64,000 nt of DNA from NCBI RefSeq assembly GCF_035917675.1, contig NZ_CP109104.1, positions 930,001 through 994,000 on the forward strand, read 5' to 3'. Position numbers and translations under genes: made by a program. The stretch comes from Streptomyces sp. NBC_01775. GTDB lineage: Bacteria; Actinomycetota; Actinomycetes; Streptomycetales; Streptomycetaceae. The notes beneath the pieces are model-generated. The model saw only the letters and a program-made list of their open reading frames with translations. It did not search any database and was not told the DNA's origin. Positions 1 to 64,000 of the stretch are shown here, piece by piece; positions within the stretch are counted from its first letter, which is position 1; each line of letters starts with the position of its first letter.

Positions 1-360
1 GTGCTGGCGTTCCCGCTCATGCTGATGATCGCCCACGGCAGCACCGTGGCGCTGACCCTCGGGATGATCCTCGCGCTGAACATCGGCGTGCTGGGCCTGT
101 TCTCGCTGGAGAGCGTCACCATGGCCGAACTCTTCGGCTCCCGCACCCGCTTCACACAGCTGGCCGTGGCCAAGGAGATCGGTGGCGTCCTGGCCACCGC
201 GGTCGGCCCGGTGCTGGCCGCCGCGCTGACCGCCGCGACCGGCAGCTGGTGGCCGATCGCCGCCATGCTCGTCGTCTACTCCCTCATCACCCTGATCTCC
301 GCCCTGCTCGCCCCCGAGACCCGCGGACGTGACCTGGTCCGCCTGGAGGACGCCGTATGA
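1..360 (+). CDS. MFS transporter, C-terminal part (cut by window edge)
   Basis: The visible 119 residues are three or four hydrophobic segments followed by a short charged tail containing PETRGRDL, which is how many sugar-acid and aromatic-acid porters of the major facilitator superfamily end (family knowledge). The true start lies left of the window, so the GTG at position 1 is probably internal. Its TGA overlaps the start of the next gene as ATGA, so the two are probably co-translated. With a sugar-acid dehydrogenase next to it, import of a sugar acid or polyol is the likely role, but the substrate is inferred only from context. Confidence 0.8.
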   Translation: MLAFPLMLMIAHGSTVALTLGMILALNIGVLGLFSLESVTMAELFGSRTRFTQLAVAKEIGGVLATAVGPVLAAALTAATGSWWPIAAMLVVYSLITLISALLAPETRGRDLVRLEDAV

Positions 361-1391
361 AAGCCGTCGTGGTCCACGGGCCCCGTGACGTACGGATCGA
401 CGAGCGGCCCGACCCCGTGCCCGGTCCCGGTGAGGTACTGCTCGCGCTCGAATGGGGCGGCGTCTGCGGCTCCGACATCTCCTACTGGAAGCACGGCGCC
501 TCCGGCACCGCCACCCTGGCCCACCCCCTGGTGCTGGGCCACGAGGTCGCCGGGCGGGTCGCAGCGCTCGGCCGGGGCGTCACCGGGATCGAGGAGGGCG
601 CCCCCGCCACCGTGCACCCCGCGAGCCCCGTCGGCGACACGGCCTTGCCCGAGCGTCTGGCCGGGCGGACCAACCTGCTGCCGAAGGTGCGCTATTTCGG
701 TTCGGCCGCGTTCGACCCGCACACCGACGGCGGCTTCTGCGAGTACCGCACCGTGCCCGTCGCACAGCTCAGGCCGCTGCCCGAGGGCGTCACCACCGAA
801 CACGGCGCCCTCGCCGAGCCGTTGGCCGTAGCCCTGCACGCCGTCGGCCGCGCTCCCGGGGTGCGGGGGCGTACTGTCCTGGTCAACGGCGCGGGACCGA
901 TCGGCTCTTTGCTCGTCGCCGCGCTCCGGCACCTCGGCGCCGCCCATGTGATCGCCGCCGATGTGGCCCCCGCCGCGCTGGACCTCGCCCGCGCCATGGG
1001 CGCCGGGGAGACCAGGGACCTGTCGGCAGGGCAACGGCTGCCCGACGATGTCGAAGTGGTCTTCGAGGCGTCCGGCGCGCCCGGGGCCCTCGGTCCGGTG
1101 CTGTCCGCCACCGCGCGCGGCGGCCACCTGATCCAGGTGGGCAATCTGCCCGGCGCCCCGGCCCCCGCCGTCCTCGGCGACCTGGTGACGCGGGAGATCA
1201 CCTGGAGCGGCTCGTACCGCTTCGCGGAGGAGATCGACGACGCGCTCCGTGCCCTGCACGACGGTCTCGACGTCGCCCCCCTCATCAGTCACCGCTTCGG
1301 CCTGGAGGAGGGCGCCCGTGCCCTGGCCGTCGCCGCCGACCCGGCGGGCGGCTGCGGCAAGGTGATGCTCCGGCTCGGATCGCCGGGCTGA
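357..1391 (+). CDS. Zinc-type alcohol dehydrogenase, L-idonate 5-dehydrogenase-like
   Basis: A 344-residue medium-chain dehydrogenase. Catalytic-zinc residues are visible as Cys37 and the GHEVAGRV segment (His62, Glu63), and the Rossmann fold carries NGAGPIG. The segment RYFGSA...PHTDGGF is characteristic of the L-idonate/sorbitol dehydrogenase branch. The four cysteines that normally bind the structural zinc are absent from the lobe at about residues 85-115, so it probably carries one zinc. It would oxidise a polyol or sugar acid with NAD(P) in the cytoplasm. The ATG overlaps the stop of the upstream transporter gene. The exact substrate is uncertain. Confidence 0.85.
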   Translation: MKAVVVHGPRDVRIDERPDPVPGPGEVLLALEWGGVCGSDISYWKHGASGTATLAHPLVLGHEVAGRVAALGRGVTGIEEGAPATVHPASPVGDTALPERLAGRTNLLPKVRYFGSAAFDPHTDGGFCEYRTVPVAQLRPLPEGVTTEHGALAEPLAVALHAVGRAPGVRGRTVLVNGAGPIGSLLVAALRHLGAAHVIAADVAPAALDLARAMGAGETRDLSAGQRLPDDVEVVFEASGAPGALGPVLSATARGGHLIQVGNLPGAPAPAVLGDLVTREITWSGSYRFAEEIDDALRALHDGLDVAPLISHRFGLEEGARALAVAADPAGGCGKVMLRLGSPG

Positions 1392-1491
1392 CCGCCGGGG
1401 GGCGGTGGAGCGATCTGCCGTGCCCGGGACGACGGCAGGACGCACACCCGAAGCCCTGTCGCGGTTGTCCCGGAGAGCGCAGCCCTACAGG

Positions 1492-2952
1492 ATGTTCGCT
1501 GTGTCAACTTATGCCTCAGCAAACCCTCTTGGTGACCCCTGGCCCCGCGTCCGTTCGCCGTGGCCCGCACGCGGCGCCCCGCTCTACGGGCAGGATTTCG
1601 CCCGCGATCCGTTCTCGTACTACGAAAGCCTCCGCAAGACCTTCGGCCCTGTGGCTCCCGTGGCGCTGGAGGAGACCGGCGCCCTCCGCGGCTATCTCGT
1701 CCTGGACCACGCCTACCAGGTGGAGATCCTCCAAAACCGCGGCCATGTCTGGACACGGGACTCCCGCTGGTACCGCGACCTGGCCGAGGGGGTACTGCCC
1801 CCCGACCATCCGATGATTCCCCAGTTCGCCTACCGGCGCAGCCGCCTCAACGCCGAGGGCCCGGAGCACGCGCGCCTGTCGGGGCCCGGCAACAAGGCGC
1901 TCGGCGAGCTGGATCTGCTCCGTACCCGCGACCTCATCGAAGACCTGGCCAACCAGCTCATCACCGCGTTCTTCCCCGACGGGGGGCCCCGGGAGCAGAA
2001 CGAGGCCGACATCCTGGACCAGTACGCGCTACAACTGCCCCTGCTGGTCATGATGCGGCTGATGGGCATGGACGAGGGCAGCGCGCTGGCCACCGGCAAC
2101 GCCATCCACGAGATGCTCAGCGGCGGACCGGGTGCCGAGAACGCCGCCGCCGAACTGGATACCCGGATGCGGGCCCTGGTCGAGGAGAAGCAGCGCGCGC
2201 CGGGGCCCGACCTCGTCTCCTGGACACACCATTACAACCGGCTCACGCAGCAGGAGCTGGACACGCACGAGCTGGGCGAAGACGTGTGGCTCCAGATAGT
2301 CGCCGGGCGCGGCGCCAGCACGACCTGGATCTGCAACACCGTGCTGGAGCTGCTGACCAATCCGGACCTGAACGCCGACGTCATCGCCGGGCGCTGTCCG
2401 ATGGACGAGGCGATGAACCGCGTCATGTGGGTCAACGCACCGATCCAGAACCTCATCGGCCGCTGGGCCACCCAGAACACCTCGCTCGGCGGATACCCGG
2501 TGAACGCGGGTGACATGGCGATCATCTGCCTCGGGGCGACCGGTGCCGACCCGGCGATGCGGTCTGCCAGCTTCGATGTGTCCCGCACCAACAGGTCACA
2601 TCTGGCCTGGGGCGCCGGGTCCCACGGGTGTCCGGCGCAGGAGCTCGGCACGCTCATCGTCCGGGCCGGACTTGAGGTCCTGTGGAACAGGCTTCCGGGG
2701 CTCCGGCTGGCGGTCCCCGAGGAGGAGCTCGCCTGGGACCTGCCGTACGTTGCCCGCTCCCCCACCGCACTCCCTGTGACCTTTCCCCTCCCCCCGACTC
2801 CACCGACGAATGGACAGCAGTGGACAGCCCTGCCCAGGTTCATCTCGAACCCGCCCCGGCCGATCTCCACAGAACCGAAGGAGCAGCACTCCGAGCCGCA
2901 GGGCCGGTTGCCGCTGTGGCGCTCCCTGGTGGCGTGGTGGCCAAAGCGGTGA
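1492..2952 (+). CDS. Cytochrome P450, CYP157-like, lacking the ExxR motif
   Basis: A P450 of about 486 residues. The heme ligand is Cys380 in WGAGSHGCPAQ; the residue two after the Cys is Ala instead of the usual Gly. In the K-helix the invariant ExxR is replaced: Arg310 and Trp313 stand where Glu and Arg should be (context NRVMW). The I-helix has GRGASTT in place of the acid-Thr pair. Loss of ExxR with Trp in the Arg position is the hallmark reported for the CYP157 family of Streptomyces, which is usually paired with CYP154 members. Here a CYP154-like gene follows directly. The last 55 residues after LPVTF are proline-rich and overlap the next gene in another frame, so the C-terminus may be read-through of a drifted stop. 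ATG 1492 was chosen; GTG 1501 is an alternative. Confidence 0.85.
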   Translation: MFAVSTYASANPLGDPWPRVRSPWPARGAPLYGQDFARDPFSYYESLRKTFGPVAPVALEETGALRGYLVLDHAYQVEILQNRGHVWTRDSRWYRDLAEGVLPPDHPMIPQFAYRRSRLNAEGPEHARLSGPGNKALGELDLLRTRDLIEDLANQLITAFFPDGGPREQNEADILDQYALQLPLLVMMRLMGMDEGSALATGNAIHEMLSGGPGAENAAAELDTRMRALVEEKQRAPGPDLVSWTHHYNRLTQQELDTHELGEDVWLQIVAGRGASTTWICNTVLELLTNPDLNADVIAGRCPMDEAMNRVMWVNAPIQNLIGRWATQNTSLGGYPVNAGDMAIICLGATGADPAMRSASFDVSRTNRSHLAWGAGSHGCPAQELGTLIVRAGLEVLWNRLPGLRLAVPEEELAWDLPYVARSPTALPVTFPLPPTPPTNGQQWTALPRFISNPPRPISTEPKEQHSEPQGRLPLWRSLVAWWPKR

Positions 2953-4058
2953 CGACCCGGGAGGCCGCCACCCTGGTGCTGACCGATCCCCGCTTCTCGA
3001 AGGACATCAAGCACTGGGGCGCACACGCGCGCGGGGAGATACCCCCGGACTGGCCGCTGCTGTTCATCGTGGAGGGCAAGGGCCTGCTCACCACCGACGG
3101 CGACACCCACCGGCGCCTGCGGCTCCCCGTCCAGCGCGCCATCTCCCCCCGCCGGGTGCAGGCGCTGCGTCCTCATATCGAGGCCATCGTCGACCGCCTG
3201 CTGGCCGAGCTGAGCGCCGTGCCCGCCGGTGAGGAGACGGACCTGCACGCCGGCTTCGCGCTCCCGCTGCCGCTGGAGGTCATCTGTTCCCTGCTCGGCG
3301 TGCCCGAGGACGGTCCGCTGCGCGAGGAACTGCGCGAGCTGTCGGCCGCGGCGATGAACTCCGAGGCCGACGTGGAAGAGGTCCAGAACACCGTCGGGCG
3401 TGACTTCCCGGTGGCTCTGCTGTCCCTGATCGAGCAGAAGCGCGCCCGCGGTGACCGGGACGACCTGATCATGGAACTCGTCGCGGCCATGGACGAGGGG
3501 CAGCTGACGGAGGCGGAGGTCATAGGGAACCTCGTGGTCACCGTCATCGGCGGCCACGAGACCACGGCCAACCTGATCTGCCATGCCGTCAGAGGGCTGC
3601 TGACGCACCCCGGGACGCTCGCGGACGCCAGGGCCCGGCAGGACGCGGGCGAGAACCCGTGGCCCGACATCGTGGAAGAGGCCCTGCGCTGGGAGTCCCC
3701 CAGCCGCAACCTGATGTTCCGCTACGCCACCGAGGACGTGGCCGTCGACGACGAGGTCATCCGCGAGGGAGAGGCGGTGCTCGTCCCGCTGCCGGCCGTA
3801 CAGCGCTGCCCGCGCTCCTTCCCCGACCCCGATCCCGAGGTCTTCGCCCCCGGCCGCCCGGACGTCTCCCGCCACATCGCCTTCGGCGTCGGTCCCCACC
3901 GCTGTCCGGGCGCGTCCCTCGCCAGGCTGGAGGCCGAGATCGCCCTGCGGCGGCTGTTCGAGGCCTTCCCCGGGCTGGGGCTCGTCCCCAGACCGGCCGC
4001 GCGCGTGCCGTCCCTGGGCATGAACGGCTACAAGGAGCTGCCGGTCCTGCTGCGCTGA
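2820..4058 (+). CDS. Cytochrome P450, CYP154-like
   Basis: A complete class I bacterial P450 of about 412 residues from GTG 2820. I-helix GGHETTAN, K-helix EALR (Glu287, Arg290) and heme motif FGVGPHRCPG (Cys362) are all canonical. The N-terminal pattern of ALPGGV followed by SKD, HW and GEIPPDWPL is typical of CYP154 enzymes, which oxidise steroids, flavonoids or macrolide-like compounds. It overlaps the CYP157-like gene by 133 bp in a different frame, so one transcript probably carries both. No ferredoxin gene is nearby. The start is uncertain because no strong ribosome binding site is visible; the length matches the family. Confidence 0.88.
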   Translation: MDSPAQVHLEPAPADLHRTEGAALRAAGPVAAVALPGGVVAKAVTTREAATLVLTDPRFSKDIKHWGAHARGEIPPDWPLLFIVEGKGLLTTDGDTHRRLRLPVQRAISPRRVQALRPHIEAIVDRLLAELSAVPAGEETDLHAGFALPLPLEVICSLLGVPEDGPLREELRELSAAAMNSEADVEEVQNTVGRDFPVALLSLIEQKRARGDRDDLIMELVAAMDEGQLTEAEVIGNLVVTVIGGHETTANLICHAVRGLLTHPGTLADARARQDAGENPWPDIVEEALRWESPSRNLMFRYATEDVAVDDEVIREGEAVLVPLPAVQRCPRSFPDPDPEVFAPGRPDVSRHIAFGVGPHRCPGASLARLEAEIALRRLFEAFPGLGLVPRPAARVPSLGMNGYKELPVLLR

Positions 4059-4125
4059 GCCGGCCCGCGCCCCGTACGGGCGTCTGCCGCCGAGCGGCAG
4101 GCCCCGCGGGCGCGCCCGGCAGGGC

Positions 4126-4164
4126 GAGGTGGGCGTCCCGGACGGTCCGGGGGAGGCCCACCTC
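4126..4164. terminator. Rho-independent-like hairpin between convergent genes
   Basis: Inverted arms GAGGTGGGC (4126-4134) and GCCCACCTC (4156-4164) lie between the plus-strand P450 and the minus-strand flavin reductase, where a bidirectional terminator is expected. There is no T-run, as is common in Streptomyces. Confidence 0.5.
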
Positions 4165-4201
4165 CGCCGGCCGGGGGGTCAGAAAGTGCCTGGCCCGCTG
4201 G

Positions 4202-4786
4202 TCAGGAGGCCGCCTGGTCGAGGCGGCCTCCGTCGTAGAAGCCGCCGGCGCTGTAGATGAGCGGCGGCCGGTCCGAGTGAGCTGCCTCGACGACGCGTCC
4301 CACGAAGATGGTGTGGGTCGTGGTCTGGAGTCGCTCTTCGATGCGGGCTTCCAGGGTGGCGGAGCTGTGATCGATCAAGGGTGAGCCGTGCGCCGCCGGG
4401 GTCCAGCGCAGTTCGGCGAACTTGTCGCTGCTCTTGGTGGCGAACACCGAGGCCACGGGGAGCTGGTCGGCGGCGAGGATGCTGATGCCCATGTGGCGGG
4501 AGCGGAAGAGGGGCTCGTAGGTGGAGGAGGTGCGCTGGACGCACACCATCACCAGCGGCGGGGACAGCGAGATGCTGGAGAAGGCGTTGACGGCGAGGCC
4601 GCGGGGGCGGTCACCGTCCATGGTGGTGACGATGGTGACGCCGGTGACGAACTTACGGTGCAGCCCCTTGACCTGGTCCTCGGGCACCTCGGGCGTCTCC
4701 GGTGCCTCTGGCGTCTCCGGTGCCTCGGCGGCGGTTGCGGCGGCCGGGGCGTGGTCCGGGGCGCGGGTTCCGGTGCGGGTGGTCAT
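4202..4786 (-). CDS. Flavin reductase family protein (FMN-binding split barrel)
   Basis: 194 residues from ATG 4786. The first 35 residues are Ala/Pro/Glu-rich with PETPEAPETPE repeats and look disordered. The rest is a flavin reductase domain: FVTGVTIVTT, then AVNAFSSISLSPP and a C-terminal GRVVEAA. Such enzymes reduce FMN or FAD with NAD(P)H and hand the reduced flavin to a two-component monooxygenase. The obvious partner is the luciferase-like monooxygenase encoded divergently 0.7 kb away. The start codon overlaps the stop of the SnoaL-like gene (ATGA at 4783-4786), so the two are translationally coupled. Confidence 0.88.
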   Translation of the reverse strand: MTTRTGTRAPDHAPAAATAAEAPETPEAPETPEVPEDQVKGLHRKFVTGVTIVTTMDGDRPRGLAVNAFSSISLSPPLVMVCVQRTSSTYEPLFRSRHMGISILAADQLPVASVFATKSSDKFAELRWTPAAHGSPLIDHSSATLEARIEERLQTTTHTIFVGRVVEAAHSDRPPLIYSAGGFYDGGRLDQAAS

Positions 4787-5232
4787 GCGGTGGTCGCCTC
4801 CAGCCGGGAGTTCTGCTCGAACGCGCTGTCCAGGGTGATGATCCCGAGGGCCTGGAGCATCTGACGCGGGTCCCAGGTGACCCACTCCTCGGTGATCAGC
4901 CCGTTCTCCACGCGGGAGAAGGTCGCGCCGGAGACCGTCACCCGCCGGCCGGTCGCCGGCACGTCCAGGAGCGGTCCGGTGTGTGTGCCGCTGCTGTGCC
5001 AGCGGGTGGCGGCCCGGCCGTCGGCGACGAGGCAGTCGTCGATGACGGTCCGCAGATCGGGCAGTGCCGTACGGCAGGCGGCGATTCCGGCTTTGAGGTC
5101 CTCGCGCGTCTGGGCGGTACGGCCGTGGCGGACGTACCCGGGGGCGAGCAGCTGGTCCAGCGCTTCCGTGTCGCCGTGGTTCCAGGCTGCCGCCCAGGCC
5201 GCCTCGATCCGGCTCTTGAGGTCGGTGCTCAT
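4783..5232 (-). CDS. SnoaL-like / ester cyclase-type NTF2-fold protein
   Basis: 149 residues with the alpha+beta barrel pattern of the SnoaL_2 group: WNHGDTEALDQLLAP..YVRHG near the N-terminus, a central TRWHSSGTHTG, and VSGATFSRVENGLITEEWVTWD. Members range from polyketide cyclases to small hydrolases and many are uncharacterised, so the reaction is unknown. It is the first gene of a two-gene unit with the flavin reductase and has its own promoter in the divergent region with the monooxygenase operon, which ties it to that pathway. Confidence 0.8.
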   Translation of the reverse strand: MSTDLKSRIEAAWAAAWNHGDTEALDQLLAPGYVRHGRTAQTREDLKAGIAACRTALPDLRTVIDDCLVADGRAATRWHSSGTHTGPLLDVPATGRRVTVSGATFSRVENGLITEEWVTWDPRQMLQALGIITLDSAFEQNSRLEATTA

Positions 5233-5277
5233 CCTCTTCCCTCCCGTGGCAACGGAGAGTCTGCGTTGTGTGGCAGG

Positions 5278-5306
5278 AAGCTATGAACGTCGAGCTTGCA
5301 TGTCAA
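5278..5306 (-). promoter_or_regulatory. Sigma70-type promoter of the SnoaL/flavin reductase unit with an overlapping operator-like site
   Basis: Read on the minus strand, TTGACA (5306-5301) is followed after 17 bases by TAGCTT (5283-5278). The -35 box is inside TTGCATGTCAA (5296-5306 on plus), which resembles the palindrome on the opposite promoter, so one repressor could control both directions. Confidence 0.6.
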
Positions 5307-5407
5307 TAGTTCGCACACTAGAGAGGCTGACCCCTGGGCGAGAATTCCGCTCTATCCCGCTTCTACCTGCATGTATGAGGAATCCAGCGACCCCGGTGTC
5401 GAACCCC

Positions 5408-5437
5408 TTGACGCGTTGATGGTGGCCTCCCTAGGTT
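5408..5437 (+). promoter_or_regulatory. Sigma70-type promoter of the monooxygenase operon
   Basis: TTGACG at 5408-5413 and TAGGTT at 5432-5437 are separated by 18 bases, close to the Streptomyces HrdB consensus. The expected transcription start falls in the perfect palindrome immediately downstream. Confidence 0.6.
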
Positions 5438-5440
5438 CCT

Positions 5441-5454
5441 TCTTGCATGCAAGA
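5441..5454. promoter_or_regulatory. 14-bp perfect palindrome, probable repressor operator
   Basis: TCTTGCATGCAAGA is its own reverse complement and begins four bases after the -10 box of the monooxygenase operon promoter, so a bound protein would cover the transcription start. The core TTGCATGCAA resembles the TTGTATACAA-like sites of FCD-type GntR regulators. The GntR gene at 10226-10951 is the natural candidate. Confidence 0.55.
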
Positions 5455-5487
5455 GACGTCACACGTTGAGGGATGAGGGGCAGATCC

Positions 5488-6627
5488 ATGCGTTTCTCGA
5501 TCTTCCACGCGCTCGGGGCTCCAGGTGGGCTCGGCGACTACCACCGCCTGATGCAGGAGGCCCGCGAGTACGCCGTGGCGGCGGAACAGGCGGGTTTCTG
5601 GTCGGCCTGGTATACCGAGCACCACTTCGGCCACGAGGGGCAGGAACTCACCCCGAACCCGGTGCTGATGGGCACCGACATCGCAGCGCGTACGGAGCGG
5701 CTGCGCATCGGACAGGCCGCGAACATCGTGACGTTCTGGCATCCGCTGCGCCTGGCGGAGGACCTGGCGCTGCTCGATCAGCTCTCCGGTGGCCGCGTCG
5801 AGGTCGGCGTCGGCCGCGGCCTGTACGGGCGGGAGGCGATGAACCTCAACCCGCTGGCCGACCCCCGCGACCAGGAGCAGAACCGGGCCCTGTTCGAGGA
5901 GACGATGGAGATCCTGCGCAAGGCGTGGTCCGGGGAGTTCTTCGAACACCACGGCCGCTTCCACGACTTCCCGGCGCCGGACGTGCGGTGGAACCACCCG
6001 CTCTCCCCCGCGACCGAGGAGTTCACGCACGACGGCGTCATCGACAAACTGGCCGTGGTGCCGAGGCCGTACCAGCGCCCGCACCCGGCGCTGTGGCAGG
6101 TCGTCGACTCGCCCCGTTCCATCGAGTCCTCGGCCCGTCAGGGCATGCAGGGGATCTTCTGGCTGCCGCCCGTCTCCGCCCTCAAGAAGCGCTTCGACCT
6201 GTACCGGCGTACCGCCTCCGAGGCCGCGGGCCGCCCCTTCGCCCCGGGCGAGGGGCTGGCCCTGGTGCGGGACGTGTACGTGGCCGACACGATGGAGCAG
6301 GCCCGAGCCGAGTTCGAGCACGCCCTGTTGCAGACCTACCAGTGGGTGACGCACTGGCGGGGCCTGGCGAACCTGATGGAGGACGGCGAGGAGCTGGGCC
6401 CCCAGCACGAGCTGAGCTTCGACTTCCTCAACGACCGCAACCTGCTGGTGGGCACACCCGATCACGTGGCGGGAAAGATCGAGGAGCTGCGGGACGAAGT
6501 GGGCCTGGAGCACCTGATGCTGTGGACCACGCACCCGGGATTGCCGCACAAGCACGCCATGCGCAGCCTGGAGCTGTTCTCCGAGCACGTCCTGCCGCGG
6601 TTCTCGGGCGAGGGTGACCGCCCGTGA
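5488..6627 (+). CDS. LLM-class flavin-dependent monooxygenase (bacterial luciferase-like)
   Basis: 379 residues. The luciferase-like TIM barrel is recognisable from FWSAWYTEHHFG, TERLRIGQA, the stretch RLAEDLALLDQLSGGRVEVGVGRG and the C-terminal VGTPDHVAGKIEEL. These enzymes use FMNH2 and O2 to oxygenate or cleave carbonyls, sulfonates or N-heterocycles. ATG 5488 follows GAGGGGCAG at a good distance; an ATG at 5473 is possible. It heads a five-gene operon in which every gene overlaps the next by 4 to 29 bases. The electron donor is probably the divergent flavin reductase. The substrate is not identifiable from sequence. Confidence 0.88.
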   Translation: MRFSIFHALGAPGGLGDYHRLMQEAREYAVAAEQAGFWSAWYTEHHFGHEGQELTPNPVLMGTDIAARTERLRIGQAANIVTFWHPLRLAEDLALLDQLSGGRVEVGVGRGLYGREAMNLNPLADPRDQEQNRALFEETMEILRKAWSGEFFEHHGRFHDFPAPDVRWNHPLSPATEEFTHDGVIDKLAVVPRPYQRPHPALWQVVDSPRSIESSARQGMQGIFWLPPVSALKKRFDLYRRTASEAAGRPFAPGEGLALVRDVYVADTMEQARAEFEHALLQTYQWVTHWRGLANLMEDGEELGPQHELSFDFLNDRNLLVGTPDHVAGKIEELRDEVGLEHLMLWTTHPGLPHKHAMRSLELFSEHVLPRFSGEGDRP

Positions 6628-7226
6628 ACCCGATACGGCGGATCGTCTCCTCCTGCGAGGAACTGACCACCGAGCTCGGCGCACCCGTGAACACCCCCGT
6701 ACGCCGCGGTGCCGTGGCCCTCGCGGTGCGCAACCCGTGGGCCCGCCGCGGCATCGTGCCCGACCTCCAGCCCGAGGTGGAAGAGCTGGCGCCGCTCCTG
6801 GCCCGGGAGATCGCCGACCGGCTGACCGCCATGCTCGGCGGCGCCGAGTCCATCGCCGCCTTCGGCAAGGCCGCGCTCGTGGGCCTGGACGGGGAGGCGG
6901 AGCACGGCGACGCCCTCATCCACACCCCGTACTTCGGGAACGTGCTGCGCGAACTCCTGGACGGCACCTCGATCATCGCCTTCAGCGAGGAGCGGGCCGC
7001 GGCCGGCACCACCGTGACGGTGCCCGTCTGGCACAAGACCGACGCGGCGACCCGCTCGCACTACGCAGCGGCGCAGATCCGCGTGCCCGACGGTCCACGG
7101 CCCGACGAACTGCTGATCACCGCAGCCGCGGCAACGGGCCCGCGCCCCAACGCCCGCATCGGCGACCGCCGCACCGACCCCGTCGTCACCCTGCAAACCC
7201 TGGAAGACCTGGAAGGAACCCGGTGA
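6624..7226 (+). CDS. Amino acid synthesis family protein (DUF1185), copy 1
   Basis: 200 residues starting with GTG that overlaps the upstream stop. The pattern NPWARRGIVPDL, then GKAALVGLDGEAEHGDALIHT and EERAAAGTTVTVPVWHK is that of the AA_synth/DUF1185 family. The family fold is known but no reaction is firmly established. It is about 40 percent identical by eye to the next gene product, with the same blocks in the same order, so the two are tandem paralogues and may form a heteromer. Confidence 0.8.
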   Translation: MNPIRRIVSSCEELTTELGAPVNTPVRRGAVALAVRNPWARRGIVPDLQPEVEELAPLLAREIADRLTAMLGGAESIAAFGKAALVGLDGEAEHGDALIHTPYFGNVLRELLDGTSIIAFSEERAAAGTTVTVPVWHKTDAATRSHYAAAQIRVPDGPRPDELLITAAAATGPRPNARIGDRRTDPVVTLQTLEDLEGTR

Positions 7227-7783
7227 AACCGATGAACCTCCGCAAGACCGTCACCCTGCTGGACGAGATCCACACCGAGGGCGGACAAGCCGTCTCGCCG
7301 ACCGCGCGCACCGCCGTCGTCGCCGCTGTCATCGACAACCCGTGGGCAGGGCAGGGCTTCGTGGCGGACCTCGCCCCCGGCATCGACGAGATCGCCCCAC
7401 AACTGGGCGCTCTGCTGGCCCCGCTGGTCGTCAAGGCGCTCGGCTCCCCGGTCGAGGCGTACGGCAAGGGCGCCGTCGTCGGCCTCGACGGCGAGGTCGA
7501 GCACGGCTCGGCGCTCATCCACACCCTCAAGTTCGGCGACCACTTCCGCGAGGCGGCGTCGGCCACCACGCTGCTGCCCGCCGTGGAGAAGCGGGCCGCG
7601 GCCGGCACCGTCTTCGACATTCCGCTCAAGCACATCACCGACGCCACCGTCCGCTCCCACCACCAGAGCGTGGAGGTCCGCATCCCCGACGCGCCCCGCG
7701 CCGACGAGATCGTGATCGCCCTGGCCGCGGCGGCGCAGGGCCGCCCGCAGGCCCGCCTCGCGCCGCTGAAGAGCGAACAGTGA
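7223..7783 (+). CDS. Amino acid synthesis family protein (DUF1185), copy 2
   Basis: 186 residues from GTG 7223, overlapping the first copy. It repeats the blocks NPWAGQGFVADL, GKGAVVGLDGEVEHGSALIHT and EKRAAAGTVFDIPLKH. The GTG lies behind GGAAGG; ATG 7232 is a second possible start. DUF1185 pairs beside luciferase-like monooxygenases suggest a shared catabolic step, possibly acting on the ring-opened or lactone/lactam product, but that is inference. Confidence 0.8.
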   Translation: MKPMNLRKTVTLLDEIHTEGGQAVSPTARTAVVAAVIDNPWAGQGFVADLAPGIDEIAPQLGALLAPLVVKALGSPVEAYGKGAVVGLDGEVEHGSALIHTLKFGDHFREAASATTLLPAVEKRAAAGTVFDIPLKHITDATVRSHHQSVEVRIPDAPRADEIVIALAAAAQGRPQARLAPLKSEQ

Positions 7784-8661
7784 GCGACGGGACGAATAGC
7801 GCGCAGGGGGGTGGCAGCGGGTCCGGGCGGAACCCGGCCCGGGGTCTCGGCCACGTCGACGCGGGCCTCGCCTACGACGACGCGGGTCACGGCACCGGCC
7901 TGGTGCTGCTGCACGGTGTCGGCCTGGACCGGCGCATGTGGGACCGCTGCCGCCCCGCGCTCGCCGCCCGCCACCGCACCCGCGCCGTGGACCTGCGCGG
8001 CCATGGAGGCTCCTCGCCCGCGCCCGGGGGCGTCACCCTGACAGAGCTGGCCCATGACGTCCTCGGCACCCTGGACGGCCCCGACGGCCTGACGGAACCG
8101 GCCCACCTGGTCGGCTTCTCCCTCGGCGCCCTGGTCGCCGCGCGGGCCGCCCTGCTGCGCCCGGAGGCGGTGGCCTCGCTGACGCTCGTCAGCTCGGTGG
8201 CCCGGCGCACCGAGCAGGAGAGCCGCGAGGTCCAGCGCCGGCTGGAGACGGCCCGCCGCGACTTCCCCGCCTCCGTGCACGCGGCCGTCGAGCGCTGGTT
8301 CACCACCCCGTGGAAGGCGGCGGAGCCGGAGCTGGCCGCCGCCGTACAGGCCACGCTCCTCGCCCAGGACCACTCCTCCTACCTCGCCTGCTACGAGGTG
8401 TTCGCCCGCGCCGACCGCGAGCTGTGGCCCCGGCTGCCCGAGATCTCCGTACCCACCCTGGCGGTGACCGGCGAAGCCGACCCCGGCTCCACCCCGGAGA
8501 TGACCCGGCAGCTGGCCGGCGCGATCCCCGGCGCGCGCGACGTCGTCGTTCCCGGCGCCCGCCATCTCCTCCCCCTTGAGGCCCCCGGCCCCCTGACGAC
8601 CGAGATCATCCGACACACCACGGAGGTGGACCGTGACCGCACCACGGCTACCGCGCCATGA
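7780..8661 (+). CDS. Alpha/beta hydrolase
   Basis: 293 residues from GTG 7780 (GTGA overlap). Hydrolase landmarks are visible: oxyanion-hole segment LLHGVGLDRRMW, DLRGHGGS, nucleophile elbow GFSLGA, acid loop TGEADPGSTPEM and GARHLLPLE with the catalytic His. The closest theme is the 3-oxoadipate enol-lactonase/esterase group. The C-terminal 28 bases overlap the aldehyde dehydrogenase gene. It probably hydrolyses an ester, lactone or amide made by the monooxygenase. Confidence 0.85.
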   Translation: MSDGTNSAQGGGSGSGRNPARGLGHVDAGLAYDDAGHGTGLVLLHGVGLDRRMWDRCRPALAARHRTRAVDLRGHGGSSPAPGGVTLTELAHDVLGTLDGPDGLTEPAHLVGFSLGALVAARAALLRPEAVASLTLVSSVARRTEQESREVQRRLETARRDFPASVHAAVERWFTTPWKAAEPELAAAVQATLLAQDHSSYLACYEVFARADRELWPRLPEISVPTLAVTGEADPGSTPEMTRQLAGAIPGARDVVVPGARHLLPLEAPGPLTTEIIRHTTEVDRDRTTATAP

Positions 8662-10135
8662 CCACTACATCGGCGGCGCCTGGGTGCCGCCCGCGGGCGG
8701 CACGTACCTGCCCAGCACCAACCCCACCACCGGCACCACGTGGTACGAGACCGCGCGCGGCGACCTCACCGACGCCCATCGCGCCGTCGAGGCCGCCGGG
8801 GCGGCGTTCGAGGACCCGGCCTGGCGGGACCTGCCCCAGCCCCGGCGCGGTGCGCTGCTGCGCCGCCTGGCCGAACTGATCGGCGAACACGGCGAGGAAC
8901 TGGCGCGTACCGAAACTCTCGACAACGGCAAGCTGCTCACCGAGATGCGCGCCCAACTGGCGAGCCTGCCGGAGTACTTCCACTTCTACGCGGGTCTGGC
9001 CGACAAACCTCATGGCCAGACCATCCCCGCCGCCCGCCGGGAGATCCTCAACTACACCGTGCGCGAACCGCTCGGGGTGGTCGTCGCCATCACGCCGTGG
9101 AACTCACCGCTGCTGCTGACGGCGACCAAGATCGCGCCGGCGCTGGCGGCGGGCAACACGGTGGTGATCAAACCGTCCGAGCACACCTCGGCCTCGCTCC
9201 TCCAGCTGGCCCCGCTGTTCGAGAAGGCCGGGTTCCCGCCCGGTGTCGTCAACGTCGTCACCGGCTACGGCGACGAGGTCGGCACCCCGCTGGTGGAGCA
9301 CCCGCGGGTCGCCAAGGTGTCCTTCACCGGCAGTACGGGCACAGGCGCGCGGATCGCGGCCGGCTGCGCCTCGCGGTTCGTCCCCACCACCCTGGAGCTG
9401 GGCGGCAAGTCCCCGAACATCGTCTTCGACGACGCGGACGTCGCCAACGCCGCCGCGGGCATCGTCGCCGGGGTGTTCGCCGCGGCGGGCCAGACCTGCG
9501 TGGCCGGCAGCCGCGTCTTCGCGCAGCGCGCGGTCTACGACGAGGTGGTCGAACGGGTCTCGGCCCGTGCCGAAGCCATCCGTCTCGGAGACCCGCTGGA
9601 GCCCGCCACCCAGCTCGGGCCCCTCGCCATCGAAAGCCAGCGCGACCGCGTCGAGGAATACGTACGGCTCGGCCGCTCCGACGGGGCCCGGGTCGCGGCA
9701 GGCGGCCTGCGGCCCGGTCCCGACAGCGGCCTGGACAAGGGCTTCTACTTCCGGCCGACCGTCTTCGTCGACGCCACCAACAGCATGCGGCTGTGCCAGG
9801 AGGAGATCTTCGGCCCCGTCGTGGCCCTCATGCCCTTCGACACCGAGGAGGAGCTGATCGAGCTGGCGAACGACACCGTCTACGGGCTGGCCGCCGGGGT
9901 GTGGACCCGCGATCTGGCCCGCGCACACCGGGTCGCCTCCCGGCTGGACGCGGGCACCGTGTGGGTGAACACCTACCGCTCCATGTCACCCATGTCGCCG
10001 CGCTCGGGCTTCAAATCCAGCGGCATGGGCGTGGAACACGGCACCGAGGCCATGGAGGAGTACACACGGCTGAAGAGTGTCTGGATCGACACCGGCGAAG
10101 GGCCGGCCGACGACCCGTTCGTCCTGCGTTCGTGA
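8633..10135 (+). CDS. Aldehyde dehydrogenase (NAD(P)-dependent)
   Basis: 500 residues with complete ALDH features: ITPWNSPLLL, KPSEHTS, FTGSTGTG for cofactor binding, general-base Glu in LELGGKSP and the nucleophile Cys in GQTCVAGSR, then EEIFGPV near the C-terminus. It would oxidise an aldehyde or semialdehyde to the acid as the last step of the operon. Start GTG 8633 sits inside the end of the hydrolase gene. 90 bases separate its stop from the convergent regulator gene. Confidence 0.92.
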   Translation: MTAPRLPRHDHYIGGAWVPPAGGTYLPSTNPTTGTTWYETARGDLTDAHRAVEAAGAAFEDPAWRDLPQPRRGALLRRLAELIGEHGEELARTETLDNGKLLTEMRAQLASLPEYFHFYAGLADKPHGQTIPAARREILNYTVREPLGVVVAITPWNSPLLLTATKIAPALAAGNTVVIKPSEHTSASLLQLAPLFEKAGFPPGVVNVVTGYGDEVGTPLVEHPRVAKVSFTGSTGTGARIAAGCASRFVPTTLELGGKSPNIVFDDADVANAAAGIVAGVFAAAGQTCVAGSRVFAQRAVYDEVVERVSARAEAIRLGDPLEPATQLGPLAIESQRDRVEEYVRLGRSDGARVAAGGLRPGPDSGLDKGFYFRPTVFVDATNSMRLCQEEIFGPVVALMPFDTEEELIELANDTVYGLAAGVWTRDLARAHRVASRLDAGTVWVNTYRSMSPMSPRSGFKSSGMGVEHGTEAMEEYTRLKSVWIDTGEGPADDPFVLRS

Positions 10136-10225
10136 CCCGGAATGCCGGATGAGCACACCCACATCCGTGCGGCGCGGGCCGGTTTCCGTGACAACGGGCC
10201 GGCGTCCGTGACGCGGAGGCCGCGC

Positions 10226-10951
10226 TCAGTCGGCCGCCCGCGGTGCCGTGGGGGGAGCCTGCGGGTCCAGGCTGTCCATCAGGGCACGGTGGCTGGCTCG
10301 CACGTGCTCCCGCATCACCCGCTCCGCGCCGTCGCCGTCCTTCGCCCGCACCAGCTCCAGCACGTGGTGGTGCTCGGACTCCGAACGGGTCGGACGGCCC
10401 GGCTGCGACAGGGAGGTGTGCACCAGCCGGTGGTAGGCGAGCTGGTTCATCAGCGTGCGGTAGTGATCCGCGAGCTTCGCGTTGTCCGCACCCCGCATCA
10501 CCAAATCGTGGAACTCGTGGACCAGTTCGGCGTACCGCTCCTGATCTCCGTCCGCGACGGCGGCGTCGGCACGGGCGAGGTTGTCCTCCAGCTCCTCCAG
10601 CTCGGGCACCCGGCCGCGCTGGGCCAACAGCCGGGCCGCGGCCCCCTCCAGCAGCTCCTTCATCTGGAACAGCTCGGTGATCTCCCGCCGCGAGGGCGCC
10701 GAGACGAACGTCCCCACCCGGGGCCGGATGTTGACCAGGCCCTCGGTCTGGAGCTGCTTGAGCGCCTCGCGTACCGGCGTACGGCTCACGCCGAACGCCT
10801 CCGACAACACGATCTCCGACAGGCTCGTCCCCGGGGCCAGCTCACCGGAGATGATCCGCCCGCGCAGCTCACTGATGACCCGGCTGCGGACGCTGGTGCC
10901 CCGCAGAGGCTGCTTACGGAACGCCTGCTCCGCATCTCTTGTATCTGGCAT
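10226..10951 (-). CDS. GntR family regulator, FCD (FadR-type) domain
   Basis: 241 residues. An N-terminal winged helix (about 20-85: VISELRGRIISGELAPG, then EAFGVSRTPVREALKQL) is followed by an all-helical FCD ligand domain (about 95-225) with metal/ligand-type His residues in HEFHDL and the C-terminal REHVRASHRA. It lies divergent from the NCS1 permease and downstream of the monooxygenase operon, so it is the likely repressor of both. Its own promoter gives an almost leaderless message. Confidence 0.9.
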   Translation of the reverse strand: MPDTRDAEQAFRKQPLRGTSVRSRVISELRGRIISGELAPGTSLSEIVLSEAFGVSRTPVREALKQLQTEGLVNIRPRVGTFVSAPSRREITELFQMKELLEGAAARLLAQRGRVPELEELEDNLARADAAVADGDQERYAELVHEFHDLVMRGADNAKLADHYRTLMNQLAYHRLVHTSLSQPGRPTRSESEHHHVLELVRAKDGDGAERVMREHVRASHRALMDSLDPQAPPTAPRAAD

Positions 10952-10958
10952 GGCACAA

Positions 10959-10987
10959 AAGCTAGAGACACCTCCCCTGTACGTCAA
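10959..10987 (-). promoter_or_regulatory. gntR promoter giving a leaderless transcript
   Basis: On the minus strand TTGACG (10987-10982), a 17-base spacer and TAGCTT (10964-10959) lead directly to the ATG at 10951, seven bases after the -10 box. Transcription would start at or next to the A of ATG, and no ribosome binding site precedes it. Confidence 0.6.
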
Positions 10988-11099
10988 GGCGACTGAACAG
11001 GGCTTACCGAAAACCTGCGAACGGGCCCGATCCGCTCCCGCGTTGGGAGCGGAAGGACCGAGGAGCCACATCGAGGGACCCCGCCCCCTCCCCTACCAC

Positions 11100-11109
11100 T
11101 GGCATGCAA
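11100..11109. promoter_or_regulatory. Operator-like TGCATG site upstream of the permease
   Basis: TGGCATGCAA differs by one base from the core TTGCATGCAA of the 5441-5454 palindrome and lies 35 bases before the permease start, in the region shared with gntR. Confidence 0.4.
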
Positions 11110-11143
11110 CACGCGCGAAATCTGGACCGAAGGAGCTCCACAC

Positions 11144-12655
11144 ATGGAAACCGCACCCACCGGCGACGCCGGGGCAACGCAGCAACCCGACCACGGCTAC
11201 CGGGACAACATCACCCAGATCGAGCCGTACGGCATCGACCACATCCCCGACGCGGAACGCCACGGCAAGGCCAGCTCCCAGTTCTTCATCTGGTTCGCCG
11301 CCGGCCTCAACTTCCCCATCATGCTGCTGGGGTTCAGCGCCGCCTCTCTCGGTCTGTCCCTGAGCGCGGCGATCTGGGCCATCATCGTCGGCGCGCTCAT
11401 CGGCTCCGTCGCCATGGGAGTCATGTCCCGGATGGGAGTGCATCTGGGAGTTCCCCAGCAGATGCAGGCCCGCGGCCCTCTCGGCTTCGTCGGGAACCTG
11501 CTCCCGGTCGCCTACATCAACGTCTTCGCCGGGGTCGGCTGGGCCGCCGTCACCATCATCCTCGGCGGCAAGGCCCTCGGCGCCCTGATCGGCATCCCCT
11601 TCTGGGTCTGCGCGGTGGTCCTCGCCGCTCTCCAGCTGACCGTGGCCGTCTTCGGCTACAACATGATCCACTATCTCCAGCGGATCCTGACCTTCGTCCT
11701 CTTCGGCCTGTTCCTGCTGGTCACTGTCGTGGCCTTGCAGCGGGGCAGCTCCGTCCTCGACGCCAATCCCTCAGCCTCGGGCTACACCGGCGCCACCGGA
11801 GGCTGGGTCACGCTCGGCGGTCACTTCCTCGCCTTCCTCATCGCCTGGCTCCCGTTCGCCTCCGACTACTCCCGCTACCTGCCCGGCACGCCCCGCGTGA
11901 GCCGCAACGCAGGCATCTACACCGCGGCCGGCAACTTCCTCACCCTGTCCTGGCTGGGCATCACGGGGGCGATTCTCGCCGGAACGACCGACTCCAGCGA
12001 CCCGATCGCGGCCCTCAAGGAACTCACCGGGCCCTGGGCCGTGCCGGCGATGCTCGCCATCTTGCTGTCGTCCTTCTCGCAGAACTTCCTCAACGTCTAC
12101 GGCGGCGCCATCTCCCTCCAGACCCTGGGCCTCCCCCTGCGCCGCAGCACCTCCGTCACCCTGATCTGCCTCGCCGCGCTCGGAGTCAGCCTGTGGGCGG
12201 CGGACGGCATCTACACCTCCTTCGAGGTGTTCCTCAACCTCACCGCCTACTTCATCGCCCCCTACGTCGCCGTCCTGCTCATGGACTACTACGCGGGCCC
12301 CCGCAGGGACCGCTCCCGCCTCCCCGAGCTCTACGACCGGGGCCGCGTCCTCGAATGGGGCGCCGTCGCCTGGGTCGTGGGCACTCTCAGCTCGGTGCCG
12401 TTCTGGAACTCGTCCCTCTACACCGGCTTCGTCGCCGAGAACCACCCCGAGTGGGGCGAGGTCTCCTACTACGTCGGCTTCGTCGTCGGCGCCCTCGTCT
12501 ACCTCCTCACCCGTCGGCTTCCGCCGCTGTGGCACCGCTCCCCCGGCCGGCCGGCGGCCGGTGCCGCTCTCCCGGCCGGGAACACCCCCGAAGCCCCGGA
12601 CGACGCCCGCCCCGGGACCGAACTCACCACCGACCGCCCCGGGCCCACGCCCTGA
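11144..12655 (+). CDS. NCS1 family permease (purine/cytosine/hydantoin type)
   Basis: 503 residues with about 12 hydrophobic segments. The N-terminal RDNITQIEPYGIDHIPDAERHG followed by a WFAAGLNFP-type first helix, and PQQMQARGPLGF, place it in the nucleobase:cation symporter-1 family. The C-terminal 40 residues are a Pro/Gly-rich tail. NCS1 carriers import nucleobases, hydantoins, allantoin or related N-heterocycles, which hints that the adjacent oxidative operon degrades a nitrogen heterocycle. ATG 11144 follows AAGGAGC. A strong hairpin terminator follows the gene. Confidence 0.9.
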   Translation: METAPTGDAGATQQPDHGYRDNITQIEPYGIDHIPDAERHGKASSQFFIWFAAGLNFPIMLLGFSAASLGLSLSAAIWAIIVGALIGSVAMGVMSRMGVHLGVPQQMQARGPLGFVGNLLPVAYINVFAGVGWAAVTIILGGKALGALIGIPFWVCAVVLAALQLTVAVFGYNMIHYLQRILTFVLFGLFLLVTVVALQRGSSVLDANPSASGYTGATGGWVTLGGHFLAFLIAWLPFASDYSRYLPGTPRVSRNAGIYTAAGNFLTLSWLGITGAILAGTTDSSDPIAALKELTGPWAVPAMLAILLSSFSQNFLNVYGGAISLQTLGLPLRRSTSVTLICLAALGVSLWAADGIYTSFEVFLNLTAYFIAPYVAVLLMDYYAGPRRDRSRLPELYDRGRVLEWGAVAWVVGTLSSVPFWNSSLYTGFVAENHPEWGEVSYYVGFVVGALVYLLTRRLPPLWHRSPGRPAAGAALPAGNTPEAPDDARPGTELTTDRPGPTP

Positions 12656-12673
12656 CGCCGTCCGAGGCACCCA

Positions 12674-12716
12674 GCCGCCGGCCGGAAGATCCCGTCATGA
12701 TCTTCCGGCCGGCGGC
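12674..12716 (+). terminator. Strong terminator after the permease
   Basis: A perfect 18-bp stem (12674-12691 with 12699-12716) encloses a seven-base loop. It starts 18 bases after the permease stop codon. Confidence 0.8.
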
Positions 12717-12970
12717 ACGCACGCCGCACCTGCGCTCGCCTGCCCCGGCACTTGAACCGCTCGCCGACTCGCGATGAGCTGGAGTGGGCGGCCGATGCCG
12801 CGGACTGCGATGAGCATCATCGGCCCGAAACCCGACGTCGACTTCACCCCGCTGCGCGAGCAGGACCTGACCGCCGTCGGCCTCGGTCAGGCCGCTTGAC
12901 CAACCGCAAGCCTGCTGGTGTGAGCACCGGCCGTACGGTCGAAGCAGCGCCCGGCGCCGGATGGCCTGGT
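12717..12970. other. Intergenic stretch with one short unassigned ORF
   Basis: No recognisable full-length gene. A 29-codon plus-strand ORF (12810-12899) begins MSIIGPKPDVDF and ends GLGQAA before a stop. It has no ribosome binding site and looks like a remnant of a larger protein I cannot name. Confidence 0.3.
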
Positions 12971-13566
12971 TCAGGTGAGGCCGTCGATGAGCATGAAGGC
13001 GGCCACGGCCCCGGCAGCACGACGGCGAAGGTGCGTTGCGGCAGGGTGCCGGTGACCTCGGCAGCCAGGCGTTTGCCGTCCCGGACGCCGAGGATTGCCG
13101 TGCCCGTGAAGGGGCCGATCACCGTCCAGTCGATGCCGGCGGTGGTGGCGCCGCGGGTGGCCAGGGAGGCCATGGAGTTCGCCGGGATGACCAGCAGGCT
13201 GGTGCCGACGGCGGCCCGCATCTCGAATGCAAGCACGGTGACCAGGGCGGGGACGGCGAGGAATCCTCCGCCCACCCCGAGGAGCCCGGTCGGCGCACCC
13301 GGCCCCGCGCCGGTGCCGGCGGCCTTCGCGGGTTGCACCACAGGCGTCTGACCGGTGCTCGCCTGGCTGGGACGCAGCGTTCTGACGGCGGCAAGTGCGG
13401 CGATGGCGGCGAACGTGGCGGTCAATACCGGTTGGGGCAGGCGGGAGGCGGCGGCTCCGGCTGTGGCGGCGGGCAGGTGTCCGGCCGCGGCGAACAGGGC
13501 GCCGGCCCTCCAGCGGACGTTGCCGGTGCGGGCGCTCTCTACTTCCACATCACCTGCACAGGGCAT
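12971..13566 (-). pseudogene. TauE/SafE-type membrane permease, truncated and frameshifted
   Basis: The minus strand reads GNVRWRAGALFAAAG, then GLLGVGGGFLAVPALV and GTSLLVIPANSMASL, which are the second half-repeat and core of the sulfite exporter TauE/SafE family. The first two membrane helices of the usual protein are missing. Near the C-terminus the frame breaks: after the codons for FAVVLPG a one-base shift restores VAAFMLIDGLT and a stop at 12971-12973, the normal family ending. Both lesions make a working transporter unlikely. Confidence 0.7.
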
Positions 13567-13825
13567 CAGTTTGTCTCCGTCACCTCCTGAGACTCTCCTC
13601 TCTCCTGCGCAACCCTCCCCATGATCCACATCACATGACGCTCCCTCATGTTGATCTCTGTCCGCGTCGGGGCAGGATTGCCGCTGGCAATTTGAGCGGT
13701 TGGGAATTCAACGACTGTCACCAGGAGGGTGGGAGCCGCATGGCAACAGAGCGCTTTGACGTCTGCGCAGGTCCAAAGGGTCTCGGCTGCGGGACCCGGC
13801 CCATACCCGGAGGACGGGCTGCCAT

Positions 13826-14893
13826 ATGACGGGAAACCCGGCGGCCTCGACGCTGCACGAGCAGCTTCCCTCCCCTCCCTTTTGGTGCCCCCTGCCCTCC
13901 GCGAGACATCCGGAGGCGGGCTCCCTCGGCGCGGACGCCCTGGAGTGGGCGCGTGAGCGGGGCGTCACGACGGACCCCGCGCGGCTGAGGCGCCTGGAGC
14001 AGGCGGATCTCGGCGAGTTGACGGCACGGACGATGCCCCTCGGCCACTCCGCTCCGCTGGGACTCGCCGCCAGGGTGCACGCCGTGCTGTTCGCGGTGGA
14101 CGACGACATCGACGAGGGCGCCGTCCGGATGCAACAGCTGGCAGCGCAGACCTCACGGACCCTGGCCCTGCTGGAACCGTCGACCGTGCCGCGCCCCGAT
14201 GACACCGCGCGGGCCCTCGCCCTGCGGGAGATACGGCTCGCCCTGGAAACCCACGGGACGCCGCAGCAGGTCCGGCGCTGGGTCGCCGGGATGGACACTT
14301 ACCTCTCCGCCGTGGTGAGGGAGGCGGCCCTGCGGCAGCAGAACCAGTTGCCCAGCCTCGCCGACTACGTCCCCATGTGGATGGGAGCGATCGGCATGGC
14401 TCCCTCTACCGCTCTGATACCGATCGTCTCCGGACATGAAGTGCCGGAAGACGAACTGGACCGGCCGCAGGTCCGTGCGCTCACCGAAATGACCTGGGCC
14501 CTCGTCGCCTTCGACAACGACCTCTACAGCCGCTCCAAGGAACTGGAGCGTGCGGGGGACGACCTGAATCTGGTCGACGTCCTCGCCCACGAGAACGGCT
14601 GGTCCCCGCACCGCGCCCAGCAGGAGGCCATCGTCCTCCGGGACCGCGTGATGACCTTGTTCCTGCGGATCCACAGCCGCATCATGCCGGACGCGGGCCC
14701 CGGGCTCCGGAATTACCTCACCGCGCTGGGCCAGTTCGTCCGCGGGCACCTGGACTGGGCCGCCGAGTGCCGCCGTTACACCGAGATCGCCGCCAGGAAC
14801 GGGTCCTGGTGGAAGCCCGAGGCGGACGACGACACCTTGCGCCCCGTCCCGGTGCCGTCCATCGCCTGGTGGTGGCAGCAGGCGGAGAACTGA
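13826..14893 (+). CDS. Class I terpene synthase
   Basis: 355 residues in the bacterial terpene cyclase family. The Mg-binding aspartate motif is DDDID (Asp92-Asp96) and the NSE-type motif is NDLYSRSKE (Asn231, Ser235, Glu239), at normal spacing. A C-terminal RRY is present. At the position of the usual pyrophosphate-sensor Arg (pattern Y-x3-R-x4-G about 46 residues before NSE) there is Trp185 in YVPMWMGAIG. GGAGGA precedes ATG 13826. It would cyclise farnesyl or geranyl diphosphate; the product cannot be told. The converging P450 and FAD monooxygenase genes are probable tailoring partners. Confidence 0.88.
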   Translation: MTGNPAASTLHEQLPSPPFWCPLPSARHPEAGSLGADALEWARERGVTTDPARLRRLEQADLGELTARTMPLGHSAPLGLAARVHAVLFAVDDDIDEGAVRMQQLAAQTSRTLALLEPSTVPRPDDTARALALREIRLALETHGTPQQVRRWVAGMDTYLSAVVREAALRQQNQLPSLADYVPMWMGAIGMAPSTALIPIVSGHEVPEDELDRPQVRALTEMTWALVAFDNDLYSRSKELERAGDDLNLVDVLAHENGWSPHRAQQEAIVLRDRVMTLFLRIHSRIMPDAGPGLRNYLTALGQFVRGHLDWAAECRRYTEIAARNGSWWKPEADDDTLRPVPVPSIAWWWQQAEN

Positions 14894-15006
14894 GCACCGC
14901 GGCCGGAGCGCTGCGGCGTGGGGCACGTGAGTACGTGGAGCGGATGAGTGCGTGGAGTACGTGCGGGTGAGCGGGTGAGCGGGTGACTGAGCGTGAGTTA
15001 TTGACT

Positions 15007-15035
15007 GAGCGGGGGTGGGACGTCCACCCCCGCTC
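15007..15035. terminator. Bidirectional terminator between terpene synthase and P450
   Basis: GAGCGGGGGTGG (15007-15018) pairs perfectly with 15024-15035 over a five-base loop, 15 bases from the end of the P450 gene. The upstream stretch 14930-15000 is made of degenerate GAGTACGTG and GAGCGGGT repeats. Confidence 0.75.
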
Positions 15036-15049
15036 TTCGGCTGTCTCCC

Positions 15050-16420
15050 CTACCGCCGTCCGGCCGCGGCCCTGTCGGCCCCGGCGGTGGGCGGGGTGCG
15101 CAGGATGTGAACGCGCTTGCCCGGGGTGAAGGTGACCGGCAACTTGTTGAGGTGGCGCGACATCAGGGCCTGCTCCTCGCGCACCTCGCTGCTGGGCACG
15201 GCCAACCGCAGGTCTCGCAGCCGTTCGTGCAGGACGTCGATGCCGACCGAGGCGATCCCGCGGACAAGGTCCTGGCCCGGGCATTCGTGCGCGCCGGCGG
15301 AGAAGGAGACGTGCGACTTGTTGCCGCGCAAGGGCTCGTTGATGTCGGGCCGGATCTTCGGGTCACGGTTGGCGGCGCCGATGGCGTGCACCAGCAGGTC
15401 GCCCTTCTTGACCAGCTGACCGGCCAGCCACGTGTCCACCAGGGCCCAGCGTCCGATCAGCCGGATCATCGGCGGGAAGTCCCAGAGGACCTGCTCCACC
15501 GCGTCCGGCAACGTCATCTGAAGGCCCGCCAGCTCGCCGCGGAAGCGCGAGTCGGTCAGCATCATGCGCAGGGTACTGGCGAGGACGGCGGGCATGCTGG
15601 AGTGGGTCATCGTGAGGATCATCCGCAGGTGCTCCGCCACCTCACGCCGCAGGTCATCTCCCCCCAGCCCTTCCCGGACCTTGTGGGCGATCAGACGCGA
15701 AGTGATGTCGTGGCCCGGGGCATGGGTCTTGCGGTCGACAAGGTCGTACAGCAACGCGGTGACCTGCCGGTTACTCTCGACGGCCGTATCCGAACCCGTG
15801 ATCGTGTCGGGGACGGAGCCGACGAGCGCCGGTACATGCTCCTCGGACAGGCCGAGGAGGTGAGCAATGACCTGCAACGGCAGGAGGTCGGCGAACTGGG
15901 AAACGAGGTCGGCTTTTCCCCGCTCGATGAATTCATCGATGAGCAGACGTGCGCGCCGCGCCACATACAGCTGGATGCCGTGTCCCGCAGATTCCGTCAT
16001 CGACGCCGAAGAGTTGAAGTTGGACAGGCTCTTCACCACCGCCTTTCGCAGACGGGTGTGTTCCTCGCCGTCGGTGAGATTCAACAGCGGCTGCCAGGCC
16101 GTGAGCGGAGCGAGCGGGTGCTGGTCGTCCAGCTGAATGTTCCAGGCCCGTGAATCACGGGTGAAACGCCCGGCATCGCGCATGACTTCGAGATTCTCCT
16201 CGTATCCCAGCACCAGCCAGGCAGGAACACCGCCTTGCAGAGTCACCGGGGCGACGGGCCCGTAACGGGCACGCAGGGATTCCTCCGCCGCCGTGAAGTC
16301 CGATTCCACGTCTGCTCCGTACAAGGGCGGGGCCTGCGGCCCCAGAGCATGGGCTGGGCATCCGGTGAGCGGGCCCTCCGCTGGCGAGGAGTGCGGCTGG
16401 TCTGCTGGCGACGTGTTCAC
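15050..16420 (-). CDS. Cytochrome P450, CYP157-like, lacking the ExxR motif
   Basis: 456 residues from GTG 16420 (GGAG about ten bases upstream). Heme motif FSAGAHECPGQ with Cys380 is normal. The K-helix reads EQVLW (309-313), so the invariant ExxR has become Q310...W313, as in CYP157 enzymes. The I-helix has THSSMP where AG-x-(D/E)-T is expected, so usual proton delivery is also missing. It aligns along its whole length with the P450 at 1492-2952, sharing GPVAPVTL-type and RLAVP segments. Its neighbours are a terpene synthase and an FAD monooxygenase. A hairpin separates it from the latter, so it may have its own promoter. Confidence 0.85.
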   Translation of the reverse strand: MNTSPADQPHSSPAEGPLTGCPAHALGPQAPPLYGADVESDFTAAEESLRARYGPVAPVTLQGGVPAWLVLGYEENLEVMRDAGRFTRDSRAWNIQLDDQHPLAPLTAWQPLLNLTDGEEHTRLRKAVVKSLSNFNSSASMTESAGHGIQLYVARRARLLIDEFIERGKADLVSQFADLLPLQVIAHLLGLSEEHVPALVGSVPDTITGSDTAVESNRQVTALLYDLVDRKTHAPGHDITSRLIAHKVREGLGGDDLRREVAEHLRMILTMTHSSMPAVLASTLRMMLTDSRFRGELAGLQMTLPDAVEQVLWDFPPMIRLIGRWALVDTWLAGQLVKKGDLLVHAIGAANRDPKIRPDINEPLRGNKSHVSFSAGAHECPGQDLVRGIASVGIDVLHERLRDLRLAVPSSEVREEQALMSRHLNKLPVTFTPGKRVHILRTPPTAGADRAAAGRR

Positions 16421-16527
16421 GGGGTGGAACTCCAAGGAACATAGAGCGCTGATCCGACGGACGGGCAGCATATCCCTTACGCCGCAGGTCGTTTGGGGCG
16501 CCGCGGGCTGCTCGGGCACTCCCGGAG

Positions 16528-16569
16528 CGGGCCGGGCCGGGGTACCGGTGGCAACCCCGGCCCGGCCCG
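16528..16569 (-). terminator. Strong terminator downstream of the FAD monooxygenase gene
   Basis: A perfect 16-bp GC stem (16528-16543 with 16554-16569) and a ten-base loop lie 43 bases beyond the stop of the FAD monooxygenase gene, between it and the P450. Confidence 0.75.
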
Positions 16570-16611
16570 CGGACCTCGCCTCGTGAAAGGGGGATTCCGA
16601 GGTGACGCCCG

Positions 16612-18000
16612 TCAGCCCGACGCACGGGAGGGACGCGGGCTGGAGGCCCGCAGCAGTACCTTGGCCAGAATGCGCGGACTCCCCATGGCAGCGGGCGAGG
16701 CGAGCATGTGATAAACGCGCATGAATGTCTTCACAATGTGCGGATCCCGTTCATTCACCGCCAGATACAGCAGGCGCTGCTTGTACCAGGCCGTTGCCCG
16801 CAGAAGCGCTCCCGGGCGCTCCGAGCGCATGAAAGCCGCCCACACCCGGTCCTCGCTGGTGGACATCAGCCACGGATCCCGCGCGATCCCGGCCACCGTC
16901 CGCTGGATCCGACGGGCGAGGCCGTCCAGTTGCGCGTGCTTGTCCAGCGCCTCCCCCAGGGCGACGGCTTCACGGATGGCGACCGTCATCCCCTGCCCGA
17001 ACACCGGATTGTAGGCACAGTAGGAGTCACCCAGCGCGATCAGCCGGTCCGGCATACGACGCATTCGCGTGTACTCACGCCGCAGATTTTCCGTTCTCTT
17101 GTACTGATGGGGCCCCGACTCGGGGGTGGCCTTGTCCAAGAGGGCGTCGAGGTGGCTGTTTTCGAGGTCTCGGGCGAACCGCATCCATTCCGCCTCGTCG
17201 CCGGCCCGCCCAGGCGGGTGCGCGCCACCGGCGCCGAAGAGCGTGACGATCCAGCGGCCGTTTCCGATATCGGCCGCGTAGACCCCGCCCGGCCGGTCCG
17301 GTGCCTGGTTCATCTGCTGTAGACCGTGAATTCCCCGCGCCGGCGGTTCGGTCACCTTGAAGACTCTGGTCGCATATGCGAGTCCGGCGTCCACCCGGGT
17401 TTCCGCCGGGCGTGCGTACCCGGCCGCCTCCAGCCAGTCGGGAAGCCGGCTGAAGCGCCCGGAGGCGTCGACCACCAGTTCCGCAGGCACCGTCTCGGGC
17501 TCGCCTTCCGGCGTGCCGGGCTCCAGACGGACCCCGGTGACCGCCTCGCGGCCCTGGTCCACCTCCAAGCCCGCTACGGCGGTGTCGTCCCGGACGGTCA
17601 CACGCGGCAGCGCCAGGACCCTCCGCCTGACCGCGCCTTCGAAGACGTCCCTGTGCACCGTCTGGACCTCGACCCCGGCCGTCACCCCGGGGAGCGTTCC
17701 GGCCCACACCTGCGTGCGGGCGCCCGCTCCGTGATCGAAGACCGGCGCTCCCGCATCACTCAACTCGGCCCGCAGGCCGGGAAAGAGGTTCTCCAGGTGT
17801 TCCGCTCCCCGGGCCAGCAGTCCGTGCACGTGCTGCGCCTGTCCGACGCCTGGACGGTGAGCGTCGTCCGGAGGGAGAGCATCGCGCTCCACCAGCACGA
17901 CCTCCTCGAACCGGCGCGCCAGTACGGCCGCCGTCACCAACCCGCCTATGCCCGCGCCTATGACGACCGCACTGCCCTGTCGACCCTGTCCATCCGGCAT
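16612..18000 (-). CDS. FAD-dependent monooxygenase/oxidoreductase
   Basis: 462 residues from ATG 18000, behind GGAGCGAGGAGAG. The Rossmann motif VIGAGIGGLVTA is at residues 13-24, with ERDALP closing the ADP site. VVDASGR and the second FAD motif LIALGDSYCAYNPVFGQGM follow. The pattern fits the geranylgeranyl reductase/halogenase-like branch of flavoprotein monooxygenases, often found in terpenoid and polyketide clusters. It likely hydroxylates or epoxidises the terpene made by the nearby cyclase. Upstream (18000-18110) the DNA consists of degenerate AGACCGGCCTGA-like repeats. Confidence 0.85.
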   Translation of the reverse strand: MPDGQGRQGSAVVIGAGIGGLVTAAVLARRFEEVVLVERDALPPDDAHRPGVGQAQHVHGLLARGAEHLENLFPGLRAELSDAGAPVFDHGAGARTQVWAGTLPGVTAGVEVQTVHRDVFEGAVRRRVLALPRVTVRDDTAVAGLEVDQGREAVTGVRLEPGTPEGEPETVPAELVVDASGRFSRLPDWLEAAGYARPAETRVDAGLAYATRVFKVTEPPARGIHGLQQMNQAPDRPGGVYAADIGNGRWIVTLFGAGGAHPPGRAGDEAEWMRFARDLENSHLDALLDKATPESGPHQYKRTENLRREYTRMRRMPDRLIALGDSYCAYNPVFGQGMTVAIREAVALGEALDKHAQLDGLARRIQRTVAGIARDPWLMSTSEDRVWAAFMRSERPGALLRATAWYKQRLLYLAVNERDPHIVKTFMRVYHMLASPAAMGSPRILAKVLLRASSPRPSRASG

Positions 18001-18240
18001 GGCCACAACTCTCCTCGCTCCAACGACCCGGAGATCAACCCGAAGACCGGCTTGCAGACCGGCCTGAAGACCAGCTCGGAGGCCGGTCAGCGGATCAACC
18101 TGAAGATCAAATACTGCCCCTTCACGACCGATTGAATGCCTGGCGGGAACAGCCGGTGTCCCCTTCCGACCAGCGGCGGTCCAACAGACGACAGCCATGG
18201 TCAGCGGTCGGAGCGGTGGTGCAGGCCGTCCGGCACCGGC

Positions 18241-18327
18241 TCCGGATGGACCCTGGCCGCAGGCGCACGCCTCCTGCGCCAGACCGGAGCCGACCAGGTA
18301 CCCCCACTCGTCCTCGCCCCGGCCGGG
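18241..18327 (+). pseudogene. Remnant of a RecQ-type helicase C-terminus
   Basis: 29 codons read SGWTLAAGARLLRQTGA...PLVLAPAG, which resembles the phosphoribosyltransferase-like tail of actinobacterial RecQ helicases. Nothing recognisable lies upstream and the stop has been lost. The match is short, so this is tentative. Confidence 0.4.
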
Positions 18328-18778
18328 TTGACGACACTGGCCCGGATCGGCCAGGTGATCGTTGAGGTGAACAGCGTCGCCCTGCACGAGAGATGCCGGA
18401 GTGTCACTTGTCCACGCGTCGCTCGTCGTAGTGACAGCGGGCGGCTTCGACCACGTCGAGGTGATCGACGGCCCATTCCAGTGACGCAGAGCGCCACCTT
18501 GAGGCTCATGCCGACGAGATCGCCTGAGACCGTGTCAGGTGGATGACGTGGTCGCGGATCTCGCGTGCCTGCGGGCGCCTGCGCGTGCCTGCGGTGAGGA
18601 GCGAGGGGGCGGCGGATGACGGAGAGGGCCGTGGTGGTGCGACGGCCGTGTCGGGCCGCTTCCGGCGGGCCGCCGGCCGCCGGCCCCGCTCCCGTCGATG
18701 GGCCCGCACCGGCGCGGGAGACCCGGGAGGTGACGCAGGACACAGGAACTTCTCCCGTACCGCGGAGAGGGAACGGGT

Positions 18779-19281
18779 GTGAGGGACTCAGAAAACGAGG
18801 TACGCCGCCGCGTACGCGAGGGGGACCGCGCGGCGTTCGCCCAGCTGTACGAGGACTACGCGCGCGCCGTCTACAACCATGCGCTGCGCCTGACCGGCGA
18901 CTGGTCGACGGCCGAGGAGATCATGTCCGATACGTTCTTGACCGCGTGGCAGACCCGCGCAGGGTGTTGGAGGAGGGCGGCTCTCTCCGGCCCTGGCTGC
19001 TGGGCATCGCCACCCACAAGGCGGACAACGCCCGGCGGGGGCAGCGCAGACGGCTGCGGTTCCTCGCGCGCCAGCCGCAGCCGCGCGCGGTGGAGGACTT
19101 CGCACCCCGGACGGTCGGGCGCATCGATGACGCACGGCGCCTCCAAGCCGTGCAATCCGCGCTGGGCCGGCTGCGGCACCAGGAGCGGGAGGTGCTCTCC
19201 CTGTGCGTGTGGTCCGGCCTGGACTACCAGCAGACCGCCGACGCGGCGGACAAGCCGGCGGCGACCACGGGAAAGAGCTGA
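18779..19281 (+). pseudogene. ECF-type RNA polymerase sigma factor, frameshifted and truncated
   Basis: From GTG 18779 the frame reads a clear sigma region 2 (FAQLYEDYARAVYNHALRLTGDWSTAEEIMSDTFLTAW is spread over residues 15-55). At about 18950-18962 the frame shifts and the next frame continues with LEEGGSLRPWLLGIATHKADNA and then region 4 (QEREVLSLCVWSGLDYQQTADA). The region 4 recognition helix is missing: the text after ADAADKP runs to a stop within ten codons. A functional sigma factor is unlikely. Confidence 0.75.
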
Positions 19282-19400
19282 CCCGTCCGCCCGGCCGGCG
19301 CGTGTCGGTTCTCCGCTCGCGGAGGGCGGGCGCTCGCCGGCCCCGGTGGGGCGGGGAGGTGGGCTTCGGCGCACTCACGGAAGGCCGCCACGAGGCGGCT

Positions 19401-19523
19401 GCGATCCTCGGCGCGGTCCTCTCGCTGGACACCCCGGCCTCGGGCGCCCTGACCCGGAAGCGGATGGACTGGCGTCCCGAGCACCCCACGCTCCTCACCG
19501 ACCTCGACGCGGGCCACAACTTC
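19401..19523 (+). pseudogene. Remnant of an SDR/NAD-dependent epimerase C-terminus
   Basis: The plus strand reads AILGAVLSLDTPASGALTRKR and then WRPEHPTLLTDLDAGHNF, matching the common ending of Streptomyces atypical SDRs (PASSALTRE...GW.PT.PGL..DL..GHYF). No dinucleotide-binding part is present. It adds to the run of gene debris from 18.2 to 19.5 kb. Confidence 0.5.
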
Positions 19524-19573
19524 ACCGCCTGGTCATGCATTTCGCCGCCTGGTCGAGGATCAGCCCGGCACCG

Positions 19574-20077
19574 TCAGGCGTGGCTCTTCCACCACGAGCG
19601 GAACACTCCCGAGGGGTCGGCCTGGGCCGCCGCGGCGAAGTCCTGGAAATCCATGTTGGCGAGCGCGAGATTCGTATGGATCTCGTGGACCCCCGTCGAG
19701 ACCGTACGGAACTCACAGCCGAACTCGACCATTTCCTCGTACGCCTCGTCGTCGTTCAGGTCCTCCCGGGTGAACGCGGGCACCGCCAGCAGCGGGTGGT
19801 GACCGGCCCGCATCGTCGTACGGTCGGCGAGGAAGACCACGCTCAATTCGTCATGCAAGCGTGCGTCCGCGGCGATGGCGGCCAGGACCTCCTCGACGCC
19901 GGCACCCGCCCAGGCGGGGTCGTCGACGAGGCAGGGGGTCGGCGCCTCGTGCGACTCCCCCGAGGGCTCCGCCAGGGCCGCTTTCACGGCCTGCCATGCC
20001 TGCTCGTCGTCGTAGTCCGTCCTGACGACCACGGCGTCGAAGTCGCCGCGATCGCCCAGGTCCAGAAGCGCCTGCAT
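19574..20077 (-). CDS. DUF6924-type small protein
   Basis: 167 residues from ATG 20077 behind GGACAGGAAG. Segments VVVRTDYDDEQAW, CLVDDPAWAGAG, VVFLADRTTM..HPLLAV and the ending HTNLALANMDFQDFA..DGVFR-like are those of the Streptomyces DUF6924 family, whose function is unknown. There is no signal peptide or membrane segment. It lies next to one arm of the inverted repeat, 48 bases from its edge. Confidence 0.75.
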   Translation of the reverse strand: MQALLDLGDRGDFDAVVVRTDYDDEQAWQAVKAALAEPSGESHEAPTPCLVDDPAWAGAGVEEVLAAIAADARLHDELSVVFLADRTTMRAGHHPLLAVPAFTREDLNDDEAYEEMVEFGCEFRTVSTGVHEIHTNLALANMDFQDFAAAAQADPSGVFRSWWKSHA

Positions 20078-20125
20078 CTTCCTGTCCGTTCCGTTTCCGT
20101 TCCGCTTCCAAAGCACGCGATGGAT

Positions 20126-21201
20126 TCCGGGCGGGAGCGCGGTGGCGTGCGTCTGTGGGTTCCTCGTATGGGGGTTGAGGTTCCGTGGACGCGGTACGGG
20201 TGCCGGCCGCGCTCCTGCCCGGGCCCCGCGGTGCACCTTGTTGCCCGGGAGGCTCCCGTCCGACCGGGCGGGTAGGTGGTGCGGGGGGTGTGTGGGCCGG
20301 GGGCCTGTTGGTTTCCCTGGGGTGGGTGCTGGTCAGGTGCCGGTGCCTGGGTTGAGGGTGCCGATTTTTGGTGTGGAGGCTTTGCCGGTGGTGAGGGGGC
20401 CGTTGTTCCAGGTGGTGCGGAGGGGGGTGTGTTGGCCGGGCAGAGTGATGAGGGCGGTTTTGGGGGTGGTGGTGGGTGTGCCGGTGGTTTTGGGGTTGGG
20501 GTAGGACAGGGGCGCCCAGGCGCTGTGTCCGGTGGTGAGTGTGAGGGTGCGGGCGGGGGAGCCGTCGTGTTCGGGGTCGATGGAGGTTTTTTCGTCGTTG
20601 TTGTTGAGGAAGGCGAGGCCCGCGTAGCCGCGCAGGGTGCAGGAGTGGCCGGATTTATTGGTCAGGACCAGGGTGTGGTTGTGCTGTCCGGCGCCGGGGT
20701 GGTTGGGGCCGATGGTGGCTTTGAGGTCCTGGGTGGTGCAGCTGCCTGGTGTGCTGGTGCTGTGGTTGGCGCTGGAGGTGCCGCTCTTGGAGGTCAGCGT
20801 CTCGGTCTTCTCCGGCCCGCCGGTCCGGGCCCTGCTGTGGGAGTTGGAGTCGTTGACGGGGGCGGCGACACCCCGGACCTTGAGGGGGCCGGAGGCGCTG
20901 TTGTTGTTGCCACCGCAGCCGGCCAGGAGGACTCCCGCTCCCAGCACGGCCGCCGCGGCTGCGGCGGCCCGCAGCGCCCCGCCCGGCCGGCTTGGCCGGG
21001 CCGGTGCGGGGACCAGGCCGGTGCCGGCACGGCCGTCCTCCCGCGCACCGGGCCCGTTGGTCATGTCCTCATGCCGTGCCATCGCCTGCCCTCGACTCCC
21101 TGCTCCACGCTGCCACCGCCCCCGGTTACCGGGCCGTACACAACATTCGATGACGAGCACGACAAGAAAGTTCACCCCAACCACAAAAAACTTTCCGACA
21201 G
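20126..21201 (-). repeat. Left arm of a long inverted repeat (DUF4232 unit)
   Basis: About 1.08 kb here reappears in opposite orientation at 27823-28504. The edges are sharp: CTGTCGGAAAG at the inner end and CGCTCCCGCCCGGA at the outer end. The arm contains the complete DUF4232 gene with about 120 bases upstream and 200 bases downstream. Identity in the shared blocks is above 95 percent by eye. Confidence 0.85.
20333..21082 (-). CDS. DUF4232-domain lipoprotein
   Basis: 249 residues from ATG 21082 (MTNGP at 21064 is a second possible start). A Tat/Sec-like leader ends in the lipobox LLAGC, followed by GGNNNSASG. After a Ser/Thr-rich linker comes a DUF4232 beta-sandwich (about 125-240) with CTTQDL, LTNKSGHSCTLRGYAGLAFLNN and TTGHSAWAPLSY. 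Such proteins are anchored outside the membrane and have no known activity. The gene is inside the left inverted-repeat arm; the other arm holds a decayed copy. Confidence 0.8.
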   Translation of the reverse strand: MARHEDMTNGPGAREDGRAGTGLVPAPARPSRPGGALRAAAAAAAVLGAGVLLAGCGGNNNSASGPLKVRGVAAPVNDSNSHSRARTGGPEKTETLTSKSGTSSANHSTSTPGSCTTQDLKATIGPNHPGAGQHNHTLVLTNKSGHSCTLRGYAGLAFLNNNDEKTSIDPEHDGSPARTLTLTTGHSAWAPLSYPNPKTTGTPTTTPKTALITLPGQHTPLRTTWNNGPLTTGKASTPKIGTLNPGTGT

Positions 21202-21725
21202 GCACACCCGCGGTCTTCGAGCCACCCCGCGGGGGCCCTTGCCACGTTCCCGCTGTCGGTGCCGCGTCCGACGCGGCGGACGAGGGCGCGCAGCAGGTCC
21301 ACAACTTGGCAGCGCAGCCAGGCGCACGGTCTGCGGGCAAACGTCGGGCTGTGGGCCGACAGTTGGCGCCGCCCGGTCACCCCGGCGCCCGAGCGCCCGG
21401 CGCTCGTAGGTCTCGGCGTACGAACTCGGTAACCGCCGCGTTCGTCCGCACCGGCGGACACCACCGGCCCCGGGCCGGTGGCCACTCGGGAACAGCGTGA
21501 ACGCGCCCGGTGCCGGGCTTCATGGGCGTCGACGACCGGTCCGCACCTGTCAGCACACCCGCGCCGGCCCTTGGAGCCGTAGGACCACTCACCCCGAATT
21601 GGTTATGCCATCCGCGCCGCTCAGCGGTGAGACTCGCCGCCGGTGACTGTCGAGGCACACGAGCCCATGAGCCACGCGAGCACGCGAGGCACACGAGGCA
21701 CACGAACACTTAGGAGGCGACGCTC
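21202..21725. other. Non-coding stretch before the racemase-like gene
   Basis: No convincing gene on either strand. It holds a GC palindrome CCACCGGCCCCGGGCCGGTGG-like hairpin at 21461-21481 and, just before the next gene, short direct repeats of CGAGGCACA (21655-21705) leading to AGGAGG. Confidence 0.4.
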
Positions 21726-22586
21726 ATGGAGCGCGAGATCACGGAACACGCCGGGCATGGACGTCAGCGCGTCGGGCCGGAACGCGCCGCAACAGCAACT
21801 GCGTCCGGGCGGCCCAAGATCGCGCTCATGGACGCCGGGATCGGTCTGCTGGCCGCGGCTGCCGCCGTACGACGGCTGCGGTCCGACGCCGACCTCGTCC
21901 TCTCCTCGGACCCCGACGGCATGCCCTGGGGGCCGCGCACTCCGGAGGACATCACGGAACGCGCCCTCGCCGTCGCCGAAGCAGCCGCCGCGTATCGCCC
22001 CGACGCGCTGATCGTCGCCTGCAACACCGCCTCCGTCCACGCCCTGCCCGCCCTGCGTGCCCGGCTGGAACCGGAGCTGCCGGTCATCGGTACGGTCCCG
22101 GCGATCAAGTCGGCCGCCGCCGGGGGCGGGCCCATCGCCATCTGGGCCACCCCGGCCACCACCGGCAGCCCCTACCAGCGCGGACTCATCCGGGAGTTCG
22201 CCACCGGGGTGGCCGTCACGGAGGTCCCGTGCCCCGGGCTCTCCGACGCCGTCGAGTACGCCGACGAGGCGGCCGTCTCCCGCGCGATCGCCGCCGCGGC
22301 GGAGCGCACTCCCGCCGGTGCGAGGGCCGTCGTTCTGGGCTGCACCCATTACGAACTCGTCGCGGAACGCGTGCGCGCGGCCCTGCGGCGTCACGGTGCG
22401 CCGCCGCTCGTCCTGCACGGCTCGGCCGGCGCGGTCGCGGCGCAGACCCTCCGCCGCACCGGCACCGGCACCGGCACCGCTCCCGAAATCCCCGCCGAGC
22501 GCGGCACTTTGACCGTGCTGCTCAGCGGGCGTGCGGCTCCCCTTCCGGCCCCGGCCCTGGCCTATGCCGAGGGCCGATTGCTGTGA
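21726..22586 (+). CDS. Aspartate/glutamate racemase family protein
   Basis: 286 residues behind TTAGGAGGCG. The two catalytic cysteines of the family are present: Cys99 in ACNTAS and Cys206 in GCTHYE. The N-terminal DSG motif of glutamate racemase is DAGIG here (Asp36, Ala37), so the substrate-binding Ser is lost. About 28 unusual residues precede the first strand. The C-terminal tail contains TGTGTG. MurI-type enzymes make D-glutamate for peptidoglycan; with the Ser to Ala change and odd context this is better seen as an accessory racemase or related isomerase. Confidence 0.8.
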   Translation: MEREITEHAGHGRQRVGPERAATATASGRPKIALMDAGIGLLAAAAAVRRLRSDADLVLSSDPDGMPWGPRTPEDITERALAVAEAAAAYRPDALIVACNTASVHALPALRARLEPELPVIGTVPAIKSAAAGGGPIAIWATPATTGSPYQRGLIREFATGVAVTEVPCPGLSDAVEYADEAAVSRAIAAAAERTPAGARAVVLGCTHYELVAERVRAALRRHGAPPLVLHGSAGAVAAQTLRRTGTGTGTAPEIPAERGTLTVLLSGRAAPLPAPALAYAEGRLL

Positions 22587-22760
22587 TCAGCCGGCCCCGC
22601 GCACAACCGGGCCCGAACGGCGCGCTCCTTGTCGGCCGCACAGCCACTGGCGTCGAACTGGAAGACCGCTTCGTCGCGGGCACCGTGTGTCGAGACCGGC
22701 GGTGAGGTCGAGCCGGACTGAAGCGGGGTACGTGATGGCCATGAGCCGGCACGCGGGCCC

Positions 22761-25304
22761 TCACCACGAGACGGGAACGGGGACGTGACGGCGCAGGTCG
22801 GGCCATCGGGAGGAGCTGACCAGAGCAACGGCCGCGTGGTCGACGGTGCCGGTGGTCGTGTTGCCGGTGCCCAAGTCCTTGGCCGTGACGTGGAGAGTGC
22901 CGCCCGGATAGAGGTCGAAACCGACCTCTATCCGGGGCACGCCCTTGGGGGCGGGCGGGAGGGACACTTCGAGGACCGCGAGGGTCCTGTTCCGTGACGC
23001 CTCGCCACGTTCGCCCTGCACGACGTGGATCACCGCAGTGGGCTGGTCGTCCATGTGCGTGGTGAAGATCTCGCTGCGTTTCGTGGGGATCGTCGTGTTC
23101 CGCTCCACCAGCTTCCGGTTGACGCCCCCCTCGGTCTCGATGCCTATCGACTGGGAGCAGACGTCGAGCAGCAGCACGTCCTTCACAGCGCCGGTCAGGA
23201 TGCCGGCCTGGATGGCGGCGCCGGTGGCGGCGCCTTCTGGGCCGAGGCCGCGATAGGGTTCCCGGCCGCCGGTGAGCCGGCGGACCAGTTCGCCCACTGC
23301 GGGCATCCGGGTGGCACCGCCCGTCAGGATGACCCGGTCGACGTCGGAGAGCGTGAGCCCGGCATCGTGGAATGCTTGCTCGACGGGCCGGCGGCAGCGT
23401 TCCAGCAGATCCCGGGTGAGGGCCTCGAACTCCTCACGGGTGAGGACCTCGTCGAGGTGCACGGGACCGTGCGGGCCGGGGGCGAGGTAGGGCACTTGGA
23501 GGGAGGTGGCGTGTGCCGCCGACAGTTGCTTCTTCGCCGCTTCGGCCGCCTCCCGCAGCCGCTGCGTCGCCACGGCATCGCCGGCGAGATCCAGGCCGTA
23601 CTGCTGCTGTACGCGCTTGATCATGTGCTGGACGATCCGCAGGTCCCAGTCGTCACCGCCGAGCTGGGGGTCGCCCGCGGTCGCCGCGACCTCCACGACA
23701 CCGTCCCCGAGGGTTGTCAGCACGACGTCCAGCGTCCCTCCGCCGAGGTCGAGGACGAGCACAGTGGCGTCGTCGCGATCCGGGGCGTACGCCATCGCCG
23801 CGGCAACGGGTCCGCTGATCATCCGCGTGACGGAGAGCCCCGCCCTTTCACCGGCCCGGGCCAGAGCCGCCCGCTGGTCCAGCGCGAAGCAGGCGGGCAC
23901 CGTCAGCACCGCCCCGTTCAGCGGCCCTCCGAAATGGGCCTCGGCGTCCTCCCGCAGGCGGGTGAGGAGCAGCCCGACGGCGTCCTCCGCCGTGAGCCGT
24001 ACGTCGCCTCGCGTGATGCTCCAGTCCGTCTCCAGATTCCGCTGTGCCGCACGCACGGTGTGGTCGGGGTTGGTGACAGCCTGCCGCTCGGCGGCCGTGC
24101 CGACGAGGATCTCTCCCTGGGCGGTGACGGCCAGCAGGCTCGGTGTCCTCACCGCTCCCTCGGCGTTGGGGATCAGCCGGACCTTCCCGTCCTCCAGGAC
24201 ACCGGCCGCCGAGTTCGTCGTACCGAAGTCGATACCGATGACAGGCAGGCGCCTCGCGTCCGGTCCGCGCCCCGACGGACGGGCGGCGCCCGGAGGGTCC
24301 GCAGGCCGGCGGGGCCGCCGTGCCCTGCCGTCCCGGCCGACCGGGTCTTCTCGTCGCGGCGCCGTGGCAGTGGGGGCGTCGTGGGCCGGTGTGGGGCCGG
24401 CCGTTTGGGTGTACGAAGCGGTCGGTGTCGTGGTGCGGTTGTGGATGAAGGTGTTCACGGCGTGGGGCCAGGGGGAGACGCCGGGGAAGTGGTCCGGCGG
24501 GGTCCAGTGCGAGGAGATCCGCTCCAGCAGTTCCGCGAGTTCGGGCCGCTTTTCGGGATCTTTGGCCAGGCAGGCGGCGGCCAGGTCGTGGAGCGGTCCG
24601 TGGAGTGTGTCCAGGCGCGGCGGGTCGTTGACGACGCGGTGCAGGATCGCGGGGGGCGGGCCTTGGCCGAACGGTTCGACACCACTGGCGGCGAAGGCGA
24701 TCAGCGCTCCGAGTGCGAAGACGTCGCCGGCCCGGCCCACCCGGCCGCCTTCGGCCTGCTCCGGGGACATGAAGCCGGGCGTGCCGATCGCAGTACCGGG
24801 GGCTGTCAGGGCGGTTGAGTCCAGGGTCTGGGCGATCCCGAAGTCGATCACGCGGGGCCCGTCGGCGGCCAGCAGCACGTTCGAGGGTTTGAGATCACGG
24901 TGGAGCAGGCCGACGGCGTGGATGGCCTGCAATGCCTCCACCAGCCCGGCCGCCAGCGGCCACACAGAGTCCTCCGGCAGCGGCCCGGCCTTGGCCACGG
25001 CCGTGGCCAGGTCCGGCCCGGGAATGTAGACGGTCGCGATCCACGGCGGGTCATCCTGCGGTCCGGCGGCCACCACCGGAGCGGTGAACGCCCCGCCCAC
25101 CGCCCGAGCCGCCTCCACCTCCCGGCCGAAACGACGCCGGAACTCGGGCTGCCGCGCGAGAAATGGGTACACGACCTTCACCGCCACCGCCCGCCCGCCC
25201 GGCGACCGGCCAAGGAACACCTCGCCCATCCCCCCGGCGCCCAATCGGCCGCGCACCACGAAGTCCCCGACCCGCTCCGGATCCCCCGTCTCCAACGGCT
25301 CCAC
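22761..25304 (-). CDS. Serine/threonine kinase fused to an Hsp70 (DnaK-like) domain
   Basis: 847 residues from GTG 25304 behind GGGGGAGGG. Residues 13-270 form a PknB-type kinase: glycine loop RLGAGGMGEVF, Lys43 in AVAVKVV, HRD at 135-137, DFG at 154-156 and SPEQA. A Pro/Arg-rich linker (271-353) leads to an Hsp70 ATPase domain starting VIGIDFGTTNSAAGV (355-369), with VLDLGGGTLDVV and ILTGGATRMPAVGELV. A short substrate-binding beta domain follows (LLLDVCSQSIGIETEGG); the helical lid is missing. No membrane segment. All catalytic residues of both parts are present. It lies inside the inverted-repeat-bounded segment. Role is inferred: phosphorylation coupled to client binding. Confidence 0.92.
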   Translation of the reverse strand: MEPLETGDPERVGDFVVRGRLGAGGMGEVFLGRSPGGRAVAVKVVYPFLARQPEFRRRFGREVEAARAVGGAFTAPVVAAGPQDDPPWIATVYIPGPDLATAVAKAGPLPEDSVWPLAAGLVEALQAIHAVGLLHRDLKPSNVLLAADGPRVIDFGIAQTLDSTALTAPGTAIGTPGFMSPEQAEGGRVGRAGDVFALGALIAFAASGVEPFGQGPPPAILHRVVNDPPRLDTLHGPLHDLAAACLAKDPEKRPELAELLERISSHWTPPDHFPGVSPWPHAVNTFIHNRTTTPTASYTQTAGPTPAHDAPTATAPRREDPVGRDGRARRPRRPADPPGAARPSGRGPDARRLPVIGIDFGTTNSAAGVLEDGKVRLIPNAEGAVRTPSLLAVTAQGEILVGTAAERQAVTNPDHTVRAAQRNLETDWSITRGDVRLTAEDAVGLLLTRLREDAEAHFGGPLNGAVLTVPACFALDQRAALARAGERAGLSVTRMISGPVAAAMAYAPDRDDATVLVLDLGGGTLDVVLTTLGDGVVEVAATAGDPQLGGDDWDLRIVQHMIKRVQQQYGLDLAGDAVATQRLREAAEAAKKQLSAAHATSLQVPYLAPGPHGPVHLDEVLTREEFEALTRDLLERCRRPVEQAFHDAGLTLSDVDRVILTGGATRMPAVGELVRRLTGGREPYRGLGPEGAATGAAIQAGILTGAVKDVLLLDVCSQSIGIETEGGVNRKLVERNTTIPTKRSEIFTTHMDDQPTAVIHVVQGERGEASRNRTLAVLEVSLPPAPKGVPRIEVGFDLYPGGTLHVTAKDLGTGNTTTGTVDHAAVALVSSSRWPDLRRHVPVPVSW

Positions 25305-25568
25305 CCCGCACCCTCCCCCGTCTGGAACACACGAGCCCACCCGACCCCTACCCCACCACCAAAACCGCCACCCCGACACCCGATCGGCGCCCCCACCAGC
25401 AGCTCCCGCCCCCTCCGGGGTTGGTGGTGTGACGGTGCCCTGCTGGTTGCGCAGAGGGGTGGAAGGCCTGGCTTTCGAGCGCTCGCCGGAGCGGAGTCCG
25501 GCGGTCGTCAGCCGCACGACGACATTTGTACAAGACCGACAGCCGGCAGCCCATGCAGCATCCCTCGC

Positions 25569-26405
25569 ATGAGTGAGTACGACGTTGAGTTCTCGCATGG
25601 AATGCACGTGGTCCATGACGGCCCGCGGAAGGCGCCGCCCCTGTTGCTCATCCACGGATCGGGGGCCTCGGGCGGCTCCTGGAGCCCGATGGTGCCGGCG
25701 CTCGCCGGCCACCATCACGTCATCCGGGTCGACCTCCCGGGCTGCGGCCAGTCCCCGCCCGCGGCGTCATACGACGTGGCCGATCAGGCGGGCCGGGTGG
25801 CGGCGCTGCTCGACGACCTCGGACTTCGTCAGGTCGCCACGGCCGGGCACTCCAGCGGCGGCTACGTCGCCACCGCGCTTGCCGAACAGCGCCCCGACCT
25901 GGTGGGGTCGCTCGCGCTGATCAGCACCGGCCCGAGTCTCGACGCGCTCCTTCCGCAGCCGCTCATCCTTCGGGTCCTCTTGGGCCCGCCTCTCGGCCCG
26001 CTCCTCTGGTCGATGCGTTCGGACGCGTGGATCCGCGGCGGGATCAGGGCGACGACCGTTCGCCCGGTGGACATCCCGGACGACCTGGTCGCCGGGGTAC
26101 GGGGCATCACGTACCGCGCGTTCCGCACGGTGGCGCGCCGGTACACCGCGTACATCACCGAGCGGAGCGTGCCCGAGCGTCTCGGTGCCCTGGAGTTCCC
26201 GGTGCCGGTGCTGGTGCTCTTCGGTGCCGCCGATCCCCGCTGGGATCCGTCGTCGGCACGTCAGTACGGCACGGTGCCGACGGCGCGGGTCGAACTGCTG
26301 CCCGGCGTCGGGCACATACCCCTGCTCGAAGCGCCGGAGAAGGCCAGCAAACTGCTGCTGGCCTTCACATCAACGGGCCTCGGCACCCCGCCCGTTGTCC
26401 CCTGA
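25569..26405 (+). CDS. Alpha/beta hydrolase
   Basis: 278 residues, divergent from the kinase-Hsp70 gene with 264 bases between. LLLIHGSGASGGSW gives the oxyanion hole, VDLPGCGQS follows, the nucleophile elbow is GHSSGG, the acid is in FGAADPRWD and the His in GVGHIPLLE. A conserved cap region lies between. Substrate unknown. An AraC-type regulator gene follows after 16 bases and probably shares its message. Confidence 0.85.
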   Translation: MSEYDVEFSHGMHVVHDGPRKAPPLLLIHGSGASGGSWSPMVPALAGHHHVIRVDLPGCGQSPPAASYDVADQAGRVAALLDDLGLRQVATAGHSSGGYVATALAEQRPDLVGSLALISTGPSLDALLPQPLILRVLLGPPLGPLLWSMRSDAWIRGGIRATTVRPVDIPDDLVAGVRGITYRAFRTVARRYTAYITERSVPERLGALEFPVPVLVLFGAADPRWDPSSARQYGTVPTARVELLPGVGHIPLLEAPEKASKLLLAFTSTGLGTPPVVP

Positions 26406-26421
26406 GACCTAGACTGGTCGC

Positions 26422-27303
26422 ATGCCGCCGACCGGGCCACCACCCGACTGGGCCACGGTGGACATCGCAGTCCCGCGCCCGTCAGATCGGCTGCCGGGGA
26501 TCAGCATGGCCGGGTTCCGGCAACAAGTTCCCGCGTCCGCGGACATCGCCATGGTCGCGCACCCGTCCGTCACCCTGCTCGTCGACCTGAGCGAGGGAGA
26601 AGGCTTCGTCTATGACACCCATGGCCGGCGCGGGCGCGGCAGTGCCGTCGTCGGGCTCCTCCCCGGCGATCTTCGAGCAGGCGGTCGGGTGGACGAGTTG
26701 CTCCAGATCCGGCTGGAGCCGGTCGCGGCGGCTGCCGTGCTCGGCGCATCGACCGAGCTCAGCGGGACGGTGGTGTCGCTGGAGGACGTCTGGGGCCGCG
26801 ACGCCGGGCGAGCCGAGGACAGGCTGCGCGCCGCCGGGTCGTGGGACGAACGGTTCACGATCGCGGGGGAATTCCTCGGCCGACGACTGAGCGCCCGCCC
26901 ACCGGTCGACCCGGAGGTCGCGCACGCCTGGCGACGGACGCTCACCAGCCGGGGGCGGGTGCGGGTCGACGGGCTGGCGGACGAGGTCGGCTGGAGCCGC
27001 AAGCGCCTGTCGGCCCGTTTCCGCTCGCAGCTCGGCATCACACCCAAACGCGCCGCCCGGCTGGTGCGGTTCGACCACGCCGCCCACCTCCTCGCGGCGG
27101 GTCACGCCGCCGCCGACGTTGCCACCGAGAGCGGCTACGTCGACCAGTCCCACCTCCACCGCGAGGTCAAGGCGTTCGTCGGGCTCACGCCCACGGCCGT
27201 GGCCGTCGCGCCGTGGCTCGCGATTGACGACGTCGCGTGGCCGGCTTCCTCGCCGACCCGGCGCCCTGTGACGGGTGGAGAACGCGTCCCCGCCCCTCGT
27301 TGA
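26422..27303 (+). CDS. AraC family transcriptional regulator
   Basis: 293 residues. The C-terminal 100 residues carry the double helix-turn-helix: VRVDGLADEVGWSRKRLSARF for the first helix pair and DVATESGYVDQSHLHREVKAFVGLTP for the second, the AraC signature. The N-terminal 150 residues resemble the ligand part of AraC regulators that follow hydrolase genes. It probably controls the preceding hydrolase gene. Its stop overlaps a TTG that could start the XRE remnant. Confidence 0.88.
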   Translation: MPPTGPPPDWATVDIAVPRPSDRLPGISMAGFRQQVPASADIAMVAHPSVTLLVDLSEGEGFVYDTHGRRGRGSAVVGLLPGDLRAGGRVDELLQIRLEPVAAAAVLGASTELSGTVVSLEDVWGRDAGRAEDRLRAAGSWDERFTIAGEFLGRRLSARPPVDPEVAHAWRRTLTSRGRVRVDGLADEVGWSRKRLSARFRSQLGITPKRAARLVRFDHAAHLLAAGHAAADVATESGYVDQSHLHREVKAFVGLTPTAVAVAPWLAIDDVAWPASSPTRRPVTGGERVPAPR

Positions 27304-27719
27304 ACGGCCTGCCTGGCGGCGACCGGCTGCGCGCGCTGCGCAAGGCGCGGCACCGGACCCTGCGGACCGTCGCCGAAGCCGCCGGGATCAGTGAGGGCTA
27401 TCTGAGTCAGATCGAGCGCGGGCAGGCGAACCCGAGCATCGCCACCCTGCAACAGATCGCCTCGGCGCTCGGGCTGAAGGTGGCCGACCTGTTCGGCGAC
27501 GACTTCGCCAGCGGGCCCGGGTCCTGCGCGCCGACGAGGCACCCCGGCTCGCTCTCGGGGTGCTCGGCGGCCGGAAGTTCAGGCTCACCCCTGGACCGCA
27601 GCCTGCTGGCCCGCTCCCGCGCGGGGATGGGAACAGAGGCGGACGGGGCGGAGCCGAAGCGGGAACAGGAGCACGCGCCGAAGCAGGAGCAGGCGACCAG
27701 TGGAGGGGGCGGCGTGTGA
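27300..27719 (+). pseudogene. XRE-cupin regulator, frameshifted and cut by the repeat
   Basis: The N-terminus is an intact XRE helix-turn-helix (DRLRALRKARHRTLRTVAEAAG, then GYLSQIERGQANPSIATLQQIA, given in two parts). After DLFGDDFASGPG the frame breaks; a shifted frame continues VLRADEAPRLALGVLGGRKFRLTP, the start of the cupin part of XRE-cupin regulators. The cupin then dissolves into unrelated sequence about 200 bases before the inverted-repeat arm. The reading frame still open could make an HTH-only protein of about 140 residues. Confidence 0.6.
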
Positions 27720-27822
27720 GGCTGCTCGGCGACGCGGTCGGGGTCGCGGGTCGCGGGCCCCGAGCCGTCGCCGTCGGGCCGGAGACCAGCCACTTCGCCC
27801 CCTTCCCAGGGCCCTCCCACAG

Positions 27823-28504
27823 CTGTCGGAAAGTTTTTTGTGGTTGGGGTGAACTTTCTTGTCGTGCTCGTCATCGAATGTTGTGTACGGCCCGGTAACC
27901 GGGGGTGGCAGCAGCGTGGAGCAGGGAGTCGAGGGCAGGCGATGGCACGGCATGAGGACATGACCAACGGGCCCGGTGCGCGGGAGGACGGCCGGGCCGG
28001 CACCGGCCTGGTCCCCGCACCGGCCCGGCCAAGCCGGCCGGGCGGGGCGGTGCGGTGCGGGCCGCGGCGGTCACCGCGGCAGCAACAACGATGACGACGC
28101 CTCCGGGCCCTCACGAGGTCCGGGGACACGACTCCAGCACACCAGGCAGCCGCACCACCCAGGACCCCAAAGCCGCCCTCATCACCCCACCCGGCCAACA
28201 CACCCCCCTCCGCACCACCTGGAACAACGGCCCCCTCACCACCAGCAAAACCTCCACACCAAAAATCGGCACCCTCAACCCCGGCACCGGCACCTGACCA
28301 GCACCCACCCCAGGGAAACCAACAGGCACCCGGCCCACACACCCCCCGCACCACCTACCCGCCCGGTCAGACGGGAGCCTCCCGGGCAACAAGGTGCACC
28401 GCGGGGCCCGGGCAGGAGCGCGGCCGGCACCCGTACCGCGTCCACGGAACCTCAACCCCCATACGAGGAACCCACAGACGCACGCCACCGCGCTCCCGCC
28501 CGGA
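27823..28504 (+). repeat. Right arm of the long inverted repeat, with internal deletions
   Basis: It matches 20126-21201 in opposite orientation but is 394 bases shorter. Losses are visible around the lipobox region, between ACGACTCC and AGCACACCAGG (near 28130), and between CCCAGGACC and CAAAGCCGCC (near 28165). The flanks at both ends are kept. Confidence 0.85.
27942..28297 (+). pseudogene. Decayed second copy of the DUF4232 lipoprotein gene
   Basis: It starts with the same MARHEDMTNGPGAREDG as the left copy but runs into a stop at 28094 after losing the lipobox. A second frame (to 28297) still encodes the last 30 residues, RTTWNNGPLTTSKTS..IGTLNPGTGT. Most of the DUF4232 domain is deleted. 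Confidence 0.8.
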
Positions 28505-28559
28505 TTTCCGGCCCATGAGGGCATGAGGGAGGACCATCCAGGGGGGAGCCCAACGGGTC

Positions 28560-29120
28560 TCAGGCGGGGCGGGTGCCCGCGCGCCACTCCGGTGCGAGCA
28601 CCGACCAGATCTCTATGTCGTACCACTTTCCCCGGTGGAGACGGCTCTCCCGCAAGGCGCCGTCCTTCGTCATCCCGAGGCGGCGGGCGACGGCGATGCT
28701 GGGCTCGTTGGCCGCCGCGACCTGCCACTCCACGCGGTGGAAGCCCCGTTCCTCGACGACCCAGTCGATGATCACGCGCGCGGCTTTGGTCACCAGGCCC
28801 CGGCCGGACGCGGACGGCTCCAGCCAACAGCCCGCCTCGGCGGTACCTGCGGCGACGTCCATCGTCCGGAAGAGGACTCCTCCGACCAGCTTGCCGTGCG
28901 TCCAGATCCCGTAGATCCGCCCGCTGTCGGCGGCGGTCTTCTCGGCGTACCCCTGAAGGAAGGCGCGGCTCGACTCCAAGTCCGTGGCGGCGTCGGGCAG
29001 TCCTATGTACTGCCCGATGAACTCCCGCCCCCGGTCCATGTGGTTCAGGAACTCCTCCGCCTGCCACGGCTCCAGCGGGCGCAGTTCCGCACCATCTTCA
29101 TCGAGGGATATGGCGTACAC
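28560..29120 (-). CDS. GNAT family N-acetyltransferase (RimJ/RimL-like)
   Basis: 186 residues from GTG 29120. The order LRPLEPWQAEEFLNHMDR, GGVLFR.MDVAAGTAEAGCWLEPSASGRGLVTKA (acetyl-CoA pyrophosphate loop within it), FHRVEWQVAAANEPSIAVARRLGM and the C-terminal YDIEIWSVLAPEW is that of ribosomal-protein or small-molecule acetyltransferases. It stands alone between the inverted repeat and the teichoic acid operon. Substrate unknown. Confidence 0.88.
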   Translation of the reverse strand: MYAISLDEDGAELRPLEPWQAEEFLNHMDRGREFIGQYIGLPDAATDLESSRAFLQGYAEKTAADSGRIYGIWTHGKLVGGVLFRTMDVAAGTAEAGCWLEPSASGRGLVTKAARVIIDWVVEERGFHRVEWQVAAANEPSIAVARRLGMTKDGALRESRLHRGKWYDIEIWSVLAPEWRAGTRPA

Positions 29121-29552
29121 CGTTGTCCTTGTCCTCCACCGTCGATCCCGTCCCGCTGCGCCGGGATCCTCCCACGGCCCGGCGACCGGTCGCGAGGGGG
29201 TTTCTTCTCCGGCTGCCACCACACGGTCAACGCCCGCCGCACCCCCCGAAGTCCCCGCCGGCCGGGGCTCCACAGCCCGGCCGACGGGGACTTCGGGGGC
29301 GCCTGCGTGGGCCGGAAGGGACGGAACAGGACGGAGTCCTCCCGTACCGATAAATGCGCCCCGTATCCATGGCGTGTGAGGAACCGGTCACAGTTCGTAC
29401 TGTCACCCACACATCTCAAACGTCATAAACACGTAACTGACCACAACCGTTTACCTATCTGGGTGATCAAAGATGCGCGCGGTTCAGGTTGACCCCCCGA
29501 CCGCGTCGTTTTCTCCCCCCAGCTCGACCTCACAGTGCAAGGCAGGTTTCTC
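29121..29552. other. Divergent intergenic region before the teichoic acid operon, with a large hairpin
   Basis: No gene. It holds a 12-bp palindrome GCGACCGGTCGC (29182-29193), and a hairpin whose outer arms CCCCCGAAGTCCCCG (29243-29257) and 29285-29299 pair perfectly and whose inner GGCCGGGG/CCCGGCC extends the stem. The AT-richer part 29395-29470 is the likely promoter region of the operon, but no box is clear enough to name. Confidence 0.5.
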
Positions 29553-31229
29553 GTGGCTTCTCATATACGCACGACCGCTGTCGTCCTCGCGGGCGGCACA
29601 GGGCAGCGCGTCGGTCTGTCCATACCGAAGCAGCTCCTGAAAATCGCGGGAAAATCTGTGATCGAGCACACGCTGACCGTGTTCGAGCAGGCTGAGGACA
29701 TCGACGACGTGCTCGTTCTGATGACACCCGGCTTCGTCCCCGAGGTCGAAAAGATCGTCGAGAAGGCCGGACTGACCAAGGTGCGCCAGGTGCTGGAGGG
29801 CGGCGCCAACCGCAACGCCACCACGGAGAACGCCATCGCGGCGCTGAGTGAGGGGCTGGCCGGGGGCGAGGAGCGGTATGTGCTGTTCCACGACGCCGTG
29901 CGCCCCCTGCTCTCCCAGCGGGTCATCCGCGAGTGCGTCGCGGCGCTGGGCCGCTACCAGGCGGTGGATGTCGCCATCCCGTCCGCCGACACGATCATCG
30001 TGACCCGCCGGCACGGCGCGGACGGGGAGTTCATCACCGATGTGCCGGACCGCTCGCGGCTGCGCCGGGGCCAGACCCCGCAGGCGTTCCGGCTCTCCAC
30101 GATCCGCCGCGCGTACGAGATCGCGGCCCTGGACCCCAATTTCCAGGCCACCGACGACTGCTCCGTGGTGCTGCGCTACCTGCCGGACGTTCCCATCCAC
30201 GTGGTGGAGGGCGACGAGTACAACATGAAGGTCACCCAGCCCGTCGACGTCTTCCTCGCCGACAAGCTGTTCCAGCTGGCGTCCGCCGCGGCGCCCGAGC
30301 GGTCCGACGCGGAGGGGTACGCCGAGGCGCTGCGCGGGCGGACGATGGTCGTGTTCGGCGGCTCCTACGGGATCGGCGCCGATGTCGCCGCGCTCGCCGA
30401 GGGCTTCGGTGCCCAGGTGTTCGCGTACGGCCGCTCGACCACCGGCACCCACGTGGAGGACGCGGAGCAGGTGGCCGAAGCGCTGCACCGGGCCTACAGC
30501 GCGACCGGCCGCGTCGACTATGTGGTCAACACCGCCGGGGTGCTGCGCGTCGGGCAGCTCGCGGAGACCGACCTGGACACCGTGGAGGAGGCTCTGCGGG
30601 TCAACTACCTCGCCCCTCTGCACATCGCGCGTGCCGCGCACAAGTACCTCGCCGAGACCGGTGGCCATCTGCTGCTCTACACCTCCAGCAGCTACACCCG
30701 GGGCCGCGCCGGCTACAGCCTCTACTCCTCCTCCAAGGCGGCCCTGGTCAACCTGACGCAGGCGCTGGCCGACGAGTGGGCGGCGGACGGAATACGGGTG
30801 AACTGCGTCAACCCGGAGCGCACCGCCACCCCGATGCGCACCCGCGCCTTCGGCCAGGAGCCTCCGGGCACGCTGCTGAGTTCCGAGGCTGTCGCGCACG
30901 CCTCCCTCGATGTGCTGCTGTCCACCATGACCGGCCATGTCATCGACGTCCGCCAGCAGGACCCCACCCGCTCCCCCGCCGCGGCATCCGCGTTCGAGAA
31001 GGCGCTCGCCGCCCAGCTCGACGAGAGCCTGAGCGAGGGCATCGGCGCCGATCTGGGCAAGAGGCCCGAGCCGAGTGAGAGGCCCGGTCCGAGCACCGAG
31101 GCCGCGCCGAGCATGACCGAAACGCTGAGCACCGGCACCACGCTGAGCACCGACGCCGTGCTGAACGTGAACGTGAACGCCACGCTCAGCACGGACGCCG
31201 ATCTGAGCAAGAACGAGGTCGTCGCATGA
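29553..31229 (+). CDS. Bifunctional cytidylyltransferase / SDR reductase (CDP-ribitol-type synthesis)
   Basis: 558 residues from GTG 29553, seven bases after AGGCAGG. Residues 8-235 are an IspD/TarI-type cytidylyltransferase (VLAGGTGQRVGLSIPKQLL, HDAVRPLL). Residues 262-490 are a short-chain reductase (VFGGSYGIGADV, NTAGVL, YSLYSSSK). The same pair of activities is fused in Haemophilus Bcs1, which makes CDP-ribitol from ribulose 5-phosphate, so a CDP-polyol product is likely. The C-terminal 60 residues are a low-complexity LSTGTTLSTDA-type tail. First gene of an overlapping four-gene wall teichoic acid operon. Confidence 0.85.
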   Translation: MASHIRTTAVVLAGGTGQRVGLSIPKQLLKIAGKSVIEHTLTVFEQAEDIDDVLVLMTPGFVPEVEKIVEKAGLTKVRQVLEGGANRNATTENAIAALSEGLAGGEERYVLFHDAVRPLLSQRVIRECVAALGRYQAVDVAIPSADTIIVTRRHGADGEFITDVPDRSRLRRGQTPQAFRLSTIRRAYEIAALDPNFQATDDCSVVLRYLPDVPIHVVEGDEYNMKVTQPVDVFLADKLFQLASAAAPERSDAEGYAEALRGRTMVVFGGSYGIGADVAALAEGFGAQVFAYGRSTTGTHVEDAEQVAEALHRAYSATGRVDYVVNTAGVLRVGQLAETDLDTVEEALRVNYLAPLHIARAAHKYLAETGGHLLLYTSSSYTRGRAGYSLYSSSKAALVNLTQALADEWAADGIRVNCVNPERTATPMRTRAFGQEPPGTLLSSEAVAHASLDVLLSTMTGHVIDVRQQDPTRSPAAASAFEKALAAQLDESLSEGIGADLGKRPEPSERPGPSTEAAPSMTETLSTGTTLSTDAVLNVNVNATLSTDADLSKNEVVA

Positions 31230-33046
31230 TCCGCATGGCCGAAGAACGGCGCGAACGGCTGCTGCACGCGGCACGCGTCGGCTCCACCGGTGAACTGGCC
31301 GCTGCCGTGGTGCTGGTGTGCGGCTTCCCGCTGCTGCTGACCGCGTCGCTGCTGGGGCAGGTGGGACTCTTCGCGGCGGTGGGCGCCGCCACCTACCTCG
31401 CCGACCACTTCCTGCACCGCCGCGCCAGCTACCTGCTGAGCAGGATGGCGAAGGCGCGTGCGGGGCTGGGTGTCCGGTTCCTGCTGCGGCATCTGATGCT
31501 GGTGCTGCTGTTGACCCGGCTCGACCTGGCCGACAGTACGGCCCTGGCCGCGATTAGCTGCTTCGTCGCCTTCCACGGGCTCCAGGTGCCGCACAGCGCG
31601 CTGTCCACGCTGCTGCGCAACCGGCACAAGCTGCCGGTGGCCACCGTCAACATCGACCTCACCCGGCTCGGTGTCCCCGCTCCCCCGCCCCAGGCGCTGC
31701 TGCACCGGGGCGCGGAGAAGATGCAGCACCTGGACCTGTTCGCGGTGGCCGGAGTGCTGGCCGCCGCGGCGGGCGCGCCCGAGGTCACGGCGTACGCCGG
31801 AATCGGTGCCACGCTCGGGCTGGCCACCTTGTACGTCCTCGCGCTCGCGGCCTATCTGCGCCGCGGCAAGCTCCCGCCGCGCCGCGAGAAGGTGCTGGAG
31901 TGGTTCGACGGGTGGCTGGCCGAGCACCAGCCGGACACCGTGCTGTACTTCTCCGGCTCACCCGAGTCCACCTACCAGGTCTCGATGTGGCTGGAGACGA
32001 TGGAGGACCTGACGCGCCGTGGGCTGCGCCCGCTGGTGCTGCTGCGCGAGCGGTACACGCTGGAGACCCTGGCACCGACCACCGTGCCGGTCGCCTGCGT
32101 GCCCTCGGCGGTGCACCTGATGAACTTCGACCTGTCCATGCTGCGCGTGGCGCTGTACCCGGCGAACGTCGGCAAGAACATCCACCTGCTGCGCGAGCCG
32201 ACCATGAAGCACGTCTTCGTCGGCCACGGCGACAGCGACAAGATCGCCAGCGTCAACCCGTACAGCAAGGTCTACGACGAGGTGTGGACGGCCGGGCGGG
32301 CCGGGCGGGACCGGTACGCCACGGCGAACGTCGGCGTCCGTGACGAGGACATCGTCGAGGTGGGCCGCCCGCAGCTCGCCCCTGTGATGGGCGGACCGCT
32401 GCCGCGCGCGGACTCCGTCCCGACCGTCTCGACCGTGCTGTACGCGCCCACCTGGGAGGGATGGACGGACGATCCGGGCAACACCTCGCTGATCCTGGCC
32501 GGGGAGCACATCGTGCGCGCCCTGCTCCAGTCGCCCGACCCGGTGCGCGTGATGTACAAGCCGCACCCCTTCACCGGCACCCGCTCGCCGCTCGCCCGCG
32601 AGGCGCACGAGCAGATCACCGCGATGATCCACGCGGCCGGCGGCGACCACCAGGTGATCACCGGCCCCGAGCCGAAGCTGTACGACTGCTTCAACGCCGC
32701 GGACGCGCTCGTCTCCGACATCTCTTCCGTCGTCTCGGACTGGATCGCCAGCGGACGCCCCTACGCCGTCACCGACTCAGCCGAGCTGGGTGAGGAGGAG
32801 TTCCGGCGGCAGAACACCGCGGTGCGTGCCGCGGTCATCCTGGACAACAGGGCGAACGGCGTCGGGCAGCTGCTGGCCGCCCTGCGCGACCCCGCCTCCG
32901 ATCCCCTGGCCGCCGCACGCACCGAGTTGAAGACCTATCTGCTGGGCCCCACCGGCACCGACCCCCTGGCCCGCTTCGAGCTGGCCGTCAAGGAGCTGGC
33001 CACGAAAGCGGGCCTGCGCAACCTGGAGTCCCTGACCCATGAGTGA
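31226..33046 (+). CDS. CDP-glycerol/ribitol phosphotransferase family membrane protein
   Basis: 606 residues overlapping the previous gene by ATGA. The first 215 residues contain about five membrane segments (for example LAAAVVLVCGFPLLLTASLL) and the rest is a TagF/TarF-type GT-B domain with HVFVGHGDSDK, VLYAPTWEGW, YKPHPFTG and ADALVSDISSVVSDW. It would transfer polyol phosphate from a CDP-polyol to the teichoic acid chain on the inner face of the membrane. The fused membrane part is unlike Bacillus TagF and is an actinobacterial arrangement. Confidence 0.87.
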   Translation: MIRMAEERRERLLHAARVGSTGELAAAVVLVCGFPLLLTASLLGQVGLFAAVGAATYLADHFLHRRASYLLSRMAKARAGLGVRFLLRHLMLVLLLTRLDLADSTALAAISCFVAFHGLQVPHSALSTLLRNRHKLPVATVNIDLTRLGVPAPPPQALLHRGAEKMQHLDLFAVAGVLAAAAGAPEVTAYAGIGATLGLATLYVLALAAYLRRGKLPPRREKVLEWFDGWLAEHQPDTVLYFSGSPESTYQVSMWLETMEDLTRRGLRPLVLLRERYTLETLAPTTVPVACVPSAVHLMNFDLSMLRVALYPANVGKNIHLLREPTMKHVFVGHGDSDKIASVNPYSKVYDEVWTAGRAGRDRYATANVGVRDEDIVEVGRPQLAPVMGGPLPRADSVPTVSTVLYAPTWEGWTDDPGNTSLILAGEHIVRALLQSPDPVRVMYKPHPFTGTRSPLAREAHEQITAMIHAAGGDHQVITGPEPKLYDCFNAADALVSDISSVVSDWIASGRPYAVTDSAELGEEEFRRQNTAVRAAVILDNRANGVGQLLAALRDPASDPLAAARTELKTYLLGPTGTDPLARFELAVKELATKAGLRNLESLTHE

Positions 33047-35720
33047 CACGATCCCCGAAGAACTCGCCCGCGGCCTGCGCTATTTGCCGGAGGCGAACGA
33101 GGAGGAGCGGGCCGCCTTCCTCACCGCCGCGCGCGCCCACTGGAGCGCGGAGAACGGTCCCGAGCGGCTGGCGCCGCCCGAGCGGCTCGCCTGGACGCTG
33201 GTGCGTCAGGGCCGGCTCGATGACGTGGTGACGCTCCTGCGGTTCCAGCGCCAGCACCCCGGCGGCTTCCAGGTGCGCGGACTGCGCCGCGCCCGCGCCG
33301 TCTTCCCCGACGTGGGTCAGGTGCCGCTGCGCGGCGCGGAGGACCTGCCGGTGCGCACGAAGCTGACGGAACTGGAATGGCAGCCGGACGGACGGCTGCT
33401 GGTGCGCGGCTGGGCCTATCTGGCCAACGTGCCGGTGGCCGAACGGCCACGGCTGCCGAGGATCGGCCTGCTGTGGCGCAAGGGCAGCCGGCGCCGCGCG
33501 CCGTTCACCGTCCGCGCGGTACGGATGCCGGAGGCGACCGCGGCGTCCAAGCAGGCGCTGCACTGCTACGACTGGTCCGGCTTCGAGTTCCTCCTCGACC
33601 CCGAGAAGCTGCCGGGAGGCGGCAAGCCCGGCGTCTGCCACATCGGCCTCGTCCTGCCGGGTCCGGGCGGGCCGCACGGGGCGCAGCTGGTGAAGAACGT
33701 GGTCGGCTCCGGCGGCCACACCCAGGTGCGGCACACCACCGACGGCCGCCGTCTGGTGGCCGGGTTCGACTCCAAGGGGCGGCTCCAGGTGACCCTGGAC
33801 GCGGTGCCGGCGGAGATCACCGGCCACCGGCAGGACGACACCGTGCTGGAGCTGACGGTGCGCCGGTACGGGGTGGACGTCAGCAAGCTCCAGATCGGCG
33901 AGCACCACTACACCGTGGCCGAGGACGGCACCGCGCGCATCCCGCTGGCCCGGCTGCACGAGGTGGAGAGCCCGCACGGCAAGACCCACGACTGGCACTG
34001 TCACCTGCTGCTGCCCGACGGCAGCAAGCGGCGCGCCACCGTCTCCCGGGACTTCGCCGCCGGCGCCTACGAGCTGCCCGGCGGGCGGGAGGTGGCGCTC
34101 ACCACGGACGGTCCCGGCCTGCTGAAGCTGCACGACCGGGCCCGCCAGCCGGTGGTGGACACCCTGTCCTGGACGCCGGAGGGCACGCTGCTGCTGGAGG
34201 GCGTCTACACCGGCCCCGGCGAGGGGGCGCGGCTGGTGCTGCGGCACGGCGGCCAGCACGAGGAGAAGCACCTGCCGCTGAGCTACGACCCGGCCACGCG
34301 CCGCTTTTCCGCCGAGGTCCGGCCGCTGGAGATGGACACCTACGAGCCCGACGTCACGCTGCCGCTGCGCAAGGGCCGCTGGTACTTCTCCTTCCGCGCC
34401 GAGGGCGTCACCACGCACCGGCGCGACGTGCCGGTGAAGCTGCGCGCCGACCAGGTGGGGCGGCTGCCGCTGGAGCACGACGCGGGGCACCGCGGCTACC
34501 GGGTGGAGCGGCGCTACTTCGACCGCATCTATCTGGAGGCCCGCTCCCCGCTGGGCGAGGACGAGCGGGGCGCCTACCGGCAGCACCTGCTGCGGACCGA
34601 GTTCACCCCCCGGCAGAAGCAACAGCCGCTGCGCGAGGCCGTCTTCTACAACAGCTTCGGCGGCAAGCAGTTCTCCGACTCCCCCCGGGCCGTCCATGAG
34701 GAGCTGAAGCGCAGGGGTGTGGAGGTGGAGCACCTGTGGTCCGTATCGGACGGCCAGGTGCGGGTGCCGGAGGGAGTCACGCCGCTGGAGTGGCACTCGA
34801 AGGAGTGGTACGAGGCGCTGGCGCGCAGCCGGTACGTCGTCACCAACGTGGGGCTGGGCGACTGGTACACCAAGCGGGAGGGGCAGACGGTCGTGCAGAC
34901 CTGGCACGGCACTCCGCTGAAGAAGATCGGCGCCGATCTGCTGGGCACCCCCAAGGCCAACCCCGCCTACATCGCGTCCCTGCCGCACCGCTTCCGGCAG
35001 TTCGACATCACCGTCTCTCCCAACGCCTTCTCCACGCCGATCATGAAACGTGCCTTCTGCGCCGAGGGCGAGGTGCTGGAGTCGGGCTACCCGCGCAACG
35101 ACCTCTTCCACTCGCCGGAGCGGGTCGCCCTCGCGTCCCGGGTACGCAGGACGCTCGGCATCCCGGAGGGCAAGAAGGTGGTGCTGTACGCGCCGACCTG
35201 GCGGGACGATCAGCGGCACGGCGGGCAGCGGTTCAAGCTCGATCTCCAGGTCGATCTGGCCGCCGCCGAGCGTGAGCTGGGCTCCGACCACGTCTTCCTC
35301 TTCCGCAAGCACCCGAAGATCCTGGACGCCATCCCCGGTGCGGGTGAGGGGTTCGTGTACGACGTGTCGGGCTACCCGGACATCGCCGAGCTGTACCTGC
35401 TCGCCGATGTCCTCATCACCGACTACTCCTCCGTGCTGTTCGACTTCGCGCACTCGGGCCGTCCGATGCTCTTCTTCACCTACGACCTGGAGCACTACCG
35501 GGACACCCTGCGCGGCTTCTACTTCGACTTCACCGAGCGGGCCCCCGGGCCGCTGATCAAGACGAGCGAGGAACTCATCGCCTCGATCCGTGACATCGAG
35601 GCCGTGGCCGCTGCCCACAAGGACCGGTACGCGGACTTCGTCCGGGACTTCTGCGAGCCCTCCGACGGGCTCGCCACCACCCGGGTCGTGGACCGCATGC
35701 TGGAGCTAGGGCGCCTGTGA
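33039..35720 (+). CDS. Large TagF-type CDP-polyol phosphotransferase
   Basis: 893 residues, overlapping the previous gene by 8 bases. The C-terminal 370 residues are a CDP-glycerol:glycerophosphotransferase domain (QTWHGTPLKKIG, YAPTWRDDQ, FRKHP, ADVLITDYSSVLFDF). The N-terminal 500 residues contain repeated beta-rich modules (WQPDGRLLVRGWAY, WTPEGTLLLEGVY) of the kind found before teichoic acid polymerases in actinobacteria. No membrane segment. It probably polymerises the teichoic acid main chain. Confidence 0.88.
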   Translation: MSDTIPEELARGLRYLPEANEEERAAFLTAARAHWSAENGPERLAPPERLAWTLVRQGRLDDVVTLLRFQRQHPGGFQVRGLRRARAVFPDVGQVPLRGAEDLPVRTKLTELEWQPDGRLLVRGWAYLANVPVAERPRLPRIGLLWRKGSRRRAPFTVRAVRMPEATAASKQALHCYDWSGFEFLLDPEKLPGGGKPGVCHIGLVLPGPGGPHGAQLVKNVVGSGGHTQVRHTTDGRRLVAGFDSKGRLQVTLDAVPAEITGHRQDDTVLELTVRRYGVDVSKLQIGEHHYTVAEDGTARIPLARLHEVESPHGKTHDWHCHLLLPDGSKRRATVSRDFAAGAYELPGGREVALTTDGPGLLKLHDRARQPVVDTLSWTPEGTLLLEGVYTGPGEGARLVLRHGGQHEEKHLPLSYDPATRRFSAEVRPLEMDTYEPDVTLPLRKGRWYFSFRAEGVTTHRRDVPVKLRADQVGRLPLEHDAGHRGYRVERRYFDRIYLEARSPLGEDERGAYRQHLLRTEFTPRQKQQPLREAVFYNSFGGKQFSDSPRAVHEELKRRGVEVEHLWSVSDGQVRVPEGVTPLEWHSKEWYEALARSRYVVTNVGLGDWYTKREGQTVVQTWHGTPLKKIGADLLGTPKANPAYIASLPHRFRQFDITVSPNAFSTPIMKRAFCAEGEVLESGYPRNDLFHSPERVALASRVRRTLGIPEGKKVVLYAPTWRDDQRHGGQRFKLDLQVDLAAAERELGSDHVFLFRKHPKILDAIPGAGEGFVYDVSGYPDIAELYLLADVLITDYSSVLFDFAHSGRPMLFFTYDLEHYRDTLRGFYFDFTERAPGPLIKTSEELIASIRDIEAVAAAHKDRYADFVRDFCEPSDGLATTRVVDRMLELGRL

Positions 35721-36889
35721 GGGTACCGCTGCCTCCCGCGGTGGCCCGGGGCCGGTCCGGAGAGCAGGAACAGACCGGACCGGCCCCGGCCCCCGCGGGA
35801 GGCGTGCGAGAGACGGCGGGACGCGGTGCGGGCGTCGCCATGCGGGACCCGTACTTCGACAACGCGAAGTACCTGGCGATCGCGCTGGTCGCCGCCGCCC
35901 ACTCCTGGGAGCCGTTCTGGGACGACAGCCGGGCCGCCACCGCGCTGTACCTGTTCGTGTACGCCTTCCACATGCCGGCGTTCATCATGATCTCCGGCTA
36001 CTTCTCGCGCGGTTTCACGCTGACGCCGCACAGGGTCAAGCGGCTGGTGGCCGGGGTCGCGGTGCCGTACGTGGTCTTCCAGACGGCCTATGTGCTCTTC
36101 CGGCGCTGGGCGCACGACGAACCGGACTACCCGCTCAACTACTTCGAGCCCTGGTTCGTGATGTGGTTCCTCCTGGCGCTGTGCGTCTGGCGGCTGCTCA
36201 CGCCGGTGTGGGAGCGCCTCCGGTGGCCCGTGACGGTGTCGGTGGTGATCGCGGTCATCGCTTCGGTGTCGCCGAGCGTGGGCAACGATCTGGAGCTGCA
36301 ACGGGTGCTGCGGTTCATGCCGTTCTTCGTGATCGGGCTGAAGCTGCGCGGGGAGCACTTCGCGCTGGTACGGCGGCGGTCGGCCCGGCTGTGGGCGCTG
36401 CCGGTGCTGCTGGGTGCCGTGGCGTTCGCCTACTGGGCTGCGCCGCGGATGAACCACCAGTGGCTCTTCCTCCGTGACCCGGCGCAGGATCTGGGCGTCT
36501 CGGCGCCGGCGGGCGTGGTGATGTCGCTGGCGATGGCGGCCTGTTCCCTGGTGCTGAGCGCCTGCTTCCTGGCCTGGGTACCGGGGCGGCGGCTGTGGTG
36601 TACAGCGCTGGGCACCGGCACGCTCTACGGCTTCCTGCTCCACGGCTTCCTGGTCAAGGGCAGCCGCTGGTGGGGCTGGTATCGCCCGGACCGGGTCCAC
36701 ACCCCGCTGGGCATGGTGGCGGTCACCGTGCTCGCCGTGGCCGTGGTCACCGTCTTGTGCACCCCGGCGGTCCGCCGCGCCCTGCGCTTCGTGGTCGAGC
36801 CCCGCATGGACTGGCTGTTCCGGGACCGGGCCCCGCGCTCCCGGGCCGACCGCCCGGCCGGCGGGCGGGCCGAGCGGCTGAGGAGCTGA
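35717..36889 (+). CDS. Acyltransferase 3 family membrane protein
   Basis: 390 residues from GTG 35717 (GTGA overlap) or about 348 from ATG 35840. After a disordered start, RDPYFDNAKYLAIALVAAAHSW opens the acyltransferase-3 domain, followed by HMPAFIMISGYFSRG and about ten membrane segments. Relatives acetylate cell-surface sugars (fucose 4-O-acetylase type). As last gene of the operon it probably O-acylates the teichoic acid or a linked sugar. Confidence 0.85.
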   Translation: MRVPLPPAVARGRSGEQEQTGPAPAPAGGVRETAGRGAGVAMRDPYFDNAKYLAIALVAAAHSWEPFWDDSRAATALYLFVYAFHMPAFIMISGYFSRGFTLTPHRVKRLVAGVAVPYVVFQTAYVLFRRWAHDEPDYPLNYFEPWFVMWFLLALCVWRLLTPVWERLRWPVTVSVVIAVIASVSPSVGNDLELQRVLRFMPFFVIGLKLRGEHFALVRRRSARLWALPVLLGAVAFAYWAAPRMNHQWLFLRDPAQDLGVSAPAGVVMSLAMAACSLVLSACFLAWVPGRRLWCTALGTGTLYGFLLHGFLVKGSRWWGWYRPDRVHTPLGMVAVTVLAVAVVTVLCTPAVRRALRFVVEPRMDWLFRDRAPRSRADRPAGGRAERLRS

Positions 36890-36895
36890 GCGGCG

Positions 36896-36936
36896 GTGCC
36901 GGACGCGGCTCCTTTCCGCCCTACCGCGTCCGGCAC
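36896..36936 (+). terminator. Terminator of the teichoic acid operon
   Basis: GTGCCGGACGCGG (36896-36908) pairs perfectly with 36924-36936 over a 15-base loop, starting seven bases after the last stop codon. Confidence 0.75.
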
Positions 36937-36978
36937 ACCCGTTCCTACCCTGGGACACCCCAGGAGAGGAGACACCTC

Positions 36979-37098
36979 ATGCCCCTGCTCACGCCGGTTG
37001 CCGACAAGGCCAAGCCCTACGGCGACGACGACGAAGACGCCGAGCCGCAGAAGAGGCAGGAAGACGAGGACCGGGAGCGGCAGTCCGAGACGGAGTAG
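36979..37098 (+). CDS. Small, highly acidic protein
   Basis: 39 residues starting MPLLTPVADKAKPYGDDDEDAE and ending in a charged RQEDEDRERQSETE tail. AGGAGAGGAG stands 9-18 bases before ATG 36979, a much better ribosome binding site than chance. It follows the operon terminator and has no close downstream partner. No domain; probably disordered. Function unknown. Confidence 0.55.
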   Translation: MPLLTPVADKAKPYGDDDEDAEPQKRQEDEDRERQSETE

Positions 37099-37165
37099 CG
37101 CCCTGTCCCTCGCGGCGGATCTGCCCCCGGCCCCCGGCCCCCGCGCGCCCCGGCCCCGGGAGGGG

Positions 37166-37738
37166 TCAGGGCAGCGGCAGGAAGCGGTAGAAGACGGTGA
37201 CGACCAGATCGCGGGCGTACTGCGAGTCGAGGAGCCCCGGGCGGAAGAGGATGCGGTACATCATCGGCGCCACGACATGGTCCACCACGACGTCGAGAGC
37301 CGGGGCGACCTCGCCACGCTTCGCCGCGCGGTCGCGGATGATCTCGATCTGTTCGACGGCGTAGGCCGAGCAGCGCCCCGCGTTGCCGCCGTCCGGATCG
37401 CCCGCGAGGGCGTCCCGGATGTAGGAGCGGCCCGCCGGGGAGGACATCTCCTCAAGGAAGCCGACGGCCCAGTGCTCCAGGTCCTCCCGTACGCTGCCGA
37501 GGTCGGCCGGGCCCGCCTCGGGCCGCAGCCGCTCCACGGCGACGTCGGCCAGCAGTTCCTGGAGGTCTCCCCAGCGACGGTAGATGGTCGACGGGGTGAC
37601 GCCGGCGCGGGCCGCGACGAGGGGGACGGTGAGGGTGTCGCGGCCATTTTCGGCCTCAAGCTCACGCACCGCCGTGTGGACGGACTGCTGGACGCGTGCG
37701 CTGCGCCCGCCGGGGCGGGCTGCCGGTCTGGGGCTCAT
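37166..37738 (-). CDS. TetR family regulator
   Basis: 190 residues. The N-terminal HTH is visible in LTVPLVAARAGVTPSTIYRRWGDLQELLADVA. The C-terminal part, with YAVEQIEIIRDRAAKRGE and VVVDHVVAPMMYRILF, is a TetR ligand domain. A 22-bp element lies nine bases upstream of its start and recurs twice in the 39.45-39.53 kb intergenic region, so it probably represses itself, the amidase unit and the MBL hydrolase gene. Confidence 0.9.
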   Translation of the reverse strand: MSPRPAARPGGRSARVQQSVHTAVRELEAENGRDTLTVPLVAARAGVTPSTIYRRWGDLQELLADVAVERLRPEAGPADLGSVREDLEHWAVGFLEEMSSPAGRSYIRDALAGDPDGGNAGRCSAYAVEQIEIIRDRAAKRGEVAPALDVVVDHVVAPMMYRILFRPGLLDSQYARDLVVTVFYRFLPLP

Positions 37739-37747
37739 GATTTCATC

Positions 37748-37769
37748 TTAACGCAAAATCGTTGCTTGA
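37748..37769. promoter_or_regulatory. 22-bp element, copy C, in front of tetR
   Basis: TTAACGCAAA, five variable bases, then TGCTTGA. It matches the two copies upstream of the amidase unit and the MBL gene at 15 of 17 fixed positions with the same spacing. Confidence 0.6.
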
Positions 37770-37808
37770 AGCGTGGGTCCCGTTGACCGGCCCCGGCCCG
37801 CCGCCCGT

Positions 37809-39221
37809 TCACCCGGCGGGGGCGAGCGCCGCCACCACTCCCCGGGCCGCCGCCTCGTAGGCCCCGCCGACATCCAGGAGCGTGGCCTCGCCGAGCGGCC
37901 TGCCGATGAGCTGCATGCCGACGGGCAGCCCCTCCCCGTCGAGGCCGACGGGAAGGGAGAGCGAGGGGACGCCCGCGATGTTCGCGGGGGCCGAGAGCCG
38001 GACGTAGGTGTCGCTCACGCTCTCCTCGGTCCCGTCCGGCCAGCGCACGCTGTGCTGGTCGCTGCGGGCAGCGGTGGAGGTCACCGTCGGCGCGGCGATG
38101 ACGTCGACCTCGTCGAACAGCCCGGCCCACGCCTGCCGCATGAGCGTGCGGGCACGCTGGGCGCGCAGATAGTCGCCGGCCGGGACGAGCGCGCCGGCTT
38201 CGAGCAGGACGCGGACGTCGGGGGCGTACCGCTCGGGCGAAGAGCGCAGGGTCTCCTCGTGGTAGGCGGTGGCCTCGGGCACCATCAGGCCCCAGTGGGT
38301 GGCCTGCACGTACTCGGACATCGGGATGTCGACGTCCACGAGTTCGGCGCCCAGCTCGCGCAGGTGCCCGATGGCGTCGCGGACCGCCTTCTCCACCTCG
38401 GGAGCGACCCGGTCGAAGTAGTAGTTGCGCGGGACGCCGACACGCAGCCCGGTCAGGCGCTCCCCCGCGCGGCGCTCCCCCGCACGGGGCGGCCCGAGGG
38501 CGGGCCGGCCGGGCAGCGAGGCCGGGTCCCGGGGGTCGTGCCCGGCGATGGCGGCGAGCACGAGTCCGGCGTCCTCGACGGTGCGGGTGAGGGTGCCGAC
38601 GTGGTCCAGGGACCAGGACAGGGAGGTCACCCCGTGCCGGGGGACCAGGCCGTAGGTCGGCTTGAGGCCCACGACGCCGTTGAGGGCCGCGGGGACCCGG
38701 ATGGAGCCGCCGGTGTCCGTACCCAGCGCGAAGGTGGCCTCGCCCGCGGCGACCGCGACCGCCGATCCGCCGCTGGATCCGCCCGCGACGCGGCCGGGGG
38801 CCCACGCGTTGCGGGTCTGCGGGGTCGTCAGCCCGAAGGCGAACTCGTGGGTGTGGGTCTTCCCCAGCAGGACCGCGCCCGCGCCTTGGAGCCGGGCCGC
38901 GACGGTGCTGTCCTCGACGGCCATGTGGCCCTCGCGCACCCGGGAGCCGGCCGTGGTCGGCAGGCCCGCGACATCGATGAGGTCCTTGAGCCCCATCGGG
39001 ATTCCGTGCAGCGGGCCCCGGTGACCACCCGCCGCGATGTCCCGTTCCGCCTGGACCGCGGCGCGGCGCGCGGAGTCCGCGGCCACCGAGACGTAGGCCC
39101 CCAGGCGCGCTTCCACCGCCGCGACACGGCCGAGGACGGAGTCGGTCAGCTCGACCGGCGACAACTCCCCCGAGTCGATCGCCCTCGCCGCGTCGGCGAG
39201 CGTCAGCTCATACGGCTGCAT
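37809..39221 (-). CDS. Amidase (amidase signature family)
   Basis: 470 residues. The Ser-cisSer-Lys triad is visible: Lys in GLKDLIDVAG, cis-Ser in AGGSSGGSAVAVAAG, and nucleophile Ser in GTDTGGSIRVPA. Length and motifs fit GatA-like amidohydrolases that act on small amides. A 14-base overlap with the small upstream gene suggests coupled expression of a two-protein enzyme, as with AtzE/AtzG or GatA/GatC pairs. The substrate is unknown. Confidence 0.9.
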   Translation of the reverse strand: MQPYELTLADAARAIDSGELSPVELTDSVLGRVAAVEARLGAYVSVAADSARRAAVQAERDIAAGGHRGPLHGIPMGLKDLIDVAGLPTTAGSRVREGHMAVEDSTVAARLQGAGAVLLGKTHTHEFAFGLTTPQTRNAWAPGRVAGGSSGGSAVAVAAGEATFALGTDTGGSIRVPAALNGVVGLKPTYGLVPRHGVTSLSWSLDHVGTLTRTVEDAGLVLAAIAGHDPRDPASLPGRPALGPPRAGERRAGERLTGLRVGVPRNYYFDRVAPEVEKAVRDAIGHLRELGAELVDVDIPMSEYVQATHWGLMVPEATAYHEETLRSSPERYAPDVRVLLEAGALVPAGDYLRAQRARTLMRQAWAGLFDEVDVIAAPTVTSTAARSDQHSVRWPDGTEESVSDTYVRLSAPANIAGVPSLSLPVGLDGEGLPVGMQLIGRPLGEATLLDVGGAYEAAARGVVAALAPAG

Positions 39222-39441
39222 GGCCGGCCCCCTTCGTCCCGTCCTCGTCCTCGGTGCGCACGGCGCGGTACGCGGCGGCCGGGACGGTCTCGCCGAGGTC
39301 CAGGTTCCGCAGGACCGCGAGGACGCCGTGGATGTGGTTGGCCGTGGCGGCCACCGCCTCGTGCCGCCCGGTTTCGAGGGGCACGCCGGCGCGCAGCGCC
39401 CAGCGGGCGCCTTCCGCCGGGGTGAGATCCGGGGTGGTCAT
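39208..39441 (-). CDS. Small GatC/AtzG-like amidase partner
   Basis: 77 residues from ATG 39441. Two predicted helices (GRHEAVAATANHIHGVLAVLRNL) followed by LGETVPAAAYRA match the small DUF4089/AtzG-like proteins encoded before amidases, which in AtzEG and GatCAB stabilise the large subunit. It overlaps the amidase gene by 14 bases and is the first gene of the unit, directly behind operator-like copy A. Confidence 0.65.
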   Translation of the reverse strand: MTTPDLTPAEGARWALRAGVPLETGRHEAVAATANHIHGVLAVLRNLDLGETVPAAAYRAVRTEDEDGTKGAGHAAV

Positions 39442-39455
39442 GGTGCACCTTTCCT

Positions 39456-39524
39456 TAAAGCGGAATGTTTGCGTTAACGGCACCGTACGGCCTACCGTGC
39501 CGTTAACGCAAAAGAATCGCTTTA
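39456..39524. promoter_or_regulatory. Two divergent copies (A, B) of the 22-bp element
   Basis: Copy B (39503-39524, plus) and copy A (39456-39477, minus) both read TTAACGCAAA, five variable bases, CGCTTTA, and point toward the MBL gene and the amidase unit respectively. The stretch 39468-39483 is a perfect 16-base inverted repeat with 39497-39512. Each copy ends within about 18 bases of a start codon, a position where a bound repressor would block transcription. Confidence 0.65.
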
Positions 39525-39541
39525 GAAGGAGATCCCGGGGC

Positions 39542-40444
39542 ATGCACCAGACCTGGACCGTGGGCGACCTGCTCGTCCACCGCATCGACGAAGTCGCGCT
39601 TCCCGCACAGACCGGCCCCTGGCTCCTGCCCGAGGCCACCCCCGACCTCGTCGGCCGCACTCCGTGGCTCCAGCCGCACTTCGCCGCCCCCGACGGCGTG
39701 CTCCGCCTGGCCAGCCACAGCTTCGCCTTCACCGTGAACGGGCTGCGCGTGCTCGTGGACACCGGCATCGGCAACGGCAAGACGCGGGCCAACCCGGCCT
39801 GGCACGACCTCGACACCGCCTACCTCCAGCGGCTCACCGAGGCCGGTTTTCCGCCCGAGTCGGTCGACCTGGTCCTCCTGACCCATCTGCACACCGACCA
39901 CGTCGGCTGGAACACCCGCTCCGAGGGGAGCACCGACGGCGCTGACGGCCCCTGGGTCCCCACCTTCCCGAACGCCCGGTATCTGACCTCGCGCGCCGAG
40001 TGGGACCACTGGGCGTCGGCGGAACTGGAGGAGCCCCGGAAGCAGATGTTCCGCGACTCCGTCCACCCCGTGCGTGACGCGGGCCTGCTGGACCTGGTCG
40101 ACGTACCGGACACCGGCACCGAAGTGGCACCCGGCGTCCGCCTGTTGCCCACGCCGGGCCACACCCCGGGCCAGGTCGCCGTCGAACTCAGCAGCGCGGG
40201 GCGTACCGCCGTCATCACCGGCGACTGCGTCCACCATCCTGTGCAGCTGCGGCATCCCGATATCACCAGCTGCGTGGACACCGACCCGGTGCGGGCCACA
40301 CGGAGCCGGCGCGAGCTGCTCGCCAGGCTCGCCGGCACCGAAGCCCTGCTCCTGGGCAGCCACTTCCCGCCGCCGACCGCCGGGCTGGTCGTCCCCGAGG
40401 GGAGCGACTACCGCTTCGAGCCCGTCGCGGGCACACCGGCTTGA
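39542..40444 (+). CDS. Metallo-beta-lactamase-fold hydrolase
   Basis: 300 residues behind AGAAGGAG. The zinc motif HLHTDHVGW, a later PGHTPGQ and the TGDCVHHP segment are the MBL-fold metal ligands; GSHFPPP supplies the last His. The overall pattern resembles quorum-quenching lactonases and methyl-parathion hydrolase-type enzymes. It shares its control region with the amidase unit, so it may act in the same pathway on a lactone or ester. Confidence 0.88.
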   Translation: MHQTWTVGDLLVHRIDEVALPAQTGPWLLPEATPDLVGRTPWLQPHFAAPDGVLRLASHSFAFTVNGLRVLVDTGIGNGKTRANPAWHDLDTAYLQRLTEAGFPPESVDLVLLTHLHTDHVGWNTRSEGSTDGADGPWVPTFPNARYLTSRAEWDHWASAELEEPRKQMFRDSVHPVRDAGLLDLVDVPDTGTEVAPGVRLLPTPGHTPGQVAVELSSAGRTAVITGDCVHHPVQLRHPDITSCVDTDPVRATRSRRELLARLAGTEALLLGSHFPPPTAGLVVPEGSDYRFEPVAGTPA

Positions 40445-40528
40445 CCGGTGACGCTTTGAGCCCGTCACCCCGTCACCCCGTCAAGGGCGTCCCCCCTGTC
40501 ACCCCGGCACCCGCATCCGCACCCGGCA

Positions 40529-41443
40529 TCACGTGCCCTCGTTGCCGCGCAGCTCCTCCACAGCGGCGCGGGCCGCCGCGCCGATGACGGCGTCCGCGCG
40601 CGGCAGCTTGCTGTCCGCGCGGGCCGCCTGGGTGAAGACCACGGCGGTGTACACGCTGCCGTCCGCCAGCTCGACCACTCCGGCCTCGTGGCGCATCGAT
40701 CCGAACGTCCCGGTCTTCCCGAAGACGGTCACGTCGTCGTAGGGGAACCCGGAGGCGAGCCGGTGCGACCACGCCTGCCTGCCCATCGTCTCGCGCATGA
40801 AAGCGCAGCTCTCGGGAGAAGCTGCCGTGCCGGTCCAGATCGCCCGCAGCAGCCGGGACATGTCGGCAGGCGTGGTGGACGCCTTGGACCAGGGCTTGTA
40901 GACGACGGCGGGCACCGTGGTGTCGTTGTCCGACATGCGCTCCATCGCGGCGCTCAGCGATTCGGCCCCGGTCTCCGTCACCAGCTGCTCGAACGTGGTG
41001 GCGGCCCCGCCGAGGACATGGGTGTCCGGCATGCCGAGGTCCTGGCACACCTCGTCGACCGCGGCGGTGCCGACCCGTCGCAGCACCACGTCGGCGGCGG
41101 TGTTGTCGGAGATGCTCATCATGAGGACAACCAGGTCGCGCAGCGACACGGTGACCGGGTCCCGCAGAACGGAGATGCCGGTCGGCCCCGGCATCCGGTC
41201 GGACGGACCGAGCGTCACCCGCTGGGCGGGGTCGATCCTTTCGGCGTCCGCCAGCCGGCAGAAGGTGACCATCAGCGGCACCTTGTAGACGGACCCCACG
41301 GGGACCGCTTCGTCGGGGTCGACCGTCACGCATGCCGTCGGACGGCGCAGCTCCGCCACGTGCAGCCAGCCGCGGACCCCGGCGTCGGCGAACATGCCGC
41401 GGATCGCCCGCTGGGCGTCGCTCTCCCGCCCGGCCCCGCTCAC
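40529..41443 (-). CDS. blaB: Serine beta-lactamase-like regulatory protein (BlaB-like)
   Basis: 304 residues from GTG 41443, coupled to the LysR gene by GTGA. Active-site motifs of the penicillin-recognising fold are present: SVYK (Ser51, Lys54), SDN (112-114) and KTG (243-245). There is no signal peptide, so it should stay in the cytoplasm. An omega-loop Glu is not evident. In Streptomyces cacaoi, BlaB is such a serine-active-site protein, encoded directly after the LysR activator BlaA and required for beta-lactamase induction; the gene order here is the same. It may sense beta-lactams or muropeptides. Confidence 0.75.
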
Positions 41444-42312
41444 TCCGCCACCTGTGAGGACAGCGCGTCCACCAGGAGCTGCGCCGTCCGCGCTGTCGCC
41501 TCGCCGCCGGGCCGCCGGGCGTCCCACACCACCCGCAGCCGCAGGGGCAGCGGGGGGTCGGTGGCCGGGGTGCTCTCGACGCCGTCGGCACTCAGCGTGG
41601 TGTCGGCGGTGACCAGCGTCGCCTGGCCGGCCGCCACCAGGGCGAGTCCGGCGCGTTCGTCGGAGACCACGACGGTCTCCACCCGGCGCCCGCGGCTGGC
41701 CAGGGTGTCGACGAACAGGTCGTGCGCCGCGGGAGCCTCCTCGCGCGGGCGTACGGCGACGGGCAGACCACTCCCGCTCCCCCGCGGCCCGGCCAGGGAC
41801 TCCGTGGGGGTCAGCAGCCGGGTCGGGAAGAGCACCACCGGGCCGGCGGCCAGCCCGGGCAGCACGGCGGGATGCCGGATGACGGCGAGGTCGAGCCGCC
41901 CGGCGGCGGTCTCCGCCAGCAGCGTGGCGGTCGGCGCCGTGGAGACCACCAGCCGGGTGCGCTCCCCGGCGCGGGCCGGGGCCGCGGCGACGGCTGCCGC
42001 GACCCACGCGGGCACCTCGGGCGCGAGCCCGAGCCGCAGCCGCCGGCCTTCGGCCTGTTCGCGTGCCCCGGCCTCCCGCAGCTCCGTGAGCGCGGCCAGG
42101 GCCCGGCGCGCGTGGGGCAGCAGCAACGAGCCCTCGTCGGTGAGGGTGACGCCCCGGCTGCGGTCGAAGAGGCGGACGCCCAGCAGCGCCTCCAGCCTGC
42201 GCAGCCCCTGGGACAGGGGCGGCTGCGTGATGCCCACGCGCTGCGCGGCGGCGCCGAAGTGCTCCTCCTCGGCCAGCGCGACAAAGATTTCCAGGTGTCG
42301 TTCGGTGAGCAA
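41440..42312 (-). CDS. blaA: LysR family regulator (BlaA-like)
   Basis: 290 residues from TTG 42312, which has AGGGGAG five bases upstream; an upstream ATG at 42378 would run through the palindrome at 42344-42357 and has no ribosome binding site. The HTH reads [29 protein letters not shown], followed by [18 protein letters not shown], a classic LysR N-terminus, and an effector domain. It is divergent from a penicillin-binding protein and beta-lactamase, the arrangement of the BlaA regulators of Streptomyces beta-lactamase genes. Confidence 0.85.
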
Positions 42313-42343
42313 CGCGCTCCCCTGACGTGCGTGGATATGCAGA

Positions 42344-42357
42344 TCGAATCGATTCGA
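42344..42357. promoter_or_regulatory. Palindrome in the LysR/PBP intergenic region
   Basis: TCGAATCGATTCGA is a perfect 14-base palindrome; a further TTCGAC lies at 42371-42376. It sits 79 bases before the PBP start and 32 bases before the LysR start, as expected for a LysR activator site. Confidence 0.5.
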
Positions 42358-42435
42358 CGTCGAGAGTGTATTCGACATGGCGACAAACTGCCGCCTTGAC
42401 TGTGATCGGCTCCCGGCACACCGAAGGAGGACGCC

Positions 42436-44079
42436 TTGTCGCACCCGGAATACCCGATACGGCCCGCACAGGACCGCCCTCGACGCGGCCGGCGTTGGGC
42501 CTTGGGCATCCTCGCCTTCGTCCTGCTCATGACGGGCGGTGGTTACGCCGGCTATCGGCTTCTCGGCGACGGCTCCACCGACCCCCAGGTCACAGCCGCG
42601 CAGGAGCGCCTCCAACCCTTCCTGCGGGCCTGGCAGAAGAAGCAGGCCAAGCAGGCCGGCGAGTACACCGACAGCCCGACCGAGGCCGAGTCGCTTCTCG
42701 ACTCGGTCATGACGAACCTCAAGCCGTCCCGGACGAAGATCACCACCGGGGACGGTGAGCGGAAGGGCGAGGGCGACGTGCGGGTGCCCTTCAAAGTGAA
42801 CATGCGCATACCCGGGGCCGGCGCGTACGCCTGGGACTCCGAGGCCCGCCTGCGCGAGCGGTCCGGCAAGTGGACCGTGATGTTCTCCTCGCCGATGGTG
42901 CATCCGAAGCTGCGGCCGGGCCAGACACTGGCGCTCTCCGGCAAGGACGCCCGGGGAAAGATACTCGACAGCAAGGGCGATGAGCTCCAGGCCGCCTCGC
43001 TGACCGGCGGGGTCGACGGCACGAGCGGCAAGGGCACCTCAGGGCTCCAGGCCCGCTACGACGACCAACTCTCCGGCGGGAAGGGCCCGCGCAAGGCCGT
43101 GGTGGTCGCGGACCGCAACACCGGGAAGGCCGTGAAGAAGCTGACGGCCACCAAGGAGGCCAAGGGCCGTCCGGTGCGTACGACCATCGACCCGCGCGTC
43201 CAAAAGGCAGCCGCCGACGCCCTGTCGGGGGTCAAGAAGAACGCGGCGCTCGTCGCCGTCAACCCGCGCACCGGGAACATCCTCGCCGCCGCCAACAAGC
43301 CCGGCGGCATGAACCGGGCACTGGAGGGGCGCTACGCGCCCGGCTCCACCTTCAAGGTCGTCACCGCGGCGGCCCTCCTGAACAAGGGAATGCGCCCCGC
43401 CGACGCCGGCCCCTGTCCCAAGTTCGTGCAGGCCGACGGCCGGCGCATGGAGAACCAGGGCCAGTTCAGCCTGCCCGCGGGCACGACGTTCGAGGAAGAC
43501 TTCGCGCAGTCCTGCAACACCTTCTTCATCGGGGCCAGGGACAAGCTGTCCGACTCCACCCTGCGCACCACCGCCGAGTCGTTCGGCATCGGCGGCAAGT
43601 GGGACGTGGGCGCCGCCACCTTCGACGGCAGCGTCCCGGCCAACACCAGCGACGGTGACAAGGCCGTCGCCGTCATCGGCCAGGGACGGGTGGAGGCATC
43701 CCCGCTGGTGATGGCGTCCCTGGCCGGCACCGTCAAGAACGGGACGTTCCAGCAGCCCGTGCTCGTGCCGGACGGGGTGCGCAAGAAGCACCGTGCGCCC
43801 CGGAACCTGGATACGCGGACGGTGTCCGACCTGCGCTCCATGATGCGCTCGGTGGTGACCAAGGGTTCCGGAGACGCGCTGAAGGACGTGCCGGGCGGGC
43901 CGCACGCCAAGACGGGCACCGCCGAGTTCGGGACGGACAAGCCCCCGCGCACCCACGCCTGGATGATCGGCTACCAGGACGACTCCCAGCTCGCCTGGTC
44001 GGTGCTCCTGGAGGACGGCGGCTCCGGCGGCAAGGACGCCGGTCCGGTCGCGGCGCGGTTCCTGAAGAACCTCTCCTGA
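42436..44079 (+). CDS. Penicillin-binding protein (transpeptidase with MecA_N-like domain)
   Basis: 547 residues from TTG 42436, with AAGGAGG five bases upstream. A signal anchor (residues 21-42) leads to an NTF2-like domain (about 50-155) as in MecA and many actinobacterial PBPs. The transpeptidase domain has STFK (304-307), SCN (359-361) and KTG (492-494). It cross-links peptidoglycan outside the membrane. Lying next to BlaA/BlaB and a beta-lactamase, it is probably part of the same inducible resistance response, perhaps a low-affinity PBP. Confidence 0.88.
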
Positions 44080-44144
44080 AGAACCTCGGCCGGTAACGCG
44101 ACCACGCAATGCGACCAGGCAAAGCGACAAGAAAGAGGACGACC

Positions 44145-45062
44145 GTGCGTCTGACCCGAGCTGCTCCGTCCCGCCGGACCCTTCTGGCCCTCGGCGCCGG
44201 TACGGCGGTGGCCACACTGGTGCCCACACCCGGTATCGCGTACGCCTCGACGTCCGAGGAGGGGATTTCCGAGCGGCTGCGGGCACTTGAGAAGGAGTAC
44301 GCGGCCCGGCTCGGGGTCTTCGCCCTGGACACCGCCACGGGCGCGACGGTCTCCTACCGCGCCCACGAACGCTTCCCGATGTGCTCCGTGTTCAAGGCGC
44401 TCGCCGCGGCGGCGGCCTTGCGGGACGTCGACCACGACGGCGAATTCCTCGCCAGGCGTATCCGTTACACCGAGAAGTTCGTCAAGGACTCGGGCTACAT
44501 CCCGGTCACCGGAAAGCCGGAGAACATCGCCAACGGCATGACCGGCGCCGAACTGTGCGCCGCCGCCGTCAGCGAGAGCGACAACGGCGCGGGGAACCTC
44601 CTGCTGCGCGAGCTGGGCGGCCCCACGGGCATCACCCGCTTCTGCCGTTCGCTCGGCGACACGACGACGCGGCTCGACCGCTGGGAGCCGGCGCTGAACT
44701 CGGCGGAGCCCGACCGGATCACGGACACCACCAGCCCCAGCGCCGTAGGGAAGACGTTCGGGCACCTCGTCGCCGGGCGCGCGCTCCAGCCCGAGGACCG
44801 CAAGCGGCTTACGGGCTGGCTGGTCGCGAACACCACCAACAGCGAGCGCTTCGGCGCGGGGCTGCCCGACGACTGGATCCTGGCGGACAAGACGGGCGGC
44901 GGCGACCAGTACGGCGTCGCCAACGACGTGGGCGTCGTCAAGCCCCCCGGGCGCTCCCCGCTGGTGCTGTCGGTCCTCTCCACCAAGTACGACCCACAGG
45001 GCCCTACGGACAACCCCCTGGTGGCCAGGACCGCCGAGCTGGTGGCGGCGGAGCTCACCTGA
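44145..45062 (+). CDS. bla: Class A beta-lactamase, Tat-exported
   Basis: 305 residues from GTG 44145. A twin-arginine leader (SRRTLLALGAG, cleavage near residue 34 after IAYA) is followed by a full class A enzyme: SVFK (81-84), SDN (145-147), Glu181 in RWEPALN (Glu166 equivalent) and KTG (249-251). All catalytic residues are present, so it should hydrolyse penicillins outside the cell. It follows the PBP by 65 bases and ends seven bases before the convergent EamA gene. Confidence 0.93.
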   Translation: MRLTRAAPSRRTLLALGAGTAVATLVPTPGIAYASTSEEGISERLRALEKEYAARLGVFALDTATGATVSYRAHERFPMCSVFKALAAAAALRDVDHDGEFLARRIRYTEKFVKDSGYIPVTGKPENIANGMTGAELCAAAVSESDNGAGNLLLRELGGPTGITRFCRSLGDTTTRLDRWEPALNSAEPDRITDTTSPSAVGKTFGHLVAGRALQPEDRKRLTGWLVANTTNSERFGAGLPDDWILADKTGGGDQYGVANDVGVVKPPGRSPLVLSVLSTKYDPQGPTDNPLVARTAELVAAELT

Positions 45063-45069
45063 CGCTCCG

Positions 45070-46077
45070 TCACTGCTGCGCGGTGCCCTCCCGCTCCCCG
45101 GCCAGGTGTCCCTGTCCGGGGAGCGGCCGTGCCGCGGCGGTGCGCCGCGAGAGGCGCCCCTGGAGCGCGGCGAGGACGGCCCCCGCCAGCAGCACCAGCG
45201 CCCCCGCCGCCTGCACGGGACCGAAGGTCTCCCCGAGAAACAGGGTGCCGCACGCGGTGTTGACCACCGGGACGGTGAACATCATCAAGGAGGCCGAAGC
45301 CGGCCCCACGGCTCCCACCCCCCGGTAGTAGAGGAGATTCGCGACGGCCGCGGCGCCCAGGGCCAGATAGACCGCGTTCAGCCACACGCCAGGCGGCAGC
45401 TCGCCCCACTCCACGCGCGGGATGTCGGGCGCGGCCATCACACCCAGCAGCAGGGCTCCCGCGCAGGTGGCGTACGTGGTGGCCCGGAGCGGATCGATAC
45501 CGGCCAGTACCCGGGGCCCGGCGAGCGTATAGGCGGCCCAGCACACCGCGCTGAGGAGGAACAGGGCGTCTCCGGCGAGCCGCGACGGATCGCCGTGTGT
45601 GCTGCCTCCGGCCCCCAGGAAGAAGAGCACGGCCCCGGCCAGCCCCAGTCCCAGCCCGGCCACCCGCATCCCCGACGCCCGCTCCCGCCCCGTGACCAGC
45701 AGCAACAAGCTGGTGAGCACGGGGCTCATGACGGGAATGAGGATGCCGGCGTCCAGGGAAGGCGCGAGCGAGAGCCCCCAGAAGAAGAAGCTGTTGTAAG
45801 CGAAGACCCCCAGGACGCCTGCGAGCGCCGCACGCCCGCCCACGCGCGGTGAGATCTTCGGCCGCGTTCCGCCCCGCCCACCCGGTCCGCCGCCACCGCC
45901 GAGGAGCGCCACCGCGACGAGAAGAGCGAGGGCGGCGCCTCCGAACCGCAGCAGGGCGGCCACGGAGTGCGGTACGTGGTCCACCACGGATTTGGAGCTG
46001 GAGAAGGCGCTCCCCCACAGCACCATGGTGACCGACAGCGAAAAGTACGGGCTGTGTACGCCCTTCTTGCTTGGCAT
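45070..46077 (-). CDS. EamA/DMT family transporter
   Basis: 335 residues with ten hydrophobic segments in two EamA repeats (LSVTMVLWGSAFSSSKSV in the first; ALFLLSAVCWAAYTLAGPRVL in the second). VPVVNTACGTLFLGE near the C-terminus is typical of drug/metabolite exporters of the RhaT/EamA group. A Gly-rich loop (LLGGGGGPGGRGG) replaces the usual short loop after helix 2. Substrate unknown. Confidence 0.88.
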   Translation of the reverse strand: MPSKKGVHSPYFSLSVTMVLWGSAFSSSKSVVDHVPHSVAALLRFGGAALALLVAVALLGGGGGPGGRGGTRPKISPRVGGRAALAGVLGVFAYNSFFFWGLSLAPSLDAGILIPVMSPVLTSLLLLVTGRERASGMRVAGLGLGLAGAVLFFLGAGGSTHGDPSRLAGDALFLLSAVCWAAYTLAGPRVLAGIDPLRATTYATCAGALLLGVMAAPDIPRVEWGELPPGVWLNAVYLALGAAAVANLLYYRGVGAVGPASASLMMFTVPVVNTACGTLFLGETFGPVQAAGALVLLAGAVLAALQGRLSRRTAAARPLPGQGHLAGEREGTAQQ

Positions 46078-46300
46078 GGCCCGACCCTGGCGGACAAGGG
46101 CCCCGCCGTCTTGAACGGTGGTGCGCCGGGCCTGCCCGGGAGGAACCGCTCGCCCGCCTCCCCAGGTCACAGGCCTGGGACCACAGCCGTTTTCGCCGCC
46201 TGCGCGCAGGGAACTCCGCGGAGAGCCAGGAGCGGGGGCCCGAATCGGGGAGCCTCGAAATCGGGAGCGCGAAAGCCGGGGGGCGCGAGAGGAGGCGGCG

Positions 46301-46693
46301 ATGCAACAGGAGGAGTTTCTGGCCCGGGTGCGTGAGCGCGGGGAGTACAGCGACACCAAGGAGGCGGCCATGGTCACGGAAGCCGTACTGTCCGTGCTCG
46401 CCTCACGGCTGACCCCGGGCGAGGCGGCGGATCTGGCCTCACAGCTCCCCGACCCCATGCCGGAGTGGATGGACCTCGACCCGGACCGGAAGGCCGAGTC
46501 GTACGGGGTCGAGGAGTTCCGTCACCGGGTGGCCGACCGCGTCGGCGCGCGCCCGCACACCACTCAGTGGGACGCCTCGGCGGTCCTCACCACCCTGGCC
46601 GACGCCGTGTCCGGCGGCGAGGTCAACCAGATCATCAGCCAGCTGCCCTCCGGCTACGCCGCGCTGTTCGGCAAGCTCGACCTGAGCGGCTGA
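46301..46693 (+). CDS. DUF2267 protein
   Basis: 130 residues behind GAGAGGAGG. EEFLARVRERGEYSDTKEAAMVTEAVLSVLASRLTP (in two parts) and DLASQLPDPMPEW, with a second repeat ending QIISQLPSGYAALFG, are the DUF2267 halves. These small helical proteins are common in actinobacteria and have no defined function. It precedes the phosphatase gene by 77 bases and may share its transcript. Confidence 0.88.
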   Translation: MQQEEFLARVRERGEYSDTKEAAMVTEAVLSVLASRLTPGEAADLASQLPDPMPEWMDLDPDRKAESYGVEEFRHRVADRVGARPHTTQWDASAVLTTLADAVSGGEVNQIISQLPSGYAALFGKLDLSG

Positions 46694-46770
46694 CGCCGGT
46701 CCCCCCAGAAGCCGTCGTCCGGTACTGGGCCTGTTTCCATGAGGAGGGCCCGTACCTGAGAGGGGCCTGT

Positions 46771-48150
46771 ATGAGCAGCGCCGAAGCCCGGCTACGGGTG
46801 CTGGGCGATCTCATCGGGGCGAGCCATGTGGTGCTGCTGGAACAGGTGCCCTCGGTGGTCGCCGAACACGCGGCGCGGGCCGGGTGGTCGCAGGTGCTCA
46901 TCTACCTGGCCGATCTCCAGGAGGATGTGCTGTTCCTGCTGACCGGCCAGGGCCCGGACGCGGGGCGGCTGGCGCGGGGGAGCCCGGCGGAGTTGCCCGT
47001 CGAGGGCACCGTGGCCGGCCGGGCCTTCCAGCTGGGCCAGGTCCTCGCCGCCTCGTCCGGGCCGACGCGCGAGTGGTGGGTGCCGCTGGTGGACGGGACC
47101 GAGCGCATGGGCGTGCTCCGTATGACGGAGGAGACGGGCGAGGACGCCGGGCCCGGAGGTGCGGGGGACGCCGGGGCCGGGGGTGAGGAGCGGGAGAGCG
47201 GTGGGGGCGGCGAGGAGTCGCTGCGCAATCTGGCCGGGCTGGTGGCGCTGCTCCTCGTCAGCAAGCGCGGGACGAGCGACTCCTACGCCCGGCTGGTGCG
47301 GCGGCGCCGGATGAACGTCGCCGCCGAGATGGAGTGGCGGCTGATGCCGCCGCGCACGATGGCCACCGACCGGGTGCTGCTCAGCGCGCTGATGGAGCCC
47401 GCCTACGAGGTCAGCGGGGACGCGTTCGACTACGCGATGGCCGCCGACACGGTGCATCTGGACCTCTTCGACGCGATGGGCCACGACACGGCCGCCGGGC
47501 TGACCGCCAACCTGGCCGTGGCCGCCTGCCGGAACCACCGGCGCCAGGGCGGCACCCTCGAAGGGGTGTCCCAGGCGGTCGAGCGGGCGCTGGTGGAGCA
47601 GTTCGCCGGGGAGCGCTACGCCACCGGTTTCCTGGGCGAGCTGAACGCGAACACCGGCGAGCTGCGCTGGGTGAACCGCGGCCACCCCACGCCGGTCATC
47701 ATCCGGGGCGGGCGCACGGTCGTCCCCCTGTCCGGCGAACCCACTCCGCCCATGGGCACCGACCTGGGCATGCGGGACACGGTGTGCGTCGAGCAGCTGG
47801 AGCCCGGTGACCGGCTGCTGGTCTACACCGACGGGTTCACCGAGGCCCGCAACCCGGAGGGCGAGGAGTTCGGGCTCGCCCGCTTCACCGACTTCCTCGC
47901 CCGGCACCACAGCGACTTGCTGCCTGCGCCCGAGACCCTGCGCCGTCTGGTGCGGCACCACCTCGAATACCACCAGGGGCAGTTGCGCGACGATGCCAGC
48001 GTCATGCTGGTCGAGTGGCACGGGCCCACCCCGTACACCCTCTCCTACATGGAGTCCTTCGCGGGGCTGCCCGCGCGCACCGCCACTCCCGAGGTCCTTC
48101 CCTCGACCTGGGGCGCGTCCTCCGAGACGGACGAGCGCCCGCCCGTCTGA
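46771..48150 (+). CDS. PP2C-type (SpoIIE) protein phosphatase
   Basis: 459 residues from ATG 46771 behind GAGAGGGG. A divergent sensory region (about 1-150) holds a Gly/Glu-rich insertion (residues 115-145). The SpoIIE domain follows: RRRMNVAAEMEWRLMPP, VSGDAFDYA, DAMGHDTAAGL, GHPTPVIIRGG and VYTDGFTEARN. Metal-binding Asp residues are present. Streptomyces has many such phosphatases that dephosphorylate anti-sigma-factor antagonists. No kinase or antagonist gene is adjacent. Confidence 0.88.
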   Translation: MSSAEARLRVLGDLIGASHVVLLEQVPSVVAEHAARAGWSQVLIYLADLQEDVLFLLTGQGPDAGRLARGSPAELPVEGTVAGRAFQLGQVLAASSGPTREWWVPLVDGTERMGVLRMTEETGEDAGPGGAGDAGAGGEERESGGGGEESLRNLAGLVALLLVSKRGTSDSYARLVRRRRMNVAAEMEWRLMPPRTMATDRVLLSALMEPAYEVSGDAFDYAMAADTVHLDLFDAMGHDTAAGLTANLAVAACRNHRRQGGTLEGVSQAVERALVEQFAGERYATGFLGELNANTGELRWVNRGHPTPVIIRGGRTVVPLSGEPTPPMGTDLGMRDTVCVEQLEPGDRLLVYTDGFTEARNPEGEEFGLARFTDFLARHHSDLLPAPETLRRLVRHHLEYHQGQLRDDASVMLVEWHGPTPYTLSYMESFAGLPARTATPEVLPSTWGASSETDERPPV

Positions 48151-48277
48151 CGGCTCCGGCGGCGATCAGCGCGCGGCGGGCTCCTGCGCGCGGGGGCGGT
48201 CGCGGCGGTCCAGCACGGCGTCGAGGTACTCGCCGATGGCGTCCCGGTTGCGCGTCAGGCAGCGGATCCGTTCGAGG

Positions 48278-48313
48278 GTGCGGGCCCCGGCCAGCGGGGG
48301 CCGGGGCCCGCAC
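48278..48313 (-). terminator. Terminator of the amino-acid oxidation operon
   Basis: GTGCGGGCCCCGGCC (48278-48292) pairs perfectly with 48299-48313 over a six-base loop, five bases beyond the last gene on the minus strand. Confidence 0.78.
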
Positions 48314-48317
48314 CGTC

Positions 48318-49478
48318 CTACTGTTGTCCGGCGAAGCGGGCCGGGGCGAGTGGGGCCAGGGACTCCTTGTCCACGCCCGCGAACCGTTCGGGCCGGAACC
48401 CCGCCAGCAGGGGGCTCGTCCTCCGAGAGACGATTTCCTGTGCCGCGAGCCTGCCCAGCAGGGGGCCGAGCGTGATGCCGCTGTGGGTGGCGAGCGCGTA
48501 GACGGAGCCCGTGGCGCTGAATCCGGCGACCGTCTTGCCGTCCGCCGGCATGGAGCGCTGGCCGACGCGGAGGGATTCCAGGCGTGCCCCCTCGGTGCCG
48601 TCCACCAGTGCGCGGAGGCGGGCGCACAGTTCGCGGGCGTGCTCGCCGTCGGCGGGCGGGACGTGCGCCGGGTCCGCGTCGGCGTCGAGGTCCAGCCCCT
48701 GCACCACGAGCCGGCCGCCGCCGTCGGGCCGTACGTTCAGCTCGGGCGTCGTCAGGACCCGGCCGACGCGCGCGGGCAGCGGTGCGGTGTAGCCGAGGAG
48801 GCCGACGGAGGCCGAGCCCGCGGCCTCCGGGTCGGCCATGGGCAGCGGCAGCCCGCAGGACGCTGCCAGCGGTTCGCTCCAGCGGCCCGCCGCGAGGACG
48901 ACCGCGTCGAAGCGCTCGGTGGCGCCGGACGCCAGCGTCACACGGGCGCCGGCGCTCTCGTCGGTGACGCCGGTGACCTGCGCGGGGCAGCGCAGCTCGG
49001 CACCGAGGTCCCTGGCTTCGCCCCACAGGCGGGCCAGCAGCGCGACCGGCAGGACGTGGCCCTCCTTCGGGTACCAGGCGACGTCGGGCACCCCGGGCGG
49101 CATCCGCAGGTCCGGCACGAGTTCACCGGCGCGTTCGGCGGTGATCCACTCCACCGGGTAGCCGCGGCCCCGCAGCCCGTCGACGTCGGCCGCGAGGCTC
49201 TCCATGCCGGCACCGCGTGCCCATTCCAGGTTTCCGGTGCGGAAGAACCAGTCGCCGCCGTCCTGCGCCAGGGCCTCGTGTTCGGAGATTCCGGCGACGT
49301 TGAGTTCGTGGTAGGCGAGCGGATTCTTCTTGTGCGAATTGATCCAGGCGAAGGAGGTCCCCGTGGTGCCCGCGCCCGGCGCTGTGCGCTCGAACACCGT
49401 TACGTGGGCGCCGGCGAGCGCCAGTGATCTGGCGGTGCTCGCGCCGATGATTCCCAGTCCGACGATCGCGACTCGCAT
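48318..49478 (-). CDS. FAD-dependent oxidoreductase of the D-amino acid oxidase (DAO) family
   Basis: 386 residues. N-terminal GLGIIGASTARSLALAGAHVTVFE binds the FAD ADP; the central FDAVVLAAGRWS and the C-terminal GSVYALATHSGITLGPLLGRL complete the DAO fold. It resembles D-amino acid dehydrogenases and glycine/sarcosine oxidases. It is the last gene of a three-gene operon with a sodium symporter and a second amine oxidase, so it probably oxidises an amino acid taken up by the symporter. Confidence 0.87.
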   Translation of the reverse strand: MRVAIVGLGIIGASTARSLALAGAHVTVFERTAPGAGTTGTSFAWINSHKKNPLAYHELNVAGISEHEALAQDGGDWFFRTGNLEWARGAGMESLAADVDGLRGRGYPVEWITAERAGELVPDLRMPPGVPDVAWYPKEGHVLPVALLARLWGEARDLGAELRCPAQVTGVTDESAGARVTLASGATERFDAVVLAAGRWSEPLAASCGLPLPMADPEAAGSASVGLLGYTAPLPARVGRVLTTPELNVRPDGGGRLVVQGLDLDADADPAHVPPADGEHARELCARLRALVDGTEGARLESLRVGQRSMPADGKTVAGFSATGSVYALATHSGITLGPLLGRLAAQEIVSRRTSPLLAGFRPERFAGVDKESLAPLAPARFAGQQ

Positions 49479-49489
49479 GTGCTCTTTCC

Positions 49490-50977
49490 TCACTTTTCCA
49501 CGGTGGACAGGCTGTTGGCGGCATCGGGCCCGGTGTCGGTGCCGGGGCCGGGTTCGGGGCCGGAACCGACGCCGGGTTTCCTGTGGAGGCCGGGTACGAG
49601 CAAGACCAGCAGCGCGACGACGGAGGCCGCGATGCCGTAGACCGCGTAGGGAACGGTCGTATCGGCGAACTGGGCGAGGGCGCAGCCCGCGATGCCGGCG
49701 AGCATGCTGCCCAGCGCGGCGACGGGCCGCAGCGCGAAGCGTTTGCGGAGCAGATAGCCGACGAAGATCGGGGCTGCCAAGGTGGCGGCCGAGTAGGCGT
49801 AGCTGGCGACGAGCCAGTCCAGCGCGCTGGGGAAGACGATGGCGAGCGCGGCGGCGAGGAGGGCCACCACGACGGTGAACATGCGGGAGAGCGACACCGT
49901 TTCGCGGTCGCCCCTGGTACGGCCGAACACGTTCTGGTGCAGATCGCGGATGATGTTCGCGACGACCGACTGCAAGGCGGCGCCGGTGGTGGAGATGATC
50001 GTGGCGACGAGGAACGCACCGTAGATGACCAGCAGTGTCGCCGGCAGGCGGGTGATCAGCCAGCCCGCCGCGTCCTCGGGGTTGCCGAGTCCGGGATTCA
50101 TCGCGCGGACCGCGAGGCCGATACAGCCCGCGTACAGGCCGCCGACGAGGATCGTCAGCCCGGAGAGGACCAGTCCGCGGCGGGCGTCGGAGACCTTCTT
50201 CGTGGCGAAGACCCGCTGGTAATACAGCTGGTTGGTGAGCGTGCCCGGGACGATGGCCGCCACCCACAGCCATATCTGCTCTCCCCCGGCGGCGGTGATC
50301 CCGCTCGGCTGCCACAGGCCGTCGGGCACCTTGCTGGTGATGCCGCCCCAGCCGCCCGCCAGGTATATCGCGTAGCCGGCGACGAAGAGCGACATCGCTA
50401 TCTTGAAGATGCCGAAGATGAAGTCGGTCCAGACCACCGAGGTGAGTCCGCCGGGCAGGACGAATATCAGCGAGCCCACCATGATCGCCACGATGAGGAT
50501 GTTGGCGTGGATTCCGGTGAGTTCGCCGAAGAGCTTGGCGAAGGCGACGAATTGGGTGGCGAGCCAGCCGAAGGGCACGATCAGCGCCGCGATGCCGGCG
50601 ACGCCGGTGACCGCTTTGCTGGTGCCGAAGAGTTTGCTGACGATGTCGGGGACGGTGGTGAACTTCTGCTCGCGCAGCCAGCGCGCGATCAGGGCGAGGC
50701 CGAGGAATCCCAGCAGGACGCAGCCCTCATAGGCGAAAACGGACCAGCCCGACGCGTAGGCGATGCCCACGTGGGCGATCAGCACCCCGCCGCCGACAGC
50801 GGTGGCGAACTGCGTGATGACGACGACGCCGAGCGGGAGCGATTCGGGGGCCGCGAGCCAGTCGGCGGAGCTTTTCGCACGCTTGCCGAAATACATCGAC
50901 AGCAGTGCGCCCAACGCGATGATCAGCAGGCTCGCGATGACGATGGCGATGATCTGGCCGGTCGAGTTTCTGGGCAT
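49490..50977 (-). CDS. Sodium:solute symporter (SSS family)
   Basis: 495 residues with about 13 membrane segments. AIVIASLLIIALGALLSM opens the first helix, then SADWLAAPESLPLG, the TATLAAPIF-type core and TTGAALQSVVANIIRDLHQN, a hallmark of the SSS family (proline, pantothenate and related carriers). A Pro/Gly-rich cytoplasmic tail ends the protein. Placed between two amine-oxidising flavoproteins, it most likely imports an amino acid or N-methyl amino acid with sodium. Confidence 0.88.
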   Translation of the reverse strand: MPRNSTGQIIAIVIASLLIIALGALLSMYFGKRAKSSADWLAAPESLPLGVVVITQFATAVGGGVLIAHVGIAYASGWSVFAYEGCVLLGFLGLALIARWLREQKFTTVPDIVSKLFGTSKAVTGVAGIAALIVPFGWLATQFVAFAKLFGELTGIHANILIVAIMVGSLIFVLPGGLTSVVWTDFIFGIFKIAMSLFVAGYAIYLAGGWGGITSKVPDGLWQPSGITAAGGEQIWLWVAAIVPGTLTNQLYYQRVFATKKVSDARRGLVLSGLTILVGGLYAGCIGLAVRAMNPGLGNPEDAAGWLITRLPATLLVIYGAFLVATIISTTGAALQSVVANIIRDLHQNVFGRTRGDRETVSLSRMFTVVVALLAAALAIVFPSALDWLVASYAYSAATLAAPIFVGYLLRKRFALRPVAALGSMLAGIAGCALAQFADTTVPYAVYGIAASVVALLVLLVPGLHRKPGVGSGPEPGPGTDTGPDAANSLSTVEK

Positions 50978-51063
50978 GGCCTGCCTCCGTGGGGCATGAC
51001 GGGACCAGCACGCGCGGTCCGGGAACGCCGCGCGCGTGTTGGGGGATGTGGGACTTGTGCTGG

Positions 51064-52230
51064 TTATGCTCCCTGCGTGAACCGCTGCGGGTTCAGTTCG
51101 CCGATGTCGTGCTCCGTCTTTCCGCGCAGCGCCAGATCGGCAGCGATCTCCCCGAATACCGGGGCGAGTTTGAAGCCGTGTCCGGAGAATCCGGTGAGAA
51201 CGGTGGCGTTCGCCGCCCCGGGAAGCGGGCCGACGACGGCGTGTTCGTCGGGCGTGAAGCCCTCCGCGTAAGTGCCGATGCGCACGGGTTGCGGCACCAG
51301 TCCGGGAAGAAGCCGCGCGACCGCCGCGGAGGCCGCTTGCGCGAATTCGGGGGCCGCGCTGCGCGGAAGTCCGTCCGGGCTGTCGATGACGGGCCAGCCG
51401 AGGTGGTGCGGCACGATCTTCACGGCGACCCCGTCGAGCAGGGGAAAGCAGGAGAATCCGGCCTCGGGGTGCCGCCGGATCGCGATCGGCAGCCGTTCGG
51501 GCCGGTGTGCGGCTACGTCGCGCGCGGCGAACCAGCACGCGGTGATCAGCCGGGGCTCCACCGGGATCGCGGCCGACGGGCCCAGCGCCGTGGCCCAGGG
51601 CCCGGGGGTGAGGACGACGTGGTCGACCGTGTGCGTCTCGCCGCCGGCCCGCAGCCGCCAGCCTCCGGGGGTCTCTTCGAAGCCCTCGACCGGGGTGTAG
51701 GAGAGGATCCTCGCCCCTGCCTCTTCCGCCGCGTCGAGCGCGCCCTGGACGGACGGCTCGGGGCGCAGGACGCCGGCGTTCGGGTCGAGAAGGGCGATTT
51801 CGCCGGGGTCCAGGCGGTGTTGGGGAAAGCGCCACGCCGCGCTCGCGCTGTCGAGAATGTCGTGCGGAAGTCCCGTCTCCTCCGCGCAGCGGCGCACCGC
51901 GAGCACATCGGGTTCGTCCGGCGCACCGATGGTCAGTCCGCCGCACATGGTCAGCAGTTGCCTGCCGCTGACGGCCTCCAGTTCCCTCCACAGTTCTCCC
52001 GCGCGCCGCAGAAGCGGCACATAGGAGCCGCCTTCCTTGTAGGCGGTGCGGAAAATGCGGGATTCGCCCGCGGAGGCACCACGGTCGTGGCCCCGTCCGT
52101 AGCGGTCGAAGGCGAGGACTTCCGCGCCGCGGGCGGCGAGTTGCCACGCTGCCATGGCGCCGATGACGCCGGTTCCGATGATCGCGACACGAGGTGCCGA
52201 AGCCGGGACAGGGGGTGCCGAAGCCGTCAT
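51064..52230 (-). CDS. Sarcosine oxidase / N-methyltryptophan oxidase-like flavoprotein
   Basis: 388 residues. IIGTGVIGAMAAWQLAARGAEVLAFDR (FAD motif) and the following RGASAGESRIFRTAY are typical of monomeric sarcosine oxidase and MTOX. The C-terminal FTPDEHAVVGPLPG and TGFSGHGFKLAP also fit. The Cys that binds FAD covalently just before TPDEH in these enzymes is missing (the segment is GTYAEGFTPDEH), so FAD is probably bound non-covalently. First gene of the operon; ATG 52230 with AAGGAGC upstream. Confidence 0.85.
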   Translation of the reverse strand: MTASAPPVPASAPRVAIIGTGVIGAMAAWQLAARGAEVLAFDRYGRGHDRGASAGESRIFRTAYKEGGSYVPLLRRAGELWRELEAVSGRQLLTMCGGLTIGAPDEPDVLAVRRCAEETGLPHDILDSASAAWRFPQHRLDPGEIALLDPNAGVLRPEPSVQGALDAAEEAGARILSYTPVEGFEETPGGWRLRAGGETHTVDHVVLTPGPWATALGPSAAIPVEPRLITACWFAARDVAAHRPERLPIAIRRHPEAGFSCFPLLDGVAVKIVPHHLGWPVIDSPDGLPRSAAPEFAQAASAAVARLLPGLVPQPVRIGTYAEGFTPDEHAVVGPLPGAANATVLTGFSGHGFKLAPVFGEIAADLALRGKTEHDIGELNPQRFTQGA

Positions 52231-52276
52231 GAAAGCTCCTTCGGGAAACGGCGCGGCCTCACCCGGCGCTTGTGAG

Positions 52277-52290
52277 GTCACACGTGTGAC
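52277..52290. promoter_or_regulatory. Palindrome upstream of the amino-acid oxidation operon
   Basis: GTCACACGTGTGAC is a perfect 14-base palindrome 46 bases before the first start codon and 34 bases after the end of the convergent-side regulator gene. A binding site for a dimeric regulator is likely; the UTRA-GntR protein is a candidate. Confidence 0.45.
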
Positions 52291-52323
52291 ATGAATGCCT
52301 GGACGACAGGCTCCGGTCCGTTC

Positions 52324-53037
52324 TCAGTCCGCGCGGACGGACTGCTCGATGTAGAAATCCATCAGCCCGGGGCGCATCAGAAACGCCGCCGATTCGGCCA
52401 GCTCGCCGTTCTCCAGCCAGGTGAGCCTGCGTTGCCGGAGCAGGGGGGTCCCGGGCTCGCAGGCGAGCAGTTCAGCGGTCGGCAGGTCGAGCAGAAAGGG
52501 GTCGAGATACATCCGCGAGGTGGCGAGCGGAACTCCCTGCCTGCGGAAATAGGGAATCATGGTGAGGTGCGCCAGGTCCTCGTCGAGGAGATGAGGGGCG
52601 AGCGCGAAGGGCACCGTCGCGTATTCGAGGGCGATGGGGGTTTCCTCGACATCGAACTTGCGGCGAATCAGGTGGATGACGGGGGTGTCGTCGGGGAGGC
52701 CCGGCACCGGGGGTGTGACCTTGGAGGCTGGGACGACCGAGGCGCTGTACACCTCGTGCCGCCCCGGAATCTCCGGACCGGACAGTCGTGGGTTGACGAA
52801 CCTGAGCAGGTTTTCCTGACGCACGCCGTCCGCCACGAAAGTGCCCCGTCGCCGGTGCCGTTCGACGAGGCCGGCCTGGGCCAGTTCGTGCAGGACCCGC
52901 TGCGCGGTGGCGCGGCCGACCCCGTACTGCTCCTGCAACTCGGCCTCGGTCGGCAACCGGGAGCCGGGCGGCAGTTCTCCGGAGCGGATACGGCCCTCGA
53001 ACTCGTTCCGGATCCGGAGGTACAGCGGCGCTGTCAT
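52324..53037 (-). CDS. GntR family regulator, HutC/UTRA type
   Basis: 237 residues. An N-terminal GntR winged helix (LYLRIRNEFEGRIRSGELPPGSRLPTEAEL, then YGVGRATAQRVLHEL) is followed by a UTRA effector domain with IRRKFDVEETPIALEYATVPF and the C-terminal ENGELAESAAFLM. Such regulators sense small metabolites. It lies just upstream of the oxidation operon in the same direction and probably controls it and itself. Confidence 0.9.
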   Translation of the reverse strand: MTAPLYLRIRNEFEGRIRSGELPPGSRLPTEAELQEQYGVGRATAQRVLHELAQAGLVERHRRRGTFVADGVRQENLLRFVNPRLSGPEIPGRHEVYSASVVPASKVTPPVPGLPDDTPVIHLIRRKFDVEETPIALEYATVPFALAPHLLDEDLAHLTMIPYFRRQGVPLATSRMYLDPFLLDLPTAELLACEPGTPLLRQRRLTWLENGELAESAAFLMRPGLMDFYIEQSVRAD

Positions 53038-53043
53038 GGATTG

Positions 53044-53074
53044 ACCGTAGTAGTCGCTCAATTGACCGGTCAAT
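53044..53074 (-). promoter_or_regulatory. Promoter of the UTRA-GntR gene with overlapping palindromic operator
   Basis: On the minus strand TTGACC (53073-53068), 18 bases, TACGGT (53049-53044), then six bases to the ATG. The -35 box lies in the perfect palindrome ATTGACCGGTCAAT (53061-53074), which suggests self-repression and an almost leaderless message. Confidence 0.5.
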
Positions 53075-53149
53075 ACCCGGGCGACGTTCGGCCAGCGGTG
53101 ATTTGCCGAGGTGGGGCGGGACCGGGCCGGCCGCTGTCCGCCGGGCGTC

Positions 53150-53884
53150 CTAGCCGACCTGAGCGGTCGAGGCGAGCACCACCTCGCGCAGTGTGACGCG
53201 CTGCGGCTGCTGGTAGGCGAAGAGGACGGCGGCGGCCACGTCCTCGGGGACGAGCAGCTCGATCGAGTCCTTGAACGCCTGGTATCCGGCCTTGACCCCC
53301 TCGTGGGTGGTCTGCGCGAGGATGTCGGTCTCCACGGAACCGGGGGCGACGATGATGACGCGCACCCCCTGCCCGGAGACCTCGGCGCGCAGGCTCTCGG
53401 ACATGCCCTGCACGGCGAACTTGGTGCCGCTGTAGACCGTGTGGTTGGGGTAGACGTTGCGGCCCGCCACGGAGCTGACGTTGATGATGGTGCCGTGCCG
53501 CCGCTCGACCATGCCGGGCAGCACGGCGCGCACACCGTTGAGGAGCCCGTGGACGTTGACGTCGACCATCCGCTGCCACTGCTCGGTCGGCTGGTCGGCG
53601 ATGAACCCCAGGAACATCTGGCCCGCGTTGTTGACGATCAGATCTGCCGGCCCGTACCGCGCCTCGGCCTCCTGGACGGCGGCGGTGACGGCCTCGGCGT
53701 CGCTGACGTCGACGGATCGGCACAGCGCGTCCGGCAGGCCGAGCGCCTCCATCTCCTCGACGCGGCGGGCCAGGAGCAGCAGCGGGTGGCCCGCCTCGGA
53801 CAGGGTGCGCGCGACGGCGGCGCCGATGCCCACGCTCGCGCCGGTGACGATGGCCAGCGGCGGTCTGTCGGTGTCTGCGGTCAT
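53150..53884 (-). CDS. Short-chain dehydrogenase/reductase
   Basis: 244 residues of a classical SDR: cofactor motif TGASVGIG, NNAGQMF, catalytic Ser in VSSVAG and Tyr-Lys in YSGTK, then VAPGSVETDI. It probably uses NADP(H). Substrate unknown; the nearest regulator is an IclR-type gene upstream. Confidence 0.92.
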   Translation of the reverse strand: MTADTDRPPLAIVTGASVGIGAAVARTLSEAGHPLLLLARRVEEMEALGLPDALCRSVDVSDAEAVTAAVQEAEARYGPADLIVNNAGQMFLGFIADQPTEQWQRMVDVNVHGLLNGVRAVLPGMVERRHGTIINVSSVAGRNVYPNHTVYSGTKFAVQGMSESLRAEVSGQGVRVIIVAPGSVETDILAQTTHEGVKAGYQAFKDSIELLVPEDVAAAVLFAYQQPQRVTLREVVLASTAQVG

Positions 53885-53922
53885 GTCCGTATCGAGTCCT
53901 CGGGCGCGGAAGGAAGCGGCGT

Positions 53923-53957
53923 GGGGCGGGGCGGGGCGGGGCGGGGCGGGGCGGGGC
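53923..53957. repeat. Seven tandem GGGGC units
   Basis: Exact 5-bp repeats lie 40 bases upstream of the SDR start codon. The run of G-tracts could form a G-quadruplex and could vary in copy number. Confidence 0.8.
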
Positions 53958-54034
53958 GGCCCTACGGTATGCGAACCGGGCCGCCCCGCACAGGGGGAGG
54001 GATCCGTTCGGCGCGGGGAGGACCGGCCGGGCGG

Positions 54035-54754
54035 CTAGCCGCTCCTCGTCAGGGGGAAGGAGGCCCTGTTGAGGACGTCCGCCCAGTGCCGGATACCGGG
54101 CTTCTGTTTCGAGGGGCCGCTGATACTCAGCGCGCCGACGACACGGCCCTCGTGGCCCAGCGCCGTGGCCAGGGAGTCCCAGCCGTCGGCGCTGTGGTGG
54201 ACGAGGCCGGAGCGCCGCACGCTGGTGACGTTCTCCAGCGGCGTCCCCCGGCCGGGCGCCGGAAAGGCGCGGTGGCCGAGGCGGTGCAGCGCCGCCAGGA
54301 GCACGCGGCCCGCCGCTGTCCTGGTCGGCTCCCGATGGGCCAGGATGCCGACGGCGGGAGTGCGTTGTTCCGGTGCGCAGACCATGTCCACGAGTTCGCA
54401 CCGCAACCGGGCGGCGGACAGCAGGCGCGGCAGGTGCAGTGCCGCGACGTGTCCGCCCGCCTCGTCCCGCACGCTCAACAGCAGGTCCCTGCCCGGGGAG
54501 CCGGACAGCTTGTCCGCGCCGCCTGCCGGGACGCCGCCGTCCCCGGCCGTCCGGGCGGCCACGGTCAGTTCGTACCTGCCGTATCCGGCGCGGTGGACCA
54601 GTCCGTGCGCCTCGGCCTGGGCCAGGAGTTTGTTGGTCTGGGAGGCGCCGAGGCCCGCGCGTTCGGCGATCACACCGAGGCGGTGGATGCCCGGACTCTC
54701 CCGCTCCAGTGCCGACATGGCCGCGAGCAAGGCGAACCCCCGCTCCGCGCTCAT
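54035..54754 (-). CDS. IclR family regulator
   Basis: 239 residues. The HTH part reads RGFALLAAMSALERESPGIHRLGVIAERAGLGASQTNKLL (in sequence from residue 5), then HRAGYGRYELT. The effector domain has TAAGRVLLAALHRLG and VVGALSISGP, typical of IclR, though the family's usual DQ and GYA motifs are weak. It is on the same strand as the SDR gene and may control it. Confidence 0.75.
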   Translation of the reverse strand: MSAERGFALLAAMSALERESPGIHRLGVIAERAGLGASQTNKLLAQAEAHGLVHRAGYGRYELTVAARTAGDGGVPAGGADKLSGSPGRDLLLSVRDEAGGHVAALHLPRLLSAARLRCELVDMVCAPEQRTPAVGILAHREPTRTAAGRVLLAALHRLGHRAFPAPGRGTPLENVTSVRRSGLVHHSADGWDSLATALGHEGRVVGALSISGPSKQKPGIRHWADVLNRASFPLTRSG

Positions 54755-55196
54755 GAGCGGGACCCGTCGCGCTGTACGCCGTTGTGCCGGGTGGAGTGCC
54801 GGGTGAGGTGCCCTGTGGGGTACCGGAAGTCGCGCCCCGTGGGGTGGCCGGGGCCGGGTGCGAGCTTGTGACCCGCACGGTCGGTGCCGCGACGTGCTGC
54901 CTGCCGTTTCGTCATCGGTAAACACCTTTGGTCGTCGACAGGGACGAAGCCTCTCACGACGACTCCGGGTGTCCGCGAGGACTTTGCACATTCGCGCCAT
55001 GACCAACTTGACGCCCGCCAACTTGACGCCCGCCACAGAAATGTCCACCTTTCACTTTTCCGTGCGCGGAAAAGTCCCGCCATCCGGGGTGACGCCCCCT
55101 TGCGCGGGCGGCGGGGGTGTCGGAGGGTGACCAATCGACGGCAAAACCGTGCACACCGAAGTCCCAGTTTCCGGGTAATCCACGGGGAAGGCGGAC
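54755..55196. other. Intergenic region with a palindrome, 15-bp repeats and a doubtful small ORF
   Basis: A minus-strand ORF (54751-54915, 54 codons, MTKRQAARRG...) ends by overlapping the IclR start as ATGA; its repeated RH/TGH content suggests DNA repeats more than a protein. At 55000-55035 CAACTTGACGCCCGC occurs twice in tandem. ACTTTTCCG (55064-55072) pairs with 55077-55085 around TGCG, an operator- or terminator-like hairpin. Confidence 0.4.
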
Positions 55197-56640
55197 ATGC
55201 GAGTTTCTCTTGTTTCCGTGCCATGGCAGCTGCTCGCCACGCCTTCCCTTCCGCTCGGCGCTCTCAAGGCCCGGACCCGCGCATGCCGCAATCACCACGA
55301 GATCCGGACGCGCCACGCGAACCCGCACCGTCCCGAATATCTACGGGAAGCCAGCGGCGGTCCCCTCGCCCCGGAGTGCTTCGACTACTTGGCCAATACC
55401 GGGGTGTGGCACGGCATGGGCGACCGGGTGTTCACCCCGGCGCTCCACGGAGCCGGGAACCGGCGCCGGGAGCATTACCGGAGTTACCCGGCCGAGCACG
55501 GTGTGGACCCCGGCGAGCCCGAGGGCACGGCCACCCGTGCCGTCCGCTTCATCTCCGCGCCGGCCCGGGAGACCGTGGCCGCCGGGCCCGGGGTCATCGG
55601 CTTCAGCAGCACCTTCCAGCAGAACGTGCCCTCCCGCGCGGCGGCCAGGTCCGTCGAGGGACCGGCGCCCGGCACGCCCGCGCTCTTCGGCGGCGGCTGC
55701 TGCGAGGCGCCGGTGGGCCCGGCCATCGCGCGGAACTTCCCGTTCGTCGGCCACGTCATCAGCGGCGAGGCCCGGCGCTCTTATGTGGAATTCCTCGGAC
55801 ATCTCGAGGGACTGCGCGCCGTGGAAGAGGTCGGGAGGATTTCCTGGACGGCGGAGGAAGGCAGCACGGTGACGAACGCCTTCGGCGCCCCGTCGGCAAT
55901 GGGCGAGATTCCCTGCCCCGAGTTCGACACCTGTTTCCAGAAACTCGAAGAAAGGCCGCTCAGGCCGTCCGTGAAACCGACCCCGTTCTACGAGGCGGCC
56001 TTTGGCTGCTGGTGGGGTGAAAAACACACCTGCCCGTTCTGCGGCCTCTACGGGTTGACAATGAAGTTCCGCTCCCGTCCTCCGGAACGGGTCAGGACGC
56101 GCCTGGGGGACCTGGTGCGGCGCCATCAGATCCCCGACATCGTCACCGTTGACAACATTCTCGACATGGAGTATTCGAAGACGCTCCTGCCGGAACTCGC
56201 GGGCGCCGACATGGACCTGAATCCCTATTGCGAGATCTCTCGCGACCGGGTCCTCGCGCCCGGTGCCGACGGCACCGGCACCGGCACCGGCGCCCGCACC
56301 CGCACCCGCACCCGCACCCGCACCCGCACAGGCGCCCATACCCGCGCCCCCGGCCCCGGCCGCGCCCGCCGACGCCGGGCCGGTCTGCTTCAGCGGCGGC
56401 CCTCACCGACCCCAGACCCTTGCGCTCGTCCGCGCCCTGCGGGAGCACACCGCGCGGGCCGAGCACCTCACTTGGCGGGCCCGCCTGGGGAGCCGGGCCA
56501 CGCTCGCGGCATGGCGGGCGCACTTCAGGCCCGGCCTCCCGCACTGCCGGCGCGGCCCCGGCTTCGTCCTCGTCCTCGTCCTCGTTCATGACGCCCGGCC
56601 CGCGGCTTCTCCGGCGGGGACCGAAACCCCGGCCGGATGA
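55197..56640 (+). pseudogene. RiPP maturation radical SAM protein 1-like gene, truncated after residue ~345
   Basis: The first 345 residues follow the B12-binding radical SAM enzymes of RiPP clusters: N-terminal LVSVPW, GFSSTFQQNVPS, LFGGGCCEAPVG, NFPFVGHVISGE, then the cluster motif C271-x7-C279-x2-C282 (GCWWGEKHTCPFCGLYG) and DIVTVDNILDM. After DLNPYCEIS the barrel stops and the frame runs into TGTGTG and RTRTRT repeats. A second frame (to 56640) may hold a piece of the C-terminus (ALVRALREHTARAEHL...CRRGPGFV) with an LVLVLV repeat. Family members are about 600-700 residues, so half the barrel is missing. GGGGAAGGCGG precedes the ATG, so a truncated protein could still be made. Confidence 0.7.
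56292..56330. repeat. Hexanucleotide repeat (CCCGCA)n inside the radical SAM gene
   Basis: About six CCCGCA units follow several GGCACC units (from 56270). A similar TCCTCG run lies at 56563-56585. Both are where the protein similarity disappears, which fits slippage and decay. Confidence 0.75.
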
Positions 56641-56803
56641 AGGGAACTCCCCGCATCCCGCTCCCCATCGAGGTGCCGGGCCACGGCTGAGCCCTCGGTA
56701 CACCCGGCCGCACCGCCCGCCGGCGCCTGCCCCCGAACTCGTCGTCGGAGCGCCCTGCACGGCTCCACGACGGCCCCCGACCCCTCGCAGAGAGGAGAAC
56801 GCC

Positions 56804-56821
56804 ATGCGTTACATCCACTGA
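56804..56821 (+). CDS. bytA: Biarylitide-type pentapeptide precursor, MRYIH
   Basis: ATG CGT TAC ATC CAC TGA: five codons and a stop. AGGAG (56793-56797) is six bases upstream, an ideal ribosome binding site that has no other gene to serve. The biarylitide class of RiPPs is defined by precursors of the form MRYxH (MRYYH and MRYLH are known) with a P450 gene just downstream that joins the Tyr and His side chains; here a P450 starts 168 bases later. The central residue is Ile. The leader would be Met-Arg and the core Tyr-Ile-His. Far below the length that gene finders report, so it will be missing from standard annotation. Confidence 0.85.
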   Translation: MRYIH

Positions 56822-56833
56822 TGCGTTGGCTGT

Positions 56834-56863
56834 CGCGGCCACGCCCACGCGGGCGTGGCCGCG
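56834..56863 (+). terminator. 13-bp hairpin between precursor and P450 genes
   Basis: CGCGGCCACGCCC (56834-56846) pairs perfectly with 56851-56863 around the loop ACGC, starting 12 bases after the precursor stop. No T-run follows. It probably acts as an attenuator or mRNA-stabilising element that makes the precursor message more abundant than the downstream one. Confidence 0.65.
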
Positions 56864-56875
56864 GCACAGGCTCCG

Positions 56876-56907
56876 CACGTGCGCACCACGTGCGAGTCCC
56901 ACGTGCG
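56876..56907 (+). repeat. Three CACGTGCG direct repeats in the P450 leader
   Basis: CACGTGCG occurs at 56876-56883, 56887-56894 and 56900-56907, spaced 11 and 13 bases. CACGTG is itself palindromic, so this may be a regulator site for a secondary promoter of the P450 gene. Confidence 0.5.
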
Positions 56908-56989
56908 AATCCCCCGAGCTACCTCCTGGGGCGATCTCCAAGGCAGTCCCCAGAGCGATTCCCTGGGGCACGAGGCAGAGAGGCTGGTC

Positions 56990-58285
56990 ATGACGGGAGC
57001 GACGCAGACACCGCGGGACCCGCTCTACGACCCGTTGGCTCCGGCGGTCATCGCTGCCCCGCACCCCTACTACCGGCGACTCCGGCAGCACAAGAGGGTC
57101 TACTGGCACGCGCAGCTGGACTCCTGGGTGCTGACCGGATACGCGGAGTGCCGTCAGGTCCTCGGCGACACGACCGCCTTCGGCTCGGACTTCCGCCGGG
57201 TCGGCGAGGACATCCCCGAGGCCCAGCTGAGCGTGCAGTCCCTCGACCCGCCCGAGCACGGCGCGATCCGGCATCTGCTGGTCTCCGCGCTGCACGCCCG
57301 CTCCCCCGCGTCCATGGCGGAGGCGACGGCGAGGCTCGCGGAGCGGCAGGTGGCCGGACTACGGGACAGCGGCCATCCCGTCGACCTCGTCAGCGAGTTC
57401 GCCCGGCCTCTCGCGCTGCGCACGATGTGCGGATTCCTCGGCGTGGAACCGCCCGACGGGCCCTGGTTCGAGGAGATGTCCAACGCGATCGTCCGCAGCA
57501 TGGACGCCGGGCTGGACCCCGCACGCGCCGAGCCCGGCACCAAGGCCAGGGGCGAGCTGAGCCGGATGGTCGGCGACTGGCTGGAAACGGCCGGTGGCGA
57601 CGGCTTCCTGGGCGCGGCGCGTGCGGCCCGCGACAGCACGGCACCCGCGGCCGACCGCGGGAGCACGCCGCGCGCGGCCGGCGAGGGCACGCCCGGCGTG
57701 CCCGAGACCGTGCTGGCGAACTCGCTGCGCGCGGTGCTGCACGCGGGCTACGAGTCGGTCAGCCGCCTGCTGGGCAACGCGCTGGCCCGCCTGGTGGCCG
57801 AGCCCGCGCTGCTGGCCCCCGTCGGCGGCGGCGCCCCGTCGAAGGGTGGCGCCCCACCGGAGGCGCTGGACGCGCTGGTCGACGAGCTGCTGCGGCTGGA
57901 GGGCCCCGTGCAGGCGGACGCCCGGGTCTGCGTCAGCGACACCGACGTCGGGGAGGAGCGCGTACGGCGCGGCGAGGTCGTCGTACTGATGCTGGGGGCC
58001 GCCAACCGCGACCCGGAGGTGTTCGCCGCCCCCGACACCGTCGGCCTCAACCGGCGCCGGGGCGTCCACCTGGCCTTCGGGCGGGGCGCCCACGCCTGTC
58101 TGGGCGCCGCCTTCGCCACCTTGCAACTGCGCGCCGTGCTGAGCGCGCTCGGCGACGCGGGCCTCGTCCTCACCGCCCGGGGGCCCGCGGTGTACGAACC
58201 GACAGCCACCCTGCGCGGGCTGCGGTCCCTGCCCGTGTCCGTCAGCGCTCCGGCGGCGAGGCCGCACGCGCACCGCACCGCGTGA
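56990..58285 (+). CDS. bytO: Cytochrome P450, probable biarylitide cross-linking enzyme
   Basis: 431 residues from ATG 56990. All core motifs are present: I-helix AGYES (252-256, with Ser where Thr is usual), ELLR (Glu299, Arg302) and heme motif FGRGAHACLG (Cys370). The opening DPLYDPLAP...PHPYYRRLRQH and YWHAQLDSWVLTGY fits the P450s beside MRYxH genes. A low-complexity insertion (about 210-235) lies before the I-helix. It would couple Tyr3 and His5 of the MRYIH peptide through an aryl bond. Its stop overlaps a GTG of the peptidase gene, so the two are co-translated. Confidence 0.85.
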   Translation: MTGATQTPRDPLYDPLAPAVIAAPHPYYRRLRQHKRVYWHAQLDSWVLTGYAECRQVLGDTTAFGSDFRRVGEDIPEAQLSVQSLDPPEHGAIRHLLVSALHARSPASMAEATARLAERQVAGLRDSGHPVDLVSEFARPLALRTMCGFLGVEPPDGPWFEEMSNAIVRSMDAGLDPARAEPGTKARGELSRMVGDWLETAGGDGFLGAARAARDSTAPAADRGSTPRAAGEGTPGVPETVLANSLRAVLHAGYESVSRLLGNALARLVAEPALLAPVGGGAPSKGGAPPEALDALVDELLRLEGPVQADARVCVSDTDVGEERVRRGEVVVLMLGAANRDPEVFAAPDTVGLNRRRGVHLAFGRGAHACLGAAFATLQLRAVLSALGDAGLVLTARGPAVYEPTATLRGLRSLPVSVSAPAARPHAHRTA

Positions 58286-58299
58286 AGGGAACACTCCCC

Positions 58300-59805
58300 G
58301 TGTCCACAGCCCTTGCCCGGCGCGCGCTGATCGGCGTGGCCGCCTTGCTGCTGACCTGTCTGGCGTGGCAGCCGTCCGCCGCGGCCCCTCCGCCGGACGC
58401 CCCGCCCGCAGGCCCCGCGTCCTCCTCCGGCAGCCCCGCGTCCTCCTCCTCACCGGGGCTCGCCGAGCGGCTGGAGTCCGGGGTGACGGGGCCCAAGGTC
58501 GCCCGGCATCTGCGGGCCTTGCAGGACATCGCCGATGCCGAGGGCGGCAACCGGGGCTACGCGCGCCCCGGGTTCACCCGCTCGGCGGCCTACGTCAGCG
58601 GGCAGCTCACCGACGCCGGATACAAGGTCACCCGGCAGTCCGTCCCGTACACCGACTTCGATGTACGGAAGGAAGACCTGTCGGTTCAGGCGGGCGGCGG
58701 CAACCGGAAGGTGCGGGCGCTGATGACGCGCTTCACGCCGTCGACAGCCAAGGAGGGCATCGACGCGCGGGCGGTGTCGCTGCCCGAGGGGCGGACCGGC
58801 TGCCAGGTCTCCGACTACGACGGGGTTCCGGTGAAGGGCGCCGTGGTCGTGCTCGCGCGCAACGCCTGCGGTTTCGGCCACCAGCAGAAGACGGCCGCCG
58901 AAGCGGGCGCCGTCGCCGTGCTCCTCTCCTATCCGACGCCCTCGCCCCGCAACATCTACCGGCTCATCGGCATGCCGGCCTCGGACTTCGTCCTCCCCAT
59001 GGCCTCGGTCTCCCAGGAGGACGGGGAGCGGCTGGCACGCGAGGCGGCGCACGGCGACGCACGGGTCCACCTCACCCTGCGGGCGCGCGACATCGAGCGG
59101 ACGACGGTGAATCTCATCGCCGAGACCCGTGGCGGCGACCCGGACGACGTGGTGCTGATGGGCGGCCACCTCGACAGCGTGCCCGAGAGCCCCGGCATCA
59201 ACGACAACGGTTCGACGGCGGCGACCGTCCTCCAGACCGCCCTCGAACTCGCGCCCCACCAAGGCGCGGTACGCAACAAGGTCCGCTTCATGTGGTGGGG
59301 CGCCGAGGAACTCGTCAACATCGGCTCCAGCTACTACGTCGACCGGCTCTCCGAGCCGGAGCGGCAACGGATCGCGGCCGTCATCAACGGCGAGCTGCTC
59401 GCCCCCTCCAACCACGCCCGCTTCGTCTGGGATCCGGGCTCCGGCGGCGGCCACGCGCTCGCCGGGCTGTTCACCGGGTACTTCGACCGGCACCAACTCC
59501 CCTACGACATCCAGGACCCGAGCGCCATCGGCTCCGATCATCTGGCGTTCGAGGCGGTAGGCATTCCGACCGGCGGCATCGACGGCGGCAACCTCGGCGT
59601 GAAGACACCGGAACAGCAGGCCCGTTACGGGGGCCACTCCGGGCAGATGTTCGATCCTTGCTATCACCAGACGTGTGACCGGCTCGACCGCATCGACCGC
59701 CGGGTGCTCGGCCAGAACGCGCCCGCCCTCGCCTGGGTCGTCGGCCATCTGGCCACGGACGATTCCGCCGTACGGTCCGTCCGGCAGCCCTCGGGGAGGA
59801 GGTGA
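58300..59805 (+). CDS. Secreted M28 family aminopeptidase
   Basis: 501 residues from GTG 58300, nine bases after GAAGGGA; GTG 58282 is also possible. A signal peptide ends near Ala29 (PSAAAP), a PA insert spans about 155-265, and zinc ligands are His290 (GGHLDS), Asp302 (INDNGS), Glu336-Glu337 (WGAEE) and His456 (CYHQTCD). The usual Asp ligand is Glu365 (NGELLAPSN). The family, which includes the S. griseus aminopeptidase, removes N-terminal residues outside the cell. Coupled to the P450 gene, it is a good candidate for removing Met-Arg from the cross-linked MRYIH peptide. Confidence 0.87.
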   Translation: MSTALARRALIGVAALLLTCLAWQPSAAAPPPDAPPAGPASSSGSPASSSSPGLAERLESGVTGPKVARHLRALQDIADAEGGNRGYARPGFTRSAAYVSGQLTDAGYKVTRQSVPYTDFDVRKEDLSVQAGGGNRKVRALMTRFTPSTAKEGIDARAVSLPEGRTGCQVSDYDGVPVKGAVVVLARNACGFGHQQKTAAEAGAVAVLLSYPTPSPRNIYRLIGMPASDFVLPMASVSQEDGERLAREAAHGDARVHLTLRARDIERTTVNLIAETRGGDPDDVVLMGGHLDSVPESPGINDNGSTAATVLQTALELAPHQGAVRNKVRFMWWGAEELVNIGSSYYVDRLSEPERQRIAAVINGELLAPSNHARFVWDPGSGGGHALAGLFTGYFDRHQLPYDIQDPSAIGSDHLAFEAVGIPTGGIDGGNLGVKTPEQQARYGGHSGQMFDPCYHQTCDRLDRIDRRVLGQNAPALAWVVGHLATDDSAVRSVRQPSGRR

Positions 59806-59899
59806 GCGCCGATCTCAAGGACTCCGGACTCACGCCGCCGCCCGCCCTCGACGACCGGCGGATCGGCGGTGAACACCCGCTCGCAGCCAGGAGAGACGC

Positions 59900-60991
59900 A
59901 TGCCCCGCGCACTCACGGACGCTCTGGACACGTCCACGCGACACGCACCGGACCCGCACGCCCACCCGGCGGCCGTGCGGCTCGCTCCCGTCTTCGACGC
60001 CGAACGGCTGCGCGCCGAACTTGAGATCCTCACCGGTGACAGCTGGCGGCGGCAGCGGGCCTACTCCGAGGCGGGGGCGAGCGACGAACACCCCGCCGAC
60101 TGGCGGGTCCTGGCGCTGCGCAGCCCCGGCGGGGACCCCGCGCGTACGGACGCCGGAGGCCCCGGCCCGCTCCCCTACCGCGACACCCCCTGGCTGGAGC
60201 GCGCCCCGTACTTCGCGGAGATCCTCGCCTCGCTGCCGCCCGGGCTGCGGGCGGCGCGGCTGATGTCGCTGGGGGTGGGCGCTTCGGTCGAAACGCACCG
60301 GGACACGCCGCTGGGCTTCACCAAGGGCACGGTGCGGCTGCACATCCCCGTGACGACCAACGAGGGCGCGGTGCTCGTCCTGGACGGGGAGGCCTGCCGG
60401 TGGCAGCCGGGCACCTTCTGGTACGGCGACTTCTCGCGCCCGCACTCCGTCGCCAACCACGGCGAGTACGCGCGGGTGCACCTCGTTCTCGACCACGCGG
60501 TGAGCCCCGCGCTGTTCGGCCTCTTCCCGCCCGGCTTCGCCGAAGAGGTCGGCCTGGCGAACGTCCTGTTCGAGCGGCCGGAGGTCCCGCTGGGGCCCGT
60601 CGAGCGGGCCACCTTCGCCTGCGGGTTCACGGTGCCGGCCGACTTCCGGCACTGGTGGGGCGAGGCGCTGGACGAGACGGCCGACGGGCCGGGCGACACC
60701 GAGGCAGCTGTCGTGCCCCGGCCTGACGGCCTCTTCCTGACCGAGGCCGAGGCCGAGGCGGACGTCGGGGAAGGGGACGTCGGGGAAGGGGACGTCGGGG
60801 AAGGGGACGGGGGCAGGCGCGACGGGCCGGGCATCGGGCTGGTCCATGTCGGCGGCGGGGAGTTCCGGCTCCAGGGGTGGACGCAGGAGCGGACCCTCCA
60901 CCTGGACCGCGCGGCACGCACCGTCCGCTTCACCGTCCGCGACGGGTCCTCCCGCCGCACCTGCGAGCATCCGATGACGCCGAAGGTGTGA
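59900..60991 (+). CDS. Aspartyl/asparaginyl beta-hydroxylase-type Fe(II)/2-oxoglutarate oxygenase
   Basis: 363 residues, ATG 59900 behind AGGAGAG. Iron ligands H133-x-D135 in VETHRDT and His182 in RPHSVANHG, with Arg192 in EYARVHLVLD for 2-oxoglutarate, match the AspH domain (about 95-200). The C-terminal 120 residues are of unknown type and include three copies of DVGEG from an exact 15-bp tandem repeat (60761-60805). It follows the peptidase by 94 bases on the same strand and may hydroxylate the peptide product, which is inference from position. The gene after it is convergent. Confidence 0.83.
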   Translation: MPRALTDALDTSTRHAPDPHAHPAAVRLAPVFDAERLRAELEILTGDSWRRQRAYSEAGASDEHPADWRVLALRSPGGDPARTDAGGPGPLPYRDTPWLERAPYFAEILASLPPGLRAARLMSLGVGASVETHRDTPLGFTKGTVRLHIPVTTNEGAVLVLDGEACRWQPGTFWYGDFSRPHSVANHGEYARVHLVLDHAVSPALFGLFPPGFAEEVGLANVLFERPEVPLGPVERATFACGFTVPADFRHWWGEALDETADGPGDTEAAVVPRPDGLFLTEAEAEADVGEGDVGEGDVGEGDGGRRDGPGIGLVHVGGGEFRLQGWTQERTLHLDRAARTVRFTVRDGSSRRTCEHPMTPKV

Positions 60992-61039
60992 GGGGGGTAC
61001 CAGGGGCGGAGGCGGAGCAGCTCGGGCCCCGCCGCCTCG

Positions 61040-61591
61040 TCACTCTCTTCGCGCGGGCCCCAGCGGAGCGGCCTCGCGGAAGCCGCCCTCGTGGTGGACC
61101 AGGCCGGTCGGGCCGCCCTCGCCACCGCTGTCCTCCACCTCGCCGACGACGAGCAGATGGTCGCCGATCTCCCTCAGCAGCGTGGTGCGCGCGGTGAGCC
61201 AGAGCGGCGCCGCGTCGAGGAGCGGCAGCCCGCCTGGCCCCGGCGTCCACGGCACACCCGCGAACCTGTCGACGCGGCTGCGCGCGAACTGTTCCGCCAG
61301 GGCCTCGTTCCCCGGCCCCAGCACATGGACCGCGAAGCGCTCGGCCGCGCGTACCGCCCGCACGGTGGAGGCGGAGAGGCCCAAATAGAAGGAGACGAGC
61401 GCCGGTTCGAGCGACACGGAGGTGAAGGAGGTCGCCGTGAAACCGGCGGGCCCGGGGACGGTGATGACGGTGACCCCGGCAGCGTGCTGGCGCAGGGCGC
61501 GGCGCAGCGTCCCCGCCGGGTCGGCGGCGGAGCTCTGCGGTTTCGCGGCATACGCCGACGGGTGGGCCGTGTGGTGGGTGGAGACGCTCAC
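61040..61591 (-). CDS. Flavin reductase family protein
   Basis: 183 residues from GTG 61591 (overlaps the upstream stop as GTGA). HAAGVTVITVPGPAGFTATSFTSVSLEP (FMN-binding split barrel), LSASTVRAV and RFAGVPWTPGPGGLPLLDAAPLWL identify the family; the C-terminus has VGEVE and LVHHEGGF. It would supply FMNH2 to the luciferase-like monooxygenase two genes upstream in the same operon. Confidence 0.87.
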   Translation of the reverse strand: MSVSTHHTAHPSAYAAKPQSSAADPAGTLRRALRQHAAGVTVITVPGPAGFTATSFTSVSLEPALVSFYLGLSASTVRAVRAAERFAVHVLGPGNEALAEQFARSRVDRFAGVPWTPGPGGLPLLDAAPLWLTARTTLLREIGDHLLVVGEVEDSGGEGGPTGLVHHEGGFREAAPLGPARRE

Positions 61592-62481
61592 GCCTTCCCC
61601 TCTCGTGTTCCGGTCGGCGCGGTCGGTCCGGTCGGTCCGGTCGGTCCGGTCGGTCCGGTCTCGACGGTCAGTACCGGCGGGGCCGACGGCCCGCCCCGCA
61701 GGCGTTCGAGCCACAGCACGAGGGTGGCCGCCGTGCTGCGGTGCGACGCGTCGTTGAGGACGTCGTGCCGGCCCTCGCGCAGCACGCCCAGCGTGGCCAG
61801 CGGCAGCCGTGCGGCCAGGGCGCGGGCCTGGGTGAGGGGTGTGACGGGGTCGGCCGCGCCGTGCAGCACCAGCACGGGCAGCGCGGTGTGCGCCTCGCCG
61901 CGCAGCCGGTCGGGTACGGGGGTGTTGAGGGCGCCCCGCTCGAAGGAGGCATCGGCCGTCAGCCGGGCCCGGTGGGTCGGGCAGGCGGAACGGGCGTCGA
62001 GTTCGCTCTCCCAGGCGGCCTCGGCCCCGCTCCCTCCGCCGTCCGTTCCGGCCGCAGGGGCGTCGGCCGAAGCCGGTCCGTCCCCCGGCGCGGCTCCGGC
62101 CGCCGGCGCGGCTCCGGCGACGACCACACCTGCGAGGGGCAGTCCGGGCAGGGCCGGAACAGCCGCCGTGTGCAGGGCCTGGAGCGCGCCCGTGTCGCTG
62201 CCGACGAGGACCAGCGGCGCGGCCGGTTCGTCACCGGTGGCCGGCCGGATCACGGCCGCCGCCTCTTCGGGACCCGCGTCGGGCGGGAGCTCCAGCGCGT
62301 GCACCACATAGCCGTCGGCGGCCAGCCGCCGCCCGAAGCGCTCGTAGACGCCGGGGTGTTCGCCCCGGCCGGGCAGCACGAGCAGCGTGCCGCGCGGTGC
62401 GACGGCGGGCGGCGGGTACCAGGCGGTGGCCTCCTGCTCGGGTACGGGTACGGGTACGGGTGCGAGTGCGGGCTCTGTCAT
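61588..62481 (-). CDS. Alpha/beta hydrolase-like protein with Asp at the nucleophile position
   Basis: 297 residues, coupled to both neighbours by 4-base overlaps. LLVLPGRGEHPGVYERFGRRLAADGY fits the N-terminal hydrolase strand/helix, LHGAADPVTP the acid loop, and LREGRHDVLND the His loop. The nucleophile elbow reads VGSDTGAL: Asp stands where Ser is expected, as in haloalkane dehalogenases and epoxide hydrolases. Residues 128-150 are an Ala/Gly-rich insertion and the tail has five GPT repeats from a 9-bp DNA repeat (61613-61655). Role unknown. Confidence 0.75.
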   Translation of the reverse strand: MTEPALAPVPVPVPEQEATAWYPPPAVAPRGTLLVLPGRGEHPGVYERFGRRLAADGYVVHALELPPDAGPEEAAAVIRPATGDEPAAPLVLVGSDTGALQALHTAAVPALPGLPLAGVVVAGAAPAAGAAPGDGPASADAPAAGTDGGGSGAEAAWESELDARSACPTHRARLTADASFERGALNTPVPDRLRGEAHTALPVLVLHGAADPVTPLTQARALAARLPLATLGVLREGRHDVLNDASHRSTAATLVLWLERLRGGPSAPPVLTVETGPTGPTGPTGPTAPTGTREGKA

Positions 62482-63629
62482 CGGGCGCTCCCAGCGGTGA
62501 CGGAGGCGGAGGCCGTGGCCGTGGCGCGGTGGGCGAGTTCCTGGCGTACGAGGGGCAGCAGGTGCCTGCCGTAGTCGACGGCGTCGTCCAGCGGGTCGTA
62601 TCCGCGGATCAGCAAGGTGGTGACGCCGATGTCGACGTAGTCGAGCAGGGCGCGGGCGACGGTCTCCGGGGTGCCCACCAGCGCGGTGGTGTTGCCGCCC
62701 GCGCCGCTGGCGGTCGCCGTGGGGGTCCACAGGGCCCGGTCGTGCAGGTCCTTGCGGGCGGCGGCGGCCAGCAGCCGCTGGGACCCGGCGTTCTGCGGGC
62801 CGGCGTCGGAGGCTCCGACCCGCTGCTGGCGGACCTGGTCGAAGAAGGGGCTTCCCACTCCGGACTGGATGGTCTCCAGGATGCGGTGCGCCCGCTCCCA
62901 CGCGGCGTCCTCGGTCGGGCCGAGGATGGGCCGGAAGGAGACGCTGATGCGCGGCGGTGTGGACCGCCCGGCCGCTTCGGCCGCCGCCCGTACGGCGGCG
63001 ATCTGTTCGGCGGTCTCGGCCAGCGGCTCGCCCCACAGGGCGAAGACGTCGGCGTGTGCGCCGCCCACCCGGTATGCGGCCTCGGAGGAGCCGCCGAAGT
63101 ACAGCGGTATCCCGCTCTCCCGGTGGGGCAGCACGGCGGGGGCGTAGTCCTCGAAGCGGTAGTGCGCACCGGAGTGGCTGAAGGGCTCGGTGCTGCTCCA
63201 GGCGCGGCGCAGGATGCCGAGGTATTCGTCGGTGCGCTCGTAGCGCTCGTCCTTGCCGAGATAGTCGCCGTCGCGGCGCTGTTCGGTGTCGTTGCCGCCG
63301 CTGATGGTGTGGACGGCGACGCGGCCCTCGGTGAACTGGTCGAGGGTCGCGAAGGTCCGCGCGGCCAGGGTGGGTGCGACGAATCCGGGGCGGTGGGCGA
63401 CGAGCAGCCCGAGCCGTTCGGTGCGGGCCGCCACGTGCGCGGCGACCTGGGTGCCGTCGGGGCGGCCCGAGCTGTATCCGATGAGGACCCGGTCGAAGCC
63501 CGCGTCCTCGTGCGCGCGGGCGAACCGGACGGTGTACGCGGGGTCGATCAGCGGGCCTTGGCCGGGCCGGGTCTCGGAGGAGTCCTGGGTGCCGATCATG
63601 CCGATGAACTCGATGTCGGGCGGGGTCAT
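62478..63629 (-). CDS. LLM-class FMN-dependent monooxygenase (alkanesulfonate type)
   Basis: 383 residues. FDRVLIGYSSGRPDG, TERLGLLVAHRPGFV, ARTFATLDQFTEGRVAVHTISG and IPLYFGGSSEAAYRVGGAHADVFALWGEP are the SsuD/alkanesulfonate monooxygenase pattern; GTPETVARALLDYVDIGVTTLLIRGYDPL closes the barrel. It needs FMNH2, which the flavin reductase of the operon can supply. With an acyl-CoA-dehydrogenase-like neighbour (DszC/SfnB type), use of an organosulfur compound is likely. Confidence 0.9.
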   Translation of the reverse strand: MTPPDIEFIGMIGTQDSSETRPGQGPLIDPAYTVRFARAHEDAGFDRVLIGYSSGRPDGTQVAAHVAARTERLGLLVAHRPGFVAPTLAARTFATLDQFTEGRVAVHTISGGNDTEQRRDGDYLGKDERYERTDEYLGILRRAWSSTEPFSHSGAHYRFEDYAPAVLPHRESGIPLYFGGSSEAAYRVGGAHADVFALWGEPLAETAEQIAAVRAAAEAAGRSTPPRISVSFRPILGPTEDAAWERAHRILETIQSGVGSPFFDQVRQQRVGASDAGPQNAGSQRLLAAAARKDLHDRALWTPTATASGAGGNTTALVGTPETVARALLDYVDIGVTTLLIRGYDPLDDAVDYGRHLLPLVRQELAHRATATASASVTAGSAR

Positions 63630-63693
63630 GGGCGCGTGCCTCTCTGTCTGGATCTGTCTGGGCTGTGGGCCGGTGGGGCTCTGCGGGGTGGGA

Positions 63694-64000
63694 TCAGGCC
63701 GGCGCGGGGCCGGGCGCCGCGCGGTCGAGGGCCCGGCGGCCCGCATCCGCGAGGGCCGCGTCGTCCTGCGGGGTGTGGACGCGGGAGCAGAGCACGTCGC
63801 GGTAGTGGCGTTGCAGCGGATTGGCGCGGGTCAGCCCGTGGTTGCCGGTGAGGGTGAGGGCCTGCTCCACGGCGGAGACGGCGGCGCGGGTGCCCAGGAC
63901 CTTGGCGGTTCCGGCATGTGCCGCGGCCTCCTCGGCGGCGGCGCCGCCCGTGTCGAGGCGGGCGGCGAGCGCTTCCACCAGGGTCCGGGCGCCGGTCAGC
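63694..64000 (-). CDS. Acyl-CoA dehydrogenase family protein, C-terminal part (cut by window edge)
   Basis: About 102 residues are visible; the frame is open to the window end. The order AAHAGTAKVLGTRAAVSAVEQALTLTGNHGLTRANPLQRHYRDVLCSRVHTPQDD (seen in pieces) is the end of acyl-CoA dehydrogenase-like flavin monooxygenases such as DszC and SfnB. It is 64 bases upstream of the monooxygenase gene, in the same direction, so probably in one operon. Confidence 0.85.
   Translation of the reverse strand, partial: LTGARTLVEALAARLDTGGAAAEEAAAHAGTAKVLGTRAAVSAVEQALTLTGNHGLTRANPLQRHYRDVLCSRVHTPQDDAALADAGRRALDRAAPGPAPA

Follow-up and report, generated by a model that had tools for sequence, protein, structure and literature searches.

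A P450Blt-type biarylitide cluster encoding MRYIH in Streptomyces sp. NBC_01775, with a candidate M28 leader-removing peptidase and a radical-SAM remnant

In this study, we analyzed a window of 64,000 nucleotides from Streptomyces sp. NBC_01775. As judged from its sequence, the window holds a biarylitide cluster of the P450Blt type. The pentapeptide MRYIH is very probably cross-linked by the neighboring P450, and a former radical-SAM/DUF5825 step now appears as a remnant. Taken as a whole, the cluster is best explained, with good confidence, as encoding a P450Blt-type biarylitide RiPP that would be made by P450 cross-linking, AspH-type hydroxylation, export, and trimming by an M28 peptidase. 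The biarylitide kind and the AspH partner (savH, PMC13417212) are already known. The features of the region are as follows.

54035–54769, minus strand: IclR-like regulator, a conserved neighbor in a Streptomyces sub-clade (HTH_IclR 21.7 bits, just below the cut-off of 22)
55197–56246, plus strand: truncated B12 radical-SAM C-methyltransferase, a remnant that matches TIGR03975 over the first 345 of its 606 positions (209.8 bits)
56270–56330, no strand assigned: C/G-rich short repeat between both remnant pieces (read in the sequence)
56413–56690, plus strand: remnant of a DUF5825 domain or gene (tblastn with the DUF5825 protein of related locus L122, E 4e-8)
56793–56797, plus strand: AGGAG, the ribosome-binding site for the MRYIH gene (read in the sequence)
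56804–56821, plus strand: bytA-type precursor gene, five codons and stop, MRYIH (read in the sequence, motif scans, conservation)
56990–58285, plus strand: bytO-type cytochrome P450, predicted Tyr3–His5 cross-linking enzyme (PF00067, PDB matches, 63% identity to MW-13, active-site residues)
58300–59805, plus strand: secreted M28 aminopeptidase carrying a PA domain, the putative enzyme for Met-Arg removal (PF04389, PF02225, metal/catalytic residues, hydrophobic N-terminus)
59802–59899, plus strand: possible 3' end (~35 codons) of a SAM methyltransferase gene now lost, a weak match (local tblastn, 15/38 identities, uncorrected E 0.001)
59900–60991, plus strand: 2-oxoglutarate/Fe oxygenase of the AspH type, predicted to hydroxylate the cross-linked peptide (PF05118, Asp_Arg_Hydrox)

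Results

The MRYIH gene (ATGCGTTACATCCACTGA, positions 56804–56821; codons ATG CGT TAC ATC CAC TGA) starts six bases after AGGAG (56793–56797), and direct reading confirmed this arrangement as given in the first-pass annotation. The pattern ATGCGNTAYNNNCAYTRR matched once in the window and in none of 100 shuffles. The looser pattern ATGMRNTAYNNNCAYTRR matched once in the 9.34 Mb genome. Because a reversed control pattern matched the genome just as often, the motif by itself is no proof, and position and conservation carry the case.

We found that an MxYx(H/Y) pentapeptide gene adjoins the P450 in 19/19 clade relatives, one of which (L216) has a GTG start. The first-pass annotation had asked whether MRYxH codons lie upstream of P450 orthologues; MxYx(H/Y) codons are kept beside the P450 in all 37 loci from L032 to L068. 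The gene was found in 93 of 117 related loci, and in 45 of the 46 with at least 43% identity. The scans required aromatic residues at both position 3 and position 5 as well as an RBS-like word, so that these features are partly by construction, as is the presence of a ribosome-binding site in the relatives. Under these conditions, no precursor was found in 24 of the 117 loci. The same scan gave 0/19 in a control set of distant P450 loci (L069–L087) and 3/2340 in shuffled stretches, which rules out a chance MRYIH match. In the 20-member clade, the major base at each position had a mean frequency of 0.93 over the 18 bases of the pentapeptide gene, 0.43 from −60 to −21, 0.64 from −20 to −1, and 0.49 in the 60 bases 3' of the stop. 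Five loci (L122, L040, L215, L033, and L034) have the same 18 bases as the window. An Ile core had been thought possibly undescribed; it is not rare, occurring in nine of the 117 loci (MRYIH in eight, MRYIY in one). In the papers searched, outside the table of 277 clusters in PMC13417212, MRYIH did not occur as a word.

The pentapeptide gene is followed by the P450 after 168 bases, the P450 by the M28 gene after 14, and the M28 gene by the AspH-type gene after 94, all on the same strand. An earlier reading of P450, secreted aminopeptidase, and AspH-type oxygenase in a row was borne out by PF00067, PF04389 with PF02225, and PF05118. The best PDB matches of the P450 were 8u3n (E 4.5e-152) and 8u2m (E 1.3e-151), and 8U2M is P450Blt (PMC12186263). 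The window P450 shares 63% identity with its counterpart in Micromonospora sp. MW-13, the P450Blt strain. A comparison with biarylitide P450s had been proposed, and both enzymes fall in one 20-member clade with an SH-aLRT of 100. Together with the kept pentapeptide codons, this means that neither of the two refuting conditions named in the first-pass annotation applied. We took locus L043 as P450Blt from the strain name and from the eight residues quoted for P450Blt (positions 74, 84, 169, 231, 234, 238, 239, and 287; PMC12186263), which fit L043 when numbered from His234. The window P450 has the MW-13 residues at positions 69, 84, 169, 231, 234, 238, 239, and 287, whereas position 74 is Glu in the window and Val in MW-13. 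The P450 tree was built from 101 of 118 rows; the 17 omitted were mostly MKYWH rows and also included L049. L274 (equal to L060) and L126 (own genome) were dropped before counting, as were L119, L120, L123, and L124, duplicate places of L032, L034, L036, and L037. MKYWH-group P450 loci from the relatives and order searches were taken without flanks. No defence-system model matched the window P450 or the AspH-type oxygenase. A relative of the IclR-like regulator lies 515–690 bases ahead of the P450 in L032–L037, L121, and L125.

The window peptidase matched PF04389 with 131.8 bits and also PF02225. Six residues (H, D, E, E, D, H), at what we take to be the metal-binding and catalytic positions, are invariant in 30/30 cluster M28 enzymes, and an N-terminal hydrophobic stretch is present in the window enzyme and in those of the 15 relatives examined. 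For the M28 and AspH counts, a locus was scored when tblastn gave a match of more than 60 bits; the stretches compared differ in length. The M28 gene had been regarded as an extra, but it is usual in the clade, following bytO on the same strand in 15 of the 19 relatives, the P450Blt strain among them. Within the stretches read, no M28 match above 60 bits was found in four clade relatives (L037, L038, L060, and L217) or, overall, in 88 of 117 loci. The occurrence of peptidase and oxygenase genes in relatives' loci rules out that they are peculiar to the window strain.

P450 and M28 distances were correlated (r 0.92, n=30; 0/5000 permutations), a pattern that plain common descent also yields. 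The genome has 11 M28 matches, the cluster copy included; its two best paralogs show 36–38% identity and group with each other rather than with the cluster copies. The cluster copy of L238 groups apart from the others. Characterized biarylitides lack a dedicated in-cluster protease, and the peptidase may be encoded elsewhere (PMC12951456, February 2026). When S. coelicolor carried the sav genes, it produced YVH in trimmed form, and the accessible text names no peptidase gene (PMC13417212); therefore, other peptidases can trim. The M28 enzyme is the best candidate for Met-Arg removal. A secreted peptidase acting as trimmer requires an exported pentapeptide. No exporter was found among the nine neighboring proteins scanned.

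In the AspH-type oxygenase, the residues H, D, and H, presumably the iron ligands, and R, presumably the residue that binds 2-oxoglutarate, are invariant in 39/39 cluster copies and kept in at least 90% of 48 wider relatives. The structure model had a pLDDT of 88, with 7v4m, 4p7x, and AspH as nearest folds. The gene is present in 38 of 117 loci. A cluster with such an oxygenase had been suggested to be possibly undescribed, but savH, an AspH-type gene, has already been published next to MRYVH in the sav cluster; its expression gave no detectable change of product (PMC13417212).

The interval first assigned to the cluster, 56804–60991, ends correctly, but its start omits a related gene remnant at 55197–56690. 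The lost radical-SAM C-methyltransferase that had been overlooked there (55197–56246) is 59% identical to those of L122 and L038. It scored 209.8 bits against a TIGR03975 cut-off of 281.85, covers only positions 1–345 of 606, and is the only TIGR03975 match in the genome at E ≤ 0.001. Its end branch measured 0.69, as against 0.10–0.14 for the closest relatives. The DUF5825 piece (PF19142 in intact relatives) at 56413–56607 lies in a different frame from the radical-SAM piece, and its tail, IEVPGHG and a stop, ends at 56690. Taken together, the truncation, the different DUF5825 frame, the branch length, and the absence of a second TIGR03975 match in the genome rule out that the window encodes a functional radical-SAM enzyme.

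The window cluster looks reduced relative to L122, because L122 has an intact pair at the head of a full-length order of radical-SAM, DUF5825, MRYIH, P450, M28, methyltransferase, and AspH genes. The SAM methyltransferase of L122 stands at the place matching window positions 59802–59899. The radical-SAM pair is absent from seven sister loci, all of which retain bytA and bytO and six of which also have M28. No radical-SAM, methyltransferase, or AspH remnants were found at the expected places in these seven at E 0.05, so gene loss there is inferred from the tree. Parsimony on the P450 tree gave seven changes for M28, 18 for AspH, and six for radical-SAM; on the latter two counts, AspH and radical-SAM genes come and go, and gain is possible.

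We compared the cluster with the closest known systems. The MW-13 P450Blt cluster (MRYLH) shares the pentapeptide upstream, the P450 with the same checked residues except at position 74, and, as the next gene downstream, an M28 peptidase 64% identical to that of the window. It differs in its Leu core, against Ile, and the 17 kb examined gave no match for the AspH-type or radical-SAM genes. Known clusters had been described as minimal, a view that is outdated: a mining paper of 2026 gives 277 clusters with assorted tailoring enzymes (PMC13417212). The sav cluster of Saccharothrix variisporea (MRYVH) resembles the window in its pentapeptide, P450, and aspartyl/asparaginyl beta-hydroxylase savH, but has a C–C cross-linking P450, an amidinotransferase, and no peptidase named in the accessible text (PMC13417212); no amidinotransferase was found among the nine neighboring window proteins scanned. 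The ranges given there for the Tyr C6 shift are 125–130 ppm for a C–N link and 108–115 ppm for a C–C link, and the m/z of 458 of the published YVH product agrees with the 458.203 that we calculate for an N-acetyl form. L270, with Gln231, Val234, Ser238, and an AspH that shares 39% identity with the window enzyme, appears to be of the sav type. Myxarylin and Streptomyces sp. TM32-type clusters also combine a pentapeptide and a P450 with a protease gene near some clusters, but theirs is a prolyl oligopeptidase, a serine enzyme (PMC12951456), whereas that of the window is a secreted M28 aminopeptidase.

The B12 radical-SAM/DUF5825 C-methylation pair of the clavusporin type (PMC12257519) has kin in L038 and L040, matching TIGR03975 and PF19142. 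The radical-SAM proteins of L238, L243, and L250 are 51–54% identical to that of L122, each with a DUF5825 match. The precursors across L038, L040, L238, and L243 are MRYIH, MRYVH, and MRYRH, and none was found in L250 in the scan. Unlike clavusporin-type systems (PMC12257519), the biarylitide precursor has five residues with a two-residue leader, and the pair is broken in the window.

Discussion

We propose a pathway in which the whole MRYIH would be translated, as the ribosome-binding site and conservation suggest. The P450 would link Tyr3 to His5, most likely by a C–N bond as in P450Blt, given the identity of active-site residues. The AspH-type oxygenase may then act in the cytoplasm as a hydroxylase of the cross-linked product, and Tyr3 might be its first candidate target, because it is the only core residue common to clusters with AspH and a recognized precursor. 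The peptide would leave the cell, and the secreted M28 aminopeptidase would take off Met and then Arg. Since Tyr is held in the ring, the enzyme would halt there, and cyclization would set the end point. The masses calculated for these predicted species are m/z 717.350 (−2 H pentapeptide), 586.310, 430.209 (tripeptide), and 472.219 (N-acetyl tripeptide), with +15.995 partners at 446.203 and 488.214. In an earlier state, the strain also had a B12 radical-SAM/DUF5825 C-methylation step, of which the sequence shows the remnant, and perhaps another methyltransferase.

The M28 enzyme could instead be a self-protection or target copy, an insensitive aminopeptidase rather than a maturation enzyme, which we consider unlikely. 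Biaryl tripeptides such as OF4949, for which aminopeptidase B is the cited target, inhibit aminopeptidases, the M28 matches in the genome mean that targets exist, and 4/19 clade members with the P450 have no M28 match. Against this, biarylitides require Met-X removal with no in-cluster enzyme assigned in characterized ones (PMC12951456), the catalytic residues are intact in every cluster M28, and the published YVH product was inactive in the assays tried (PMC13417212). It is improbable that the whole cluster is decaying and yields no product, with the radical-SAM loss as first sign. In its favor, the pair is no longer intact and the window lacks the methyltransferase seen in L122, but the remaining four genes are intact with catalytic residues checked, and the seven sisters without the pair keep bytA and bytO, six with M28.

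Nitration of Tyr3 by a RufO-type P450, with the aminopeptidase freeing nitrotyrosine as RufB does in rufomycin, has very little probability and was rejected on the P450 residues. RufO shares with the window a pentapeptide and P450 of one kind, and in rufomycin biosynthesis the aminopeptidase RufB likewise acts afterwards, in cooperation with the P450 (PMC12186263). RufO nitrates, but its discriminating residues, Asp169 and Val240 (the Ser239 position), are Val169 and Ser239 in the window, as in P450Blt (PMC12186263). RufO and P450Blt are 41.6% identical (PMC12186263), as against 63% for the window and MW-13 P450s, and none of the nine neighboring proteins scanned matched nitric oxide synthase. 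The chance that the MRYIH codons merely happen to lie beside an unrelated P450 is negligible; the loose pattern does no better than its backward control in the genome, but the pentapeptide is kept throughout the clade, the scan controls are close to empty, and the 18 bases are conserved above their flanks, which refutes it at the sequence level.

The preferred reading is the P450Blt-type pathway set out above. For the P450Blt clade, we tentatively suggest, at somewhat less than even confidence, a full pathway of radical-SAM/DUF5825 C-methylation, P450 cross-linking, AspH hydroxylation, export, and M28 trimming as far as the ring. In this view, the window would be a reduction intermediate with C-methylation lost and hydroxylation kept, and the sisters would be reduced to pentapeptide and P450, with the peptidase in six of seven.

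The value of these findings lies in a testable candidate protease and a C-methylation branch. As the M28 gene follows the P450 in 15/19 relatives, MW-13 included, a single purified enzyme and a peptide that is in use already would be enough to test how biarylitides lose their leader. The radical-SAM/DUF5825 pair predicts C-methylated biarylitides by the intact relatives. In our judgement, a pentapeptide would be unusually small as a substrate of this class of radical-SAM C-methyltransferase, and C-methylated biarylitides would be relevant to the enzymatic making of constrained tripeptides.

Gene order around the MRYIH pentapeptide gene

The first-pass annotation had described a five-codon MRYIH frame after an AGGAG word, followed by P450, peptidase and oxygenase genes on one strand. 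Sequence and domain matches showed that these features are real and correctly named. It had, however, missed a radical-SAM/DUF5825 remnant at 55197-56690, which was recognised from a profile match and by comparison with two relatives, L122 (same genus) and L038 (Streptacidiphilus fuscans).

55197-56246, + strand: radical-SAM C-methyltransferase remnant, TIGR03975 positions 1-345 of 606 (209.8 bits, cut-off 281.85)
56413-56607, + strand: DUF5825 partner-domain piece, in a frame different from that of the radical-SAM piece
56793-56797, + strand: AGGAG ribosome-binding word of the MRYIH gene, read in the sequence
56804-56821, + strand: pentapeptide gene MRYIH, ATGCGTTACATCCACTGA, read in the sequence
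56990-58285, + strand (as MRYIH): P450
58300-59805, + strand (as MRYIH): M28 peptidase with PA domain
59900-60991, + strand (as MRYIH): Asp_Arg_Hydrox (AspH-type) protein

The intergenic gaps were 168 (MRYIH-P450), 14 (P450-M28) and 94 bases (M28-AspH). The MRYIH motif occurred once in the window. A looser motif occurred once in the 9.34 Mb genome, and so did a backward-read control pattern. On its own, then, the motif counts for little, and the case depends on its conservation. Beyond the cluster, on the - strand (61040-63746), flavin reductase, alpha/beta hydrolase and luciferase-like monooxygenase genes form an ordinary-looking separate operon.

Conservation of the pentapeptide beside related P450s

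Relatives were found with the P450 as query, and a scan with one genome per species gave 56 distinct P450 loci. All 37 loci with P450 identity of at least 43% (L032-L068) had an MxYx(H/Y) gene accompanied by an RBS-like word. It lay upstream of the P450 in 13 and downstream in 24, and 21 of the downstream genes encoded MKYWH, a group already published (PMC13417212). Run on 19 distant P450 loci, the same scan found none, and 2340 shuffled stretches of 3.7 kb yielded three matches. The search was then extended to genomes sampled from the order and class (391 and 394) and from three other families (350, 298 and 297), sets that partly overlap. After flank retrieval, 117 related loci were tabulated (pentapeptide 93, M28 29, AspH-type 38, radical-SAM C-methyltransferase 6).

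In the P450 tree, which included 101 of 118 rows, the window P450 fell into a 20-member clade with Micromonospora sp. MW-13, the P450Blt strain (SH-aLRT 100). The other 19 members all had a pentapeptide gene, with M28 in 15, radical-SAM in three and AspH-type in two. Mean major-base frequency across the 20 members was 0.93 in the 18-base gene, compared with 0.43 far upstream, 0.64 in the RBS stretch and 0.49 downstream. The grouping with biarylitide P450s and the retention of MRYxH-like codons near homologous P450s, both named as tests by the first-pass annotation, were thus borne out.

Other precursors in this clade were MRYIY, MRYFY, MSYRH and GTG-start VRYLH (L121, L037, L125 and L216). In Streptomyces palmae (L039), three consecutive MRYLH genes precede the P450 by 130-278 bases, and each of them has an RBS-like word. 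A second BytO-like P450 of MW-13 (L219, G773:C11:17000-32000) is followed by an MRYWH gene and also accompanied by an AspH-type gene. MDYPH precursors with a nearby M28 gene (opposite strand in two of three) were seen at L261, L263 and L265, in a different P450 clade.

The P450 and the cross-link

The best solved-structure matches of the window P450 were 8u3n (E 4.5e-152) and 8u2m (E 1.3e-151); the latter is P450Blt with its peptide (PMC12186263). Eight P450Blt residues quoted in PMC12186263 and PMC10929621 were used for comparison, and fit the MW-13 sequence numbered from His234: Val74, Gln84, Val169, Ala231, His234, Glu238, Ser239 and Val287. The window P450 had the same letters except for Glu at position 74, near the pocket of Arg-2. 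In L255 (MRYYH) and L270 (MRYVH), whose precursors are like those of the published C-C cross-linkers, the corresponding letters were instead Gln231, Val234 and Ser238. RufO-type nitration was rejected, as the RufO discriminants Asp169 and Val240 were absent. Since the window P450 shares the P450Blt residues apart from position 74, and has neither RufO nor C-C-type letters, a first guess is that the product would carry the C-N Tyr-His link of P450Blt (PMC12951456).

A reduced radical-SAM branch

The 55197-56246 product was 59% identical to the intact proteins of L038 and L122. The remainder of the TIGR03975 domain was absent and a short repeat comes next; the recognisable DUF5825 tail stops at 56690, which leaves 113 bases to the MRYIH gene. 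There was no second TIGR03975 match elsewhere in the genome. The window radical-SAM branch length was 0.69, versus 0.10-0.14 for its nearest relatives. In clavusporins, a pair of this type C-methylates amino acids (PMC12257519).

The intact order in L122 is radical-SAM, DUF5825, MRYIH, P450, M28, SAM methyltransferase and AspH; at most a short tail of such a SAM methyltransferase remains in the window (weak match). Phytohabitans flavus (L040) carries the full L122 set, but there the radical-SAM pair follows the P450 and the AspH frame is interrupted in that record. S. fuscans has the pair before MRYVH, and L238, L243 and L250, from another family, also carry it. The sister group of the window on the P450 tree, seven loci, gave no radical-SAM or AspH match, with M28 in six. 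Judged from these gene contents, the simplest story would be stepwise loss from a richer cluster, although repeated gene gain may instead account for the pattern. The AspH-type frame of P. flavus NBRC 107702 (from about 14522 in L040) matches over 188 residues only; a full-length 337-residue protein from this species (P0005) is in another record. In Micromonospora rubida (L147, G772), a TIGR03975 gene groups with that of the P. flavus cluster, with no pentapeptide match in the 4.8 kb examined.

MRYIH was not found in the literature searched; the supplementary table of PMC13417212, outside that scope, may list such clusters. Its main text contains neither 'peptidase' nor MRYIH, and the paper was not among the matches listed for biarylitide and radical SAM. 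An MRYIH biarylitide with AspH falls within the known biarylitide kind. It is the reduced radical-SAM branch that sets the window cluster apart as a variant.

The M28 peptidase as a trimming candidate

Methionine aminopeptidase is not known to act on Met before Arg, and therefore some other enzyme must remove Met-Arg. An exopeptidase, for which M28 is the candidate, would yield exactly the tripeptide by halting at the ring-bound Tyr. According to PMC12951456, the clusters of characterised biarylitides contain no protease of their own, and the peptidase may be encoded at another place. In the 15 clade relatives that have it, including the MW-13 locus (reading frames 27 bases apart), the M28 gene follows the P450 on the same strand. 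Six metal/catalytic residues were invariant in 30/30 cluster copies, and the 15 relatives inspected had an N-terminal hydrophobic stretch typical of exported proteins. Its structure-bearing sequence relatives were keratinase KP1 and aminopeptidase 1cp7. The two best M28 paralogs in the same genome were 36-38% identical and paired apart from the cluster copies; one cluster copy, L238, also stood apart, on a long branch. P450 and M28 distances were correlated (r 0.92, n=30; within the clade 0.94, n=16; 0/5000 permutations each), which common descent alone could explain.

Against a dedicated role, trimmed YVH was made in S. coelicolor with the sav genes of Saccharothrix variisporea, among which no peptidase is named (PMC13417212), so generic peptidases are able to trim. 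The four clade members without M28 also count against it, as does, for a secreted enzyme, the lack of an exporter among the neighbouring proteins scanned. The conservation of M28 brings leader removal in the biarylitide pathway within reach of a direct test.
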